Origin: Flavobacterium sp. MedPE-SWcel
GTDB lineage: Bacteria; Bacteroidota; Bacteroidia; Flavobacteriales; Flavobacteriaceae
Length of the DNA: 64,000 bases
NCBI GenBank assembly: GCA_001874325.1
Contig: MPCW01000001.1
Location: 1-64,000 of the forward strand
Direction of reading: 5' to 3'
The notes below the pieces were generated by a model that did no database searches, was not told where the DNA came from, and saw only the letters and a list, made by a program, of their open reading frames with translations. The translations under genes and the position numbers were made by a program. Below, in pieces: positions 1-64,000 of the stretch; position 1 is the stretch's first letter; every line of letters begins with the position of its first letter.

Positions 1-177
1 TTTAAATACATTATAAATAATATTTTAATAAAAACATGTTTTTTTGTTACAAAACAACCCCTAAAACTGGCAATTGTTTTAAAACTATATTTTTTTTAAA
101 ACATTGTTAATTAGTTAACAAATCTTAAAATATAACAATACATAAATCTAAAATCACTGTACTACACCTATACAAAA

Positions 178-203
178 AAGCCCTCAGAATACTCTGAGGG
201 CTT
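178..203 (-). terminator. Terminator after the large T9SS repeat protein
   Basis: The arms AAGCCCTCAGA and TCTGAGGGCTT form a perfect 11-bp stem around a 4-nt ATAC loop. It lies about 45 bases past the stop codon of the minus-strand gene, and A/T tracts flank it on both sides. This fits an intrinsic terminator for that gene. A very similar hairpin follows rpsA. Confidence 0.8.
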
Positions 204-248
204 AAAAAACATTAAGAAATAATTCTTCTTAATTAATAAGTGTATTAT

Positions 249-3200
249 TTAATTCTTAACTACTTTGATAGTTTTCACTGTATTACCCGCTGTAAGGTTA
301 ATAAGGTATGTTCCATCAGATAAAGTAGACATATCTAATTGCACTTCGTTAGTATTTGGTTGTTGAGCCAATACTTGTTGACCAAGTAAATTAAATACTG
401 CTACAGAATTAATTTCTGCATTGTAAGAAATATTAAGAATATCTTTAACCGGGTTAGGGTAGAAAGAGAATGCGTTAATATCAAAGTTATCACGATCTAA
501 TACCACAGACATAGTTACAGCAAGAACAGTGTTACTTTCACACTCTCCTATTATTTGAGTACCATAATAAGTAGTACCGTCTACAAGCTCTGTATCAGCA
601 TCAATACGGTTATCGCCACTTAAAGCGTCAGCTTCTGTAAGATACCATGCAATAATAGCACCATCCTCAGCATTAACTACAATATCTTCTATAGTAGCAA
701 CATCTGAAGCTTCAACTTCTATTGTTTGAGCTGCATCACCAGTAAGCGCTGCCACTTCATTTATAGTAACTGTTACTGCAGTTCTTGTTGCACTCTCACA
801 ACCTTCTACAGTTTGTGATGCATAATATGTAGTACCTGTTACTAAAGCAACGTCTGCTACTAGAGCATCTCCGTCTACTTCTGCAGCATACCACTGAATA
901 TTTTCTCCTTCTATTTCTAAATCAGCAATTGTACCTGCATTACATATAGTAACATCTGTATTATCTATAGTAGGTGCATCTGTTGTTGTTACAGTAACAT
1001 TAACCCCAGTTCTTGTTACACTCTCACAACCTTCTACAGTTTGTGATGCATAATATGAAGTACCTGTTACTAAAACAACATCTGTTGCTAGAGCATCTCC
1101 ATCTACTTCTGCAGCATACCACTGAATATTATCTCCTGTAGCTACTAAATCTGCAATTGTACCTGCATTACATATTGTTACATCAACAGCATCTACTGTT
1201 GGTGCTCCTGTAACATTTACTGTTACGTTTACTAATGTTCTTGTACTTTCACAACCATCAATAGTTTGTGATACATAATATGAACCTGTAGCCAAAGTAA
1301 CATCTGTTGCTAGAGCATCTCCATCCACCTCTGCAGTATACCATTGAATATTATCTCCTGTAGCTACTAAATCTGCAACTGTACCTGCATTACATATAGT
1401 AACATCTGTATTATCTACAGTAGGTGCATCAGTTGTAGCTATTATTGCATTTATTGCTGTTCTTGTTGCACTTTCACAACCTTCTATTGTTTGTGATGCA
1501 TAATATGTAGTACCATCTACAAGAATTGTTTCTGATGCAAGAACATCTCCACCTTCTTCTGCTGCATACCATTGGATATTATCTCCAGTAATAGCTACAT
1601 TAGAAAGCATTATTCCTGTACATGCTTCGATATCTACAATATCTACAGCCGGAGCATCAACTACATTTATAGTCATAGTTATACCTGTTCTTGTAGCACT
1701 CTCACATCCATCTATTGTTTGTGATGCATAGTAAAAACCATCAGCTAAAACAGTATCATCAGCTAAAGGCTCTCCACCTGTTTCATTTGCATACCACTGA
1801 ATATTTTCTCCTTCTATTTCTAAATCAGCAATTGTACCAGCATTACATACTGTAAAGTTATTATCATCAATTACAGGTGCTGCAGTTGTAGTTGTTGTTA
1901 CATCTACTGTATTACTAACAGAACAATCATTATCTGAAGTAGCAGTAACAGTATATGTTATTGCTGTTTCACTATCAGATTTGAAATATACCATTCTAGC
2001 ATCTGTACCTTCTGTATAAGGAACTGTTGCATCAGCATCAGTATATAAATTAGTTGCTGGTGTCCAAGTAATTTCGGTTGAACCAACTACATTAAATGTT
2101 ACGTTAAATCTCTTTGTAGTAACTGTACCTGTAGTTGCATCTAAATTATTATAGTTATATATAGCTGTATTAGCATCAAGATCTGTAAAGTATGTTTGTG
2201 CATTATATAATGAGTCAGCCCCTGATTGAGATATACTAATCACAACGTTAGAAACACCATCCCACTCAAATGGAGTAGTAAATGTTATTGTGTTTATACC
2301 TTCTGCATGAGTATATGTAACAGGATCTAAAACTGTAACAAAACTAGACTCATCTAAATAAGAATTATCTGGGAATACATCAAGTGTAGTAGTTCCCATT
2401 TTCACTATAAAGTCATCATTAGTAGCAGCACTACCTATAGAAGTAATGTTATAAGCTATAGAAACTATATTACCTGGGCCTATACCTGCAGCTGTTAAAT
2501 CAGCAACTGTATATATACTCTGGCTTTTATGTGTATTTCTTCTGTTACAAAATGGTGTAAACTCTTCAGTTGTAGAAGTAACTTCTGTTCCATCACCTAC
2601 AGTTCCTTCTCCTCCTAGATTACCACCTGTAGCTTCTAATACTTCGATAGCACCTAAACAAGCTGATAAATCCTCAGCTTCAACAGCTGAAGGAAGTGGG
2701 TTAACTGTTACTGTTACCTCTCCCTCTGTAACACAACCTGTTATTGCATCTGTAGCAACAACAGTATATGTTGTTGTCTCTTCTGGAGAAACAGACTGTG
2801 TAGCTCCTGCAAGATCTCCTGGAGTCCATACATAAGTATAGTCTGCATTATCACTCGTTACACTAATTTCAGTACTTTCTTCTGGGCATATAGCAACATC
2901 ATCCGATACTGTAATCTCTGGAGCATCTGTTACTGTAGCAACAACTGCTGTTCTAGGACTAGCACAAGCTCCTGTAGATTGTATATTATAGAAGAAATAG
3001 TAAGTACCAGTAGTTGTACCACCCCACTCACTAGAAGTTACATTAATATTACCATTATTATAAGGGAATTCAAGATTAGAACTACCTCTAACTAAACTAA
3101 CACCACTAAATGATTTTATAACTATTTTATAAACCTCACCTGAAGTTACATCAAAATTAAGCGGAATAGTAGTAGGTGTAGTTGTACCACCTGCTGCTAC

Positions 3201-5840
3201 GTTAACATCTCCTGTAGCATATAGTTCATTATTTGAAGCATCAACAATTTTTACATCTAACGTACCTTCTGATGTTGAATATACATCAACAGAGTTTAGT
3301 GTTACATTATCTAAAGCTGTAAATATTATACCCCAATTGTTTAAAGCAGTACCTGTCCATGAAGCTTCTGGAGCTAATATACCTCCGCCAATAGGTGCAC
3401 CTCCATCAGATTGAGCAGAAACGTAATATGTAGTCGTTTCTGTTATTTCCTCTGTAGTAAGTGTTGCTCCTGTTGCAATAGAAGCTCCTCCTACTGCATT
3501 AGCATACCAATTAATAGTACCTCCATCAGAAGTAGCTGTAAGATTTGCTTCGCCTTGACCACATATTGTAGCTGGTGTAGTTGTTAAAATTTCAGGATAA
3601 TCACAAAGTGTAGTAAATGTTCCTGCAACCGTCCAAGCACTAAATGCACCTCCACAATTTGTTCTTACAAAAACAAAATAATCTGTCGATGAGTCTAAAA
3701 TTGTTACATCTGCTGTTAACGCTGTTGACGAAGCACCCGCAGTTGTAGGTGTAACATCTGTAGTAGATACTACATACTCGTAACCTACAGGAGTTCCTGT
3801 AGATGGAGCCACCCAGTTTATAGTTGCACTATTTTTTGTAATAGTAGTTGTATCTGCTAATACTGGCACATCACACGCAGGAACTTCTTCAATTAATAAA
3901 CTTCCGATATGAAAATCATAATCTGGACTATCATCAGAAGGACCGTCTATAGCTTGAAAAGCTATCTGAATAATCTGTCCCGTATAATCAGATAATAACA
4001 CTTCATAATCTACAAGAGTGTTTGTTAAATCTACAGTATTAGCTGCATTAAATGTATATATAGGTGTCCATATAGCTCCACATCCATCAGTAGAAACCAT
4101 TACCTTAACAAGGTCATCAGTACCTTGCATACCATTAGCATCAGCAGTACCAGATGCAAAATTAGTTATAGCTGCTTTAAAAACAAATCTCGATTCTGCT
4201 GTTAATTCCATTTTAGGACTAATAATCCAGTCATTACGAGTATCTGTATATAAATTTATTTTTGCTGTAGTTTCACCTAAAACTGAAGAATTAGTCCAAA
4301 CACTTGAATTACCTCCTGGATATGAATTTGATGGAGTATCACCTCCCGCTGTTGTAATTTTCGACTCAACCCATCCTGGCATAACCTCAGATAAGTTTGA
4401 ACCTGTAAATCCGGTAAAATCATTAGATACTGGTAAAGCCGCAGTAGTTACAGCTGCAGGTGTAACTGTAATAGCATTAGTACCATTAGTTGTATTATAG
4501 TAATAATCGTATGGTGCAGAACCACAACGAGTATACTCATATACTTTTACAAAATAATCAGCACCACATGGTAATCCATATACAGTAACAGATGTACCTG
4601 TACCATCATAAACTATTTGCTGACCTGAACCTGAGTATATATTATTATCCTCAATAGCATCACCAGATCCATCAGTTGGGTCTGTTATTGCTGCATCACT
4701 TACAATAACTAACCTTCTATTACCTGTACCATTAGTCCAGTTAACTTCAAAAGAAGTAGCAAAGTTATCTTCAGCTGCAACTGTCGCATCAGCTACCTGA
4801 GTAGCAGGAGCTGCAGGGTTATTTATTGTTACAACAGGAGAATATACTATCTCTGAACTATTAGTACATGTTATTTTTAATCTATACTGTATAGGAGTAC
4901 CCTCAAAAGTAGGAGGAGTATAACTTAAAGTTGTAGCTCCTGAACCGTCTACTGCGTCTACCCAATCAGTACCATTTAGTGATTGTTCCCACTGACGTGT
5001 TATACCTGGAGCAGCTGTAGCATCAATAACTGTAATTGAAGATGGTGTAGAGCCATTACAGATGTTACGAACCTCATCACCATCAATAGTACCTGCTACA
5101 GGAATTCCTGTACACGCTGGTGGTGGTGTAAATGTATATGTTAAACCACTAGTAAAACCATCATCTCCTTTAAGAGATGCTTTTGATGTAGATGTAGCAC
5201 CTGTAGTTAAAACAACTGGAGTATTCCAAGATTCTCCAGCAGCAACAGTAAGTGCAATATACTCACCAACCGCACTTTTAATACCTACTTGTGGCTGAGC
5301 CGATGTATCTGTATCATAAGGAGGTGTACCATCATATACATATCTAATAACTCCAGAAACAGTATTTAACCTTACCTGAAAGTTAAATGATTCTGTTCTA
5401 GCATAACGTCTAAAGTTAGTCCACTGAACTACTACTTCGTCACCAACCATATCAAAACGGATATCAGCAACTCCATTAGCACCTTCTTCAAGATCAGCAG
5501 CAACTAATGCCATAATAGCATTACTACCTGTACTAGAAGTTATAGGTGTAGTAGTATATGCAGATGTAGATGTAGACCCTAAAGACAAGTGTCCATTACT
5601 ACTTACTCTGAAGCTAGTATATGATGTTCCTGAGAACTCAATAGCTGCAGGTAAAGTCTGCTCTGAAGAAGCATATGAATCTAAATTAGGAGATCCATCT
5701 GTAGAGGTCGTAATAACGGTTCCTCCCGTTATTGGTGTATAAACCTCATTAGATTGCGCAAAGGTATAACTAGATACCTGCGCATAATTGCTAGTGACTG
5801 CAAAAAGCATCAAAGCAATTAATAAAGTAAATTTTTTCAT
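249..5840 (-). CDS. Large secreted protein with Ig-like repeats and T9SS type A sorting domain
   Basis: A 1863-aa exported protein. Residues 1-20 form a Sec signal peptide ending at TSNYAQ. Residues about 60-240 resemble the N-terminal beta-rich head of many Bacteroidota surface proteins (SNGHLSLGS). A segment near residues 540-660 looks like a cleaved-adhesin/MAM-like fold (DWIISPKMEL), followed by a fibronectin type III-like module (NSATINWVAPSTG). Several Ig-like modules of the 'INWYAN...GG...TTYYVSAQ' kind follow. From about residue 1330 to 1760 there are six copies of a roughly 76-residue Ig-like unit with core motif GDNIQWYAAE and ending GCESATRT. Residues about 1790-1863 are a type A T9SS C-terminal domain (FYPNPVKDILNI ... 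GTYLINLTAG), so the protein is expected to cross the outer membrane by T9SS and be anchored or released. The ligand is unknown; adhesion is an inference. A possible promoter box, TACCTTTG, lies at 5989-5996 on the minus strand. Confidence 0.9.
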   Translation of the reverse strand: MKKFTLLIALMLFAVTSNYAQVSSYTFAQSNEVYTPITGGTVITTSTDGSPNLDSYASSEQTLPAAIEFSGTSYTSFRVSSNGHLSLGSTSTSAYTTTPITSSTGSNAIMALVAADLEEGANGVADIRFDMVGDEVVVQWTNFRRYARTESFNFQVRLNTVSGVIRYVYDGTPPYDTDTSAQPQVGIKSAVGEYIALTVAAGESWNTPVVLTTGATSTSKASLKGDDGFTSGLTYTFTPPPACTGIPVAGTIDGDEVRNICNGSTPSSITVIDATAAPGITRQWEQSLNGTDWVDAVDGSGATTLSYTPPTFEGTPIQYRLKITCTNSSEIVYSPVVTINNPAAPATQVADATVAAEDNFATSFEVNWTNGTGNRRLVIVSDAAITDPTDGSGDAIEDNNIYSGSGQQIVYDGTGTSVTVYGLPCGADYFVKVYEYTRCGSAPYDYYYNTTNGTNAITVTPAAVTTAALPVSNDFTGFTGSNLSEVMPGWVESKITTAGGDTPSNSYPGGNSSVWTNSSVLGETTAKINLYTDTRNDWIISPKMELTAESRFVFKAAITNFASGTADANGMQGTDDLVKVMVSTDGCGAIWTPIYTFNAANTVDLTNTLVDYEVLLSDYTGQIIQIAFQAIDGPSDDSPDYDFHIGSLLIEEVPACDVPVLADTTTITKNSATINWVAPSTGTPVGYEYVVSTTDVTPTTAGASSTALTADVTILDSSTDYFVFVRTNCGGAFSAWTVAGTFTTLCDYPEILTTTPATICGQGEANLTATSDGGTINWYANAVGGASIATGATLTTEEITETTTYYVSAQSDGGAPIGGGILAPEASWTGTALNNWGIIFTALDNVTLNSVDVYSTSEGTLDVKIVDASNNELYATGDVNVAAGGTTTPTTIPLNFDVTSGEVYKIVIKSFSGVSLVRGSSNLEFPYNNGNINVTSSEWGGTTTGTYYFFYNIQSTGACASPRTAVVATVTDAPEITVSDDVAICPEESTEISVTSDNADYTYVWTPGDLAGATQSVSPEETTTYTVVATDAITGCVTEGEVTVTVNPLPSAVEAEDLSACLGAIEVLEATGGNLGGEGTVGDGTEVTSTTEEFTPFCNRRNTHKSQSIYTVADLTAAGIGPGNIVSIAYNITSIGSAATNDDFIVKMGTTTLDVFPDNSYLDESSFVTVLDPVTYTHAEGINTITFTTPFEWDGVSNVVISISQSGADSLYNAQTYFTDLDANTAIYNYNNLDATTGTVTTKRFNVTFNVVGSTEITWTPATNLYTDADATVPYTEGTDARMVYFKSDSETAITYTVTATSDNDCSVSNTVDVTTTTTAAPVIDDNNFTVCNAGTIADLEIEGENIQWYANETGGEPLADDTVLADGFYYASQTIDGCESATRTGITMTINVVDAPAVDIVDIEACTGIMLSNVAITGDNIQWYAAEEGGDVLASETILVDGTTYYASQTIEGCESATRTAINAIIATTDAPTVDNTDVTICNAGTVADLVATGDNIQWYTAEVDGDALATDVTLATGSYYVSQTIDGCESTRTLVNVTVNVTGAPTVDAVDVTICNAGTIADLVATGDNIQWYAAEVDGDALATDVVLVTGTSYYASQTVEGCESVTRTGVNVTVTTTDAPTIDNTDVTICNAGTIADLEIEGENIQWYAAEVDGDALVADVALVTGTTYYASQTVEGCESATRTAVTVTINEVAALTGDAAQTIEVEASDVATIEDIVVNAEDGAIIAWYLTEADALSGDNRIDADTELVDGTTYYGTQIIGECESNTVLAVTMSVVLDRDNFDINAFSFYPNPVKDILNISYNAEINSVAVFNLLGQQVLAQQPNTNEVQLDMSTLSDGTYLINLTAGNTVKTIKVVKN
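560..1880 (-). repeat. Tandem 228-bp coding repeats (Ig-like units)
   Basis: The codons for the DNIQWY core recur at about 895, 1122, 1344, 1572 and 1800, spaced 222-228 bp, with a more diverged sixth copy near 665. Some copies are nearly identical as DNA, for example the stretch around 930-980 and the one around 1380-1430. One copy is two codons shorter. This points to recent duplication or gene conversion within the gene. Confidence 0.85.
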
Positions 5841-6078
5841 AAAATATATGTAATTGAATTATAAGTTAATAAAACTATAACTTTCAAAACAATTATCACA
5901 CAATTACACCCCTAATGTGATATTATTATAAATAAAGGTTTTTTTTGCCAAAAATTAACATCTAATTATTGTTAAATTATCAAAAAAACAAAGGTAAAAA
6001 CCATTTATTTAAGAAATTTAAAGGCATATTTTTTATTAAAAACATAGTATAACCTAGTAAATAGATAGATTTACACTA

Positions 6079-6106
6079 AAAAAGAGACCTAAAAAGGTCT
6101 CTTTTT
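6079..6106 (-). terminator. Terminator downstream of fabI
   Basis: AAAAAGAGACCT and AGGTCTCTTTTT form a perfect 12-bp stem with an AAAA loop. It lies about 20 bases past the fabI stop codon, with a T-run on the minus strand. Confidence 0.8.
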
Positions 6107-6128
6107 ATATAATTAAGTTATAAAATAA

Positions 6129-6941
6129 CTATTCTTCAGACATTTTATTCATAATCTCAGCACTTACCCCTGTAGAAGAATATCCTCCGTCATGGAAAAG
6201 GTTTTGCATTGTTACCATACGTGTTAAATCAGAAAACAATGTAATACAATAATCTGCACACGATTCCGCATCAGCATTACCTAATGGGGCAATAGAATCT
6301 GCATAATCATAAAAATCATTAAACCCTTTTATTCCTGTTCCAGCAGTAGTTTTTGTTGGTGATTGCGATACTGTATTAATACGTACATTTTTCTCTACAC
6401 CATAATGATAACCAAAACTACGAGCTATAGATTCTAACATTGCTTTAATATCTGCCATATCAGTATAAAAAGGATATGTACGTTGTGCAGCCATGTATGT
6501 TAACGCTACAACACTACCACCATCACTAATGGCATCCATTTTTTTAGCAACACTTAGCATTTTATGTAATGACATTGCAGATACATCTATACCTTTCATG
6601 AAATAATCGTAATTAGAATCTTCATAACTAATCTTCTTACGAATATTAACACTCATACCTATAGAGTGAAGAACAAAGTCTATTTTACCACCTAGCACTT
6701 CTTGCGCTTTAGTATAAAGATTTTCAATCTCTTCTACATTAGTAGCATCTGCTGGTATAATTTCTGAACCTGTTTTTTCTGCTAATTTTTTTATCTCACC
6801 CATTCTCATAGCGATAGGTGCATTAGTAAGTACAAATGTTGCTCCTTGTTCATGAGCTTTCTCTGCAACTTTCCAAGCTATAGAATTTTGGTCAAGAGCT
6901 CCTGTTATTATCCCTCTTTTACCTTTTAATAAATTGTACAT
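6129..6941 (-). CDS. fabI: Enoyl-ACP reductase, FabI-like SDR
   Basis: A 270-aa short-chain dehydrogenase-fold protein that probably reduces the trans-2-enoyl-ACP double bond with NAD(P)H in the last step of each fatty-acid elongation round. The nucleotide-binding region GALDQNSIAW (residues 14-23) matches the FabI version of the SDR glycine motif rather than the classical one. The FabI catalytic set is visible as Tyr149, Tyr159 and Lys166, with the family's Tyr-x6-Lys spacing (FYTDMADIK). The length matches FabI (about 260). The segment after the catalytic Tyr (TDMADIKAMLE) differs from the usual 'VMGLAKASLE', so this is a divergent FabI. It follows fabV with only 17 bases between them and is probably co-transcribed with it. 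The family is established; the exact substrate is inferred. Confidence 0.85.
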   Translation of the reverse strand: MYNLLKGKRGIITGALDQNSIAWKVAEKAHEQGATFVLTNAPIAMRMGEIKKLAEKTGSEIIPADATNVEEIENLYTKAQEVLGGKIDFVLHSIGMSVNIRKKISYEDSNYDYFMKGIDVSAMSLHKMLSVAKKMDAISDGGSVVALTYMAAQRTYPFYTDMADIKAMLESIARSFGYHYGVEKNVRINTVSQSPTKTTAGTGIKGFNDFYDYADSIAPLGNADAESCADYCITLFSDLTRMVTMQNLFHDGGYSSTGVSAEIMNKMSEE

Positions 6942-6958
6942 AGTATTACAGTTTAAAA

Positions 6959-8152
6959 TTAGTTTTGTAAGCTATTAACGGCAATCATCTCATCTGCCTC
7001 TAGTTTATAATCTACTCCATCATAATCAAATCCAAAAAGATTATAGAAATCTTTTCTATACCCTTCTAAATCCCCTATAGTTGCTAAATTATCTGTAGTT
7101 GCTTGCTCCCATAGAGCTGCTACTTTTTCTTGTATATCATCACGCATCTCCCAGTCATCTATTCTAATTCTACCTTTATCATCTGTAGGAATAGGTTTTC
7201 CTGTATATAAATGCTCCTGATATAAACGTTGCATTTGCTCTACAGTACCTTCATGTACTCCCTCCTCTTTCATCACTTTATATAGTAATGATATATATAA
7301 CGGTATTACTGGTATAGCTGAACTCGCTTGTGTAACCAATGCTTTATTTACAGATACATAAGCCTTCCCTCCTATATCTTTTAAACTATCTGTTATCTCG
7401 AATGCTGTAGCTTCTAAATGATCTTTAGCACGACCAATAGTTCCTTTTCTATATACAGGCTCTGTAAGTGATGGACCAATATAAGAGTAAGCTACTGTTA
7501 ATGCATCTGGAGCTAAAAGGTTAGCGCTTTTTAAAGCCTCCATCCACATAGCCCAATCTTCACCCCCCATAACGGTTACGGTGTTCTCTATATCATCTTC
7601 TTTACTAGGCTCAATACTTACTTCTGATACTTTACCTGAGTGAAAGTCTACTGTTTTATTACTAAACACATCACCTATTGGTTTTAATGCCGAACGATGC
7701 ATAACACCTGTTTCTGGATGTACTCGCACTGGTGAAGCAAGACTATATATTACAAGATCTACCTGTCCTAGGTCTTCTTTTATAGTATCTAACGTTTGTT
7801 GTTTTATTTCTTTAGAGAAAGCATCTCCATTAATACTTTTAGCATAAAGCCCTGCTTTACTAGCTTCTTCTTCAAAAGCAGCAGAGTTATACCATCCTGG
7901 AGAAGCTGTTTTACCTGCTCTAGGCGGCTTCTCGAAAAACACACCTAAAGTTGCAGCACCACAACCAAAAGCACTTGTTATCCTAGAAGATAATCCAAAA
8001 CCTGTAGAAGCTCCTATTACAAGTACTTTTTTAGCACCATTTATAGCTCCTTTTGATTTTACATATTCTATTTGGTTTTTTACGTTTTGAGCCGCACCTG
8101 TTGGGTGAGCCGTTAGGCAAATAAAGCCACGCATTCTAGGTTCTATTATCAT
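6959..8152 (-). CDS. fabV: Trans-2-enoyl-CoA/ACP reductase FabV
   Basis: A 397-aa FabV/TER-type enoyl reductase, a family unrelated in size to FabI. It reduces trans-2-enoyl-CoA or enoyl-ACP with NADH. The family's active-site pattern Tyr-x8-Lys is present as Tyr234...Lys243 in YRKGTIGRAK. The N-terminal block RGFICLTAHPTGA and the dinucleotide-binding stretch KVLVIGASTGFGLSSR (residues 42-57) are typical of FabV. The length is close to the usual 395-400. It lies upstream of the fabI-like gene in the same direction. A promoter-like TATATTTG is on the minus strand at 8207-8200. FabV enzymes are known to tolerate triclosan, so this pair may give inhibitor resistance (inference). Confidence 0.95.
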   Translation of the reverse strand: MIIEPRMRGFICLTAHPTGAAQNVKNQIEYVKSKGAINGAKKVLVIGASTGFGLSSRITSAFGCGAATLGVFFEKPPRAGKTASPGWYNSAAFEEEASKAGLYAKSINGDAFSKEIKQQTLDTIKEDLGQVDLVIYSLASPVRVHPETGVMHRSALKPIGDVFSNKTVDFHSGKVSEVSIEPSKEDDIENTVTVMGGEDWAMWMEALKSANLLAPDALTVAYSYIGPSLTEPVYRKGTIGRAKDHLEATAFEITDSLKDIGGKAYVSVNKALVTQASSAIPVIPLYISLLYKVMKEEGVHEGTVEQMQRLYQEHLYTGKPIPTDDKGRIRIDDWEMRDDIQEKVAALWEQATTDNLATIGDLEGYRKDFYNLFGFDYDGVDYKLEADEMIAVNSLQN

Positions 8153-8199
8153 AACTAAGTATAGTTTATTTTATAATCTAAATAAGTAATATATTACCA

Positions 8200-8207
8200 C
8201 AAATATA
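8200..8207 (-). promoter_or_regulatory. Candidate -7 box for fabV-fabI
   Basis: TATATTTG on the minus strand matches the Bacteroidota TAnnTTTG element, 47 bases before the fabV start codon. No clear -33 TTG is visible at the right distance. Confidence 0.45.
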
Positions 8208-8217
8208 ATTCGAATTT

Positions 8218-9870
8218 TTAGTCTAACAACGCTCTTGCATGATTAAGAGCAGAATCAGATATATCCTTACCTGAAAGCATTTCTGCTATTTCTTTTACAC
8301 GCCCTTCCTTAGATAGAAGTTTTAACTCAGATACTGTTGTTTCTCCTTGTGTTGACTTAAATACTTTATAATGCTGATTCCCTTTCGCAGCTATTTGCGG
8401 TAAGTGTGTTATCGCAAATACTTGCATATCAGTACTCATTACTTTCATGATATCTCCCATTTTATTTGATATCTCTCCAGATACTCCGGTATCTATTTCA
8501 TCAAATATAATAGTTGGTAATTTAGAGTAATTAGCAAGCACCGCTTTTACCGAAAGCATTATACGTGACATCTCCCCTCCTGAAGCTACTTTTTTAAGTA
8601 AACCAAAATCGGTTCCTTTATTAGCGGAGAATAAAAGACTCATAGTATCTTTACCTGTAGCAAAATAAGAATCTGAAGGAGTTAACTCAAACTGAAAACG
8701 AGCATTAGGCATACCTAGTTTAACAAGTATAGTTGTTATTTTATCAGTAAGAACAGATATAGCAGCATTTCGTTTTTTAGATATCGTTGCGGCTATTTTA
8801 TCTGTAGCTTCTTTAGATTTTCCTACCGAAATAGTTAATTTTTCTATTATACTTTCTAACTCATCAGATTGTAACACTTTACCTTCTAATTCATTCTGTA
8901 TCGTTATTAACTCTTCTACTGTACCTACATTATGCTTTTTTTGAAGTGTATATAGTAATTGTAATTTCTGATTTACGATTTCTAACTGCTCAGGATCATC
9001 AACAAGCGATTCAAAACTCTGAGAAAGCTCATCAGCTACATCATCAAACTCAATTAGTATACTTGAAACTCTTTCAAAAAACTGATTGTATTCATCAGAG
9101 ATCGCACTTACCTTTTGTAATGTTCCTTTTATCTCTTTAAGGCTTTGTAAAGCTCCCACTTGCTCTTCATTAGTAATTGCTAATGCACCACCGAGTGATT
9201 CTTTTATAAACTCTACATTACTTAATTTTTCTAACTCACTTTCTAATTCTGCCTGCTCCCCTTCTTTTAAGTTTGCTGATAATAATTCTTCTAATAAAAA
9301 GCTATTATAATCTCGCTCTTTCATCAAGTCAGCTTTCTGCTGCTGTGCATTAGCAAGGTCAGCTTGTAATAATTTAAACTTCTTTAATTGCTTTTGATAC
9401 CCTTCTACATTAGTAGCAGTACCTGCAACAGCATCAAGAATATGCATTTGATAATGCTCATCTGATAATTCGCGAGTTTGTTGTTGCGAATGGATATCAA
9501 TTAAGAAAGTTCCTAATCGTTGTAACACCTGCAAGTTTACAGGGCTATCGTTTATAAATGCTCTAGATTTACCTGATGGTAATATCTCTCTTCTTATAAT
9601 AGTGACATCTTCATAATCAAGATCTTTTTCAGAGAAAAACGAAACTAGATTATAAGCCTCAATATTAAAATGAGCCTCTATAATACATTTTTGAGTTTTA
9701 TCTTTAAGCGAAGTAAGATCTGCTCTATTACCCAATACAAGACCAAGCGCTCCTAGTAATATAGATTTACCCGCACCTGTCTCTCCAGTTATAATAGATA
9801 ACTTGTCCGAGAAATCGATATGAAGTTGCTCTATAAGAGCAAAGTTTTTAATTTGTAACGTTTGCAGCAT
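8218..9870 (-). CDS. recN: DNA repair ATPase RecN
   Basis: A 550-aa SMC-like ATPase for double-strand break repair, acting on the nucoid. The Walker A motif GETGAGKS is at residues 29-36, followed by the RecN-typical GALGLVLGNRAD. The middle is a long coiled coil. The C-terminal half carries the signature VASGGEMSRIMLSVK and Walker B TIIFDEIDTGVSGE, then the QVFAITHLPQIAA block that is diagnostic for RecN. The length matches the family (about 550). It is the last gene of the bamD-rpoZ-coaBC-DUF4835-recN order common in Bacteroidota. A promoter box TACATTTG at 9900-9893 suggests it can also be transcribed alone. No SOS box was recognised. Confidence 0.96.
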   Translation of the reverse strand: MLQTLQIKNFALIEQLHIDFSDKLSIITGETGAGKSILLGALGLVLGNRADLTSLKDKTQKCIIEAHFNIEAYNLVSFFSEKDLDYEDVTIIRREILPSGKSRAFINDSPVNLQVLQRLGTFLIDIHSQQQTRELSDEHYQMHILDAVAGTATNVEGYQKQLKKFKLLQADLANAQQQKADLMKERDYNSFLLEELLSANLKEGEQAELESELEKLSNVEFIKESLGGALAITNEEQVGALQSLKEIKGTLQKVSAISDEYNQFFERVSSILIEFDDVADELSQSFESLVDDPEQLEIVNQKLQLLYTLQKKHNVGTVEELITIQNELEGKVLQSDELESIIEKLTISVGKSKEATDKIAATISKKRNAAISVLTDKITTILVKLGMPNARFQFELTPSDSYFATGKDTMSLLFSANKGTDFGLLKKVASGGEMSRIMLSVKAVLANYSKLPTIIFDEIDTGVSGEISNKMGDIMKVMSTDMQVFAITHLPQIAAKGNQHYKVFKSTQGETTVSELKLLSKEGRVKEIAEMLSGKDISDSALNHARALLD

Positions 9871-9892
9871 AGTAATGTGCCTTTGTTTTGCA

Positions 9893-9900
9893 CAAATGTA
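9893..9900 (-). promoter_or_regulatory. Candidate -7 box for recN
   Basis: TACATTTG on the minus strand, 22 bases before the recN start and directly after the DUF4835 stop codon. It matches TAnnTTTG. No good -33 TTG is seen. Confidence 0.45.
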
Positions 9901-10785
9901 CTATTTAATAGTACTCCATTTAGAAGAATTCATAGGAGATATTCTATTTAATGTATCTACAAGACCTGTAACAGTAATCATAGGTCCTCCAGAGAATATA
10001 GAAGCTATCTCTTGCGACTTAGCATCAAAAAATATTCTAGTTAAAAAAGCATTAGGTCGCACTTTGTTCACTTTAGCAAGTGTTTTTATGGCAACAATAA
10101 CTTTTTCTTTTCCTTCTTTAGTATTTTCAGCCATTTTATCTAATGCTTGCATATGGTAACTATACAGCGCTTCTCTAAAATCACTATATGTATTAGATAA
10201 TAAATCACTCACCAAGAAGTATCTATTTTGATTACCATCTTGCTGTGCCCAGCCTTTATAACCACTACCTTGAGCCAAACCAACTATATTTTGTGCTGCT
10301 TGATAATATGGTGTACCACCATTAAGCTCAAAAGAATCAGCATCCATACCAATAATTACATTAGCATAGTATCCTAATAATGCAACTAAATTAGAATCAA
10401 AACTATTAGGGTTATAAATAAGATTCTCTGACTCAAGATATCTAAACTTCACCTCTTTATCATTATAGTTAAGCATTGGAGATGAGTAAGTAGAATTATA
10501 TATTGGTCTAGAAGATTGTACTTGAATTGTAGCCGTAAAGTTATTAGAGCTATAAGCCGAAACATTAATAAATATTGAACAATCTATACGTTCATTCCTT
10601 TCAAAATTACGAGTCGTCCAGCTTGTGTTATTCATAAACTCATTAAGAGAAGTTTCAAGCGTTCTAAATATCTGGGTGTTAGCATCTGTTACCCTATCTG
10701 CATTAATTTCCACAGTACAATTAAGCTCTTGCCCTTTAACAGAGAAAGACAATAACACCAATAATATCAAAAACGATTTATACAT
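9901..10785 (-). CDS. DUF4835 family exported protein (PorD-type)
   Basis: A 294-aa protein with a clear Sec signal peptide (SFLILLVLLSFSVKGQ, residues 4-19), so it is periplasmic or outer-membrane associated. It matches my recollection of the DUF4835 family, which sits between coaBC and recN across Flavobacteriia. This family is also annotated as T9SS protein PorD; I give that name with caution and assign no symbol. Visible features are the stretch ELNCTVEINADRVTDANTQIF after the signal peptide, a conserved CSIFINV strand, and YPxx-like aromatic strands in the middle. There is no catalytic motif. Its start codon overlaps the coaBC stop by 8 bases, which suggests translational coupling. The exact role is unproven from sequence. 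Confidence 0.8.
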   Translation of the reverse strand: MYKSFLILLVLLSFSVKGQELNCTVEINADRVTDANTQIFRTLETSLNEFMNNTSWTTRNFERNERIDCSIFINVSAYSSNNFTATIQVQSSRPIYNSTYSSPMLNYNDKEVKFRYLESENLIYNPNSFDSNLVALLGYYANVIIGMDADSFELNGGTPYYQAAQNIVGLAQGSGYKGWAQQDGNQNRYFLVSDLLSNTYSDFREALYSYHMQALDKMAENTKEGKEKVIVAIKTLAKVNKVRPNAFLTRIFFDAKSQEIASIFSGGPMITVTGLVDTLNRISPMNSSKWSTIK

Positions 10786-11989
10786 TGTAGTGAACTTTTA
10801 TTTTAGTAATAATATCTTTTGCAACCTCTTCTTTTGTTTTAAGTTCTAAAGGCTCGATAGAGAAATTTTTGTCAATAAATGTTACTTTATTTGTTGGTTT
10901 CCCAAACCCCGCACCTTTATCATTAAGTGAATTTAAAACAATCAAATCTAAGTTTTTTTTCTTTACTTTCAACTTAGCATTCTCTATTTCATTTTCAGTC
11001 TCTAAAGCAAAGCCTACTAAAAACTGATCTTTCTTTTTTGCACCTAGAGAAAGTAATATATCTTTTGTTTTTTCTAACGCCACAGTAAAGTTATCTGGTG
11101 CTTTCTTTATCTTTTGTGTTGCTACTACTTTTGGCCTATAATCAGCAACAGCAGCAGCAGCTATAGTAATATCAACATCTTCAAAACAATCATGACAGGC
11201 ATTATACATCTCTTCTGACGATGTAACTCTTACAACATTAACTCCTTCATGATTTGCTTGTAAATGAGATGGGCCACTAACTAAAACTACTTCAGCCCCT
11301 TCATTAGCAGCAGCAATAGCAATATCATATCCCATTTTACCTGATGAATGATTACCTATAAAACGTACAGGGTCTATTGCTTCGTATGTAGGACCTGCGG
11401 TAATTAACACTTTTTTTCCACGAAGTGGTAATTTAGCCTCTAAATCCTTTTCTAAAAAAGAAATAATATTCTCAGGTTCAGCCATACGACCTTCACCTGA
11501 TAAACCACTAGCTAATTCGCCAGCCTCAGCAGGTATCATTACATTACCATAACTCTGTAATGTAGTAAAACTAGTAAGTGTAGATGGGTGGCGATACATA
11601 TCAAGATCCATAGCTGGAGCAAAATAAACAGGGCATTTTGCTGATAAATATGTAGCCAATAATAAATTATCGGAATTACCCGAGACCATTTTAGAGAGCG
11701 TGTTAGCCGTAGCAGGAGCTATTATAAATAAATCTGCCCACAACGCAAGCTCTACATGGTTGTTCCAAACCGCATTTTCATCATCATCGTCATAAAACGA
11801 AGAATGAACTGGGTTTTTAGATAACGTAGATAATGTAAGTGGTGTTACAAAATCCTTAGAAGCAGGTGTCATGACTACGCGTACATGAGCACCTGCTTTT
11901 ATAAAAAGTCTAACTAATGATGCCGTTTTATAAGCGGCTATACCCCCAGAAATACCAAGAATAACTTTCTTACCACTTAAAACAGACAT
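10778..11989 (-). CDS. coaBC: Bifunctional phosphopantothenoylcysteine decarboxylase/synthetase
   Basis: A 403-aa fusion enzyme for two steps of coenzyme A synthesis. The CoaB part joins cysteine to 4'-phosphopantothenate, and the CoaC part (FMN-dependent) decarboxylates the product. The N-terminal CoaC flavoprotein domain begins VILGISGGIAAYK and includes the catalytic-His region WNNHVELALWAD and the PAMDLDMY block. The C-terminal CoaB domain starts near KKVLITAGPTYEAIDPVRFI. The lysine that marks the CoaB active site is in the ATQKIKK block. The ORF track begins 15 codons earlier, inside rpoZ. I chose the internal ATG (MSVLSGKK) because it leaves a 10-base gap to rpoZ and puts the family's conserved N-terminus at the start. 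Confidence 0.95.
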   Translation of the reverse strand: MSVLSGKKVILGISGGIAAYKTASLVRLFIKAGAHVRVVMTPASKDFVTPLTLSTLSKNPVHSSFYDDDDENAVWNNHVELALWADLFIIAPATANTLSKMVSGNSDNLLLATYLSAKCPVYFAPAMDLDMYRHPSTLTSFTTLQSYGNVMIPAEAGELASGLSGEGRMAEPENIISFLEKDLEAKLPLRGKKVLITAGPTYEAIDPVRFIGNHSSGKMGYDIAIAAANEGAEVVLVSGPSHLQANHEGVNVVRVTSSEEMYNACHDCFEDVDITIAAAAVADYRPKVVATQKIKKAPDNFTVALEKTKDILLSLGAKKKDQFLVGFALETENEIENAKLKVKKKNLDLIVLNSLNDKGAGFGKPTNKVTFIDKNFSIEPLELKTKEEVAKDIITKIKVHYNV

Positions 11990-11999
11990 ATATAATATA

Positions 12000-12314
12000 T
12001 TATTTAGTTTCCTTGTAAGTAACATTACCATCAAGCCATTCTTCTACTGCTAAAGCATGTGGCTTTGGTAATTTTTCGTAAAACTTAGAAACTTCTATTT
12101 GTTCTTTATTTTCAAATATCTCTTCTAAACTATCGTTATAAGTAGCAAATTCTTCAAGCTTTTCGATAAGCTCTTTTTTAATTTCGCCGTTTATTTGATT
12201 AGCTCTCTTTGCTATAATAGTAATAGCCTCATATACGTTACCTGTAGGCTCTTCAACCTTATTTTTATTATAGGTAACTGTATTTACCGGAGCATGAGCT
12301 TTTTTTAAATCCAT
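12000..12314 (-). CDS. rpoZ: RNA polymerase omega subunit (Bacteroidota type)
   Basis: A 104-aa protein of the RPB6/omega family, a small subunit that helps assemble and stabilise RNA polymerase. The segment NVYEAITIIAKRANQI (residues 26-41) is the omega-typical helix with the conserved A-x-R-A pattern. The rest is acidic and helical. The Bacteroidota form is longer and diverged from E. coli omega, so the assignment also rests on its place between bamD and coaBC, which is conserved in the phylum. There are 12 bases to the bamD stop and 10 to the coaBC start, which fits an operon. Confidence 0.85.
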   Translation of the reverse strand: MDLKKAHAPVNTVTYNKNKVEEPTGNVYEAITIIAKRANQINGEIKKELIEKLEEFATYNDSLEEIFENKEQIEVSKFYEKLPKPHALAVEEWLDGNVTYKETK

Positions 12315-12326
12315 AATGACTTTTTA

Positions 12327-13133
12327 TTATTTTGAAAATAGTTCTAATTCTGTATTTATTCTTTCTATCATGGTAGTTGCCTCATCCATATACTTAGTAT
12401 CTGCTTTAAACTTTAATAAAGCGTCATAATATGTTTTAGCAGTTTCAAGTCGTTCTTTCTTTTTAGATTCTACACTATTAATCGATAAACGATAATAAGC
12501 GTCTAACTTATAAAAAAGAGCATCTTCTTTATATATAGTACCTGGATGATCTAAAAGAAAATTATCTAGCGATACTATAGCAGCTTTAAAATCACCAAAG
12601 TAATCAGCTGTAATACTATATTGTTTTGCAATTTCAAACGCTTTCTTTTCTAACTTTTCATTAAGTTCCTTAACCAGTTGGTTTGCCTCTGGCATAAACT
12701 GAGAGTTAGGGTAATTATTAATAAACGTTTGTAGCTTATCTAATGCCTTATAAGTATCAACTTGGTCTAAAGAATATTTAGGTGATAATTGATAATAACT
12801 TTTAGCCCCCATAAACGAAGCTTCCTCAACCTTTTCACTTCTTGGGTAATTTGCTGCAAAAGACTCAAATTGATATCCCGCTGGGTAGTACGACTTTGTT
12901 TTATATAAAGACATTGAGTATACATAAAACAACTTCGCCCCTTGTGGTCTACCCCTGTATGATGGTGCTACTTGCTCTATTAAACGTATAGCTTTAGAAT
13001 ATTTTTCTGATTCATACATCTTTACTGCCACTTCATACTTCAGTTTAAGGTCATCTGCCTTAAGAGCTTTTTGATATTCACTACAAGAAGATACTGTTAT
13101 TGCAAGTAATATTATATAAAGGTATTTCGCCAT
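12327..13133 (-). CDS. bamD: Outer membrane assembly lipoprotein BamD
   Basis: A 268-aa outer-membrane lipoprotein that works with BamA to fold beta-barrel proteins. The signal sequence ends in the lipobox VSSC (cysteine 17), after which the mature protein starts SEYQKALKADD. Tetratricopeptide-like helices fill the rest: MYESEKYSKAIRLIEQV, YYPAGYQFESFAANYPRS and DKLQTFINNYPNSQ are the BamD/YfiO repeats. The length is close to the family (about 245-270). It is the first gene of the operon; a strong promoter lies at 13182-13210. Confidence 0.95.
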   Translation of the reverse strand: MAKYLYIILLAITVSSCSEYQKALKADDLKLKYEVAVKMYESEKYSKAIRLIEQVAPSYRGRPQGAKLFYVYSMSLYKTKSYYPAGYQFESFAANYPRSEKVEEASFMGAKSYYQLSPKYSLDQVDTYKALDKLQTFINNYPNSQFMPEANQLVKELNEKLEKKAFEIAKQYSITADYFGDFKAAIVSLDNFLLDHPGTIYKEDALFYKLDAYYRLSINSVESKKKERLETAKTYYDALLKFKADTKYMDEATTMIERINTELELFSK

Positions 13134-13181
13134 TTCGAGTTTTAAGTTTATGCACAGCTACCGCTGATTTAAAAGCAACTG

Positions 13182-13210
13182 CAAATTTAGTTAATAATTA
13201 GAGAATACAA
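13182..13210 (-). promoter_or_regulatory. Promoter of the bamD-rpoZ-coaBC operon
   Basis: On the minus strand, TTG (13210-13208) is followed after 18 bases by TAAATTTG (13189-13182). This matches the Bacteroidota -33/-7 consensus (TTG, TAnnTTTG). The -7 box lies about 48 bases before the bamD start codon. Confidence 0.7.
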
Positions 13211-13329
13211 AAATCTTTTTTCACAATGTCAAAAGCGCAAAAACAAGTGCTTTTTAACCTCTTCCTTAAACTACTATAGTCAGGTTTTATTGCTTATAAT
13301 CTTTACTTCTCTTAAAATTTAAAAAGAAA

Positions 13330-14208
13330 CTACCCTATTTGTTTTGTAAAAGTAGCTAAACGAGTAGCTAAATCATCACTAACAGGTAGTAATGGTAATC
13401 TTACAACACCCTCACACAGTCCTAATGATTTAAATACTGATTTAATACCCGCTGGATTTCCTTCTTCAAAAATCATATCTATAGAGTCGGCAAGTAAATA
13501 ATGTAATTTATACGCTTCGTCTACTTTTTTATCAAGCCCTAAACGAACCATATCTGAAAATTGCTTTGGGAACCCCTCACCTATTACAGATATTACTCCT
13601 GCACCTCCTGCGAGTACCATTGGTAAAGTAATCATATCATCACCAGATATCACTAAGAAATCATCTGGTGTATTTTTTATTAAAGTCATTGCCTGTACAA
13701 TATCGCCCGCTGCTTCTTTAATAGCTACAATATTTTCAAAATCAGTAGCAAGACGCACCACTGTATCTGGCAACATATTACTAGCTGTTCTTCCTGGCAC
13801 ATTGTATAAAATTATTGGTAATGGAGATGCTTGAGACACTGCTTTAAAGTGTTGATAAATCCCTTCTTGTGTAGGCTTATTATAATAAGGTGAAACCGAT
13901 AATACAGCTGTAAAAGCTGAAAGGTCTTTCGATTTCAATTCTGCGACAACCTCATTTGTATTATTCCCCCCAACTCCAAGCACTAAAGGTAATCGACCTG
14001 CATTAGTAGCAACAATAGTACTAATAACAAGCTCTTTTTCTTCTTTAGTCAAAGTAGCAGATTCTGCTGTAGTACCTAACACTACTAGATAATCTATACC
14101 ATTATCAATTTGAAAATTAACTATATTTTTTAACGCCTCAACGTCTATCGAAAAATCTTTTTTAAATGGTGTTACTAAAGCTACGCCTGTACCTATAATT
14201 GACTGCAT
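13330..14208 (-). CDS. dapA: 4-hydroxy-tetrahydrodipicolinate synthase
   Basis: A 292-aa TIM-barrel aldolase that condenses pyruvate with aspartate semialdehyde, the first committed step toward diaminopimelate and lysine. The Schiff-base lysine is Lys164 in [11 protein letters not shown], and the catalytic tyrosine is Tyr135 in [11 protein letters not shown]. The phosphate-like loop GTTAESATL (residues 45-53) and [13 protein letters not shown] are family hallmarks. The length matches E. coli DapA (292). It stands alone, divergent from the 5'-nucleotidase genes, and no conventional promoter box was found in the 217-base gap. Confidence 0.96.
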
Positions 14209-14388
14209 ACTATATATTTATTAATACTTTTAAACTCATTTATAACGCTATACCCTCCTCTGCAATTAATATTATTATTCTAAAAAATAAGATTCACTAC
14301 CTTAACAGTAGTAACAACATCAATGAGCATTAAAGATTTCTTAATGTTTTTTTAGACCAAAGTTTTTAATAAACTTCAAAAAACATTG

Positions 14389-14396
14389 TAGTTTTG
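14389..14396 (+). promoter_or_regulatory. Candidate -7 box for the split 5'-nucleotidase genes
   Basis: TAGTTTTG matches TAnnTTTG and lies 42 bases before the preferred ATG at 14438. Confidence 0.5.
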
Positions 14397-14437
14397 CCTA
14401 CTAAATACAAAACTACTTTAAATAAGTGTCATCACAA

Positions 14438-15217
14438 ATGATAAACCTAAAAAAGAATAGCCAAATACAGTATTTATTTGTGCTATTTTTATCGCTATCT
14501 ACGTTAGTTTCTTGCGGACCAAAAAAGTTTTATAATTCTGAAATTAAAGGTAAACAAGTACCTGTTAACTCAGAATATACAGCTAATAAAGAAATTGAAG
14601 ATTTTATAAAACCTTATCGTATTCATATCGATAAAGATCTTGATAGTACACTTGCCTTAGCACCAGTAACTTTTACTAAAAGCAAAGGTAAATGGCAAAC
14701 TAACATTGGTAACCTTATGGCTGATGTTACTTTTGAAAAAGCAGATAAACTTTTCTACTTACGTAATAAAAAACACGTAGATGTTTGCTTACTTAACCAT
14801 GGCGGAATACGATCTACCATACCACAAGGTAAAGTAACAGCTAGAACAGGTTATGAAATTATGCCTTTTGAAAATAGCCTTATTGTTGTAGCACTAAAGG
14901 GTGAGCAAATTTTAGATATTGCAACCTATATTACTAGTGGTAAAAAACCACATCCATTAACTGGAATGGAGATTATTATAGACAAAAACAAAACTATAAA
15001 AAAGGTTACTGTACAAGGAAAACCTATTGACAAGAACAAAATATATTATGTAGCTACCTCTGATTATTTATCTAATGGTGGCGACCACATGGAATTCTTT
15101 AAAAAAGGTGTTTCTTACCACACTATGGACTATAAACTTAGAAATTTATATATCGACTACTTTAAAGAAGTGGACACACTACCTGTTAACTTAACTAAAC
15201 GTATAATTGTTGAATAA
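14438..15217 (+). CDS. Lipoprotein with 5'-nucleotidase C-terminal (substrate-binding) domain
   Basis: A 259-aa lipoprotein equivalent to the C-terminal half of UshA-type 5'-nucleotidases, the part that binds the nucleoside. The signal sequence ends in the lipobox LVSC (LSTLVSCGPKK). Family motifs are LLNHGGIRSTIPQG, the ITSGKKPHP area, and DYLSNGGDHMEFF, which normally carries the aromatic pair that stacks on the base. There is no metallophosphatase domain in this protein; that half is in the next gene, 7 bases downstream. The ORF track starts at a GTG (14426). I prefer the ATG four codons later, which gives a standard lipoprotein signal. Product and coupling are inferred from domain content. 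Confidence 0.88.
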   Translation: MINLKKNSQIQYLFVLFLSLSTLVSCGPKKFYNSEIKGKQVPVNSEYTANKEIEDFIKPYRIHIDKDLDSTLALAPVTFTKSKGKWQTNIGNLMADVTFEKADKLFYLRNKKHVDVCLLNHGGIRSTIPQGKVTARTGYEIMPFENSLIVVALKGEQILDIATYITSGKKPHPLTGMEIIIDKNKTIKKVTVQGKPIDKNKIYYVATSDYLSNGGDHMEFFKKGVSYHTMDYKLRNLYIDYFKEVDTLPVNLTKRIIVE

Positions 15218-15224
15218 GCGTATT

Positions 15225-16139
15225 ATGAAAAGAAGAGATTTTATACAAAAAACAGCAGCAGGTTCAGCATTAGTAGCAGGTGGATTATCGTTAAGTAGTT
15301 TTGCTGCTGAATCAGAAGTGAAACGTATTACCATATTACACACTAACGACACGCATAGTCATATAGATCCTTTAGCGGCAGATGATCCTAGAAATCCAAA
15401 CATGGGTGGGGCAGCACGTAGAGCTACACTTGTAAACAAAGTGCGCGAGCAAAACCCGAACACTCTATTACTTGATGCTGGTGATATCTTTCAGGGTACA
15501 CCTTATTTTAATTACTATGGTGGTGAACTAGAGTTTAAAATTATGAGCATGATGAAGTATGATCTTGCCACACTGGGTAATCATGACTTTGATAATGGTA
15601 TTAATGGTTTTTACAAACAATTACCTCATGCAAAATTTGATTTTGTATCGGCTAATTATGAATTTAAAAACAGTGTATTAGACGGTATTGTAAAACCTTA
15701 TAAAACATTTGTAAGAGACGGTATTAAAATAGGTGTTTTTGGGCTTGGTATTCAACTTCAAGGCTTAGTAGATCCTCGATTATACAAAGAGGTTATATAC
15801 AACAACCCTATAGAGGTAGCACAAGACATGAGCCGTATATTGAAAGAAGACGAGCAATGTGATCTTGTAATATGCCTATCGCACCTTGGGTTTGCCTACA
15901 GAAAAGGAAGTGACAAAGTATCTGATCTTGTTTTAGCTAGCGCTACTAAAAATATTGACCTTATTATTGGTGGTCACACTCATACTTTCCTTAAAAAACC
16001 ACATGTAACTAAAAACCTTGATGGTAATGATGTGCTTGTAAATCAGGTAGGTTGTTATGGTATTAACTTAGGGCAAATAGACTTTTACTTTGAAAAAGGC
16101 AAAAAAACAGCCGAAGGCAGAACTATCAGTATAGGATAG
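15225..16139 (+). CDS. Metallophosphatase half of a 5'-nucleotidase, Tat-like signal
   Basis: A 304-aa calcineurin-type phosphoesterase equivalent to the N-terminal, catalytic half of UshA. All metal-binding motifs are present: LHTNDTHSH, LLDAGDIFQG, LATLGNHDFD, LVICLSHLG and GGHTHTF. The N-terminus KRRDFIQKTAAG followed by a hydrophobic stretch and SSFA looks like a twin-arginine signal, while the partner protein has a Sec lipoprotein signal. The ORF track starts at a TTG six codons earlier; the ATG at 15225 gives the canonical Tat start. The two genes together make one complete 5'-nucleotidase, in the order C-terminal domain then N-terminal domain. The expected substrate is a periplasmic nucleotide (inferred). 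Confidence 0.9.
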   Translation: MKRRDFIQKTAAGSALVAGGLSLSSFAAESEVKRITILHTNDTHSHIDPLAADDPRNPNMGGAARRATLVNKVREQNPNTLLLDAGDIFQGTPYFNYYGGELEFKIMSMMKYDLATLGNHDFDNGINGFYKQLPHAKFDFVSANYEFKNSVLDGIVKPYKTFVRDGIKIGVFGLGIQLQGLVDPRLYKEVIYNNPIEVAQDMSRILKEDEQCDLVICLSHLGFAYRKGSDKVSDLVLASATKNIDLIIGGHTHTFLKKPHVTKNLDGNDVLVNQVGCYGINLGQIDFYFEKGKKTAEGRTISIG

Positions 16140-16144
16140 TTAAA

Positions 16145-16197
16145 TTAATCGCAAAATATAATAGTTACCCTAAGATACTTTTATATTTTGCGATTAA
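16145..16197. repeat. Perfect 17-bp inverted repeat
   Basis: TTAATCGCAAAATATAA (16145-16161) and TTATATTTTGCGATTAA (16181-16197) are exact reverse complements around a 19-base loop, between the phosphatase stop and the first tandem membrane gene. The 3' arm is not followed by a T-run, so it is not a standard terminator; it may still stop or stabilise the upstream mRNA. Confidence 0.7.
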
Positions 16198-16212
16198 ATT
16201 CCACTCCACACT

Positions 16213-16674
16213 TTGAAACATTATTTTAAATATAAATTTGGTTACATCAATATCGATGATGAAAACTTATACCTTACCAAAACAGGAAATTGGCAAGAAA
16301 CTAAAGAAATTACAGAAAAAAGCAAAACCTCAACTAGACTAAACAGAAATCGAAAAAACACAAAACTAGCTTTCTACTGGATATTGTATGCTATAGTTTT
16401 CTTTATATTTAATACTTTTTTCACAACTGGTTTCTGGATAACCACTGCAATTATCCTAACTATAATAATCAGCTTATTGTTTTTTTTCTATAAACGTGAC
16501 TTTGGTAAACAATATAAAATACCACTAAGTAAAATTGAATCTATAGTATTAACAAATCAAACTAATTTAAATATCCGTTTCAGGAACACTTCTTATGAAC
16601 CTGATAATGAAATTATAAAAGGTCTTGAAAAAACAAATATTGACTTCTTAATGAAGTTAGCAAACCAAGTTTAA
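16213..16674 (+). CDS. Membrane protein, tandem paralogue 1 of 3
   Basis: A 153-aa protein I do not recognise. The N-terminus (FKYKFGYINIDDENLYLTK) is soluble and beta-like. Two hydrophobic helices follow (about residues 55-72 and 76-95). The C-terminus has the pattern IPLSKIESIVLTNQTNLNIRF, then an acidic helix. A beta-strand pair, a membrane hairpin and a further beta segment resemble a split PH-like or YcxB-like fold; this is only a shape comparison. The start is a TTG, chosen because it aligns exactly with the ATG starts of the two following paralogues (MKHYF / MRQCF / MKQCF). It is the most diverged of the three. The spacing to gene 2 is 4 bases, which suggests one transcript. Confidence 0.75.
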   Translation: MKHYFKYKFGYINIDDENLYLTKTGNWQETKEITEKSKTSTRLNRNRKNTKLAFYWILYAIVFFIFNTFFTTGFWITTAIILTIIISLLFFFYKRDFGKQYKIPLSKIESIVLTNQTNLNIRFRNTSYEPDNEIIKGLEKTNIDFLMKLANQV

Positions 16675-16678
16675 TTTC

Positions 16679-17119
16679 ATGAGGCAATGCTTTAAACATA
16701 AACACGGCTATATTGGTATCGATGAAGAAAACTTATACCTTAGCCAATCTAACGATTGGTCAAGAATTCTTGATATTAAAAACGATCTCTCTAGACCTAA
16801 AAAAAGAAGTATTACAAAACAAATCTTATTAGCTCTCATTACTTGCAGTATAACAGCCATTACAAGATTATATTTATCAGAACTTATACAAACAATTATT
16901 TTCTGTATAGCTTGTTTAGTTATAGTTATTGAAATACTCAGGTCTTATAAAAAACAAACCTTAATACCAATTGATCAAATTAAATCTATAAAACCTTATA
17001 AGAAAAACGGAGTAAAAATTCATTTTCAAGATATCGAAAATAGACATCACTATAAAAAAATTAAGGGTGTTGAAGAAAAGGGAATTAACATCTTAATAAA
17101 CCTTCCTTTTAAACTGTAG
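16679..17119 (+). CDS. Membrane protein, tandem paralogue 2 of 3
   Basis: A 146-aa protein of the same unnamed family as its two neighbours. N-terminal FKHKHGYIGIDEENLYLSQ and SNDWSRIL are nearly the same as in paralogue 3, including a run of identical DNA near the start. Two membrane helices (about residues 46-66 and 70-86) differ almost completely between the copies. The C-terminal part IPIDQIKSIKPYKKNG matches paralogue 3 (IPLDKIESIEPYRKNG), followed by KIHF and a basic/acidic helix ending EKGINILINL. No catalytic motif is visible. A role in the inner membrane is all that can be said. Confidence 0.75.
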   Translation: MRQCFKHKHGYIGIDEENLYLSQSNDWSRILDIKNDLSRPKKRSITKQILLALITCSITAITRLYLSELIQTIIFCIACLVIVIEILRSYKKQTLIPIDQIKSIKPYKKNGVKIHFQDIENRHHYKKIKGVEEKGINILINLPFKL

Positions 17120-17131
17120 CTCTATAATATT

Positions 17132-17590
17132 ATGAAACAATGCTTTAAACATAAACACGGCTATATTAGTATAGATCAAGAAAAACTATATCTCAGCCAA
17201 TCTAACGATTGGTCAACTATTCTTAAGATCAATAGAGACCTTTCAAATTCAAAATATATAACTAAAGATACACGAAAAACACTTTTATCTTTCTTAAACT
17301 ATTTACCTGTCCTTTTTTTAGCGATATGGTATGGTTTTGATTTTTGGACAATGATTATAGCTCTAAACATTATAGCACTATTATCTTGGGCTATATTTTT
17401 AATTTTAGACGATAAGGCTTCAAAAAAACAAGCTATGATACCTCTTGATAAAATTGAATCTATAGAACCTTACAGAAAAAATGGTGTTATCATTAACTAC
17501 TTAAACAGGTATGACGAATCTGATGAGAAAATCATAAAAAAAGTAGAAAAAAAGGGAATTGAACACCTATTAGGCTATAGAATAGATTAA
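17132..17590 (+). CDS. Membrane protein, tandem paralogue 3 of 3
   Basis: A 152-aa protein, the last of the triplicate. It shares FKHKHGYISIDQEKLYLSQ and SNDWST with paralogue 2 and has a two-helix membrane hairpin (about residues 52-68 and 72-91, with FLAIWYGFDFWTMIIALN). The C-terminal module is IPLDKIESIEPYRKNGVIIN, then KKVEKKGIEHLLGY. The gap to gene 2 is 12 bases. The conserved ends and divergent membrane hairpin suggest that the soluble module is the constant functional part. Function unknown. After it comes a 99-base gap with no clear terminator. Confidence 0.75.
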   Translation: MKQCFKHKHGYISIDQEKLYLSQSNDWSTILKINRDLSNSKYITKDTRKTLLSFLNYLPVLFLAIWYGFDFWTMIIALNIIALLSWAIFLILDDKASKKQAMIPLDKIESIEPYRKNGVIINYLNRYDESDEKIIKKVEKKGIEHLLGYRID

Positions 17591-17689
17591 TTACTACAAC
17601 CAATAACATCATATTAATTCTCCTTTATTTTTACGTGCTTTTTCTGATAAAAACCCTTATTTTAGCTATAAAATAGAAATACTAGAATA

Positions 17690-18547
17690 ATGATTTCAGA
17701 AAAGCAATTTCGAGAAGAACTCAATATAATAATCACCAATGCTGTTCGCGAAGATGTGGGCGATGGCGACCATAGCTCATTAGCTTGTATTCCTGCTGAT
17801 GCTAAAGGGAAAGCTAAACTTTTAGTAAAAGATGAAGGTATCTTAGCAGGTATCGATTTTGCAAAACAAGTTTTCAACTACGTAGACCCTAACCTTACTG
17901 TAGAAACGTTTATAGAAGACGGTACTACTGTAAAATATGGCGATATTGCCTTTCATGTATCAGGTAGTTCACAATCAATCCTAAAAGCAGAGCGATTAGT
18001 ACTTAACGCCATGCAACGTATGAGTGCAATTGCTACTAAGACTAAAAAATATGTTGATATTTTAGAAGGTACAGGCACTAAAATACTCGATACACGTAAA
18101 ACAACACCTGGACTACGTGCTTTAGAAAAATGGGCAGTAAAAATAGGTGGTGGCGAAAATCATCGTTTTGCATTATATGATATGATAATGCTAAAAGATA
18201 ATCATATCGATTTTGCTGGTGGTGTTAGTGCTGCTATACAACAAACATTAAACTACCTAAAAGAAACAAATCGTGACTTAAAAATAATTGTAGAGGCACG
18301 TAGCCTAGACGAAGTTCGCGAAATAATGACTAATGACGGCGTGTACCGTATACTACTTGATAATTTTGACTACGACCAAACTCGCGAGGCTGTAGCACTT
18401 ATTGGCGATTATTGCTTCACAGAATCATCTGGTGGTATAAACGAAAGTAATATGCGTGGTTATGCCGAGTGTGGTGTAAATTGTATCTCTTCGGGAGCGA
18501 TAACACACTCTGTATACAACATGGATCTTAGCTTAAAAGCACTTTAA
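17690..18547 (+). CDS. nadC: Nicotinate-nucleotide pyrophosphorylase (carboxylating)
   Basis: A 285-aa quinolinate phosphoribosyltransferase. It makes nicotinate mononucleotide from quinolinate and PRPP, releasing CO2, in de novo NAD synthesis in the cytosol. Family motifs are VREDVGDGDHSS (residues 18-29), AERLVLNAMQRMSAIAT, the arginine/lysine block LDTRKTTPGLR, GGGENHRFALYDMIMLKDNHI, and the C-terminal barrel elements IIVEARSLDE and LLDNFD, with SSGGI and SSGAITHS. The length matches the family (about 280-295). Its stop codon overlaps the start of the next gene by one base (TAATG), so the two are probably translationally coupled. Confidence 0.96.
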   Translation: MISEKQFREELNIIITNAVREDVGDGDHSSLACIPADAKGKAKLLVKDEGILAGIDFAKQVFNYVDPNLTVETFIEDGTTVKYGDIAFHVSGSSQSILKAERLVLNAMQRMSAIATKTKKYVDILEGTGTKILDTRKTTPGLRALEKWAVKIGGGENHRFALYDMIMLKDNHIDFAGGVSAAIQQTLNYLKETNRDLKIIVEARSLDEVREIMTNDGVYRILLDNFDYDQTREAVALIGDYCFTESSGGINESNMRGYAECGVNCISSGAITHSVYNMDLSLKAL

Positions 18548-19473
18548 TGTCGGAAGAATTAGAACAGAAACTCGAACGCATACCTGTAGTAAAACATCTT
18601 GTTAGGTTTGGTAAAAGCATAAAACTCCCTTGGTCTGAAGGGCTTACATTTTACCACCTTATAGAGCTTTATATTACTGGTATTGTAAAAGGTGATCTCT
18701 CGTATCGTGCGGGGGCTATTGCCTTTAGCTTCTTTATGTCGCTGTTTCCGTTTGCTCTTTTTCTACTTAACCTTATCCCCTACGTTCCGCTACAAAACTT
18801 TCAAAAAGACTTTATGCATTTTGTAGAAGAAAATGTACCTCCAAATACTTATGGTGCAATTTCTGATACGTTAAGCGATATTACAAACAATAGTGATAGC
18901 GGACTACTATCTACCGGTATCCTTTTAGCTATATTCCTTATGTCTAGTGGTATGAATGCTATTTTAAGTGGTTTTCAATCATCACTACACATTACCATTA
19001 AACGCTCTTATTTTAAACAGTATGCTTTAGCAATAGGTATATCGCTGGTATTCACAATATTACTCATCATTACTGTAGTTGCTATTATTACACTAGAGGT
19101 TGTATTACATATCCTTAAAACCAATGGATTCCTTACCGATGGATTATATTTATTAGAAATAGGCAGGTATGCATTTTTAATACTCATGATACTTACCACT
19201 ACTTCTATACTATTTAAGTTTGCTGCAAAAGAAACTCAAAAAGCTGCTTTTTTTAGCTACGGCTCTCTTTTAACAACAATATTGTTTATTACAACATCTT
19301 ACCTTTTTAGTATATATGTTCTACAATTTGCACAATATAATAAGCTATATGGCTCAATTGGTACACTACTTGTATTAATGTTATATATATGGATTAACTG
19401 TTTTATTTTATTATTAGGTTTCGAATTAAACGCCTCAATAGAAAAATTGAAAAGAAAAAATTCATATATTTAA
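18547..19473 (+). CDS. YihY/virulence factor BrkB family membrane protein
   Basis: A 308-aa inner-membrane protein of the YihY/BrkB family (once misnamed RNase BN). The family signature is at residues 45-70: GDLSYRAGAIAFSFFMSLFPF. Six membrane segments are visible, the last ones being AFFSYGSLLTTILFITTSYLF and a long glycine-poor helix that ends in the family's YIWINCFILLLGFELNA. A short cytoplasmic N-terminus with charged residues precedes. The molecular activity of this family is unsettled. It overlaps nadC by one base, a pairing also seen in other Flavobacteriia as far as I recall. Confidence 0.9.
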   Translation: MSEELEQKLERIPVVKHLVRFGKSIKLPWSEGLTFYHLIELYITGIVKGDLSYRAGAIAFSFFMSLFPFALFLLNLIPYVPLQNFQKDFMHFVEENVPPNTYGAISDTLSDITNNSDSGLLSTGILLAIFLMSSGMNAILSGFQSSLHITIKRSYFKQYALAIGISLVFTILLIITVVAIITLEVVLHILKTNGFLTDGLYLLEIGRYAFLILMILTTTSILFKFAAKETQKAAFFSYGSLLTTILFITTSYLFSIYVLQFAQYNKLYGSIGTLLVLMLYIWINCFILLLGFELNASIEKLKRKNSYI

Positions 19474-19494
19474 CATAACATAAAACATATAGTA

Positions 19495-19923
19495 ATGAAA
19501 AAATACATTTTAACACTATTATTAATTATTACAGCAGGTATATCTTCTGCTGCTGCGCAAGGAGTCATCGGGAAATGGAAAACCATTGATGATGAAACTG
19601 GTAAAGCAAAATCTATTGTTGAAATCTATGAAGAGAATGGTAAGATTTATGGTAAAGTTGTAGAGATATTAAACCCTGCAAAGAAAAAAGCTAAATGTAC
19701 CAAATGTAAAGGTGAAGATAAAAACAAACCAATATTAGGTCTAATAATAATAAAAGGTCTTGAAAAGGATGGTAATGAGTATACCGATGGTGATATACTT
19801 GACCCTAATAAAGGAAAGCTATACAGTTGTACCATAAAGCTAAAGGGTAAAAACAAGCTTAAGGTAAGAGGTTACATTGGCTTTTCATTTATTGGTAGAA
19901 GCCAAACTTGGATTAGAGTATAA
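19495..19923 (+). CDS. DUF2147 domain exported protein
   Basis: A 142-aa protein with a Sec signal peptide (residues 1-21, ending SSAAAQ). The mature part starts GVIGKWKTIDDETGKAKSI and carries the DUF2147 pattern: a W-x-T-x-D strand, a GKIYGKVVEI strand, a cysteine pair AKCTKCKGE, the central ILGLIIIKGL, and DPNKGKLYSCTIKL followed by a final RSQTWIRV. DUF2147 proteins are small periplasmic beta-barrel-like proteins of unknown function. A hairpin terminator follows. Confidence 0.9.
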   Translation: MKKYILTLLLIITAGISSAAAQGVIGKWKTIDDETGKAKSIVEIYEENGKIYGKVVEILNPAKKKAKCTKCKGEDKNKPILGLIIIKGLEKDGNEYTDGDILDPNKGKLYSCTIKLKGKNKLKVRGYIGFSFIGRSQTWIRV

Positions 19924-19946
19924 ATACCCAAATCAGATTTATATAG

Positions 19947-19971
19947 AAACACTTCCGTAATGGAGGTGTTT
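19947..19971 (+). terminator. Terminator after the DUF2147 gene
   Basis: AAACACTTCC and GGAGGTGTTT pair (with one G-U) around a 5-base loop, followed by eight Ts. It lies 24 bases past the stop codon. Confidence 0.8.
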
Positions 19972-19991
19972 TTTTTATGCTTTTAGCGAGC

Positions 19992-19999
19992 TATATTTG
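19992..19999 (+). promoter_or_regulatory. Candidate -7 box for priA
   Basis: TATATTTG matches TAnnTTTG, only 17 bases before the priA start, so the mRNA leader would be about 10 bases. No -33 TTG is visible. Confidence 0.45.
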
Positions 20000-20016
20000 T
20001 ATCAAATACTAACTGT

Positions 20017-22464
20017 ATGCCTTTTTTTGTAGAAGTTATCTTGCCTTTGGCATTACCCAAACCATTTACCTATGCTATTACTGAAGCTGAATTTGGCTAC
20101 ATAAAGCCCGGTATGCGCGTTGCTGTACCTTTTGGTAAAAATAAAATCTACACCGCATTGGCTATTAATTTGCACCAAACCCCTCCTCAACTATATCAAG
20201 CTAAAGAAATTCATCAAATACTTGATGACACTCCAATTGTTACCGAACTACAGTTAAAACACTGGCACTGGATAGCGGGTTACTACATGTGTAGTATTGG
20301 CGATGTATATCGTTCAGCAATGCCATCAGCTTATTTACTAGAAAGTGAAACCATTATTACTCAAAAAAAAGAGTATGATGATCGAGAAAATCTAACCGAT
20401 GAAGAGTACCTTATAGTTGATGCGCTACAACAGCAATCTGCTTTAAAAATACAGGAGGTTTCTGCTATACTGAATAAAAAAACGATATTACCTATAATAA
20501 ATAAGCTATTAGCTAAAAACGCAATTGTATTACAAGAGGAAATATCAGAAAAATATAAACCAAAAATAGTACGATACATACGGTTACAACCTGAGTTTTT
20601 AGAACAGGACAAGTTAAATGAATTATTAGAGCTATTATCTCGTGCAAAAAAACAACGAGAAGCCGTATTACATTACTTTCAGTTACAAGCTACAGATAAA
20701 AAACCTATAACTATAAAAAAGCTCATCGAAGCCTCTGGAGCATCATCCGCTATAATAAAAGCCTTAGTAGATAAATCTATTTTTGAAGAGTACACACTAG
20801 AAGAAGATCGTATACAATTTAAAAAATCTGAAAATTCAGGCTTTACGCTAAGCGAAAAACAACACGAAGCTTTTACTGCTATAAAAACAAGTTTTGAAAC
20901 ACATCAAGTAACGTTATTACACGGTGTTACATCAAGTGGAAAAACCGAAGTTTATATAAAATTAATAGAAGAGTTTATAAACCAAGAACAACAAGTACTT
21001 TATTTATTACCTGAAATAGCGCTTACTACACAACTGGTATTACGCCTTACGGCATACTTTGGCAATAAAGTAGCTGTATTTCATTCTAAATATTCTAATA
21101 ACGAACGTATCGAAACTTGGCAACAAGTACTCGAAGGGTCTAACAAAGCAAAAGTTATTATAGGAGCACGTTCAGCTTTGTTTCTTCCTTTTAATAATCT
21201 TGGATTAATAGTAATTGACGAAGAGCATGAACCAACTTTTAAACAACAAGACCCTGCCCCTCGTTATCATGCACGCGATGCAGCTATTGTTTTAGCCAAT
21301 TATTTTAAAGCTAAAGTAATATTAGGCTCTGCAACACCTAGCATAGAGAGCTATTATAATGCTTCGCATAACAAGTATGGCTATGTACAGATGAGGGAGC
21401 GCTATGGTAATGTTATGCCTCCAGAAATTGTATTAATCGATATAAAAGATAAGTACAAACGTAAGCGTATGACGGGGCATTTTAGCGATAAATTAATCGA
21501 GGCTATAACCGAAACTTTATCATTAGGGAAACAAGTAATATTATTTCAAAACCGAAGAGGTTTTTCTCCTTGGGTTGAATGCATGACCTGCGGGCATGTA
21601 CCACAATGCCCACAGTGTGATGTGAGCCTTACTTATTATAAATATAAAAATCAATTACGTTGTCACTATTGCGGTCATAATATTGCAAACCCAACGCATT
21701 GTCATCAATGTCATTCTGCCGATCTTTCTAGTAAAGGTTTTGGTACAGAACAAATAGAACTTGAGTTAAAAAATCTATTTCCTGATAAGAACTCGCGACG
21801 TATGGATCAAGATACCACACGTGGAAAATATGGCTATGAAAAAATTATTGATGCATTCAAAAACAAAGAGATTGATATACTTGTAGGGACACAAATGCTT
21901 GCAAAGGGACTTCATTTTGACAATGTTAGTCTAGTGGGAATATTAAATGCTGACAACATGTTATTTCAGCCTGATTTTAGAGCTTTTGAGAGAGCTTATC
22001 AAATGATGGTACAAGTTGCAGGTAGAGCTGGTAGAAAAGACACTAGAGGTAAGGTGCTAATACAAACATACAACCCGCTACACAACATCATACAACAGGT
22101 AACGGATAACAACTATGAAGGAATGTACAAAGAGCAAGTGTATGAAAGACACAACTTTAAATACCCTCCTTTTTACAAACTAGTGCGCTTAACTTTAAAA
22201 CACAAAGATTACGAAAAATTAAAAAACGGATCTTTATGGCTTTATAATGTATTATCTCAAAACTTAAACATACCTGTATTAGGACCTGAAGAACCTGGTA
22301 TAAGCAAAATAAGAAATCAATACATCAGAACTATAATGATTAAAATACCACAAGGCACATCACTTGGTACAAATAAAGGTATTATCGATAAAATAATCAA
22401 GAGTTTTGATGCTATACCACAATATAGATCAATTAGAGTTTCTGTAAATAGTGACCCTTATTAA
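20017..22464 (+). CDS. priA: Primosomal protein N' (replication restart helicase PriA)
   Basis: An 815-aa DNA helicase that reloads the replisome at stalled forks. N-terminal residues (FVEVILPLALPKPFTY) form the 3'-end DNA-binding domain. The helicase core has Walker A GVTSSGKTEVY, the DEEHE box, and the helicase motifs LGSATPSIESYY and FQNRRGFSPW. The zinc-binding insertion has cysteine pairs CMTCGH, CPQC, CHYCGH and CHQCH. Late motifs GTEQIELEL, GTQMLAKGLHF and QVAGRAGR complete the family set. The length is somewhat above E. coli PriA (732) but usual for Bacteroidota. Its last four bases overlap the end of the convergent response regulator gene. Confidence 0.97.
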   Translation: MPFFVEVILPLALPKPFTYAITEAEFGYIKPGMRVAVPFGKNKIYTALAINLHQTPPQLYQAKEIHQILDDTPIVTELQLKHWHWIAGYYMCSIGDVYRSAMPSAYLLESETIITQKKEYDDRENLTDEEYLIVDALQQQSALKIQEVSAILNKKTILPIINKLLAKNAIVLQEEISEKYKPKIVRYIRLQPEFLEQDKLNELLELLSRAKKQREAVLHYFQLQATDKKPITIKKLIEASGASSAIIKALVDKSIFEEYTLEEDRIQFKKSENSGFTLSEKQHEAFTAIKTSFETHQVTLLHGVTSSGKTEVYIKLIEEFINQEQQVLYLLPEIALTTQLVLRLTAYFGNKVAVFHSKYSNNERIETWQQVLEGSNKAKVIIGARSALFLPFNNLGLIVIDEEHEPTFKQQDPAPRYHARDAAIVLANYFKAKVILGSATPSIESYYNASHNKYGYVQMRERYGNVMPPEIVLIDIKDKYKRKRMTGHFSDKLIEAITETLSLGKQVILFQNRRGFSPWVECMTCGHVPQCPQCDVSLTYYKYKNQLRCHYCGHNIANPTHCHQCHSADLSSKGFGTEQIELELKNLFPDKNSRRMDQDTTRGKYGYEKIIDAFKNKEIDILVGTQMLAKGLHFDNVSLVGILNADNMLFQPDFRAFERAYQMMVQVAGRAGRKDTRGKVLIQTYNPLHNIIQQVTDNNYEGMYKEQVYERHNFKYPPFYKLVRLTLKHKDYEKLKNGSLWLYNVLSQNLNIPVLGPEEPGISKIRNQYIRTIMIKIPQGTSLGTNKGIIDKIIKSFDAIPQYRSIRVSVNSDPY

Positions 22465-23156
22465 GACTTATTTACAGCTTTAGCAAGGTCTTCTTTTTTA
22501 CTACGACTAAGCGGTATTTGAGTACTACCAATCTCGGCAAACCTACTATTAAAGCGTTCTACTTTATCTATATTAATTATAAATGATTTATGAACACGAA
22601 GAAATTTAGTTGCTGGAAGTTCACTTTCAAAAGATTTCATTGTAGAAAGTACTAAATGTGTCCCCTCTTCAGTAATAATCTTAATATAATCGCCAAAAGC
22701 TTCAATCCACTTTATACGACTAATATAAATTTTTAAATTCTTAAGATTACTCTTAACAAAGATAAAATCGCCCTCTTCTTCAGGAGTCTCTTTCTTCATT
22801 TGATGTAACTCAATTGATTTTTGCACCGCCTTATTAAAACGATCTTTTGTTATAGGCTTATGAAGATAATCTATAGCGGCATAATCAAATGCACGTAAAG
22901 CATAATCTGACTTTGCTGATACAAAAACGATTTGCGGTCTAGTTTTAAGACCGTCGAGTAAATCAAATCCATTTTGTACCGGCATTTCAATATCCAAAAA
23001 AAGTAAATCAACAGATTTATTGAGAATACAGTTGCGCGTTTCCGAAGCATTAGAAAAATCTCCGACAAGGTTAAGATCGGAGTGTTCGCTCACCAGCTTG
23101 GCAATAGTAATTCTATGTATGGTGCTGTCATCAACAACTACACAGTTAAGTTTCAT
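22461..23156 (-). CDS. LytTR-type response regulator, no sensor kinase nearby
   Basis: A 231-aa two-domain transcription factor. Residues 1-120 form a receiver domain with the acidic pair VVVDDS (Asp9-Asp10), the phospho-accepting Asp55 in LLFLDIEMP, the switch Ser in IVFVSAKSDYA and Lys in LHKPITKDRF. Residues about 130-231 are a LytTR DNA-binding domain (IKWIEAFGDYIKIIT ... FLRVHKSFIINIDKVERF). The length is standard for this class. Partner histidine kinases of the LytS or YehU type are not adjacent. A TATATTTG box at 23233-23226 may drive it. The target genes are unknown. Confidence 0.93.
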   Translation of the reverse strand: MKLNCVVVDDSTIHRITIAKLVSEHSDLNLVGDFSNASETRNCILNKSVDLLFLDIEMPVQNGFDLLDGLKTRPQIVFVSAKSDYALRAFDYAAIDYLHKPITKDRFNKAVQKSIELHQMKKETPEEEGDFIFVKSNLKNLKIYISRIKWIEAFGDYIKIITEEGTHLVLSTMKSFESELPATKFLRVHKSFIINIDKVERFNSRFAEIGSTQIPLSRSKKEDLAKAVNKS

Positions 23157-23225
23157 TATTCAGATTAGTTAGTAAGGTTTCAGTACAATGCTTTCTTTTT
23201 TGTTCTTTTTTTGTTGGGGTGATTA

Positions 23226-23233
23226 CAAATATA
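23226..23233 (-). promoter_or_regulatory. Candidate -7 box for the LytTR regulator
   Basis: TATATTTG on the minus strand, about 70 bases before the start codon. It matches TAnnTTTG; no -33 partner is clear. Confidence 0.4.
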
Positions 23234-23279
23234 AAGAAATTTTCTACGTTTTCACAGTCTAAAAAAGCATTTTTATCAC

Positions 23280-23309
23280 TTGCATTTTAAATAAAATTTT
23301 ATACTTTTG
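23280..23309 (+). promoter_or_regulatory. Promoter of rpsF-rpsR-rplI
   Basis: TTG (23280-23282), a 19-base spacer and TACTTTTG (23302-23309) match the Bacteroidota -33/-7 consensus. Transcription would start near 23316, leaving a leader of only about 25 bases, too short for an S6:S18-type autoregulatory leader. Confidence 0.75.
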
Positions 23310-23340
23310 CACTCAATTTTATAACAAAATAAATATCATT

Positions 23341-23682
23341 ATGAACAACTATGAAACTGTTTTCATCTTGAATCCCGTTTTATCTGAAACTCAGATAAAG
23401 GAAACAGTAAGTAAGTTTGAAGATTATCTTACTTCTAAAGGGGCCGAGATTGTGTCAAAAGAGGATTGGGGCTTAAAAAAATTAGCTTACGAAATCCAAC
23501 ACAAAAAAAGTGGTTTTTACCACCTATTTGAATTTAAAGCTCCAGCTGATATCCTAGTAGGATTTGAAACTGAATTTAGACGTGACGAGAGAATTATGCG
23601 TTTCTTAACTGTTACTCTTGACAAGCACGCTATTTCATGGGCAGAAAGAAGAAGAGAAAAATTAAAATCTAAAGCAAACTAA
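23341..23682 (+). CDS. rpsF: 30S ribosomal protein bS6
   Basis: A 113-aa small-subunit protein that binds 16S rRNA together with bS18. The conserved N-terminus NNYETVFILNPVLSE and the block KLAYEIQHKKSGFYHLFEF, followed by RRDERIMRFLTVTLDKHA, are diagnostic. The length is within the family range. First gene of the rpsF-rpsR-rplI operon. There is no Shine-Dalgarno sequence in front (AAATATCATT). In Flavobacterium ribosomes, bS6, bS18 and bS21 are reported to hide the anti-Shine-Dalgarno end of 16S rRNA. Confidence 0.98.
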   Translation: MNNYETVFILNPVLSETQIKETVSKFEDYLTSKGAEIVSKEDWGLKKLAYEIQHKKSGFYHLFEFKAPADILVGFETEFRRDERIMRFLTVTLDKHAISWAERRREKLKSKAN

Positions 23683-23685
23683 GTT

Positions 23686-23979
23686 ATGTCAATAGAGCAG
23701 TCAGCTAAAGGAAAAAAAGATGGGGATATCAGATATCTTACACCTTTAAATATAGAGACAAACAAAACTAAAAAGTATTGCCGTTTCAAAAAATCAGGTA
23801 TTAAATATATCGATTATAAAGATCCTGACTTTTTATTAAAGTTTGTTAACGAGCAAGGTAAAATACTTCCTCGTCGTCTTACTGGTACTTCTTTAAAATA
23901 CCAAAGAAAAGTATCTGTAGCCGTAAAAAGAGCACGTCATTTAGCATTAATGCCATATGTGGCTGATTTATTAAAATAA
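23686..23979 (+). CDS. rpsR: 30S ribosomal protein bS18
   Basis: A 97-aa small-subunit protein. The core [40 protein letters not shown] and [20 protein letters not shown] matches the family very closely, including the [11 protein letters not shown] rRNA-binding stretch. It starts three bases after the rpsF stop codon, so the two are surely co-transcribed and probably coupled in translation. Confidence 0.98.
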
Positions 23980-23987
23980 AAAGGAGG
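23980..23987 (+). promoter_or_regulatory. Full-length Shine-Dalgarno sequence before rplI
   Basis: AAAGGAGG, seven bases before the rplI ATG, is complementary to the complete anti-Shine-Dalgarno core. The other genes checked here (rpsF, rpsA, uvrA, tpiA and others) have only A/T-rich leaders. It supports the ATG at 23995 as the start. Confidence 0.8.
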
Positions 23988-23994
23988 CAATATT

Positions 23995-24438
23995 ATGGAA
24001 CTTATACTTAAACAAGACGTACAGAATTTAGGATTTAAAGATGATATTGTTACAGTAAAGGCTGGATATGGTCGTAACTTTTTAATTCCTCAAGGATTTG
24101 CACACATGGCAACTCCTACAGCTAAAAAAGTATTAGCTGAGAACTTAAAGCAAAGAGCTTTTAAAGAGCAGAAAATGGTTGATGACGCAAAAACAATTGC
24201 TGAAGCTATCAAAGCTCTTGAAATTAAAATTACTGCTAAAGCAGGTGGAAGTAAGTTATTTGGTTCTATTACCAATGCTAATATCGCTGAAGCTTTAGAG
24301 AAAAATGGACAATCTATCGAGAAGAAGTTTATTACAAGTGGTATCGTAAAACGTACTGGTAAATATACTGCAAACGTAAGACTTCACCGTGAAGTTATCG
24401 TTGAGCTTCCGTATGAAATCGTTGCTGAACAACAGTAA
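23995..24438 (+). CDS. rplI: 50S ribosomal protein bL9
   Basis: A 147-aa large-subunit protein. The N-terminal domain MELILKQDVQNLGFKDD and VKAGYGRNFLIPQGFA is the bL9 signature, followed by the long central helix and the C-terminal domain (KLFGSITNANIAEALEK). The length matches the family (about 148). It is the third gene of the bS6-bS18-bL9 operon, 15 bases after rpsR. It is the only gene seen in this window with a full Shine-Dalgarno sequence. A terminator follows. Confidence 0.98.
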   Translation: MELILKQDVQNLGFKDDIVTVKAGYGRNFLIPQGFAHMATPTAKKVLAENLKQRAFKEQKMVDDAKTIAEAIKALEIKITAKAGGSKLFGSITNANIAEALEKNGQSIEKKFITSGIVKRTGKYTANVRLHREVIVELPYEIVAEQQ

Positions 24439-24455
24439 TTATTAAATATATATTA

Positions 24456-24483
24456 AAAGCCTTCCTTTCATTAGGGAGGCTTT
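24456..24483 (+). terminator. Terminator of the rpsF-rpsR-rplI operon
   Basis: AAAGCCTTCCT pairs with AGGGAGGCTTT (one G-U) around TTCATT, followed by a T-run. It lies 18 bases past the rplI stop. Confidence 0.85.
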
Positions 24484-24517
24484 TTTTGTTTTAAATAAGC
24501 CCAAATACATTCTTATC

Positions 24518-24985
24518 ATGAAATACACACGTCTTACCAAAGAACAACTAGAAGAATTACACGAAGAATTCATTCGCTTTTTAGCATCACAACAAATTGA
24601 CAAAGCAGAATGGGATACATTAAAAAGAGACAAACCAGAAGTTGCTGAACAAGAAATTGATGTTTTTAGCGACCTTATATGGGATTCTGTATTAGATAAA
24701 GCTGCATGGTTAGAGTTTTATTCTAAAAATCATATTTTCTTATTCAAAATGGATCAAGAAAAAATGGAAAGTATTATCATTCATGCTCATGCCCCACATG
24801 CTGATTTCCTTACAAGAGAAGGTTTAATTTGGCTTAACGAGAACTTATTCTCTGAAGAAGTAAAAGTTACACGTGGTACTAAACCTTTTGGCGAAGATAG
24901 AAAAGCTGAAATATTTAAACTTATAGAAGACGGTGCTATTTTAAGTGAAGGTGAGTTATACAAGCAGTTTGAAGACATGTTCTAG
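24518..24985 (+). CDS. DUF6495-like conserved protein
   Basis: A 155-aa cytosolic protein with no signal peptide and no membrane segment. I place it in the DUF6495 family from its N-terminus (KYTRLTKEQLEELHEEFIRF) and its position after rplI, which is common in Flavobacteriia; the name is from memory and should be treated as likely rather than certain. It is acidic and mostly helical, with a central stretch HIFLFKMDQEKMESIIIHAH. No catalytic motif is visible. Function unknown. Confidence 0.75.
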   Translation: MKYTRLTKEQLEELHEEFIRFLASQQIDKAEWDTLKRDKPEVAEQEIDVFSDLIWDSVLDKAAWLEFYSKNHIFLFKMDQEKMESIIIHAHAPHADFLTREGLIWLNENLFSEEVKVTRGTKPFGEDRKAEIFKLIEDGAILSEGELYKQFEDMF

Positions 24986-25033
24986 ATTATAGAATAAAAT
25001 TTTACTCCCCTACTTAATCACTTTTCATTTTAG

Positions 25034-27075
<2,042 letters not shown>

Positions 27076-27076
<1 letters not shown>

Positions 27077-27549
27077 TGAATATTAAATTACTCGCCATAG
27101 GCAAAACCGATAATAAGGCTTTACAAACACTAATGGATGATTATACAAAACGTTTATCGTTTTATGTAAAGTTCAACTTGGAGGTTATTCCTGACATTAA
27201 GAATGTCAAAAACCTAAGTGAAGCACAACAAAAAGAAAAAGAAGGTGAATTAATATTAAATAAACTCTCCCCTACTGATCAGCTTGTTTTACTTGACGAA
27301 AACGGAAAATCATTTAGTAGTGTAGGTTTTTCAAAAGAATTACAAAAAAAGATGAACTCTGGTATTAAAACACTAGTATTTGTTATTGGTGGTCCTTATG
27401 GTTTTTCTGATACTGTATATAAAAAAGCACAGGGTAAAATATCACTATCTGCCATGACATTTTCACATCAAATGGTACGCTTATTTATTATAGAACAAAT
27501 ATATAGAGGCTTCACTATTTTAAGAAATGAACCTTATCATCATCAATAA
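27076..27549 (+). CDS. rlmH: 23S rRNA pseudouridine-1915 N3-methyltransferase
   Basis: A 157-aa SPOUT methyltransferase that modifies pseudouridine 1915 of 23S rRNA in helix 69, using S-adenosylmethionine. The trefoil-knot SAM site is VFVIGGPYGFSDTVY, followed by LSAMTFSHQMVRLFIIEQIYR and the C-terminal ILRNEPYHH, all diagnostic. The length matches E. coli RlmH (155). Its ATG overlaps the ligA stop (TAATG), so the two are co-transcribed. It converges with folP. Confidence 0.97.
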
Positions 27550-27556
27550 AAAGGTA

Positions 27557-28378
27557 TTATCCTAATTGCTGCATAAGCTTAGTTACTTCAACAGCTTCTT
27601 TTACATCATGTACTCGTAATATATTTGCTCCTTTAGTTAGCGCAATAGTATTTAGAGCTGTAGTACTATTTAGAGCCTCTTGAGGTGTTATTCCTAAAAA
27701 ATTATAAATCATAGATTTTCGAGACACCCCTACCAAAACAGGAAGTTCTATCATCTTGAAAAGCTCTAATTTACTAAGTACATCATAGTTTTGTTCTAAT
27801 GTTTTGGCAAAACCAAAACCAGGGTCAACAATAATATCGTTTATCCCACAATTTCGAGCCGCTTCAATACGTTCCGAAAAATAAAACAACATCTCTTTTA
27901 TAATATCGTCATACTGCGTTAGGCTCTGCATAGTCTTTGGTGTACCACGCATATGCATCATGACATAAGGCACTTTTAACTGCCCTACAATTTCTAGCAT
28001 TTTGTCATCTAACAATCCTGCCGATATATCGTTTACAATAGCTGCTCCAGCCTCTACACATGCTTTAGCTACATCTGACCTAAAAGTATCTACAGAAATA
28101 AGTGTATCAGGAAAATGTTTTAATATAAGTTCAACTATTGGTACTATGCGTTGTAACTCTTCGGTTACAGCTACAAAATCAGCATTTGGTCGTGATGAAT
28201 AAGCCCCAATATCAATAAAATCAGCTCCTTCTTGTAGCAAACGTTCTATATACGATAGTATTTGACTTTCATCTTTATACTTACCTCCATCATAAAAAGA
28301 ATCGGGTGTACAGTTTAATATTCCCATTATTTTGGGCTGAGAGAGGTCTATAAGTCTGCCTTTACAATTGATGAGCAT
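27557..28378 (-). CDS. folP: Dihydropteroate synthase
   Basis: A 273-aa TIM-barrel enzyme that joins p-aminobenzoate to dihydropterin pyrophosphate in folate synthesis; it is the sulfonamide target. Motifs are MGILNCTPDSFYDGG, DIGAYSSRP, LISVDTFRS, AAIVNDISAG, the PGFGFAKTLEQN pterin site, VGVSRKSMIY and the final LRVHDV. The length is standard. It is transcribed toward rlmH, with only 7 bases between the two stop codons. Confidence 0.97.
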   Translation of the reverse strand: MLINCKGRLIDLSQPKIMGILNCTPDSFYDGGKYKDESQILSYIERLLQEGADFIDIGAYSSRPNADFVAVTEELQRIVPIVELILKHFPDTLISVDTFRSDVAKACVEAGAAIVNDISAGLLDDKMLEIVGQLKVPYVMMHMRGTPKTMQSLTQYDDIIKEMLFYFSERIEAARNCGINDIIVDPGFGFAKTLEQNYDVLSKLELFKMIELPVLVGVSRKSMIYNFLGITPQEALNSTTALNTIALTKGANILRVHDVKEAVEVTKLMQQLG

Positions 28379-28402
28379 ATCGTGTATTTTAGCGTTGCTC
28401 CT

Positions 28403-28432
28403 TTGGGTTTGGAGTGTTTTTTAGTACATTTG
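28403..28432 (+). promoter_or_regulatory. Promoter of the DUF1599 gene
   Basis: TTG (28403-28405), a 19-base spacer and TACATTTG (28425-28432) match the Bacteroidota consensus, 26 bases before the start codon. Confidence 0.7.
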
Positions 28433-28458
28433 AATTCTTATACAAAGATAGTACTTAA

Positions 28459-29001
28459 ATGAATAATACATCAGTAGAATATGACGGTGTTGTAGCTATT
28501 TGCAGACAACTGTACATCAACAAGATGAAAGATTACGGAAGTGCTTGGCGCATACTTAGATTGCCATCGCTCACCGACCAAATTTTTATAAAAGCACAAC
28601 GTATTCGTAGCCTACAAGAAAACGATGTACGTAAGGTTGATGAAGATGAAACGGGTGAGTTTATTGGTATAATAAACTACTCTATCATGGCACTTATTCA
28701 GCTAGATAAAGGTATAGCAGTACAGCCTGATATTGATGTAGAAGAAGCTACAAAATTGTATGACGAAAAAATACAACTTACTAAAAGCCTAATGGAGGCT
28801 AAAAACCATGACTATGGTGAAGCATGGCGCGATATGAGAGTAAGTTCTCTTACTGATTTAATACTACAAAAATTACTTCGTGTAAAACAAATTGAAGATA
28901 ATAAAGGAAAAACTTTAGTATCTGAGGGTATAGATGCTAATTATCAAGACATGATAAATTATGCCATCTTTGCTTTAATACATATGGGTTTTGTACAATA
29001 A
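28459..29001 (+). CDS. DUF1599 domain protein, internally duplicated
   Basis: A 180-aa cytosolic protein of the DUF1599 family, which I recall as 'nucleotide modification associated domain 1' in Pfam. Two copies of one unit are visible: KMKDYGSAWRILRLPSLTDQ with INYSIMALIQL, and KNHDYGEAWRDMRVSSLTDL with INYAIFALIHM. The D-Y-G-x-A-W core is conserved in both. No classical catalytic motif is known to me. It is followed by the DoxX-thioredoxin gene after 68 bases with its own possible promoter. Function unknown; a nucleotide-related role is family-based inference only. Confidence 0.85.
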   Translation: MNNTSVEYDGVVAICRQLYINKMKDYGSAWRILRLPSLTDQIFIKAQRIRSLQENDVRKVDEDETGEFIGIINYSIMALIQLDKGIAVQPDIDVEEATKLYDEKIQLTKSLMEAKNHDYGEAWRDMRVSSLTDLILQKLLRVKQIEDNKGKTLVSEGIDANYQDMINYAIFALIHMGFVQ

Positions 29002-29035
29002 CAAGTTGTTAACAAATTGAACTGCTTATAAGCGT

Positions 29036-29043
29036 TACATTTG
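29036..29043 (+). promoter_or_regulatory. Candidate -7 box for the DoxX/thioredoxin gene
   Basis: TACATTTG matches TAnnTTTG. A TTG lies 16 bases upstream (29017-29019), slightly short spacing. The start codon is 26 bases downstream. Confidence 0.5.
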
Positions 29044-29069
29044 AGAAACTTTTAGATTAAATACAAGTC

Positions 29070-30071
29070 ATGAAAAAATATTTACCTGTAATACTACGAA
29101 TTGTTGTTGCCTTTTTATTTTTAATATCGGCAGTAGCTAAAATGTACCCTTCACCATATTTTGCAATTACTACTTTTGAAGTAAAGCAGTTATATGTAAT
29201 GGGCTTTTCTGAAAGTTTTGCACCTTATTTTTCACGAACATTAATAGGACTTGAAATAGCTTTAGGTTTGTTACTATTACAACCTAATTATTTAAAAAAA
29301 TTAGTAATCCCTTCTACCATATTAATGCTATTAGTTTTTACTACGCATCTTACTGTAGAAACCATACAAAATGGAGGTAATAGTGGTAATTGTGGCTGTT
29401 TTGGTGAATTATTACCTATGACTCCTATAGAGGCTATTATAAAAAATGTAGTTGCTATACTACTTTTAGTAGTTTTATCTAAATTAACAAACCCTAGTAC
29501 TACTAGAAAAAACAACTTTTGGGTACTTACAACTGTTACTCTTGCTAGTATACTAGCAGTATTTATGCTTGCGCCTATTCAGCCACAAACTACAGCTGTA
29601 GCTACTACTAATGATGGAGTTACTGAAGTTGAATTTACAAATGTTACAGATGGTGCCCCAGCACCAGTACAGTCAATTTACGCTCAATATTTTCCTAATA
29701 TAGATAAGAACAAAAAAATAGTAGCTCTTTTTGCACCAGGGTGTGAGCATTGTAGAGATGCTGCAAAAGAACTAACTGCTCTAAAAAACGAAGATGAAAA
29801 CTTCCCAGAAATGAGTGTTTTATTCATGGATGAAGAAGCTGATCTTATCCCTGAATTCTTTGAGTATGCTGGTAAAAAATACCCTTATCAGGTGCTTGAT
29901 ATAATTAATTTTTGGAAAATATTAGGCGACGAACAAGATACTCCTGGTATCATTTACCTTTGGAATGGAAATGTTATTGAAGAGTGGGATGGTATTAACG
30001 ATAATAAGTTTGTTACTAGCGAGCTTGTAGAGGCGTTAAGCAAACCTTATTCAACAGAAACAAATAAATAA
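29070..30071 (+). CDS. DoxX/MauE-like membrane domain fused to thioredoxin-like domain (BT_3928 type)
   Basis: A 333-aa inner-membrane protein. The N-terminal half has four membrane helices of the DoxX/MauE type, with the redox motif GNCGCFGELLPMTPIEAIIK that is typical of MauE-like proteins. After a fifth hydrophobic stretch (about residues 148-168) comes a periplasmic thioredoxin-like domain with ALFAPGCEHCRDAAKEL, a C-x-x-C active site (CEHC). The layout matches the family annotated BT_3928 in Bacteroidota. It probably passes electrons or disulfides across the membrane (inference). A thioredoxin-fold lipoprotein (31232) lies two genes downstream. Confidence 0.88.
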   Translation: MKKYLPVILRIVVAFLFLISAVAKMYPSPYFAITTFEVKQLYVMGFSESFAPYFSRTLIGLEIALGLLLLQPNYLKKLVIPSTILMLLVFTTHLTVETIQNGGNSGNCGCFGELLPMTPIEAIIKNVVAILLLVVLSKLTNPSTTRKNNFWVLTTVTLASILAVFMLAPIQPQTTAVATTNDGVTEVEFTNVTDGAPAPVQSIYAQYFPNIDKNKKIVALFAPGCEHCRDAAKELTALKNEDENFPEMSVLFMDEEADLIPEFFEYAGKKYPYQVLDIINFWKILGDEQDTPGIIYLWNGNVIEEWDGINDNKFVTSELVEALSKPYSTETNK

Positions 30072-30083
30072 ACACCTTTTCAT

Positions 30084-31160
30084 TTGTTAAAGTACTTTTT
30101 ATACAAAATAGGATATGCATTACTTACACTTTTTGGTGTAGTAACTGTCATATTCTTTTTGTTTACGGTACTCCCTGGCGATCCTGCACGAATGATGCTC
30201 GACCAGAATGAAAATTCTGAACAACTTGCTATTATCAAAAAAAAGTATGGCTTTGATAAACCTGTAAGTACTCAATATCTATATTATTTAAACGACCTCT
30301 CTCCTATTTCTTTTCATAGTACAAATACCAGTGATTACACCTACTTATCAAAGGGAAAGTATAATAACTTAGAACTATTTACTACAGGTACTACAACTAC
30401 CGTTATTAAAACACCTTACTTACGAGAAAGTTTTCAGAAAAGTGGTAAAAAAGTAACCCAAGTAATAAGCGATACACTACCCAATACTGTTATACTAGCC
30501 TTTAGTGCTATTGTAATTGCTATTATAATAGGTATTGTTTTGGGTATTATTTCGGCTCTTAATAAAGATACTTGGCTCGATAGAATGATTGCTCTAATGA
30601 GCACTTTAGGAATGAGTCTTCCTTCCTTTTTCTCAGCTATACTATTTGCATGGATATTTGGGTTTTTACTTCATGAATATACTAACCTAAACATGACAGG
30701 AAGTTTGTATGAAGTAGATGACTTTGGAGAAGGAAGTTACATACAATGGAAAAATTTAATACTTCCTGCCATAGTACTCGGTATACGACCAATAGGTGTA
30801 GTAACACAGCTTATGCGAAACTCATTACTAGAGGTTATGGGACAAGATTACATTCGTACAGCTAGAGCTAAAGGGCTTAGTGAGGTACACATTATAAGAA
30901 AACATGCGCTAAAAAATGCATTAAATCCTGTGGTTACTGCAATATCAGGTTGGTTTGCCTCTATGCTTGCTGGTGCTGTATTTGTAGAATATATTTTTGG
31001 TTGGAATGGTTTAGGTAAAGAAGTTGTAGAAGCCCTTAATACACTAGACTTACCTATAATAATGGGATCAGTACTGGTAATAGCTACTACATTTGTGATT
31101 ATTAATATTTTAGTAGACATTATATATGCATGGTTAGACCCAAAAATACGTTTAGAGTAA
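30084..31160 (+). CDS. Dpp/Opp-type ABC transporter permease, orphan
   Basis: A 358-aa inner-membrane permease of the DppB class. It starts at a TTG 12 bases after the previous stop, with the family N-terminus KYFLYKIGYALLTLFGVVTV and VLPGDPARMMLD. Six membrane helices are present, with a periplasmic insertion of about 90 residues after helix 1. The EAA loop that contacts the ATPase is clear: DYIRTARAKGLSEVHIIRKH followed by ALKNALNPVV. No ATP-binding protein, second permease or binding protein is in the window, so its partners are elsewhere or it works with a shared ATPase. The substrate (peptide or other) cannot be read from the sequence. Confidence 0.9.
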   Translation: MLKYFLYKIGYALLTLFGVVTVIFFLFTVLPGDPARMMLDQNENSEQLAIIKKKYGFDKPVSTQYLYYLNDLSPISFHSTNTSDYTYLSKGKYNNLELFTTGTTTTVIKTPYLRESFQKSGKKVTQVISDTLPNTVILAFSAIVIAIIIGIVLGIISALNKDTWLDRMIALMSTLGMSLPSFFSAILFAWIFGFLLHEYTNLNMTGSLYEVDDFGEGSYIQWKNLILPAIVLGIRPIGVVTQLMRNSLLEVMGQDYIRTARAKGLSEVHIIRKHALKNALNPVVTAISGWFASMLAGAVFVEYIFGWNGLGKEVVEALNTLDLPIIMGSVLVIATTFVIINILVDIIYAWLDPKIRLE

Positions 31161-31198
31161 TTTCACAAAACTATAACAATCTTTAAAACATTAGTAAG

Positions 31199-31206
31199 TA
31201 AATTTG
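31199..31206 (+). promoter_or_regulatory. Candidate -7 box for the TlpA-like gene and tpiA
   Basis: TAAATTTG matches TAnnTTTG, 25 bases before the start codon. Confidence 0.5.
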
Positions 31207-31231
31207 TTGGGTTAACTAAATTTTAAATAAA

Positions 31232-31732
31232 ATGAAAAAAATGCTATTATTACCACTGTTGCTAATTACATTTGTATCGTGCACAGGACAGAAAGAAGAT
31301 CCTACTAGTTTTACTGAAGCTGCATTGAATGATAAAATGACATCATTAAGTGGAGAAGAGATGCAACTTAAAGATGTATTAGAAAAATATAAAGGAAAAA
31401 CTGTTCTTGTAGATGTATGGGCCTCTTGGTGTCCTGATTGTATAAAAGGAATGCCGAAAGTAGAAGCCTTACAAGAAAAATACCCTGATGTAGTGTACTT
31501 ATTTTTATCTTACGATAAATCAGTAAGTGCTTGGGAAAAAGGTATTGAAAAATATAATGTTAATGGAGAACATTATCTTGTAGGTTCTAAATGGAAAGGC
31601 GGTACCTTTAGCGAATCTATCGGGTTAGACTGGATACCACGTTATTTAGTACTAGACAAAGAAGGAAATATAGCAATGTATTATGCTAAAGAGGCAGATG
31701 ACGAGAAAATAATTGCCCAACTTAAAAAATAA
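31232..31732 (+). CDS. TlpA-like thioredoxin-fold lipoprotein
   Basis: A 166-aa lipoprotein. The signal ends in the lipobox FVSC (cysteine 17). The mature protein is a TlpA/ResA-type thioredoxin with the active site VWASWCPDCIKGMP (C-P-D-C) and the LDKEGNIAMYY strand near the end. Such proteins reduce disulfides in the periplasm; the substrate is unknown. Only 6 bases separate it from tpiA, so the two share a transcript. Confidence 0.93.
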   Translation: MKKMLLLPLLLITFVSCTGQKEDPTSFTEAALNDKMTSLSGEEMQLKDVLEKYKGKTVLVDVWASWCPDCIKGMPKVEALQEKYPDVVYLFLSYDKSVSAWEKGIEKYNVNGEHYLVGSKWKGGTFSESIGLDWIPRYLVLDKEGNIAMYYAKEADDEKIIAQLKK

Positions 31733-31738
31733 TAAATA

Positions 31739-32491
31739 ATGAGAAAACAGATTGTTGCTGGAAATTGGAAAATGAACAACGACAGCAAGGAGACAAAAGC
31801 TTTACTTGACGAATTGTTAGCTAAACGACCTGAAAAAACAACAACTAAAATAGTTGTTGCTCCTACTTTTACAAACCTACAATCTGCTGTAGAACAAGCA
31901 GCAGGAAGTAACATTATAGTTGCTGCCCAAAACATGCATCAAGAAGAAAATGGTGCTTATACAGGTGAAATATCTGTAGGGATGCTAAAAAGTATTAATG
32001 TAAATACTGTTATTTTAGGACACTCAGAAAGAAGAGCTTACTTTGGTGAAACCAATGATATTCTTGCCAAAAAAGTAGATGTAGCATTAAAAAATAATGT
32101 TACTATTATTTTTTGCTTTGGTGAAGAGCTTTCCGATAGACAATCTGACAATCATTTTAAAGTAGTCGAATCTCAATTAAAAGAAGGTCTTTTCCATATT
32201 AATGAAAATCAATGGGCTAGTGTAGTATTAGCTTACGAGCCTGTATGGGCTATTGGTACTGGTGAAACAGCATCACCAGAACAAGCGCAAGAAATGCATG
32301 GTTTTATTAGATCTCTTTTAAGAGAAAACATTAGTGAAAATGTAGCTAACCAAACCTCTATATTATATGGTGGTAGTGTAAAACCTAGTAATGCCGAAGA
32401 GATTTTCTCTAAACCAGATGTTGATGGTGGTTTAATAGGTGGTGCAGCTTTAAAAGCTAATGACTTTGTTACTATTATAAATGCAATGTAA
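31739..32491 (+). CDS. tpiA: Triosephosphate isomerase
   Basis: A 250-aa TIM-barrel enzyme interconverting dihydroxyacetone phosphate and glyceraldehyde 3-phosphate. The active-site residues are Lys11 (GNWKMN), His95 (LGHSERR) and Glu167 (AYEPVWAIGTG). The phosphate-binding ends YGGSVKPSN and DGGLIGGAAL are present. The length is standard. A long perfect hairpin terminator follows. Confidence 0.98.
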   Translation: MRKQIVAGNWKMNNDSKETKALLDELLAKRPEKTTTKIVVAPTFTNLQSAVEQAAGSNIIVAAQNMHQEENGAYTGEISVGMLKSINVNTVILGHSERRAYFGETNDILAKKVDVALKNNVTIIFCFGEELSDRQSDNHFKVVESQLKEGLFHINENQWASVVLAYEPVWAIGTGETASPEQAQEMHGFIRSLLRENISENVANQTSILYGGSVKPSNAEEIFSKPDVDGGLIGGAALKANDFVTIINAM

Positions 32492-32505
32492 TTTTACATA
32501 TACAT

Positions 32506-32550
32506 TTTAAATATCAAAAAGCGGCTTATAGCCGCTTTTTGATATTTAAA
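32506..32550. terminator. Terminator after tpiA, perfect 20-bp stem
   Basis: TTTAAATATCAAAAAGCGGC (32506-32525) and its exact reverse complement (32531-32550) flank a 5-base loop TTATA. The G/C core followed by five Ts fits an intrinsic terminator. The symmetric A/T flanks extend the stem. Confidence 0.9.
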
Positions 32551-32705
32551 AACCTGTAAGCATATTCTTAGTTATTTAATTGTATACTATTTTACATTAA
32601 AGACACATACACTACACATAAGTTAATGCAGTAGTTATTTTTAACTAATAATTAATTAAAGTTAGACATGGAGATTTGCAGTTATTATTAACAAACTACA
32701 AACTC

Positions 32706-35700
32706 ATGTTAAACAACTACGCTAAAAAAATGCTTATGTTACTAGCTTTCTGTCTAGTAACAACAGTATCTAGTGCACAAAGTCTTATGCACTACTGGAA
32801 TTTTAATGATGTTAGTGACACTGTAGAGATGGTCGAAGCAGACTACTCTATTGTTGCTGGAACTACATCTATAACTTACCCTGGAACAGGAAGTGGTTAT
32901 ATGGATGATGTATCAGGAAACATCCTTAATGCTCAAAATGGTGATCCTGCAGGAAACGGATTACGCCCGAGAAACCCTAGTAATACAAGATCGCTTGTTA
33001 TTGCTTTCCCAACTACAGGCTATGAAGATCTAACAGTATCATTTGCAACTAAGAGAACAGGATCTGGTGCAACAGAACAATATTATAGCTATAGTATTGA
33101 TGGTGGTGCAAATTATATCACTACTGATCTTGCAACTACTACTTATTTTCCTACTGAAGACTATACCCTTGTAACAGTAGACTTTTCTACCATTACAACA
33201 GTAGAAAACAATGCTGATTTTGTTTTTAAAATTGACTTTGGTGGTGACAATGCCGCTGGAACAAGTGGAAACAATAGATTTGATAACCTTGCTGTAATAG
33301 GGTCACTAATGGATGGTGTAGAAGATGTTACTGCTCCTCTTGCTGTATTTACTCCTGCTAATGAAGATAGCTTCTTAGCAATCAACACAACTCCTCAAAT
33401 TGTTTTTAACGAAGCTGTAAGATTACTTGACGATAGTGCTATTACTGATGCTAATGCAGCATCTCTTATAGAACTACGTTTAAATGATTTTGATGGTGCA
33501 ACAGTACCATTTACAACAACATTTGCTGATAATACTATTACTATTATACCTACTGGTGATTTAATGAATGACCAGCAATATTATGTTGCTCTTTTAGGTA
33601 ACACTGTTGAAGACATGAGTGATAACGTTGTAACAGATACACAATCAATTACTTTTAACACTATAGCTATACAAACAGAATTCACTGCTGGTGATATGGT
33701 TGTTACTGCTTATAGAATGAATGCTTCTTCTGAAGATGAGATAGCACTACTTACCCTTGTAGATATTACTCCTAATACTTTTATATACCTTACAGATTCT
33801 AAATATACAAGTAACCCACAACCACAATGTGGTGAAGCTATAATGTGGACAGCTACACAGTGTGTTCCTGCTGGATCAGTTATTACTATACAAACTGGAG
33901 AAAAAGTTTCTAACCTTGGTACAGTAACTGGTAATGATTTTGGTCTTAGCTCTGGTGGAGATCAAGTTATAGTTTATACAGGTTCAGCTACTGCCCCTAA
34001 CTACATTACTGCAATGTCATCTAATGCTTGGTTAGCAGATAATACTAGCTGTAGTGGTAGTGAGTCTATGATACCTGCAGGTCTTGTAGATGGTACTAGC
34101 TCAATAAGCCTTGCTACTGCTCCTGACAATATTGATGGTAACACTGTAAATGCTTACTATAACGGAACACAAGCTGGTACTGCTACTGAACTTAAAGCTG
34201 CAATATTAAACCCTGCAAACTGGGTGGGTGCTGCTGCTGGTACTGATGATCAAGTATGGCCAACATGGAGTTTTCCAAGTGCTCCAACGGTACAAGATAT
34301 CGCTGTAGTAAACAATACTACTATAGTAATTACTTTTAACAATGAACTTAATGCAACATCAGCTGCTACTTTGGCTAACTATACTGGTATAGATAACCTA
34401 GATACTGCTGTAGTAAACAATAATGTAGTAACACTTACTTATTCTACAGCCTTTGCATCTGGTACTGACTATGAACTTACAATAAACAATGTAGAAGATG
34501 GTGCTGGTCTTTCTATGGCATGTGCATATACATATAACTTTGGTTATAACACTGAGTTATCTTTTGATACCGACTTTATGGTAATAAATGAAGATGCTGG
34601 TACTATAGATATAATACTTAACCTTTCTAACCCATCTGTATCTTCTGTAGATCTTGTTTTAAAAGCAGCTCCATTTAGCACAGCTGATGATGCTGACTTT
34701 ACATACACAACTACTACATTGAACTTTACAGGTACAAGTACATTAACACAAACTATCTCAATTCCTGTACTAGACGATACTGAAGAAGAGCAACATGCTG
34801 AATACTTTGTATTAAGTCTTGAAAATGCTGTAGATCTTACTCTTAATGATGAAACTTTAGCTACTATTTATATTAAAGATAACGACCGTATCGCTCCAGA
34901 ACCAAGTCAAGATATCGAACTTGACTACATTGGTAGTTTCGATCCATCTGGAACTGGTAATAGTACTTGTGAAATAGTAGTTTATGATGCTGACACACAA
35001 AGATTATTTACGACTAGTGCTGATGCAGGTTTCTTAGATATTATAGATTTTTCTAATCCTGAAACTCCATCTGTTGTAAGTTCAATAGATATAAACTCTT
35101 ATGGTGGTATTACTAGTGTAGCAGTAAACAATGGTACAGTAGCAATTGCATCTCCTAACGCAAATGAGCAATTAAATGGTTCTGTAGTATTCTTTGATAC
35201 TGATGGTACTTTTATAAGCCAAGTAACTGTTGGTGCATTACCTGACAATATTAGCTTTACTCCTGACGGTACTAAAGTAATTACTGCTAATGAAGGGCAG
35301 CCTAATGAAGATTATAGTGTAGATCCTGAAGGTTCTGTTAGTGTAATAGACGTTACTGGTAACATTGCTGATTTAACAGATGCAAATGTTACAACTATAG
35401 ACTTTACTGCTTATAATGCAGATGAAGCAACACTTATGGCTGCTGGAGTAAGAAAACTAAAACTTACTAGTACTTTATCTCAAGATTTCGAACCAGAATA
35501 TGTTGCTATAAGCTCAGATTCTCAAAAAGCTTGGGTAGCATTACAAGAAAACAATGCTGTTGCTGAGATAAACTTAACTAACAATACTATAAACGATATA
35601 TGGGCTTTAGGTACTAAAGACATGAGTCTTGTTGGTAACGGTTTTGATATATCTGATAAAAACGATGAAATACTTATTGCAAACTGGCCAATACAAGCAT

Positions 35701-36638
35701 TCTACATTCCTGATGCTATTGCTACATATAATGTAGGTGGTACTAATTATATTATTACTGCTAACGAAGGTGATGAAAAAGAATATGGTAGCTTTGAAGA
35801 AAGAACAACTATTGGTAACGACGACTATATGCTTGACGCTACTAACTATCCACAATCTGAAATGCTTAAGAAAAAGGTTAATGCAGGTCGATTTAGAGTA
35901 TCTAACCTTAGTGGTAACACTGATGCTGATGCTGAATTTGAACAAATTTACTGTGTAGGTTCTCGTTCATTCTCAATATTTAATGCTGATACTAAAGCAA
36001 TTGTATTTGATAGTGGTGATGACTTTGAAATGCATATTGCTAATGATCCTACTTTTAATGGACTATTTAATAGTGATAACGATGAGAACAAATTTAAAGG
36101 TAGAAGCCGTGCTAAAGGTCCAGAACCAGAAGGTGTTGTAGTTGCTACTATTGAAGATCGTACTTTTGCATTCATTGGTCTTGAAAGAGTTGGTGGTGTA
36201 ATGGTATATGATGTTACAGATCCTAACGCTCCAGTATTTGTAGATTACAAAAACACTAGAAGCACATCTGCTTTTGGAGGAGATAATGGTCCTGAAGGAA
36301 TTACATTTATAAGTAGTGAGGATAGCCCTAACGATAAAAATTATATTGTTGTTGCTAACGAAGTAAGTGGAACACTTAGTACTTTTGAAATAGATGTTAC
36401 TAACCTTGGTACTACTGATTTTGTAAATACTCCTAAAACATTTGCAATATTCCCTAACCCTGCAAATGACGGTATAGTATATTTTAACCGTGTTGCTGAT
36501 GTAGAAGTATATGACATCAACGGTAAACTATTACATTCAGAAAAACAAGTATTGACTCTAAACACGTCAACAATGGCTTCTGGAATATATATTATAAAAA
36601 CTGCTGAAGGTATTGTTAAAAAATTAATCGTTAGATAA
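32706..36638 (+). CDS. Choice-of-anchor I family protein with T9SS type A sorting domain
   Basis: A protein of about 1310 aa, exported through a Sec signal (MLLAFCLVTTVSSAQS). The ORF track starts at a TTG ten codons upstream; the ATG at 32706 gives a normal signal peptide. The N-terminal module (LMHYWNFNDVSD) is a beta-sandwich. A SbsA-type Ig domain follows (TPQIVFNEAV ... ADNTITIIPTGDLM), then a lamin-tail-like region and a second Ig-like unit (TIVITFNNELN). A Calx-beta-like domain follows (VINEDAGTIDIILNLSN). The C-terminal 500 residues form the choice-of-anchor I beta-propeller (IELDYIGSFDPSGTG ... GPEGITFISSED), a domain related to alkaline-phosphatase-like surface proteins. The last 70 residues are a type A T9SS domain (FAIFPNPANDGIVYFN). 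Cell-surface or secreted; function unproven. Confidence 0.9.
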   Translation: MLNNYAKKMLMLLAFCLVTTVSSAQSLMHYWNFNDVSDTVEMVEADYSIVAGTTSITYPGTGSGYMDDVSGNILNAQNGDPAGNGLRPRNPSNTRSLVIAFPTTGYEDLTVSFATKRTGSGATEQYYSYSIDGGANYITTDLATTTYFPTEDYTLVTVDFSTITTVENNADFVFKIDFGGDNAAGTSGNNRFDNLAVIGSLMDGVEDVTAPLAVFTPANEDSFLAINTTPQIVFNEAVRLLDDSAITDANAASLIELRLNDFDGATVPFTTTFADNTITIIPTGDLMNDQQYYVALLGNTVEDMSDNVVTDTQSITFNTIAIQTEFTAGDMVVTAYRMNASSEDEIALLTLVDITPNTFIYLTDSKYTSNPQPQCGEAIMWTATQCVPAGSVITIQTGEKVSNLGTVTGNDFGLSSGGDQVIVYTGSATAPNYITAMSSNAWLADNTSCSGSESMIPAGLVDGTSSISLATAPDNIDGNTVNAYYNGTQAGTATELKAAILNPANWVGAAAGTDDQVWPTWSFPSAPTVQDIAVVNNTTIVITFNNELNATSAATLANYTGIDNLDTAVVNNNVVTLTYSTAFASGTDYELTINNVEDGAGLSMACAYTYNFGYNTELSFDTDFMVINEDAGTIDIILNLSNPSVSSVDLVLKAAPFSTADDADFTYTTTTLNFTGTSTLTQTISIPVLDDTEEEQHAEYFVLSLENAVDLTLNDETLATIYIKDNDRIAPEPSQDIELDYIGSFDPSGTGNSTCEIVVYDADTQRLFTTSADAGFLDIIDFSNPETPSVVSSIDINSYGGITSVAVNNGTVAIASPNANEQLNGSVVFFDTDGTFISQVTVGALPDNISFTPDGTKVITANEGQPNEDYSVDPEGSVSVIDVTGNIADLTDANVTTIDFTAYNADEATLMAAGVRKLKLTSTLSQDFEPEYVAISSDSQKAWVALQENNAVAEINLTNNTINDIWALGTKDMSLVGNGFDISDKNDEILIANWPIQAFYIPDAIATYNVGGTNYIITANEGDEKEYGSFEERTTIGNDDYMLDATNYPQSEMLKKKVNAGRFRVSNLSGNTDADAEFEQIYCVGSRSFSIFNADTKAIVFDSGDDFEMHIANDPTFNGLFNSDNDENKFKGRSRAKGPEPEGVVVATIEDRTFAFIGLERVGGVMVYDVTDPNAPVFVDYKNTRSTSAFGGDNGPEGITFISSEDSPNDKNYIVVANEVSGTLSTFEIDVTNLGTTDFVNTPKTFAIFPNPANDGIVYFNRVADVEVYDINGKLLHSEKQVLTLNTSTMASGIYIIKTAEGIVKKLIVR

Positions 36639-36662
36639 TTTTAATATCTATAGTATAAAATT

Positions 36663-36692
36663 AAATCCTGCCTTAATCGGCAGGATTTTTTT
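36663..36692 (+). terminator. Terminator after the choice-of-anchor I gene
   Basis: AAATCCTGCC and GGCAGGATTT form a 10-bp stem around TTAATC, followed by a T-run. It lies 24 bases past the stop. Confidence 0.85.
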
Positions 36693-36719
36693 ATTTTTAC
36701 TAACTCAATTAAAATAATT

Positions 36720-37460
36720 ATGGATAACTTCTTAAGTCCTATTACTACATTCTGGATATTGTCTATAATCGCTTTTGTATTTATTATACTAAAGCGTAAA
36801 AAAACAGCTAAGATATTTTTAATCATAGCTTTTCTAGATTTATTTATATTTTCTGTTACCCCCCTACCTACCTATTTATTAAAAAAACTAGAACAGCAAT
36901 ATATCCCTATTAATACTAATAAATTAGATAAAAACTTACCTATAATGGTACTGGGTGGCGGGCATACAAACGATCATAATTTACCAACCACAAACCAACT
37001 TTCTAGTGTAGCTCTACCTAGGCTTGTAGAAGGAGTTCGTTTATACAAACAAATAAATGGTAGTACCTTTATATTATCAGGCTATACAAACAAAAATAAC
37101 GCTCCTCATGCCGAAGTAATGGCTAAAAGTGCTATATCATTAGGTGTAAATAAAAAAGACACCATAATGCTTATAAAGCCTGGAACAACATGGGATGAAG
37201 CCATTGCCTTTAAAAAACGTTTTGGTAGTAAACAAAAGTTTATTCTAGTTACTAGTGCTTCACATATGCCTAGAGCCATGAAAGCTTTTAAAAACCAAGG
37301 GTTACACCCTATAGCTGCACCTGCTAACTTTTTAATCAAAGATGACTATGATAAATCTATATATAACTGGAAACCATCAGTATCAAAAATAAAACATACA
37401 GAGAAGGCACTACATGAGTACGTCGGTATATTGTATTACGATTGGTTTAAAAAAGAATAA
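36720..37460 (+). CDS. ElyC/SanA/YdcF family (DUF218) membrane protein
   Basis: A 246-aa protein with two N-terminal membrane helices (about residues 8-24 and 30-49) and a periplasmic DUF218 domain. Family motifs are PIMVLGGGH, RLVEGVRLYKQ, FILSGYTN, the acidic/Asn EAIAFKK stretch and FILVTSASHMPRAMKAFKNQG. ElyC of E. coli is linked to envelope integrity and lipid-II-related metabolism; the Flavobacterium protein is expected to act at the inner membrane, but the substrate is unknown. Convergent with glmM, with a shared hairpin between. Confidence 0.9.
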   Translation: MDNFLSPITTFWILSIIAFVFIILKRKKTAKIFLIIAFLDLFIFSVTPLPTYLLKKLEQQYIPINTNKLDKNLPIMVLGGGHTNDHNLPTTNQLSSVALPRLVEGVRLYKQINGSTFILSGYTNKNNAPHAEVMAKSAISLGVNKKDTIMLIKPGTTWDEAIAFKKRFGSKQKFILVTSASHMPRAMKAFKNQGLHPIAAPANFLIKDDYDKSIYNWKPSVSKIKHTEKALHEYVGILYYDWFKKE

Positions 37461-37492
37461 AAAAGCGCTGTAAAATTTTACAGCACTTTTTT
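37461..37492. terminator. Bidirectional terminator between elyC-like gene and glmM-like gene
   Basis: An 8-9 bp stem GCTGTAAAA/TTTTACAGC, extended past one C-A mismatch by AAAAG/CTTTT, is flanked by A and T runs on either side. It serves the two convergent genes. Confidence 0.8.
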
Positions 37493-37519
37493 ATTATAAA
37501 GTAAGTTTATACAGGCAAA

Positions 37520-38911
37520 TTATATTCCCGCTATTACTTTTATTTCTTTTATAATACGTTCAGCTAAAACATCAGCTTTTTGCTGTGTTTGTGCCTCTGT
37601 ATAAATACGAATAATAGGTTCTGTATTCGATTTTCTTAAGTGTACCCACTCCTCTGCAAAATCAATCTTAACACCATCTACAGTAGACACTTCTTCGTTA
37701 GTATACTTGACTTCCATACCTTTAAGTATAGCGTCAACATCTATTTGTGGTGTAAGTTCTATTTTATTTTTACTCATATAATACTGAGGATAAGAAGCTC
37801 TTAAATCAGCTACCGAAGTAATATTGTTTTCAGCAAGATATGTAAGGAATAAAGCAACTCCAACTAATGAATCACGACCATAGTGCGACTCTGGGTATAT
37901 AATACCTCCATTACCTTCACCACCTATTATAGCGTTGTTTTTCTTCATCAGCTCTACTACATTTACCTCTCCTACAGCGCTAGCCTCATATTTGCCATTA
38001 TGTTTCTCTGTAATATCACGCAACGCTCTAGACGATGACATGTTAGAAACTGTATTACCAGGTGTTTTACTTAACACATAGTCAGCACAAGCTACAAGTG
38101 TATACTCTTCTCCAAACATTTCTCCATCATTAGATATAAAAGCTAATCGATCTACATCAGGATCTACTACTATCCCAAAATCTGCTTTTTCCTTTACAAC
38201 AAGATCACATATATCTGTTAAGTGCTCTTTTAATGGTTCAGGGTTATGAGGGAAATGTCCGTTAGGCTCACAGTATAACTCTACAACCTCTACCCCCATT
38301 TGTTCTAGTAATCTTGGTATAATTATACCTCCTGATGAGTTAACACCATCTACTACAACTTTAAATCCTGCTTTCTTTACAAGTTCAGCATCAACTAAAG
38401 GTAAATCAAGAACCTCGTCAATATGAATATCCATATAAGCATCATTCTGTGTTACTTGTCCTAGACTATCAACATCAGAAAAATCAAAAGCTTCTGCTTC
38501 TGCTATCTCAAGAATTTTCGCTCCATCTGCTCCATTTAAAAACTCTCCTCTTTCGTTTAATAATTTTAAAGCATTCCATTGCTTAGGGTTATGACTCGCT
38601 GTTAGTATTATACCACCATCAGCTTTTTCTAACGGTACAGCTACTTCAACTGTAGGTGTTGTAGAAAGTCCTAAATCGATAACATTTATACCTAACCCAA
38701 CAAGCGTATTCATAACAAGATTATGTATCATTGGTCCAGATATACGAGCATCACGACCTATAACAACTGTTATATTTTCTTTACCAGAATGTTGTTTTAA
38801 CCAAGTACCATAAGCTGATGCAAATTTAACAGCATCTACAGGGGTAAGATTATCTCCTGTTTTCCCGCCAATTGTACCTCTTATACCTGATATAGATTTG
38901 ATTAATGTCAT
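37520..38911 (-). CDS. glmM: Phosphoglucosamine mutase
   Basis: A 463-aa alpha-D-phosphohexomutase. Motifs are the phospho-serine Ser106 (LTASHNPKQWNALK), the metal loop DPDVDR (250-255), the sugar loop GEGNGGIIYP and the C-terminal phosphate-binding RKSNTEPIIRIY. The start SISGIRGTIGG is the usual N-terminal active-site block. The best match is GlmM, which makes glucosamine-1-phosphate for peptidoglycan and LPS; phosphomannomutase or phosphoglucomutase activity cannot be excluded by sequence alone. A TATATTTG box lies at 38946-38939 on the minus strand. Confidence 0.88.
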   Translation of the reverse strand: MTLIKSISGIRGTIGGKTGDNLTPVDAVKFASAYGTWLKQHSGKENITVVIGRDARISGPMIHNLVMNTLVGLGINVIDLGLSTTPTVEVAVPLEKADGGIILTASHNPKQWNALKLLNERGEFLNGADGAKILEIAEAEAFDFSDVDSLGQVTQNDAYMDIHIDEVLDLPLVDAELVKKAGFKVVVDGVNSSGGIIIPRLLEQMGVEVVELYCEPNGHFPHNPEPLKEHLTDICDLVVKEKADFGIVVDPDVDRLAFISNDGEMFGEEYTLVACADYVLSKTPGNTVSNMSSSRALRDITEKHNGKYEASAVGEVNVVELMKKNNAIIGGEGNGGIIYPESHYGRDSLVGVALFLTYLAENNITSVADLRASYPQYYMSKNKIELTPQIDVDAILKGMEVKYTNEEVSTVDGVKIDFAEEWVHLRKSNTEPIIRIYTEAQTQQKADVLAERIIKEIKVIAGI

Positions 38912-38938
38912 AATTAATTTTAATTTATTTAGTTATAG

Positions 38939-38946
38939 CAAATATA
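38939..38946 (-). promoter_or_regulatory. Candidate -7 box for glmM
   Basis: TATATTTG on the minus strand matches TAnnTTTG, 27 bases before the start codon. Confidence 0.5.
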
Positions 38947-39054
38947 AGGTTTACATCAGTTTTAGTTTTAACTAAGTATTACTTTTTTTGTAGGAAAGTA
39001 TATAGCTACTTTAACTTGATTTGTTACTACATAATAAATTACTACATTGTACCT

Positions 39055-39639
39055 ATGAACTTTTTAGCCCACATATACCTTTCTGGAGAAAACGATTTAC
39101 TTAAAATAGGCAACTTCATGGCCGATGGTATACGTGGAAAAGCTCCTGACACTTTACCTAACGATGTACAAAAAGGTATAGTACTACATCGCCTTATAGA
39201 TAGCTATACTGATGCTCACCCAATATTTAGACAAAGTACTAAAAGGTTACACCCAATGTATCATCATTATGCAGGTGTAATTGTAGATATATTTTATGAT
39301 CATTTTTTAGCAAAAAACTGGGATAAATATCACAACACTTCCCTACCAGACTATACACAACAATTTTATAAACTATTAGAAGATAATTATACTATACTTA
39401 CTGAAAAGACACAAAAGCTTATGCCTTACATGCTAAAACAAGACTGGCTAGCTAGTTATGCATCTACACAAGGTATTGCACAAATATTATTACAAATGGA
39501 TAAACGTACCAAGAATAAATCGGGTATGACAAATTCTATAAATGAACTTTTAGAATTTTATGATGATTTTGAAAAAGAATTCACTCTATTCTTTGAAGAA
39601 TTACGTGCTTTTGTAAATGAGAAAACACTCACACTATAA
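39055..39639 (+). CDS. Acyl carrier protein phosphodiesterase (AcpH-like)
   Basis: A 194-aa protein of the ACP phosphodiesterase/HD-like family, which removes phosphopantetheine from ACP. The start MNFLAHIYLSGENDLLKIGN is the family N-terminus. The HD-like motif HRLIDSYTDAHPIF and VIVDIFYDHFLAKNW supply the metal ligands. The ORF track adds 13 residues ahead of the true start (ICYYIINYYIVP); I use the ATG at 39055. Activity is inferred from family. Confidence 0.88.
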   Translation: MNFLAHIYLSGENDLLKIGNFMADGIRGKAPDTLPNDVQKGIVLHRLIDSYTDAHPIFRQSTKRLHPMYHHYAGVIVDIFYDHFLAKNWDKYHNTSLPDYTQQFYKLLEDNYTILTEKTQKLMPYMLKQDWLASYASTQGIAQILLQMDKRTKNKSGMTNSINELLEFYDDFEKEFTLFFEELRAFVNEKTLTL

Positions 39640-39709
39640 GTATTACAAAGTATTGCGATAATAGCGTGTAAAAAAAGTATAAATAGGCTATAGTTTTTTA
39701 TAAATGAAG

Positions 39710-39717
39710 TAACTTTG
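39710..39717 (+). promoter_or_regulatory. Candidate -7 box for the ClC gene
   Basis: TAACTTTG matches TAnnTTTG, 37 bases before the start codon. The -33 side is not clear. Confidence 0.5.
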
Positions 39718-39753
39718 CCTATTATTTAAATTTCTAACTTTCCCATACGCAAA

Positions 39754-41574
39754 ATGCTTAATCGTAAAGTTTCAAAAGTTAGGTTATTTTTCCGAAATAA
39801 CGTACGCCATATTGAAACACTCTTCTTTATAATCAAAAGTCTACTATCCAAAAGACATTTTATTTACGTTTCGGCCGTACTTGTAGCTATATCTACAGCT
39901 TTTGCTGTAATTATACTAAAAAGTTTTGCGCATAGTGTTTTTAACTTTGCTAACTATATTAATGGTTACCTAAAGTTCCCTTACATAAATAGTATATTAC
40001 CTTTTGCTGGTATTTTACTTACCATATTTGTTGTACGTAAATTACTGAAAGGTAAAATCGAAAAAGGAAGTTCGCGTATACTATATGCTGTTGCAAAAAG
40101 AGGTGGTATTATGCCTAAAAGGCAAATGTATGCCCAAATTATAACAAGTTCATTAACTGTTGGTCTTGGAGGATCAGCAGGACTTGAGTCTCCTATTACT
40201 ATAACGGGAGCTGCTTTTGGGTCTAACTTTGCCCAAAAATATAAGCTATCTAAAAAAGATAGAATCTTATTACTTGCTTGTGGAGTTGCTGCTGGTATTG
40301 CTGCGGCTTTTAATGCTCCTATTGCAGGAGTACTTTTTGCTATAGAAGTAGTACTTACCGATGTAAGTATTACTGCTTTTATACCTATTATGATATCGGC
40401 TGCTACAGGTGCAATAGTTTCTACTATAGTACTTAATGAGGAAGTTCTTTTATCTTTCAAGCAACAACACCCTTTTGACTACCATAATATACCTTATTAT
40501 ATTTTACTTGGTTTATTGGCTGGTTTTATATCAATATATCATACAAGAAAATTTCAAAAAGTTGAAGCTTATTTCGATCGCCTTAAAAAAGGTGAGTATA
40601 AAAAAGGATTATATGGTGCTTCATTATTAGCTGTACTTATATTTTTCTCTCCTAGCCTATTTGGTGAAGGATATGAAAGTATTAAAATGTTGGCTAACTC
40701 TCATCCTGAAGAATTACTTGACAATACACTTTTAGAAAGTTTTAAAGATAACGGATGGGTATTACTAGCATTTGCAGGAGTAACTATGTTATTAAAGGTT
40801 TTTGCTACAGGTTTAACACTATCCAGTGGTGGTAACGGTGGTAATTTTGCACCATCGCTATTTGTTGGGTCTTATCTTGGTTTTTTTGTAGCAAAATCAT
40901 TACATATGGTAGGTTTAGCTAAAGATTTACCCGTTAGTAGTTTTACCATTGTGGGTATGGCAGGGTTACTTAGTGGATTATTTCATGCACCACTTACAGC
41001 TATCTTCCTTATCGGAGAGATTACAGGAGGCTATAACCTTATGGTACCACTTATGATCGTTTCTTCTATTAGTTTTGCTGTATCAAATCAGTTTGAAAAT
41101 CATTCCATGGATGTAAAACATCTTGCTGATAAAGGAGAGGTATTTACTGGTAATAAAGATAAAAACATTCTATCGAGTATCGATTTACTAGCTGTAGTTA
41201 CAACTAATGTTAGAACTATAGAAACATCTCACGAACCTGATGATGTTATTAACCTACTCTCAACTACTCGACAAAGTATATTTGCAGTTGTAGATGAAAG
41301 AAATCGACTTGTAGGAATCGTTGATTTTGATTCAATAAGACACATGGCGTTTAGTCCGTTTAAAATTAAGTATAGTAAACTTGAAGAAATCATGTCGTTA
41401 CCAAAAGAAACAGCATGCCTTGAAGACTCTATAGAAATGATTATGAATAAATTTGAAACTGCTCAAACTGATTATTTACCAATACTGAAAGATGAAAAAT
41501 ATTATGGACTAATATTTAAAGCTAAGATATTAGAAAACTATAGGCAAAAATTAAAAGACATGGTAATAGAGTAA
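39754..41574 (+). CDS. ClC-type chloride channel/antiporter with CBS domains
   Basis: A 606-aa membrane protein. A hydrophobic N-terminal helix pair precedes the ClC core. The ion-path motifs are SLTVGLGGSAGLESP (the gating glutamate is the E of GLESP), AAFNAPIAGVLFAIEVVL and SSGGNGGNFAPSLFVG. The C-terminal region from about residue 470 carries two CBS domains (INLLSTTRQSIFAVVDERNR and SIEMIMNKFETAQTDYLPIL). This is the common architecture of bacterial ClC proteins, which exchange Cl- for H+ or act as channels; which of the two cannot be told from sequence. It faces tal across a shared hairpin. Confidence 0.93.
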   Translation: MLNRKVSKVRLFFRNNVRHIETLFFIIKSLLSKRHFIYVSAVLVAISTAFAVIILKSFAHSVFNFANYINGYLKFPYINSILPFAGILLTIFVVRKLLKGKIEKGSSRILYAVAKRGGIMPKRQMYAQIITSSLTVGLGGSAGLESPITITGAAFGSNFAQKYKLSKKDRILLLACGVAAGIAAAFNAPIAGVLFAIEVVLTDVSITAFIPIMISAATGAIVSTIVLNEEVLLSFKQQHPFDYHNIPYYILLGLLAGFISIYHTRKFQKVEAYFDRLKKGEYKKGLYGASLLAVLIFFSPSLFGEGYESIKMLANSHPEELLDNTLLESFKDNGWVLLAFAGVTMLLKVFATGLTLSSGGNGGNFAPSLFVGSYLGFFVAKSLHMVGLAKDLPVSSFTIVGMAGLLSGLFHAPLTAIFLIGEITGGYNLMVPLMIVSSISFAVSNQFENHSMDVKHLADKGEVFTGNKDKNILSSIDLLAVVTTNVRTIETSHEPDDVINLLSTTRQSIFAVVDERNRLVGIVDFDSIRHMAFSPFKIKYSKLEEIMSLPKETACLEDSIEMIMNKFETAQTDYLPILKDEKYYGLIFKAKILENYRQKLKDMVIE

Positions 41575-41595
41575 ATACCTATTGTAAATCAATTA

Positions 41596-41644
41596 TATAT
41601 ACTAAAAAAGGCTACCCAATTTGGATAGCCTTTTTTAGTATATA
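41596..41644. terminator. Bidirectional terminator between ClC and tal
   Basis: A perfect 19-bp stem (TATATACTAAAAAAGGCTA and its complement, 41596-41614 and 41626-41644) encloses CCCAATTTGGA, which can itself pair further. It contains A6/T6 tracts on both sides and serves the convergent genes. Confidence 0.88.
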
Positions 41645-41657
41645 AATAAACTTATTA

Positions 41658-42311
41658 TTAATTCCCTTTTTGATAATCAGCAATAAACTGTGCTAATCCA
41701 GAGTCTGTAAGAGGATGTTTTAAAAGCCCTGTAATAGCCGAAAGTGGTCCTGTCATAACATCAGCTCCTATTTTAGCACAATTAACAATGTGCATAGTGT
41801 GACGAACAGATGCTGCAAGAATTTCAGTTTCATAACCATAGTTATCATAAATCATTCTAATCTCTTCGATAAGGCTTAAACCATCTGTAGATATATCATC
41901 TAAACGTCCAATAAATGGAGAAACATAAGTAGCGCCTGCTTTTGCTGCTAATAATGCTTGCCCTGCCGAGAATACTAATGTTACATTGGTTTTAATTCCT
42001 TTATCACTAAAGTATTTAGCAGCTTTAATACCATCTTTTATCATAGGTAATTTTACAACTATTTGCTCATGTAGTGCAGCTAACTCCTCACCTTCTTTCA
42101 CCATGCCTTCAAAATCTGTAGCAATAACTTCTGCACTCACATCACCATCTACAATAGTACATATGTCTACATAATGTTTTAAGATATTTTCTCTACCTGT
42201 AATACCTTCCTTTGCCATTAACGAAGGGTTAGTTGTTACACCGTCAAGAACACCTAGTTCTTGTGCTTCTTTTATCTGATCAAGATTAGCTGTATCAATA
42301 AAAAACCTCAT
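41658..42311 (-). CDS. tal: Transaldolase (small TalC/FSA-type)
   Basis: A 217-aa single-domain TIM-barrel aldolase. It starts [16 protein letters not shown], with the GVTTNPSLM motif, and has the Schiff-base Lys87 in [29 protein letters not shown] and SPFIGRLDD are family blocks. The length (about 215) is that of the small transaldolases (TalC), which transfer dihydroxyacetone between sugar phosphates in the pentose phosphate pathway. A fructose-6-phosphate aldolase specificity is possible. A TAGTTTTG box lies at 42352-42345 on the minus strand. Confidence 0.93.
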
Positions 42312-42349
42312 GTTATAATATTTTGATTGTGATTAAATATATAACAAAA

Positions 42350-43156
42350 CTACAATTTATAATGATTCATCAGTAGTTTTTCATACATCTTATCTGGTAA
42401 AATTCTTTTTAATACAATTGAGAATTTTTGCATAAAAGCACCTACCTTATAATGTACATTTGGGCTTGGTGTTTTCATGATTTTATAAACAGCTTCTGCC
42501 ATCTCGTTAGGATTACTTCCACTATCTACATGAGTATCCATCATCTCTAATGTTTTACCATATGATGTTTCATATGGAGAACCTTTAACTAATGGAGCAT
42601 GATAACGTCTATCGGCAATATTAGTAGCAAAATCTCCTGGTGCTACATTAGTAATAGTTACACCAAAACCTTTAACTTCCATTCGTAAAGCCTCAGTAAT
42701 TAGTTCTAATGCTCCTTTAGATGCTGAATATACACTTCTGTAAGGAAGTCCCATATAAGCTGCTATAGAAGTTACATTAATAATAAGACCATCCTTTTTA
42801 TCTCTCATACTTGGCAATACCGCTTTCATTACCGCTATTGGTCCAAATAAATTAGTCTCGAAGTTATTTTTTATTTCACTAGCAGGCATTTCTTCAAGTG
42901 GTCCTGTTATTCCTACCCCTGCATTATTAATTAACACATCAATTTGTCCTGAACGTTCTATTACTGTTTCAACTGCTGCAGTAATACTGTCTTCATTTCT
43001 CACATCCATTTTTATAATAGGAAAAATAGAGTCTTTCACATTGTCTGGGTTACGACTAGTACCGTATACAATATAATCTTTATCATGTAAAAAGTTACCT
43101 ATAGATTTACCTAGCCCTGAAGAACCACCTGTTATTAAAACTACTTTTTTACTCAT
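42350..43156 (-). CDS. Short-chain dehydrogenase/reductase
   Basis: A 268-aa classical SDR. The NAD(P)-binding GGSSGLGKSIG (residues 10-20), the NNAGVG structural motif and the active site YRSVYSASKGALE (Tyr-x3-Lys) are all present, with the catalytic Ser in NVTSIAAYMG. It carries a YGTSRNP motif after beta-2, which suggests NADP. The substrate is not readable from sequence. The SRP RNA lies just upstream on the same strand; the two may share transcription. Confidence 0.92.
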   Translation of the reverse strand: MSKKVVLITGGSSGLGKSIGNFLHDKDYIVYGTSRNPDNVKDSIFPIIKMDVRNEDSITAAVETVIERSGQIDVLINNAGVGITGPLEEMPASEIKNNFETNLFGPIAVMKAVLPSMRDKKDGLIINVTSIAAYMGLPYRSVYSASKGALELITEALRMEVKGFGVTITNVAPGDFATNIADRRYHAPLVKGSPYETSYGKTLEMMDTHVDSGSNPNEMAEAVYKIMKTPSPNVHYKVGAFMQKFSIVLKRILPDKMYEKLLMNHYKL

Positions 43157-43190
43157 TTGACTATATTGTTAATGTCCAAAAATAAAAAAA

Positions 43191-43205
43191 TCTCCACTAG
43201 GGAGA
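43191..43205 (-). terminator. Weak terminator after the SRP RNA
   Basis: On the minus strand TCTCC-CTAGT-GGAGA forms a 5-bp hairpin followed by seven Ts. It is short but well placed, about 20 bases past the SRP RNA end. Confidence 0.45.
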
Positions 43206-43223
43206 CTATTATTTTTATATTAA

Positions 43224-43325
43224 AAAGTGGCAAGCGACCTACATCGCACCGCTACAACCGCATACCTTTGCTGTGTTCCCACCCTGGAGGATTCTGCAGG
43301 AGCTGGTCGTGTAGGACTTGCCGCT
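43224..43325 (-). ncRNA. ffs: Small signal recognition particle RNA (4.5S-type)
   Basis: On the minus strand the RNA begins near GGCAAGTCCTACA and ends near TGTAGGTCGCTTGCC. The ends pair as GGCAAG/CTTGCC and CCTACA/TGTAGG. The apical part holds the conserved domain IV: CCTGCAGAATCC, then CAGG, a GTG-GGAA-CAC hairpin, AGCA and a pairing strand ending TGCGG. This is the Ffh-binding loop with a GGAA tetraloop. In E. coli the hairpin is UCC-GGAA-GGA; here it keeps the pairing with different bases. A promoter with perfect spacing lies just upstream. Exact ends are estimated to within a few bases. The RNA serves co-translational targeting to the membrane. Confidence 0.9.
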
Positions 43326-43326
43326 G

Positions 43327-43356
43327 CAAAGATACATTATTTTTATATTTTTGCAA
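43327..43356 (-). promoter_or_regulatory. Promoter of the SRP RNA
   Basis: On the minus strand, TTG (43356-43354), a 19-base spacer and TATCTTTG (43334-43327) match the Bacteroidota consensus. The predicted start falls at the 5' end of the RNA. Confidence 0.8.
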
Positions 43357-43411
43357 GACAATTGTAAGGTATAAAATACAATTGTATATTGCTTTAACTA
43401 TTAATAAAACT

Positions 43412-44464
43412 ATGAAAACACCTAAACTGTTCGCTTTCATTTTGTTGGCAGCAACCCTACACTCCTGCGGAGATAAAGAAATTAATCAAAATAATTTATT
43501 TCGTATCGATACTACGGGTATGAAACAGCAATATCAGCCACAAGATCAACTTTTATTATCGTTAACAAACGAAAAAAAGAAAACAATTGACTCTGTTGTA
43601 TACTATATAAATGAAGTAAGAGCTGGTAGCGTAAAAGGGAATGAAAAGCTAGACATCTCTTTTAAAGACAGAAAATTTGGATACCAAAACTTAAAAGCTC
43701 TTGTTTTTTATGAAGGTAATAATGTAGAGGTAAAAGGAAGAGTTGAGTTAACATCTAGTATAGACCCAAAATTATTAGAATATGAAATTGTAAACACTTA
43801 CCCTCACGACATACACGCCTATACTCAGGGGTTAGAGTTTTATCGAGATACTCTTTTTGAAGGTACTGGTCGTTACAAACAATCGAGTCTTAGAAAAGTT
43901 GATTATAAAACAGGTAAAGTATATAAGCAAGAAAATCAAGATGACCGCTACTTTGGGGAAGGTATAACAGTACTTAACAACAAAGTATACCAGCTTACTT
44001 GGAGAGAAAATACTGGTTTTATATATGACGTTGATACTTTCGAGAAAATAAAAGAGTTTACTTACTTTAAAGAAATACAAGGTTGGGGACTTACTAACGA
44101 TGGTGAATACCTATACCAAAGTGATGGAACTGAGAAGTTATGGAAACTTGACCCTGAAACATTAAAAAGTGTAGACTATGTAAACGTATATACTAAAAAC
44201 ACTAAGATAAAAGCTGTTAACGAGCTAGAGTGGATAGATGGTAAGATATATGGTAATATATACCAACGTGATGCTGTAGCTGTTATAGACCCTATAACTG
44301 GTGCTGTAGAGAGCATTATAGATCTTTCTCAATTAAAGAAACTAGTTACTGAACACGACGATTTAGATGTGCTTAACGGTATAGCCTACAACCCTACTAC
44401 AAAAACAATTTTTGTAACAGGTAAAAACTGGGACAAAATGTTTGAAATAAAAATTATAGAGTAA
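43412..44464 (+). CDS. Glutaminyl-peptide cyclotransferase, lipoprotein
   Basis: A 350-aa lipoprotein with the lipobox HSCG (LLAATLHSCG). Residues about 25-105 form an Ig-like N-terminal region. From about residue 115 a five-bladed beta-propeller of the plant-type glutaminyl cyclase family follows: YPHDIHAYTQGLEF, FEGTGRYKQSSL, FGEGITVLNNK, GWGLTNDGEYLYQSDG, NELEWIDGKIYGNIYQ and DVLNGIAYN are the family blocks. The enzyme turns N-terminal glutamine into pyroglutamate on exported proteins; many Bacteroidota exported proteins begin with Gln after signal cleavage (CKAQ, SAQS), so this is a plausible partner (inference). The ORF track starts 85 codons upstream, through the SRP RNA gene; the true start is this ATG. 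Confidence 0.92.
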   Translation: MKTPKLFAFILLAATLHSCGDKEINQNNLFRIDTTGMKQQYQPQDQLLLSLTNEKKKTIDSVVYYINEVRAGSVKGNEKLDISFKDRKFGYQNLKALVFYEGNNVEVKGRVELTSSIDPKLLEYEIVNTYPHDIHAYTQGLEFYRDTLFEGTGRYKQSSLRKVDYKTGKVYKQENQDDRYFGEGITVLNNKVYQLTWRENTGFIYDVDTFEKIKEFTYFKEIQGWGLTNDGEYLYQSDGTEKLWKLDPETLKSVDYVNVYTKNTKIKAVNELEWIDGKIYGNIYQRDAVAVIDPITGAVESIIDLSQLKKLVTEHDDLDVLNGIAYNPTTKTIFVTGKNWDKMFEIKIIE

Positions 44465-44485
44465 AGTCTTATAAAGCTTAGAATA

Positions 44486-44515
44486 AAAAAAGCCTCTTAT
44501 TATGGAGGCTTTTTT
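44486..44515 (+). terminator. Terminator after the glutaminyl cyclase gene
   Basis: GCCTC and GAGGC pair (extended by A/T pairs) around a 7-8 base loop, with a T-run after. It follows the stop by 22 bases. Confidence 0.75.
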
Positions 44516-44532
44516 ATTGTTCTATGTTTTGA

Positions 44533-44916
44533 TTAAAACTTTCTATTATAAAGCCTAATCAAATTTCCATCAAGTGGTTTTATAACTAAACTATCTTTAC
44601 TCAACTTCATTATCTTACTTTTGGGTAACTGTACCCCTTCTCTATCTGTTATTATTAAACAACCATCTTCTATTAAACATAAATAAGATGTATCATAATA
44701 TTCAACATATCGTAAGGTGTTATTATTTATTTCAAATAGAGCGTTTTCATCCTCACTTTCTGCCCATACACCATTTAAAAATGTCTTATCAATTTTAAAT
44801 TGAACCTTTTCAGCATTATCTTTAGTTTCTATTTCTAAAGTTTTTTTAGTCGTATTTTCTTTTTTACAACCACTACTAAGTATAATCAGAATAAAAACAG
44901 TAATTGATTTTTTCAT
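44533..44916 (-). CDS. Small hypothetical lipoprotein
   Basis: A 127-aa lipoprotein from the ATG at 44916 (KKSITVFILIILSSGC, lipobox SSGC). The ORF track begins eight codons earlier. The mature part starts KKENTTKKTLEIETKD, then FLNGVWAESEDENALFEINNNTL, a short beta-rich domain resembling small lipocalin-like or META-type surface proteins, though I see no reliable family motif. It ends SLVIKPLDGNLIRLYNRKF. It is downstream of rpsA with a terminator between, so probably its own gene. Function unknown. Confidence 0.7.
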   Translation of the reverse strand: MKKSITVFILIILSSGCKKENTTKKTLEIETKDNAEKVQFKIDKTFLNGVWAESEDENALFEINNNTLRYVEYYDTSYLCLIEDGCLIITDREGVQLPKSKIMKLSKDSLVIKPLDGNLIRLYNRKF

Positions 44917-44948
44917 AGAATAAAATTTACTTTTAAACATATAAACAA

Positions 44949-44974
44949 AAAGCCCTCACAAATGTGAGGGCTTC
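44949..44974 (-). terminator. Terminator after rpsA
   Basis: AAGCCCTCACA and TGTGAGGGCTT form an 11-bp stem with A/T flanks, just past the rpsA stop on the minus strand. Its core resembles the hairpin at 178-203. Confidence 0.8.
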
Positions 44975-44998
44975 TTTATATCTAAAAATGAATTAGGA

Positions 44999-46765
44999 TT
45001 AGTTACCTCCTTTTTCCATTTTTTCTTTTAGTGCTGCAAGTGCATCAAGATCACCTAAAGTAGTCTTTTCTGCGTTATTAGCATTAGCGTTAGACTCTTG
45101 TGCAGCCTTAACGTTCTTAACTTCTTCATCTTTAAAAGTAGCAGTATGCGAAGCAACTACTCTCTTGAATTCTTTATTGAACTCAATTACTTTAAAGTCT
45201 GCAACTTCACCTTTCTTAAGTTTCTTACCGTCTTCTTTTTCAAGGTGTCTTGTAGGAATAAATGCAACGATATCTTCGTTAAACACTACTGTAGCTCCTT
45301 TGTCAACAATTTCAGAAATTTCTCCGTTATGCGTAGTACCTACACCGAAAGAACCTTCATACTTGTCCCAAGGGTTAGCTTGAGTTTGTTTATGACCAAG
45401 AGATAGTTTACGTCCGTCAACATCAAGTTCAAGAACAACTACATCAAGACTATCACCCACATTTACAAATTCACTTGGGTGCTTGATTTTCTTAGTCCAA
45501 GAAAGATCAGAGATATAAATTAATCCGTCGATACCTTCTTCTAGCTCTACGAATATACCAAAGTTAGTAAAGTTTCTTACTATACCTGAATGCTTAGAAC
45601 CTACAGGGTATTTAGTAGTAATATCAGTCCAAGGATCTTGAGAAAGTTGCTTGATACCTAATGACATCTTACGGTCATCTCTATCAAGTGTTAAGATTTG
45701 AGCTTCAACCTCATCTCCTACTTTCACGAAGTCTTGAGCAGAACGTAAGTGAGTAGACCAAGACATTTCAGAAACGTGGATAAGTCCTTCAACACCTTCA
45801 GCAACCTCAATAAACGCACCGTAATCAGCTATAACTACTACTTTACCTTTAACTTTATCACCAACTGCAAGGTTAGCATCTAGTGCATCCCATGGGTGAG
45901 CATTAAGTTGTTTAAGACCTAACTGAATTCTTGTTTTCTCATCATCAAAGTCAAGAATTACAACATTAAGTTTCTGGTCTAATTCAAGTACTTCACTTGG
46001 GTGGTTGATACGACTCCAAGAAAGGTCTGTAATGTGGATAAGTCCATCAACACCTCCAAGGTCGATGAATACACCGTATGAAGTAATGTTTTTAACAACA
46101 CCTTCAAGTACCTGACCTTTTTCAAGCTGCCCGATAATTTCTTTTTTCTGGATCTCAATATCAGCTTCAATAAGAGCTTTGTGAGAAACTACTACGTTTT
46201 TAAATTCATGGTTGATTTTCACAACTTTGAATTCCATAGTTTTATTTACATACTGATCGTAATCTCTAATAGGCTTAACATCTATTTGAGATCCTGGAAG
46301 GAATGCTTCAATACCAAATACGTCAACGATCATACCACCTTTAGTTCTGCATTTCACAAAACCATTAACGATTTCACCTGTTTCGTTAGCACTGATAACT
46401 CTATCCCACGCCTTGATAGTACGTGCTTTTTTGTGAGAAAGTACAAGTTGCCCTGACTTATCTTCACGAATATCTATAAGTACTTCTACTTTATCTCCAA
46501 CTTTTAGGTTTGGATTGTAACGGAATTCGTTAAGTGATATAACACCTTCCGATTTTGCGTTGATGTCTACAATAGCATCTCTATCTGTAATTCTTACTAC
46601 AGTACCGTCAACAACTTCGTCATTGTCAGTAGAAATGAATGTTTTTTCAACTAATTCTTCGAATTCCTTTAAGTTACTTTCATCTACTGGATCGATACCT
46701 TCTTCAAAGTTGTGCCAGTTAAATTCTGCTAGAAATTCTTCGTTTGTTTTTGTTTGTTCAGACAT
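44999..46765 (-). CDS. rpsA: 30S ribosomal protein bS1
   Basis: A 588-aa RNA-binding ribosomal protein with six S1 OB-fold repeats: GTVVRITDRDAIVDI, GFVKCRTKGGMIVDVFG, GVVKNITSYGVFIDLGGVDG, GKVVVIADYGAFIEVAEGVEG, GIVRNFTNFGIFVELEEGIDG and GEISEIVDKGATVVF. The C-terminal tail is Ala/Asn/Glu-rich, ending LDALAALKEKMEKGGN. The length is in the Bacteroidota range. bS1 helps translation of mRNAs lacking strong Shine-Dalgarno sequences, which fits this genome. It has a long leader (about 115 bases) with possible structure, and a strong promoter at 46887-46916. Confidence 0.97.
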   Translation of the reverse strand: MSEQTKTNEEFLAEFNWHNFEEGIDPVDESNLKEFEELVEKTFISTDNDEVVDGTVVRITDRDAIVDINAKSEGVISLNEFRYNPNLKVGDKVEVLIDIREDKSGQLVLSHKKARTIKAWDRVISANETGEIVNGFVKCRTKGGMIVDVFGIEAFLPGSQIDVKPIRDYDQYVNKTMEFKVVKINHEFKNVVVSHKALIEADIEIQKKEIIGQLEKGQVLEGVVKNITSYGVFIDLGGVDGLIHITDLSWSRINHPSEVLELDQKLNVVILDFDDEKTRIQLGLKQLNAHPWDALDANLAVGDKVKGKVVVIADYGAFIEVAEGVEGLIHVSEMSWSTHLRSAQDFVKVGDEVEAQILTLDRDDRKMSLGIKQLSQDPWTDITTKYPVGSKHSGIVRNFTNFGIFVELEEGIDGLIYISDLSWTKKIKHPSEFVNVGDSLDVVVLELDVDGRKLSLGHKQTQANPWDKYEGSFGVGTTHNGEISEIVDKGATVVFNEDIVAFIPTRHLEKEDGKKLKKGEVADFKVIEFNKEFKRVVASHTATFKDEEVKNVKAAQESNANANNAEKTTLGDLDALAALKEKMEKGGN

Positions 46766-47095
46766 TGCTGATAAAAATTTGTATTCTGTGTTATCCTTGG
46801 GTTTCTAAAGTAGAAGGTAACTTACAGAAGTTGTTTTACTTAAAATATTGATCCTTAATGGAAACCCATCTCTACCAAAAGGAGTGCAAAATTACTATTA
46901 TTTTTTTGATTTACAAACTAATAAATATTCTTTTGGATATAAAAAGTAAACAATAACACATTTACGTAAGCATCTAAGTATTAAAAATGTAACATTTAGA
47001 TAAAGAATCTTTAACCTAAAAGATATGTTAAAAATTTTAACTATATTGTGAATCGGAAAAAAACTTGAAATTAAGCTTTTAACTTAATTTTCGCT
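46766..47095. promoter_or_regulatory. Divergent intergenic region, rpsA and the type B T9SS gene
   Basis: This 330-base gap holds the rpsA promoter and leader on the minus strand. In the leader GAAACCCA (46861-46868) is complementary to TGGGTTTC (46798-46805). Toward the plus-strand gene are two short palindromes, AAATGTAACATTT (46985-46997) and GTTAAAAATTTTAAC (47027-47041), and a hairpin AAATTAAG/CTTAATTT (47068-47090) ending five bases before the start codon. No TAnnTTTG box was found for the plus gene. Confidence 0.5.
46887..46916 (-). promoter_or_regulatory. Promoter of rpsA
   Basis: On the minus strand TTG (46916-46914), a 19-base spacer and TAATTTTG (46894-46887) match the Bacteroidota consensus. 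Confidence 0.7.
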
Positions 47096-50000
47096 ATGAA
47101 ATTACCTAATATTAATACACGATTCAAATTGGGTCATGTAAATTTTTTATGCAAGGCTATCATCCTATTCTTGCTAATCTCGGGGTATACCTGTAAAGCT
47201 CAGGAATTCTCCCTATCTGTTACTGTTACAAACCAAACCTGCTCAGGGAATGGCGAATTATTATTTTCGGTAACCAATGCAGAGCCAGACCCTCCTATAA
47301 ATTATCAGGTATATTTACTACCTAACACTACAGATGCAATTTATGATAACACTATACCAAATGTAACTAGCCTTACCGATGGTACTTATCTTGTTATTGC
47401 GACTCAAATTGTAGATGGCAATACAGTAAGTGATCAAGAAGAGGTAATAATTGAAGACTCCACGACTCCTTTAGAATATTATGTAACAGGAAACAATACT
47501 GTATGTGGCAGTGATGGCACCATAGAAATAATAGTTGAAGAGGGTAACCCTGTAACATATGAAATACTAACAGGCCCTACCACAGCAGGGACACAAGAAT
47601 CAAATATTTTCACCGAGTTACCATTTGGAATATACACTGTGCGAGTTACTGATAATTGTGGAGAAGGTATTGTTAAAGCCTATACAGTGTTATCATCAGA
47701 ATCAGTTATAACAATAAGCCCTGCTTTATTTGCCGATACTAATTTACCTGATTGTGATCATATAACAGCTACTCATAATGTAGGGCCTCAAGATCCTGAC
47801 ATACCAATGAAAATGCCTCTTAATGTCACCTATACGTTATATCCTCCTGGAGGAGGAGATGCAATAATATATACACAAACTATAACTGATGGTGCCGAAG
47901 GCATAACTCTTGAACAAATAATCCCCTTTTATTATGATGTAGATTATTTTTATGATCTAGAAATTATTGATGATTGCGGAACAGTATACACAGTACCTGA
48001 CAACCTTGTAAGACAAAAACTTACTGTAGTTGCAGGCTTTGCTGATGCAGAGTGTGGTCAAAAACTTATAACAATAGATGTTTACAAGTATGTTGGTCCA
48101 TATACTATAGAGTTTACAACAGTTCCAGATGGCTTCGTTCCTACTGATTTTAACTCAATTCATCCAGGCCCATTTATGGATTCACAAACAGGGTATGGTG
48201 GTGAAACTAATCCCGTGCCTTTTGGCACTTATACACTTACCGTATCTGATGATTGTGGTAGAAGTACGACTGCAAGTGTAATAATAGAAGAAAATGAAGT
48301 AGAAGCCTTAGCTAGTGAACATAATAATGATTGTGAGAATAATCTAGGGTGGGTAGAAATAATTGTACCTGGTTTTGTTTTAGTAGGCGGTAATATAACA
48401 GAAGGTCCTGATGAGTATACTGAAACATTACCTTACGATTTATCTGGTAGTATTAATGATGATGATAATGTAGAGGTAAATGAACTTCCGCCAGGAATAT
48501 ATCAATTTGAAGTATTAGACGAATGTGATAATATATACCCCGTAGAAGTTATAATACCTGAATTTGTAGGATCAGGAATCAACTATAATGCTCGTCCAGA
48601 TTGTACTTTAGGTTTAGGTAGTGTTACTGTATATAGTGGCTACCCCCTAACATCTATTGAAATAACAAATGCACCACCCGAATTTCCAGAAACTTTACCT
48701 TATGATGCCGCTATACACTTAACCGAAGCTGGAACACTATATATGGATAACCTCCACCCTGGTGAATATAGCTTTACGGCTACTACAGATTGTACTGGTG
48801 AACTTACTATTGAGAATGCTGTTATTTCTGGATATGAAATAACAGCAAACAGTGTCAACGAAACACGTCATTGTGGTGCGTTTGATATTGCTATAGCTCA
48901 TGAGAGTAACGGTATTGCTTTTGTTAAATTTTGGTTGCAAAAATTATTAGATCCAGAAACTAACACTTGGGGACACCCAATACTAAACACCCCCTATACC
49001 GAAGGAGAAGAACCTTCTGCAAACGATTCTTTCGAATTAGAAAACAATGAAACTACATTTAATTTAATTAGTACCGGACAATTTAGAGTTATAAAATCTT
49101 TCACCTCATTTGGGAATGCTATACCCGGTAAAACCTGTATAGAGATACTTCATGAATTTGACTTTTTTGATGATTTAACAATAACCGATATAAAAAGCCT
49201 TACATGCTCTGGTAATATTGGAGATGTAGAGGTTACAGCTGTAGGCGCAGAACCATTAACCTATAAAATAGTAAGTAAAAATGGAGATGATACTTTTTTT
49301 ATAAATAATGGTAATAGTAATATTTTCTCAGGATTAGAATCTGCTACTTATGTAGTAAAAGTATACGACCCCTGCGGTAATATAGAGCCTGCTACATTTA
49401 ATGTTGCTGACTTACCCTCTCTTGTTACTGCTACAAGTCCTGATGATTTAGAAAAGTGTGATGAAGATAATGACAATAGTGAAAACTTTGAATTAAACAC
49501 TCTTGATGACATAATACTCAACGGACAAAGTCTTGATGATGTTACACTAACATATCATAACACCTTAAATGATGCCGAGCTTGGTGAGAACTCTATCTCT
49601 TCTAGCTATACCGCCAATGTAGGTAACACAGAGGTTTTTGCCAGAGTATCTTATAATAATGCTGACGACTGTGCTGCAATAACATCCTTTTATATAAATG
49701 TATACCCATTACCAATACTAAACATACAAGAAGTGTGGTCGATGTGTGAAGGACAAGATGTAACACTTGTTGCCGACTCTGGTTATGCTAGCTACATTTG
49801 GTCTAACAATATTGAAACACAAACTAATACTGTAACCGAAGCGGGCAATTACACAGTAACTGTTAGTAATGAAAATGGTTGTGAAACAGAAAAAACAATA
49901 ACTGTAGTAGAATCTGCAATTCCTCGTATAAGTGATATTGTTATTGAAGACTGGACAGATAATGATAATGTGATAACTGTATTACTAGAAAACACATCGG

Positions 50001-50398
50001 CACTAGATAGTTTTGAATATTCTATAAATGGAATAAACTATCAAGATAGTAACACATTTACAGGACTTGCTCCAGGTAAGTATAATGTATACGTACGCGA
50101 CAAGTATGATTGTGGTAATGACAATAGTGAGGCCTTTTTACTTACCTACCCTAAGTTTTTCACTCCTAATGGGGATGGTACAAACGAAAAATGGCGTATA
50201 AATTTCGCCATGGCAGAGCCTAACCTGCATGTTTATATATTTGATCGTTATGGTAAAGTAATAACTGGTTTCGGGGCAGACAGCGAAGGCTGGGATGGTA
50301 CTTATAATAATAACTTATTACCTTCTACAGATTACTGGTTTGTTGTTGTTAGAGAAAATGGTAAAGAGTATAAAGGTCATTTTGCTATGATACGATAA
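47096..50398 (+). CDS. Large secreted protein with T9SS type B sorting domain
   Basis: A 1100-aa exported protein (signal ISGYTCKAQ near residue 36). The N-terminal two-thirds hold repeats of the SprB-like kind, each with a central 'G-x-Y-x-V-x-V-x-D-x-CG' pattern (GIYTVRVTDNCG, GTYTLTVSDDCG, GIYQFEVLDECD, ATYVVKVYDPCG). An Ig-like unit follows (MCEGQDVTLVADSGYASYIW). The last 80 residues form a gliding-type T9SS type B domain: YPKFFTPNGDGTNEKWRI, VYIFDRYGKVI and GKEYKGHFAMIR. Type B signals are used for large cell-surface adhesins moved by the gliding machinery. Adhesin function is inferred. It shares a long hairpin terminator with the convergent MFS gene. Confidence 0.92.
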   Translation: MKLPNINTRFKLGHVNFLCKAIILFLLISGYTCKAQEFSLSVTVTNQTCSGNGELLFSVTNAEPDPPINYQVYLLPNTTDAIYDNTIPNVTSLTDGTYLVIATQIVDGNTVSDQEEVIIEDSTTPLEYYVTGNNTVCGSDGTIEIIVEEGNPVTYEILTGPTTAGTQESNIFTELPFGIYTVRVTDNCGEGIVKAYTVLSSESVITISPALFADTNLPDCDHITATHNVGPQDPDIPMKMPLNVTYTLYPPGGGDAIIYTQTITDGAEGITLEQIIPFYYDVDYFYDLEIIDDCGTVYTVPDNLVRQKLTVVAGFADAECGQKLITIDVYKYVGPYTIEFTTVPDGFVPTDFNSIHPGPFMDSQTGYGGETNPVPFGTYTLTVSDDCGRSTTASVIIEENEVEALASEHNNDCENNLGWVEIIVPGFVLVGGNITEGPDEYTETLPYDLSGSINDDDNVEVNELPPGIYQFEVLDECDNIYPVEVIIPEFVGSGINYNARPDCTLGLGSVTVYSGYPLTSIEITNAPPEFPETLPYDAAIHLTEAGTLYMDNLHPGEYSFTATTDCTGELTIENAVISGYEITANSVNETRHCGAFDIAIAHESNGIAFVKFWLQKLLDPETNTWGHPILNTPYTEGEEPSANDSFELENNETTFNLISTGQFRVIKSFTSFGNAIPGKTCIEILHEFDFFDDLTITDIKSLTCSGNIGDVEVTAVGAEPLTYKIVSKNGDDTFFINNGNSNIFSGLESATYVVKVYDPCGNIEPATFNVADLPSLVTATSPDDLEKCDEDNDNSENFELNTLDDIILNGQSLDDVTLTYHNTLNDAELGENSISSSYTANVGNTEVFARVSYNNADDCAAITSFYINVYPLPILNIQEVWSMCEGQDVTLVADSGYASYIWSNNIETQTNTVTEAGNYTVTVSNENGCETEKTITVVESAIPRISDIVIEDWTDNDNVITVLLENTSALDSFEYSINGINYQDSNTFTGLAPGKYNVYVRDKYDCGNDNSEAFLLTYPKFFTPNGDGTNEKWRINFAMAEPNLHVYIFDRYGKVITGFGADSEGWDGTYNNNLLPSTDYWFVVVRENGKEYKGHFAMIR

Positions 50399-50419
50399 TA
50401 GACATTACAAATACTATAA

Positions 50420-50458
50420 AAACAATATGCCCGAAGAGATTCTTCGGGCATATTGTTT
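50420..50458. terminator. Bidirectional terminator, perfect 18-bp stem
   Basis: AAACAATATGCCCGAAGA and its exact reverse complement (50441-50458) enclose GAT. It lies between the type B T9SS gene and the MFS gene, with T-runs on both strands. Confidence 0.88.
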
Positions 50459-50477
50459 TTTGAACACTTACTATAAA

Positions 50478-51851
50478 TTAATGACCTGCTGCTTCTACAG
50501 CCTTAGGGTCATGTTTATGTTTAAATAATATTGCAAAAGCTATAGCAATAATTAAGGCATAAATAGCAAATGAAAGCCAGATACTATGCCAATCTTTCAT
50601 CATAATTACATCACTAAAAGTTCCATTAGAAGTAACCTCAACCCCGTTCTCTTTTACAAAATCAAACATTTTAATATTCGATGGTTCTGTTTCTAAAAAC
50701 TGAGATAACTCTGTTGTACTTGCAAATGACTTTGTAAAGTATTTATCTATCATCCACCCTGATGTAAAACTACCTAGTATAGCCCCAAAACCATTGGTCA
50801 TCATCATAAATAACCCTTGAGCAGAAGAACGTATTTTGGCAGATGTAGTTGTTTCTACAAAAAGAGAACCTGATATATTAAAGAAATCAAATGCCATACC
50901 GTATACAACACATGAAAGTATTATCATCCATAAGCCTGTAACAGGATCTCCGTAGGCAAACAACGCAAAACGCAATACCCATGCAAACATACTTATAAGC
51001 ATTACCTGCTTTATACCAAAACGCTTTAAGAAAAATGGAATAGCAAGAATAAATAATGTTTCTGATACCTGAGATATTGACATTATTATAGTAGAATATT
51101 CAACTACAAAAGAGTCTGCATATTTAGGAAAGAATTTAAACTCATCAAGAAATACATCTCCATAAGCATTAGTAAGTTGTAATGCCCCTCCTAAAAACAT
51201 TGAGAAAATAAAGAATAAGGCTATTTTGTACTGCCCAAAAAGCTTAAAGGCTTCAAGCCCTAGTGCTTCAGATAAAGAAGCATCAGTTTTAGTGTTTTGA
51301 GGTTTACATTTAGGCAGAGTAAATGAATATACACCTAACAATACTGCTGCTAAACCAGCTATATAAAACTGATATTCAGTAGCTTTATTACCTGTTAAAT
51401 TAGTAATCCACATAGCAGCAATAAAACCTATTGTACCCCAAACCCTTATAGGCGGGAAATTTTTAACTACATCTAAATTACTTAATTTTAAGGAAGTGTA
51501 TGATATAGAGTTACTAAGTGCAATCGTGGGCATATAAAAACACATGGCTACTAGCATTACATATATAAATGTAGAAGGATCTCCAACTTGTGGTAGATAG
51601 AACAACACTGCTGCATACAGTAAGTGCAGTATTCCATATAGCTTTTCTGCATTTATCCATCTATCTGCTATAATACCCGTAAGTGTAGGCATAAATATAG
51701 AGGCAATACCCATAGTACCAAATACTAAACCAAACTGAGTTCCATCCCAGTGTTTTGTACCAAACCAATAATTAGCAATAGTTATAAGCCAAGCTCCCCA
51801 AACAAAAAATTGAAAAAAGCTCATGGCAACGAGGCGATTCTTTATCCCCAT
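50478..51851 (-). CDS. Nucleoside permease-like MFS transporter (NHS family)
   Basis: A 457-aa inner-membrane transporter with about 12 membrane helices. The N-terminus NRLVAMSFFQFFVWGAWLIT and FGTMGIASIFMPTLTGIIADRW match the nucleoside:H+ symporter family (NupG/XapB type); PPIRVWGTIGFIAAMW is another family block. The length is standard (about 415-460). It lies between the T9SS type B gene and cmk. Nucleoside uptake is inferred and would fit cytidylate kinase next door, but the neighbourhood could be chance. Confidence 0.85.
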   Translation of the reverse strand: MGIKNRLVAMSFFQFFVWGAWLITIANYWFGTKHWDGTQFGLVFGTMGIASIFMPTLTGIIADRWINAEKLYGILHLLYAAVLFYLPQVGDPSTFIYVMLVAMCFYMPTIALSNSISYTSLKLSNLDVVKNFPPIRVWGTIGFIAAMWITNLTGNKATEYQFYIAGLAAVLLGVYSFTLPKCKPQNTKTDASLSEALGLEAFKLFGQYKIALFFIFSMFLGGALQLTNAYGDVFLDEFKFFPKYADSFVVEYSTIIMSISQVSETLFILAIPFFLKRFGIKQVMLISMFAWVLRFALFAYGDPVTGLWMIILSCVVYGMAFDFFNISGSLFVETTTSAKIRSSAQGLFMMMTNGFGAILGSFTSGWMIDKYFTKSFASTTELSQFLETEPSNIKMFDFVKENGVEVTSNGTFSDVIMMKDWHSIWLSFAIYALIIAIAFAILFKHKHDPKAVEAAGH

Positions 51852-51938
51852 AAAAAACTGTAGTTAAATTAACGTTTTATTAATGGTTGTAAAACTATCA
51901 ATAAAATTTGATTTTCAAAGTAATGGCTGCGTTAAAAG

Positions 51939-52622
51939 TTATTTCACACGAGTTACGAGCTCCACTACTTTATTAAACTGCTCCACGATTGTAAGTTCTG
52001 AATTATCTATCTCTATAGCATCACTCGCTTTAACCAAAGGGGAATCTTTTCTGTTAGAATCAACATGGTCACGTTCCTCTACATTTTTAAGCACATCTTT
52101 AAATGTTACTTTATCTCCTTTTGCTACAAGTTCGTCATAACGTCTTTGTGCTCTAGTTTGTGCACTAGCTACCATGTATAACTTCAATTCTGCCTCTGGA
52201 AACACTACAGTACCTATATCTCTACCATCCATTACAATACCTTTATCAGCCCCCATTTCCTGTTGCTGTTCTACCAGTTTTGTTCTTACTTCAGATACTG
52301 CTGCTACACTACTCACTTTATTAGATACTTCTAGTGTACGTATTATCTTTTCTACATTATTACCATTAAGGTACATCTCTGCAAAACCTAACTCAGCGTT
52401 AAAAGAAAAACGAAGGTTTACATTTGATAAATCATTTATCAATGCTTCTATATCAAAATGATTATCATCAATATATTCTTTTTGCATAGCATAATAGGTA
52501 ACTGCACGATACATTGCGCCAGTATCTACATATACATAACCAAGATGCTTAGCTAATTGTTTTGCAAGTGTACTTTTTCCTGTAGAAGAAAAACCATCTA
52601 TAGCAATTGTAATTTTTTTCAT
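51939..52622 (-). CDS. cmk: Cytidylate kinase
   Basis: A 227-aa P-loop kinase that phosphorylates CMP and dCMP. The Walker A is IDGFSSTGKSTLAKQLA, followed by the acceptor-site block YVDTGAMYRAVTYYAM, then VMDGRDIGTVVFPEAELKLY and the lid AQTRAQRRYDEL with ERDHVDSNRKDSPL. The length matches the family (about 225). A TACTTTTG box lies on the minus strand at 52653-52646. porQ lies upstream, beyond a terminator-like hairpin. Confidence 0.96.
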   Translation of the reverse strand: MKKITIAIDGFSSTGKSTLAKQLAKHLGYVYVDTGAMYRAVTYYAMQKEYIDDNHFDIEALINDLSNVNLRFSFNAELGFAEMYLNGNNVEKIIRTLEVSNKVSSVAAVSEVRTKLVEQQQEMGADKGIVMDGRDIGTVVFPEAELKLYMVASAQTRAQRRYDELVAKGDKVTFKDVLKNVEERDHVDSNRKDSPLVKASDAIEIDNSELTIVEQFNKVVELVTRVK

Positions 52623-52645
52623 TGCATAAAATATTTAGAGATCAA

Positions 52646-52653
52646 CAAAAGTA
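52646..52653 (-). promoter_or_regulatory. Candidate -7 box for cmk
   Basis: TACTTTTG on the minus strand, 23 bases before the cmk start. It matches TAnnTTTG, and it sits downstream of the porQ terminator. Confidence 0.5.
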
Positions 52654-52666
52654 ATAATAAACATAA

Positions 52667-52690
52667 AAAAGCCGCTAAAAAGCGGCTTTT
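52667..52690 (-). terminator. Terminator after porQ
   Basis: AAAAGCCGC and GCGGCTTTT pair around TAAAAA, with a T-run on the minus strand, between porQ and cmk. Confidence 0.8.
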
Positions 52691-52713
52691 AATTATATAT
52701 AATAATTCGTGTT

Positions 52714-53733
52714 TTACTGAAGATTTATCATCAACCCAAATAAACTTGTATTTGCTGCTAATGTATATCTTGAATAAGAATAATCAAATCGCATATTATT
52801 GAAGCGTAAGCCAAGACCAACAGATATTCCTGAAAAATTTCTTTGCTCCTCAATACGTAGCTCTTCTCCTCTTCTAAAGTTATATCCTACTCTCAGGTTA
52901 AAACTTTTCCCAGGGAATAGCTCTGCTCCCATAATAAGGTGACGCAATGCATTATTTACAAAAGAAACTTTTTCTTCTTTAACACTACCATCAATACCTT
53001 GCTCTGCACGGTTAGGGTTAGAAAAAGCAATATTCCATTGTTGTAAGTTCTCTAATGTTATATGCCAGCGTACTGGTACATTTTCTACATCTTGCGATAT
53101 ACCTGCGATAATTTCTAATGGTAAATTTTCTTGAAGCCCTGCATAAGTAGTAAACTGTGTACCTATGTTTCTAACAGCAAGTGCAATATTAATATCGTTA
53201 TCTTCATCTATATATATAGCTCCAATATCTATAGCACCTCCAAAAGAATTATAACTCTCTAATGTAGATGATATCATCTTTCCATTAGCTCCTACATAAA
53301 TATCTGTCCATGGTATATTATAAGAATACCCAAAAGAAAGTGCTATTTCACTACCTGTAAAATCTCCTGTTAGTAAGCCTGCTTCATCGCGTCCTTCAAA
53401 AGTTCCATAATTAACATAACTCACTCCTGCATGAAAAGTTTGCACATGCCTATCATATGTATAAGCATAAGCTGCTGTACCATAAGTTACCTCTCCAAAA
53501 TAACTACCATAGTTAACAGATAGTTGATTATGCATGTCAGGATTTATAGTTGCAGGATTATAAATTGCCTGATTTACATCATAATCGTAGATAGTAACTG
53601 TCTTACCTCCTAGTGCTGCTTGACGCGGAGAAGTTACAAGACTTAAAAACTGGTATGTTGACTTACCTCCTATCTGACTAAAAGACAAAGAACTACAGAA
53701 TAAAAGAAAAAAAAGATAACCGTTTTTAATCAT
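52714..53733 (-). CDS. porQ: Type IX secretion system protein PorQ
   Basis: A 339-aa exported protein (signal LLFCSSLSFSQ, residues 10-20). The N-terminal block QFLSLVTSPRQAALGGKTV and YNPATINPDMHNQLSVNYGSYF is the PorQ/PorV-type outer-membrane barrel signature, and the strands ending SLFGLMINLQ fit a beta-barrel with a C-terminal aromatic/hydrophobic pattern. PorQ is part of the T9SS attachment complex (PorU, PorV, PorQ, PorZ) in Porphyromonas. It lies next to cmk and lon, which is common in Bacteroidota. It supports the view that the T9SS cargo genes here are used. Confidence 0.9.
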   Translation of the reverse strand: MIKNGYLFFLLFCSSLSFSQIGGKSTYQFLSLVTSPRQAALGGKTVTIYDYDVNQAIYNPATINPDMHNQLSVNYGSYFGEVTYGTAAYAYTYDRHVQTFHAGVSYVNYGTFEGRDEAGLLTGDFTGSEIALSFGYSYNIPWTDIYVGANGKMISSTLESYNSFGGAIDIGAIYIDEDNDINIALAVRNIGTQFTTYAGLQENLPLEIIAGISQDVENVPVRWHITLENLQQWNIAFSNPNRAEQGIDGSVKEEKVSFVNNALRHLIMGAELFPGKSFNLRVGYNFRRGEELRIEEQRNFSGISVGLGLRFNNMRFDYSYSRYTLAANTSLFGLMINLQ

Positions 53734-53791
53734 TGTTGCTATATACGTTGATGGATACTATAACGCGATTGCGAAGATATTATTTTTATGT

Positions 53792-53824
53792 AAAAAAACG
53801 GCTAAGAAATTTTAGCCGTTTTTT
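53792..53824 (-). terminator. Terminator after lon
   Basis: CGGCTAA and TTAGCCG with A/T flanks (AAAAAACGGCTAA ... TTAGCCGTTTTTT) form a stem around GAAAT(T). It lies 23 bases past the lon stop on the minus strand. Confidence 0.82.
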
Positions 53825-53846
53825 AACTTTTATATTTTACAATATC

Positions 53847-56297
53847 TTACAGTGTTTTAGCATTTTTTACTGCCTGATCTGTTATAGCGTGTTTTAATAC
53901 ATCGCTCATCTCACTTACATAATGAAAAGTAAGTCCTGTAAGGTATTCTTTTTTAATTTCATCAATATCGCGCTTGTTTTCCTCACACAATATTATCTCT
54001 TTAATATTAGCACGTTTTGCTGCTAATATTTTTTCTTTAATACCCCCTACCGGTAATACACGACCTCTAAGTGTTATCTCACCCGTCATTGCTATATTTT
54101 TCTTTACTCTCTTTTGAGTGAAAGAAGATACTAACGACGTAAGCATTGCAACACCCGCACTAGGACCATCTTTTGGTGTAGCCCCCTCTGGCACGTGTAT
54201 GTGTACATTGTAAGCTGTAATTATCTCTCTTTTTATACCTAATGACTCAGCATTAGCTTTAATATATTCTAATGCAATAGTAGCCGACTCCTTCATAACA
54301 GTACCTAAGTTACCTGTCATGGTCATACTACCTTTACCTTTAGAAAGTATCGACTCAATAAATAGAATATCTCCACCTACACTAGTCCAAGCTAAACCTG
54401 TTACAACACCTGCTACTTCATTATTTTCATACTTATCACGCTCCATTCTAGGTGCGCCAAGTACTTCTACAATATCTGCATCAGTAATTTTAACATTATA
54501 CTCCTCTTCCATTGCAATAGATTTTGCAACATAACGAACTACTTTGGCTATTTGTTTTTCAAGTCCTCTTACTCCAGATTCACGTGTATAGCCCATAACA
54601 ATTTTTTCTAATTGTCTTTTACCTATACTAATGTCTTTTGTAGTAAGCCCGTGTTCTTTAACCTGTTTAGGTAGTAAATGTCTTTTAGCTATTTCGGTCT
54701 TTTCCTCTATAGTATAACCTGTAACATTAATAACCTCCATCCTATCGCGAAGCGCAGGTTGTATAGTTCCCATGTTATTAGAGGTAGCAATAAACATCAC
54801 TTTAGAAAGGTCGAAACCAAGCTCTAAGAAATTATCATAGAACTCTGAGTTTTGTTCAGGGTCTAATACTTCTAATAAAGCTGAAGAAGGATCTCCGTTA
54901 TGTCCGCTAGAAAGTTTATCTATCTCATCTAATACAAAAACAGGGTTTGATGTACCTGCTTTTTTAAGGCTCTGAATGATTCTACCTGGCATTGCACCTA
55001 TATAGGTTTTTCTATGCCCTCTTATTTCTGCTTCATCACGAAGACCACCTAAAGATATACGAATGTACTCTCTACCCAATGCCTCTGCTACTGATTTACC
55101 AATAGAGGTTTTACCAACCCCTGGAGGTCCGTAAAGACAAAGTATAGGTGACTTCATATCATTACGTAGCTTTAATACAGCAAGGTGCTCTATAATACGA
55201 CGTTTTACATCTTCAAGACCATAATGATCTCTGTTTAATATTTTTTCGGCACGTTTTAAATCGAACTTATCCTTAGAAAACACATTCCATGGCAAGTCGA
55301 GCATTAACTCTAAATAGTTACGTTGTGTACCATATTCTGCCGCTTGCGGATTCATACGTTGCAACTTAGAAATCTCTTTTTCAAAATGAGTTTTTGTTTT
55401 CTCATTCCATTTTTTAGATTTTCCTTTTTTACGCATTTCCTCTACTTCTTGATCGTGCGAAACTCCACCTAGTTCTTCCTGTATGGTTTTCATTTGCTGA
55501 TGCAAAAAGTACTCACGTTGTTGCTGATCGAGATCAAAACGTACTTTGCTTTGTATGTCGTTCTTTAACTCTAATTTTTGCAACTCTAAATTCATGAAGC
55601 GTAATGTCTCCATTGCTCTTTCCTTAAGATCGCCTTTAGCAAGCAAGGCTTGCTTATCAGCAACACTAAGGTTCATGTTAGACGATACAAAGTTGATAAG
55701 AAACGAATCGCTTTCTATATTTTTAATAGCAAAAGTAGCCTCTGTAGGAATATTTGGGCTTTCTTTTATTATCTGTACTGCTAAGTCTTTAACAGACTCT
55801 ATAATAGTAGCAAACTCTACATCCCCCTTTTCTGGTCGTGTTTCGTTAACTTCCTTTATAGTAGCCATTAAGTAAGGCTGCTCTGTAGTTACCTCATCAA
55901 TTTCAAAGCGTTTTTTACCCTGAATTACAACAGTAGTATTACCATCAGGCATTTTTAGCACACGTAATATACGTGCAACAGTACCTATTTTGTTTATATC
56001 AGCAGCTGTTGGCTCTTCAATTTCTTCGTCTTTTTGAGAAACTACCCCTATAACCTTACCACTTGCGTTAGCATCGTTTATAAGTTTTATCGACTTATCT
56101 CTACCTGCTGTAATAGGAATTACTACCCCAGGGAACAGTACCATATTACGCAATGGTAATATAGGTAACGCCTCAGGAAGTACTTCATTATTCATTTCCT
56201 CTTCATCCTCTGGCGTCATTAACGGAATCAATTCCGCATCTGTATCTATTTCTTGAAGTGACAGACTGTCAATATTTAATATTTTTTTATTCGACAT
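53847..56297 (-). CDS. lon: ATP-dependent protease Lon
   Basis: An 816-aa AAA+ serine protease that degrades misfolded and regulatory proteins in the cytosol. The N-terminal LON substrate-binding domain ([20 protein letters not shown]) covers residues about 40-240. The AAA+ module has Walker [13 protein letters not shown] near residue 390 and Walker [14 protein letters not shown]. The C-terminal protease has the catalytic serine in [11 protein letters not shown] (about residue 711) and lysine in [12 protein letters not shown] (about 754). The length is typical (about 780-820). It starts with an acidic N-terminal extension ([17 protein letters not shown]), a feature of Bacteroidota Lon. Confidence 0.97.
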
Positions 56298-56500
56298 CTT
56301 ATTTTTAAGTCATTTTGTCATTAAACATCATAAAGCATTATAATAACCGTAAATATATACTATTATTATATGCCTATGTACCAGCAAAAAAGAAGTTTTA
56401 TCGACTATTTTGCAATACAATTAGTCAATGATTGTGCCAATAAAGGGTTATGTATTGTATTAAAATGAGTTAGCTCAATCTATTTTAGCTATAAAATATA

Positions 56501-56986
56501 CTAAATCGTTTTTATTGGTATCCAAATTTCTTCTTCTGATAGCGGGTCACTATTTCTATACTTATCGCCTAATACCTCAAAATGTGGTCGATTATCTAGA
56601 GTATAGCCCGATTGTGGTAACCATTCTGAAAATATATACTGAAATACTTTTGGAGCATCGTCACTACTACCTTTGTAATGGAATACAGCATACAATCCCT
56701 CAGGAATTGTAAAACTTTCCATACCATCAGGTATAGTATCGTGATTAGTAACCTCACTAGCTGCCCATTTTTCAAATTCGGTAGTAGGATTAAAGTTTAA
56801 GAAGAAATCCTCAGGATAAACGTTTACACTATATAAATCAGAAGTAACTGTATTTACAACCTTTCCTTTAAGAGGCATAAAAGCACCCCATAACTGAGCT
56901 GTTTTATTGTTAACGAACGACATTGTTAAGCGTTGTCCTACTAGAATTTTTTCTTGTAATGTTTTTATAGTTGGAGATGGAAGCAT
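56501..56986 (-). CDS. GyrI-like effector-binding domain protein
   Basis: A 161-aa soluble protein of the GyrI-like/AraC effector-binding fold. Residues 1-30 make the first strand (ILVGQRLTMSFVNNKT), with FTIPEGLYAVFHYKG and the block VFQYIFSEWLPQSGYTLDN RPHFEV typical of the fold. It ends EEIWIPIKTI, as such domains do (x-E-I-x-I-P-I). There is no DNA-binding domain, so it may bind a small molecule or hydrophobic cation alone. It lies 18 bases after the YcxB-like gene, likely one transcript. The function is unknown. Confidence 0.88.
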   Translation of the reverse strand: MLPSPTIKTLQEKILVGQRLTMSFVNNKTAQLWGAFMPLKGKVVNTVTSDLYSVNVYPEDFFLNFNPTTEFEKWAASEVTNHDTIPDGMESFTIPEGLYAVFHYKGSSDDAPKVFQYIFSEWLPQSGYTLDNRPHFEVLGDKYRNSDPLSEEEIWIPIKTI

Positions 56987-57004
56987 GTTTATTATTTACA
57001 TAAA

Positions 57005-57583
57005 TTATACTTTTTCCTTCAAAAGGTTCAAAAAAATATTATTCTCTTCTGTTGTTACATTTTTCTTATCTATAATAATTTTATAAATCATCCCCTTCAC
57101 TGTTAATAGATAGTACTCTTGATATTCCTTAAACTTCTCTATTAACTCCCATCTAACATCTATAATAAAATCATGTCTATCATATTTTATACCTATATCA
57201 TCTACTGTAATATGAATTTCATTACCGAGCTTTAAAACATTTTTCGAAACTTCATTAGTTAATTTATAAGCACGTTTTTTTTGATTAAATAAAATATAGA
57301 ATAAGTAGGTGGTTAAAACTATTATGACAACTCCTATAGCTTCGTTTAAATGCCAATTAGAATAGTTTTCAATATGTATAACTTGATCTTTATTTTCTAT
57401 TTCAGCTTTACTCTTCTTAGTATATTCTTTATAATTAGAAAGTCCCCAAAGTAAAAAACCAATACCAACAATATAGGCTATAGAGAAATAAATGGCTGCT
57501 TTTTTTAAAAAAAGATTCCATTTAAATTCATTCTGCTTTAATAAGCTTTTACACGCATTTTTATCTATTATTTCTAGTTTCAT
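57005..57583 (-). CDS. YcxB-like membrane protein
   Basis: A 192-aa protein with two membrane helices (about residues 31-49 and 82-101) and a C-terminal YcxB-like beta domain (IHITVDDIGIKYDRHDFIID, then RWELIEKFKEYQEYYLLTV). The layout, an N-terminal soluble piece, two helices and a beta domain, resembles the tandem paralogues at 16-17.6 kb in shape but not in sequence. It sits 51 bases after the coiled-coil gene and 18 before the GyrI-like gene. Function unknown. Confidence 0.75.
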   Translation of the reverse strand: MKLEIIDKNACKSLLKQNEFKWNLFLKKAAIYFSIAYIVGIGFLLWGLSNYKEYTKKSKAEIENKDQVIHIENYSNWHLNEAIGVVIIVLTTYLFYILFNQKKRAYKLTNEVSKNVLKLGNEIHITVDDIGIKYDRHDFIIDVRWELIEKFKEYQEYYLLTVKGMIYKIIIDKKNVTTEENNIFLNLLKEKV

Positions 57584-57634
57584 ATTGATACCAATATAAT
57601 TAAATAATGATCTTTAACATGGATAAATTATTAC

Positions 57635-58168
57635 CTAACCACTAATAGCAATTAAAGTACCGCCAACTAAGACACCGCCTAACCCCCATAATAATTTACC
57701 CCAAAAAGATCTATTTTTTTCTTTTTTAATATTATTCTCGGCATCATTAAGTTTGCCTTTTGCTTTATCAAGTTGCTCTAATAAAACTTCGTTTTCTTTT
57801 CTGTAGCGTTCATTACTGTCTATACTCTGTTTTAGAGACATTTCATAACCAGCTTCTAAAGTTTCTATGTTATTAACTAAACCATCAAATTTTAAACTTA
57901 TGGAATCGACAATAGCACTAACTTTTTCATACTCCTTACAATCGGTATATAACTGATTATAAAGTTTTACAGTTTGTAGGTAATCATCTACACCAGGTTT
58001 ATTTATTACATATAATGTATCTACATTAACCTTTAATAAATAAGGTTTATACCTTATAATTGTATCTATATTTTTTTTCGCACCAAGATTTGGTAATTTA
58101 ACTATATCTTGAGAAAACGAATAGCTACTACAAGATATAATGATAATAAAAAGTAAGTTCTTTATCAT
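57635..58168 (-). CDS. Exported coiled-coil protein with C-terminal membrane segment (spanin-like candidate)
   Basis: A 177-aa protein. The N-terminal signal (KNLLFIIIISCSSYSFSQ) contains IISC, a possible lipobox at Cys13, or it may be cut after FSQ. The middle is polar. From about residue 105 to 150 a strong heptad pattern runs (NERYRKENEVLLEQLDKAKG). The end is a glycine-rich membrane helix (LLWGLGGVLVGGTLIAISG). I recognise no family. The order amidase, membrane coiled coil, this protein resembles endolysin/Rz/Rz1 phage lysis sets, with this protein as the outer partner; the C-terminal helix is unusual for an outer spanin. The spacing to the upstream gene is 12 bases. Function is a hypothesis only. 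Confidence 0.7.
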   Translation of the reverse strand: MIKNLLFIIIISCSSYSFSQDIVKLPNLGAKKNIDTIIRYKPYLLKVNVDTLYVINKPGVDDYLQTVKLYNQLYTDCKEYEKVSAIVDSISLKFDGLVNNIETLEAGYEMSLKQSIDSNERYRKENEVLLEQLDKAKGKLNDAENNIKKEKNRSFWGKLLWGLGGVLVGGTLIAISG

Positions 58169-58180
58169 GTTTTGTTTCCT

Positions 58181-58534
58181 TTAGTTAGGGTTTTCTATTT
58201 TATCAGGGTATCTATCTAACTTTTCCTTTATATCATGTAAGGAGTTTTGAGCTTCTCTCAATTCACTATTAATAGATCGTGAAAGCTGTGAGTTTTCTTG
58301 TTTAATAGTTTCTAAATCCCTTAATAACTGTTTGTTTAACTGAATAATAGAATCAATATATTCATTTCGCTCATCTATCAATGTTATAGAGGAGTCTATT
58401 TGGGTTTTAGCTTCAGATATATTGTCAATTGCCTCGTTAAGATTATCAGGCATTTTGAAAAAAGTATTTAGACAAATAATAAGAATTACTATTATTAGTA
58501 TTAACGACAAATATTTATCTATAAAATTTTTCAT
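58181..58534 (-). CDS. Inner-membrane anchored coiled-coil protein (Rz-like candidate)
   Basis: A 117-aa protein with an uncleaved N-terminal membrane anchor (residues 8-26, LSLILIIVILIICLNTFF) and a long periplasmic coiled coil (residues about 33-110: NLNEAIDNISEAKTQID, KQLLRDLETIKQENSQLS). This is the shape of an Rz i-spanin, which bridges inner and outer membrane in phage lysis; it is equally the shape of many small bitopic proteins. It lies 10 bases after the amidase gene and 12 before the next, a tight three-gene unit. No sequence family recognised. Confidence 0.72.
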   Translation of the reverse strand: MKNFIDKYLSLILIIVILIICLNTFFKMPDNLNEAIDNISEAKTQIDSSITLIDERNEYIDSIIQLNKQLLRDLETIKQENSQLSRSINSELREAQNSLHDIKEKLDRYPDKIENPN

Positions 58535-58544
58535 TTAATTCTAT

Positions 58545-59174
58545 TTAGTTTATTCCTAAGTATTTTAATATCCCCTTATATGCGTGCCATGCAAACTCTT
58601 TTTGAAACTCTGGATTTTTTAAGTGCTGGTAATCATCCCAATTATCAAAAAATAGGCATTCCAATAAAACGGCAGGACATTTAGTCTTTCTCAATACATA
58701 AAAATCTGACTCTTTATCTAAATCACCATCCGAAAAATCAAACCTTAATCTTAAATGTAATTTTTCGTACATCTTTTTCACCTCTTCCCCTATATTAGAG
58801 GCAAGGTCATCACTCTTGGTTGTACCTCTTGTTGTAAAAATTGAAAAACCTGAAGCATTATGATTTCTTGAAGCATTAGAATGTACAGAAATAAAAATAG
58901 TATTTGAACTATCAAAAGCATTTGCTACAGATACTCTATAGCGTAATGATATATCTCTAGAATCAGTAGCTTTAACGGTTGTTATTACATTTAGCTCTGG
59001 ATGAGCTTTAAGGTATATTTCAATAAGCCCCCCAATTTGTCTATTAATAACTCCCTCATAGGCTACTTCTCCATTAGGAAACTTAAACATTTTAGAAGGT
59101 GCTGTAGTATAGTTACCATTTTTATCAATACCTCCGTGACCGAAATCTAAAATAACATTAGTAACATTTTTCAT
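58545..59174 (-). CDS. N-acetylmuramoyl-L-alanine amidase, no signal peptide (endolysin-like)
   Basis: A 209-aa zinc amidase of the Amidase_3 fold, which cuts the bond between N-acetylmuramic acid and the peptide stem. The zinc ligands and catalytic residue are visible: His13 (DFGHGGIDKNG), Glu40 (NGEVAYEGVINRQ), His98 (FISVHSNAS) and Glu172 (PAVLLECLFFDN). There is no signal peptide or cell-wall-binding domain, unlike chromosomal AmiC-type enzymes. That is what phage endolysins look like, since they rely on a holin or other route to reach the wall. It leads a tight three-gene unit on the minus strand. Enzymatic class is well supported; lysis function is inferred. Confidence 0.88.
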   Translation of the reverse strand: MKNVTNVILDFGHGGIDKNGNYTTAPSKMFKFPNGEVAYEGVINRQIGGLIEIYLKAHPELNVITTVKATDSRDISLRYRVSVANAFDSSNTIFISVHSNASRNHNASGFSIFTTRGTTKSDDLASNIGEEVKKMYEKLHLRLRFDFSDGDLDKESDFYVLRKTKCPAVLLECLFFDNWDDYQHLKNPEFQKEFAWHAYKGILKYLGIN

Positions 59175-59213
59175 TTTGAGAATAGTTTAGTTGGATTATT
59201 TTGCTCAATAAAA

Positions 59214-59233
59214 TTATACTTACGCAAGTATAA
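59214..59233. promoter_or_regulatory. Palindrome upstream of the amidase gene
   Basis: TTATACTT-ACGC-AAGTATAA is a perfect 8-bp inverted repeat with a 4-base centre, 40 bases before the amidase start codon. Its place and size suit a repressor operator, but no regulator is known for it. Confidence 0.5.
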
Positions 59234-59328
59234 GCACTTTATTTACAAACCACAAAATATTAATATAATCATTGTAGTCAATTTAATATTATATAAAACT
59301 CTTTAGACTTGATAATATTATGTCAGGA

Positions 59329-59360
59329 TTGTATTGTTTTTTTATCAAAAAACAATACAA
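59329..59360. repeat. 14-bp perfect inverted repeat between amidase and uvrA
   Basis: TTGTATTGTTTTTT and AAAAAACAATACAA are exact complements around TATC. It lies about 30 bases upstream of the uvrA promoter and is not placed after any stop codon, so it is not an obvious terminator. Confidence 0.6.
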
Positions 59361-59391
59361 ATTCTTTAACATTTTATTGCCTTTTACCTTC

Positions 59392-59423
59392 TTGAAAAAT
59401 CTCCCTAAAAATCAGTAACTTTG
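59392..59423 (+). promoter_or_regulatory. Promoter of uvrA
   Basis: TTG (59392-59394), a 21-base spacer and TAACTTTG (59416-59423) match the Bacteroidota consensus; the start codon is 21 bases downstream. No SOS operator was recognised. Confidence 0.65.
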
Positions 59424-59443
59424 CGTTTTGCACAAAAATTACT

Positions 59444-62275
59444 ATGCTAGACACTACAGATGTTATAGAGGTACTTGGGGCACGCGCTCATAACCTTAAA
59501 AATATAGATGTTACTATACCTCGCGAAAAACTTGTAGTCATTACAGGGCTTTCGGGTTCGGGTAAATCATCACTTGCTTTTGATACTATTTATGCCGAAG
59601 GGCAACGTCGTTATATAGAAACTTTTTCGGCATACGCACGTCAGTTTCTTGGCGGATTAGAACGTCCTGATGTTGATAAAATAGACGGGTTATCGCCTGT
59701 TATTGCCATAGAGCAAAAAACTACTAGTAAAAGCCCACGTTCTACCGTAGGGACTATCACCGAGATATACGATTTTTTACGTCTACTCTATGCTCGTGCT
59801 GCCGATGCTTATAGTTATGAAACAGGCGAAAAAATGGTAAGCTATAGTGATGAGCAAATTAAAGATCTAATCATCGAAAAATTCGACGGTAAGCGTATTA
59901 CCATACTTGCACCTGTTGTTCGTTCACGAAAAGGACATTATCGTGAATTATTCGAACAAGTATCTAAACAAGGGTTTCTTAAAGTTCGTGTAGACGGAGA
60001 AATACGCGATATAGAAAGCGGAATGAAGCTCGACCGTTATAAAACTCACGATATAGAAACAGTTATAGACAGGCTAGCTGTTGATACTACTGAAGATACA
60101 GACAAGCGTATTAACGATAGTATTAAAACTGCAATGTATCATGGTGATGATGTAATGATGGTTATAGAACACGAAAGTGGCGAAGCTCGTTATTATAGTC
60201 GTAACCTAATGTGCCCAACATCGGGTATCTCCTACCCTAACCCTGAACCAAACAATTATTCTTTTAACTCTCCAAAAGGAGCTTGTAGTAATTGTAATGG
60301 TCTAGGCAGAGTAAATGAGATCAATCAGAAAAAGATAATACCTAACCCTAAGCTAACCATCAAAAAAGGTGGGTTTGCACCATTAGGAGAATATAAAAGC
60401 TCGTGGATATTTAAACAAATTGAAGCCATTGGCGAAAAATATGATTTTAAGCTAACCGATACTATAGAAGATATCCCTGCCGAAGCAATGGAGATGATCT
60501 TAAACGGTGGTAAAGAAAAGTTTACAGTATCGTCTAAAACACTTGGTGTTGATAGAGATTATAAAATAGATTTTGAAGGAATATCAAGTTTTATAAAAAG
60601 TCAGTACGACGAGAGTGGTTCGGCTACCATAAAACGATGGGCTAAGGAGTTTATGGATGAGGTTAAATGTCCTACTTGTCAAGGTTCACGATTAAAAAAA
60701 GAATCGTTATACTTTAAAGTTAATGGTCTTAACATTGCCGAACTAGCAAACATGGATATATCTGATCTTGCGGATTGGTTTAAAAACCTTGAAGAAGAAT
60801 TATCAGATAAGCAAAAAGCAATAGCACATGAAATTGTAAAAGAAATAAGAACACGACTAAGCTTCTTGGTAGATGTAGGGCTTAATTATTTAGCACTCGA
60901 CAGAAGCTCAAAATCACTCTCAGGTGGTGAGGCACAACGTATTCGACTAGCCACACAAATAGGTTCGCAATTAGTTGGAGTATTATACATTCTTGATGAA
61001 CCTAGTATTGGGCTACATCAGCGCGATAACGAAAAACTAATACATTCATTAGAACAATTACGTGATATTGGTAACTCGGTTATTGTTGTCGAGCATGATA
61101 AGGACATGATAGAACGTGCTGACCATGTTATTGACATAGGTCCAGCAGCGGGACGTTTTGGAGGAGAAATAGTAAGCAAGGGTACTCCTGCTGAATTATT
61201 AAAAGAACATACACTTACAGCTTCTTACCTTAATGGTGAGAAAACAATAGCTATCCCAGAAAAAAGACGTGAGGGTAACGGTAATAAAATTAGGCTTACT
61301 GGAGCAACCGGTAATAACCTTAAAAATGTTAGTATCGACTTACCACTAGGCAAACTAATATGCGTTACAGGAGTGTCTGGTAGTGGTAAAAGTACATTGA
61401 TTAACGAAACATTGTACCCTATACTTAATGCTCACATTTTTAATGGTGTAAAAAAACCACAACCATATAAAAAAATAGCAGGACTAGAACATATTGATAA
61501 AGTTATTGATATTGATCAATCTCCTATAGGTCGAACACCACGCTCTAACCCTGCTACTTATACTGACGTATTTAGCGAAATCCGTAGGTTGTTTACACAA
61601 ACTCCCGAAGCAATGATACGTGGTTACAAACCAGGTAGATTTAGCTTTAATGTAAAAGGGGGCCGTTGCGAAACCTGCGAAGGTTCTGGTTTGCGTGTTA
61701 TAGAAATGAACTTTTTACCAGATGTTTATGTAGACTGCGAAACATGTCAAGGAAAACGTTTTAACCGCGAAACTTTAGAAATTCGATATAAAGGAAAAGC
61801 TATATCTGACATACTAGAAATGACAGTAAATGAAGCTGTACCTTTCTTTGAAAACATCCCAAAGATATACCGTAAGATAAAAACCATACAAGATGTAGGT
61901 CTTGGCTATATTACATTAGGACAACAAAGCACTACATTGTCAGGAGGTGAGGCACAACGAATTAAGTTAGCATCTGAACTTTCTAAAAAAGATACGGGTA
62001 ATACTTTTTATATTCTTGATGAGCCTACTACAGGGCTTCACTTTGAAGATATACGAGTGCTTATGGAAGTTATAAATAAACTTGTAGATAAAGGTAATAC
62101 TGTGTTAATTATAGAACACAATATGGATGTTATAAAACTAGCCGATTATATAATAGATATAGGTTATGAAGGTGGTAAAGGTGGTGGTAAACTGGTTGCT
62201 AAAGGTACACCTGAGGAAATTGTAAAAAACAAAAAAAGTTATACTGCACAGTTCCTCAAAAAAGAGCTATCTTAG
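59444..62275 (+). CDS. uvrA: Excinuclease ABC subunit A
   Basis: A 943-aa ABC-type ATPase that finds DNA damage with UvrB in nucleotide excision repair. The first Walker A is [13 protein letters not shown] (residues 35-47), with the second [13 protein letters not shown]. Two signature blocks LSGGEAQRI and two Walker B regions ([25 protein letters not shown]) are present. Zinc-finger cysteines [26 protein letters not shown] and CETCQGKRF are intact. The length matches the family (about 940). It has its own promoter and is followed by a LOG-family gene. Confidence 0.98.
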
Positions 62276-62302
62276 TGCGCTTTTTTAATTAAAAAATATA
62301 CT

Positions 62303-63019
62303 ATGTCACAAGAAAATAAAGATCAAAATACAAACGAAAAATTACAACAAAAAAACTGGAGCGAAATAAGAAGTAATGACTCTTGGGCTATATTCAAAAT
62401 CATGTCAGAGTTTGTAAATGGTTTCGAAAGCATGGCTCGCCTAGGCCCTAGTGTTTCTATATTTGGTTCTGCCCGAACAAAAACTGATGATAAATATTAC
62501 CTACTAGCTGAAAAGATTGCTAAAAAAATAGCCGAAGCAGGCTATGGTGTTATTACTGGTGGTGGTCCTGGTATTATGGAAGCTGGTAACAAAGGTGCAT
62601 ATAATGGTGGAGGCCCTTCTATTGGGCTTAATATTGAGCTACCTTTTGAACAGCATTTTAACCCATATATAGATGGTGACAAGAACCTAAATTTCGATTA
62701 CTTTTTTGTTCGTAAAGTAATGTTCGTAAAGTATTCGCAAGGCTTTGTTGTTATGCCTGGTGGTTTTGGTACACTAGATGAATTATTTGAAGCAATTACA
62801 CTTATACAAACTAAGAAAATCGAAAAATTCCCTATTATATTAGTAGGTCGCGAATTTTGGAGTGGATTAATGGAGTGGATAGAAAACACAATGATTAGCA
62901 AATATCATAATGCAAGCCCTGATGATCTTAAATTAATAACAATTGTAGATACTGAAGATGAGGTTCTTGATGTTATAGATAACTTCTATAAAAAATACAA
63001 CCTTAGTCCTAACTTCTAA
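62303..63019 (+). CDS. LOG family protein (TIGR00730-type Rossmann fold)
   Basis: A 238-aa soluble protein. The phosphoribohydrolase signatures are present: FGSARTKTDDKYY, VITGGGPGIMEAGNKGA and PGGFGTLDELFEAITLIQTKK. Family members release adenine-type bases from 5'-monophosphates (cytokinin activation in plants and some bacteria), or act as pyrimidine/purine 5'-nucleotide nucleosidases. The long N-terminal region (about residues 1-50) is common in Bacteroidota. It follows uvrA after 27 bases and is likely in the same transcript. The exact substrate is unknown. Confidence 0.92.
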   Translation: MSQENKDQNTNEKLQQKNWSEIRSNDSWAIFKIMSEFVNGFESMARLGPSVSIFGSARTKTDDKYYLLAEKIAKKIAEAGYGVITGGGPGIMEAGNKGAYNGGGPSIGLNIELPFEQHFNPYIDGDKNLNFDYFFVRKVMFVKYSQGFVVMPGGFGTLDELFEAITLIQTKKIEKFPIILVGREFWSGLMEWIENTMISKYHNASPDDLKLITIVDTEDEVLDVIDNFYKKYNLSPNF

Positions 63020-63026
63020 TAGTAAA

Positions 63027-63060
63027 TATGTTAAAGCTGCTTAACGGCAGCTTTAACATA
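63027..63060 (+). terminator. Hairpin after the LOG-family gene
   Basis: TATGTTAAAGCTGC and GCAGCTTTAACATA form a perfect 14-bp stem around TTAACG, 8 bases past the stop codon. There is no T-run after it, so termination strength is uncertain. Confidence 0.65.
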
Positions 63061-63165
63061 ATATAAAGCAACCAAAGTTGTAAAATTGTATCTATTTTAT
63101 ATACAATTAATAGAATAATTGTTTTACTTTCATCAAATTATTATCAAGCTATACTACATATAACA

Positions 63166-64000
63166 TTGAATTTATATACTAAGTTTTTATTTATCTTACT
63201 GATTTTTTCGGTTAGTTTACAAGCGCAACATCTCAACAAAATGTCTGTTGATGTAGACTATGAAAATAAAACACTTAAAGTAAGGCAAGAAATTACTTTT
63301 TATAACCAATCACAAGATACACTAAACAATATTATTCTTAACGATTGGAATAATGCCTACTCTGGCAAAGATACCCCTCTTGCTAAACGTTTTTCTGATG
63401 AGTTTATACGTTCCTTTCATTTAGCTAAAAAAGCTGAACGTGGTAATACAGATATCTCTATTATTATAGATCAGAATAATCGTGCACTAGACTGGAAAAG
63501 ACTAGAAAAGCAGCCTGATCTTGTTAGAGTACAACTAAAAAATCCTATCTATCCAAACCGTAAGTTTACTATTAAACTACGTTATGTTGTAAAAATACCA
63601 TCTGATAAATTCACTAAGTTTGGTTATAATGATGATAACAAAAGTTTTAATTTAAGAAACTGGTACCTTGCCCCTGCCCGACTTAACAGTGACGGATTTG
63701 CACTATATAGTAATGAAAATCTTGATGACATTGCAAATAGTATCAGTGATTATAAACTTAGCCTTACTGTACCAAATGACATAATTATTACCACAGATCT
63801 TAATGAACAAAATAAAGTAAACAAAGAAACTACTACTAATTATTCATTTACAGGTAAACAGCTTAATAATTTCAGCCTCTCTCTAGAAAAATCAAAAAAA
63901 TTTGAAGTATACCGAAATGCTGCAACCGAAGTAAGTATTAACTTAAAAGAAAACAAAGTTACCGATATACATAAAACATTACTAATAGATCATATTATCA
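63166..64000 (+). CDS. M1-peptidase-like exported protein, N-terminal part (runs off the window)
   Basis: An open reading frame not listed in the ORF track because it leaves the window. From the TTG at 63166 it reads MNLYTKFLFILLIFSVSLQ and AQHLNKMSV, a Sec signal peptide ending SLQAQ, so the TTG is the likely start. The following beta-rich part (MSVDVDYENKTLKVRQEIT, TLNNIILNDWNNAYSG) is the N-terminal domain of M1 metallopeptidase-like proteins of Bacteroidota, where 'NDWNNAYS' is a typical stretch. The catalytic HExxH motif would lie beyond the end. There are no in-frame stops through position 64000. Confidence 0.75.
   Translation, partial: MNLYTKFLFILLIFSVSLQAQHLNKMSVDVDYENKTLKVRQEITFYNQSQDTLNNIILNDWNNAYSGKDTPLAKRFSDEFIRSFHLAKKAERGNTDISIIIDQNNRALDWKRLEKQPDLVRVQLKNPIYPNRKFTIKLRYVVKIPSDKFTKFGYNDDNKSFNLRNWYLAPARLNSDGFALYSNENLDDIANSISDYKLSLTVPNDIIITTDLNEQNKVNKETTTNYSFTGKQLNNFSLSLEKSKKFEVYRNAATEVSINLKENKVTDIHKTLLIDHII

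Follow-up and report, generated by a model that had tools for sequence, protein, structure and literature searches.

Three genes with intact open reading frames lie close together on the minus strand of the 64-kb stretch of Flavobacterium DNA analysed here (the window) and encode products of 209 aa (58545–59174), 117 aa (58181–58534) and 177 aa (57635–58168). The gaps between them are 10 and 12 bases, which confirms from the ORFs the tight three-gene unit described in an earlier note on this DNA. The trio is flanked by uvrA (59444, plus strand) on one side and, on the other, by minus-strand genes for a 192-aa two-TM protein (57005–57583), a GyrI-like protein and lon. The 192-aa gene, a possible fourth member, follows the trio after 51 bases and the GyrI-like gene follows after a further 18 bases; the same-strand run may extend beyond the trio into these two. 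Searched against Pfam, the 192-aa protein gave a YcxB-like match only (E = 0.47). The divergent intergenic region between uvrA and the 209-aa gene (59175–59443) contains an exact dyad, TATACTTNNNNAAGTATA (also given as TATACTTACGCAAGTATA), at 59215–59232, about 40 bases before the start of the 209-aa gene, together with a perfect inverted repeat of 14 bp at 59329–59360, both of which are candidate operator sites.

The 209-aa product matched Amidase_3 in Pfam (PF01520, E = 5.8e-31) and the endolysin family phrog_435 in PHROG (E = 8.4e-35), and is annotated here as a phage-type N-acetylmuramoyl-L-alanine amidase. The metal ligands H13, E40 and H98 and the catalytic E172 are all present and are invariant in an alignment with ten relatives, and E40, H98 and E172 align with their equivalents in amidases of solved structure. 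No signal peptide was predicted from the sequence of the enzyme, as the earlier note had stated, and no SAR segment either. The best phage relatives were Maribacter phage Panino (62% identity) and Cellulophaga phages phi17:2 and phi4:1 (54%), phi38:1 (52%) and Calle (51%). In a 60-row tree the amidase fell in a supported clade (97/98) of crAss-like/Callevirus type, distinct from the Winovirus one, whose other members are 16 phage rows and a second chromosomal copy (genome G219, locus L019); this copy is 70% identical and the next to branch. Intact ligands and catalytic Glu, no signal peptide and nearest kin among phages are combined in one Amidase_3 protein, as in endolysins, and kinship with phage endolysins is supported. 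Only two weaker matches were found in 199 other Flavobacterium genomes, and the matches listed in a search of the genome contigs with a profile of the amidase alignment were unrelated amidases. PADLOC assigned the amidase to no defence family and gave weak coil matches only for the 117- and 177-aa proteins.

Other stand-alone amidases were observed on chromosomes. The 70% identical copy (L019:8165–11774) lies before two glycine-rich collagen-like ORFs that have no Pfam matches, in a region with C5-methylase-like and Vsr-like endonuclease genes, a coiled-coil pair and phage genes being absent. At five further loci on Flavobacteriaceae chromosomes (L021–L024 and L031) a different amidase is followed by a lipoprotein of about 155 aa with the motif [FY]DQYSYQ and a protein of about 107–118 aa, accompanied at L021 and L023 by an additional protein of about 95 aa and a three-TM protein of about 107 aa. 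These genes are a conserved chromosomal set, and the members scanned had no Pfam match. The same amidase type directly precedes a patatin-like protein in two genera (L025 and L026), which places a wall hydrolase beside a likely lipase.

The 117-aa protein has a short basic N-terminus and a hydrophobic segment (peak KD 2.97, window from residue 9; TM at about residues 8–25), followed by a predicted periplasmic coiled coil. On sequence prediction, it thus has the N-terminal inner-membrane anchor and periplasmic coil of an inner spanin. It matched the Rz-like family phrog_89 weakly (E = 0.0013), about 15–40 fold better than controls in which the TM segment was kept and the tail scrambled or reversed (E = 0.02–0.06); with such control values, the match is weak support for an Rz-like protein. 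The Rz-like matches are mostly a generic coiled-coil signal, and no homologue of the protein was found in IMG/VR. The search against phage spanin profiles, which the earlier note had proposed, therefore revealed no family homology.

The 177-aa protein has a hydrophobic leader and ends in a hydrophobic stretch rich in glycine (peak 2.04, window 159–175). Its signal peptide is predicted to span residues 1–19 (58112–58168, minus strand), with cleavage before Q20. Although the sequence IISC13 fits the lipobox consensus, the leader, MIKNLLFIIIISCSSYSFS|QDI, conforms as well to the Q-rule of Bacteroidetes, by which signal peptidase I (SPI) cleaves before Gln (PMC10367356), and closely resembles MIKNGYLFFLLFCSSLSFSQ, the leader encoded by a nearby gene (52714) whose product is not a lipoprotein. 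In the other flagged proteins of the window the lipobox Cys is at residue 17–26, compared with 13 here, and a lipoprotein leader would be only 12 residues long, which is very short. The lipobox is consequently doubtful and the protein is probably not a lipoprotein. Single-sequence AlphaFold2 modelling gave one long helix at residues 60–172, with low confidence before residue 74. The hydrophobic C-terminal helix, SFWGKLLWGLGGVLVGGTLIAISG, covers residues 154–177 (57638–57709, minus strand), and C77 is the single periplasmic Cys. A match to phrog_937 (E = 8.6e-4) was weak and coil-driven. Members of phrog_937 ('hemolysin') and phrog_689 ('holin') have a coiled coil and a C-terminal helix, a layout like that of the 177-aa C-terminal part; judging from XhlA, they are not known to have a signal peptide. 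No homologue of the 177-aa protein was found in IMG/VR, 50,697 phage records, 72,556 plasmids, 300 other Flavobacteriaceae genomes or 399 other Flavobacterium genomes. Two weak matches of the small proteins within the genus were rejected, as they fall within longer ORFs and seem to be due to the coils.

The closest counterpart of this arrangement was seen in Winovirus-type phages. In Flavobacterium phage lotta8-1 (Winoviridae, Pippivirus; L042), gp50 (TM and coil), gp51 (amidase), gp52 (N-anchored coil) and gp53 are consecutive, and gp53 consists of a leader, a coil or long helix and a glycine-rich hydrophobic C-terminus. The gp50–gp53 set was found in seven IMG/VR contigs (L272–L278), one being the entry of lotta8-1 itself, and in 7/7 the gp52 and gp53 genes overlap out of frame by 80–83 nt; an 'overlapped' layout has been described for two-component spanins (PMC6139136). 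L278 has a CHAP enzyme (PF05257, E = 2.2e-8) in the place of the amidase but retains gp52/gp53, indicating that the pair is tied to the lysis enzyme and not to a particular fold. The gp52 of L275 matched the Rz-like phrog_89 with E = 1.4e-6. The gp53 leader has no Cys and ends in an invariant S-Q, column 69 holds an invariant Cys, and the protein was modelled as one helix (32–141). Hence gp53 and the 177-aa protein share a long single helix, a Cys near the helix start and a Q-rule leader, and the C-terminal helix of the latter has the place and character of that in gp53.

The cassettes of lotta8-1, lotta8-2 and pippi8-1 (gp50–gp53) and of L272–L278 are like the window unit in the order of hydrolase, N-anchored coil and exported long helix. 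The last two genes are annotated only as hypothetical in these phages. The cassettes differ from the window unit in that their last two genes overlap by about 80 nt instead of being separated by 12 bases, in that a TM and coil gene, missing from the window unit, precedes the endolysin, and in that the amidases belong to different clades. Compared with gp52/gp53, the 117- and 177-aa proteins gave an hhalign probability of 2%, and in HMM comparison they scored lower than shuffled controls. As there is no sequence homology, the match is one of architecture and order only, and the pair may be said to work like gp52/gp53 but not to belong to their family. Still, the same layout in these phages means that the C-terminal helix of the 177-aa protein is not unique, which weakens the earlier objection that it does not fit an outer spanin.

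As for other lysis systems, lambda Rz/Rz1 and T4 PseT.3/PseT.2 resemble the window pair in their place beside the endolysin, in the N-anchored periplasmic coil and in having Cys in the partner only. The window partner, however, ends in a hydrophobic helix and is probably no lipoprotein, which makes the pair unlike textbook spanins. The endolysins of Panino, phi38:1, phi17:2 and Calle, 51–62% identical to the window amidase and of the same clade, have neighbour genes unlike the 117/177 pair. The proposed likeness to a phage lysis module therefore stood for the kinship of the enzyme and the gene order, but not for a canonical outer-spanin lipoprotein, given a leader in line with the SPI Q-rule and phage counterparts whose leaders lack Cys.

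Several observations bear on how the genes came to this place. GC content is 0.27–0.32 for the genes of the trio and 0.26–0.29 in a profile over 57200–59000, compared with 0.33–0.37 for the flanking genes, which fits acquisition; since the 192-aa gene has a GC content of 0.245, the acquired stretch may span about 57.0–59.4 kb. A comparison across relatives, suggested in the earlier note, showed that the content of the interval varies, but the trio was not found in the relatives checked and is a singleton among the genomes examined: in two close relatives the gyrI–uvrA interval holds a 218-aa gene (G333) or other genes (G324). In several other relatives uvrA directly follows a ClcA-like gene, which in the window is located at 39754–41574; the distance of about 18 kb to uvrA (59444) indicates that the segment was rearranged. 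No phage structural or integrase gene was seen on reading the window translations and no tRNA was found in the 64-kb window, in agreement with the earlier statement that phage genes do not surround the unit. Two phage families were sought in the 83.8%-complete genome, sheath and Terminase_6C, and both were absent, although the part that is missing may hold a phage or particle system. The singleton distribution, the variable interval and the absence of these two families together support recent acquisition rather than a conserved host function. No holin gene was recognised among the translations at 56.5–59.4 kb by ORFs, Pfam and PHROG, and no linked cargo or regulator was seen beside the unit. 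Elsewhere in the window (16679–17590), two adjacent, similar membrane proteins of 146 and 152 aa, starting with MRQCFKHKHGYIGID and MKQCFKHKHGYISID, look like a tandem duplication.

On these data we consider it somewhat probable that the trio is an acquired phage-type lysis cassette, now standing alone in the Flavobacterium chromosome. That the genes are decaying and functionless, all that is left of a prophage or of a phage that had not integrated, is a real possibility, if an unlikely one: the singleton status, with the 177-aa gene missing from the 399 and 300 genomes mentioned above, the unit's lack of a holin-like gene, the absence of sheath and Terminase_6C and the variable insertion site would all agree with it, while the three frames are intact and closely spaced and the active site is complete, which speaks against decay, even if a recent arrival would look alike. 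Quite unlikely, in our opinion, is a domesticated system for protein or vesicle release or programmed lysis. For phage-type lysis genes among host genes there is precedent in the T10SS cassettes of Serratia and Yersinia entomophaga, which lie outside a phage (PMC10847048), and in the DLP12 lysis module, which modulates vesicles in E. coli (PMC7918800). The unit likewise has host genes on both sides and stands alone between housekeeping genes, and the second chromosomal amidase of the clade (L019) is a stand-alone gene too, yet the unit differs from both systems in having no recognised holin, canonical spanin pair, known cargo or conservation across species, and no regulator is linked to it.

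Coiled-coil activators of Amidase_3 enzymes, such as EnvC and NlpD, are established, and the trio could accordingly have no role in lysis and serve wall remodelling, the two coiled-coil proteins being unrelated envelope proteins by which the amidase is anchored or activated. The missing sequence link to phage spanins would suit such a set; we nevertheless regard it as improbable, for the amidase differs from cell-division amidases in lacking an export signal, it falls in a phage clade, and the gene order matches phage cassettes. Equally doubtful is that the 177-aa protein is a unimolecular spanin (u-spanin), that is, an outer-membrane protein lipidated at C13 that also spans the inner membrane by a C-terminal TM segment, although the lipobox-like IISC and the hydrophobic C-terminal segment resemble one and a lipoprotein with a C-terminal TM follows related amidases in other flavophages (L053, L058, L061). 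The Q-rule leader, the shortness of a 12-residue lipoprotein leader and the adjoining inner-spanin-like gene count against this, as does C77: Cys is carried by 507 of 528 two-component spanins, and a periplasmic Cys by 0 of 58 u-spanins (PMC6139136). With C77 the 117/177 pair has the at least one periplasmic Cys of two-component spanins, which argues for a two-component partner. Of the unimolecular element suggested in the earlier note, the C-terminal hydrophobic segment was borne out, whereas the Cys is at odds with it.

Under the favoured reading of an acquired lysis cassette, the amidase, with its intact active site and no signal peptide, would be made in the cytoplasm and wait there for a breach of the inner membrane, made either by a holin or by the 177-aa protein with its hydrophobic C-terminal helix, and would then cut peptidoglycan. 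Signal peptidase I would export the 177-aa protein with its hydrophobic C-terminus, and the periplasmic coiled coils of this protein and of the N-anchored 117-aa protein might pair, C77 perhaps linking dimers, to help disrupt the envelope in a spanin-like manner. The 177-aa protein would probably be an unorthodox outer partner. Lysis is a plausible reading of the unit, and domestication by the host is possible. A bolder proposal, which we put forward tentatively as it is rather unlikely, is that phages of Bacteroidota have a kind of spanin pair not recognised so far, in which a Q-rule-exported long-helix protein, its glycine-rich hydrophobic C-terminus acting on a membrane, replaces the outer lipoprotein, and that the window unit is a host-owned chromosomal version that would do the job of the holin as well.

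A recognisable spanin was missing in 91 of 677 phages of Gram-negative hosts in one survey (PMC6139136), and outer-membrane breakage by Bacteroidota phages has been little studied. Winovirus-type phages, as our comparison suggests, have a conserved gene pair that, apart from the missing lipobox, bears the hallmarks of spanins. We know of no lysis-release module in the host group of the unit, and the chromosomal unit, if expressed, would be a candidate for such a module.
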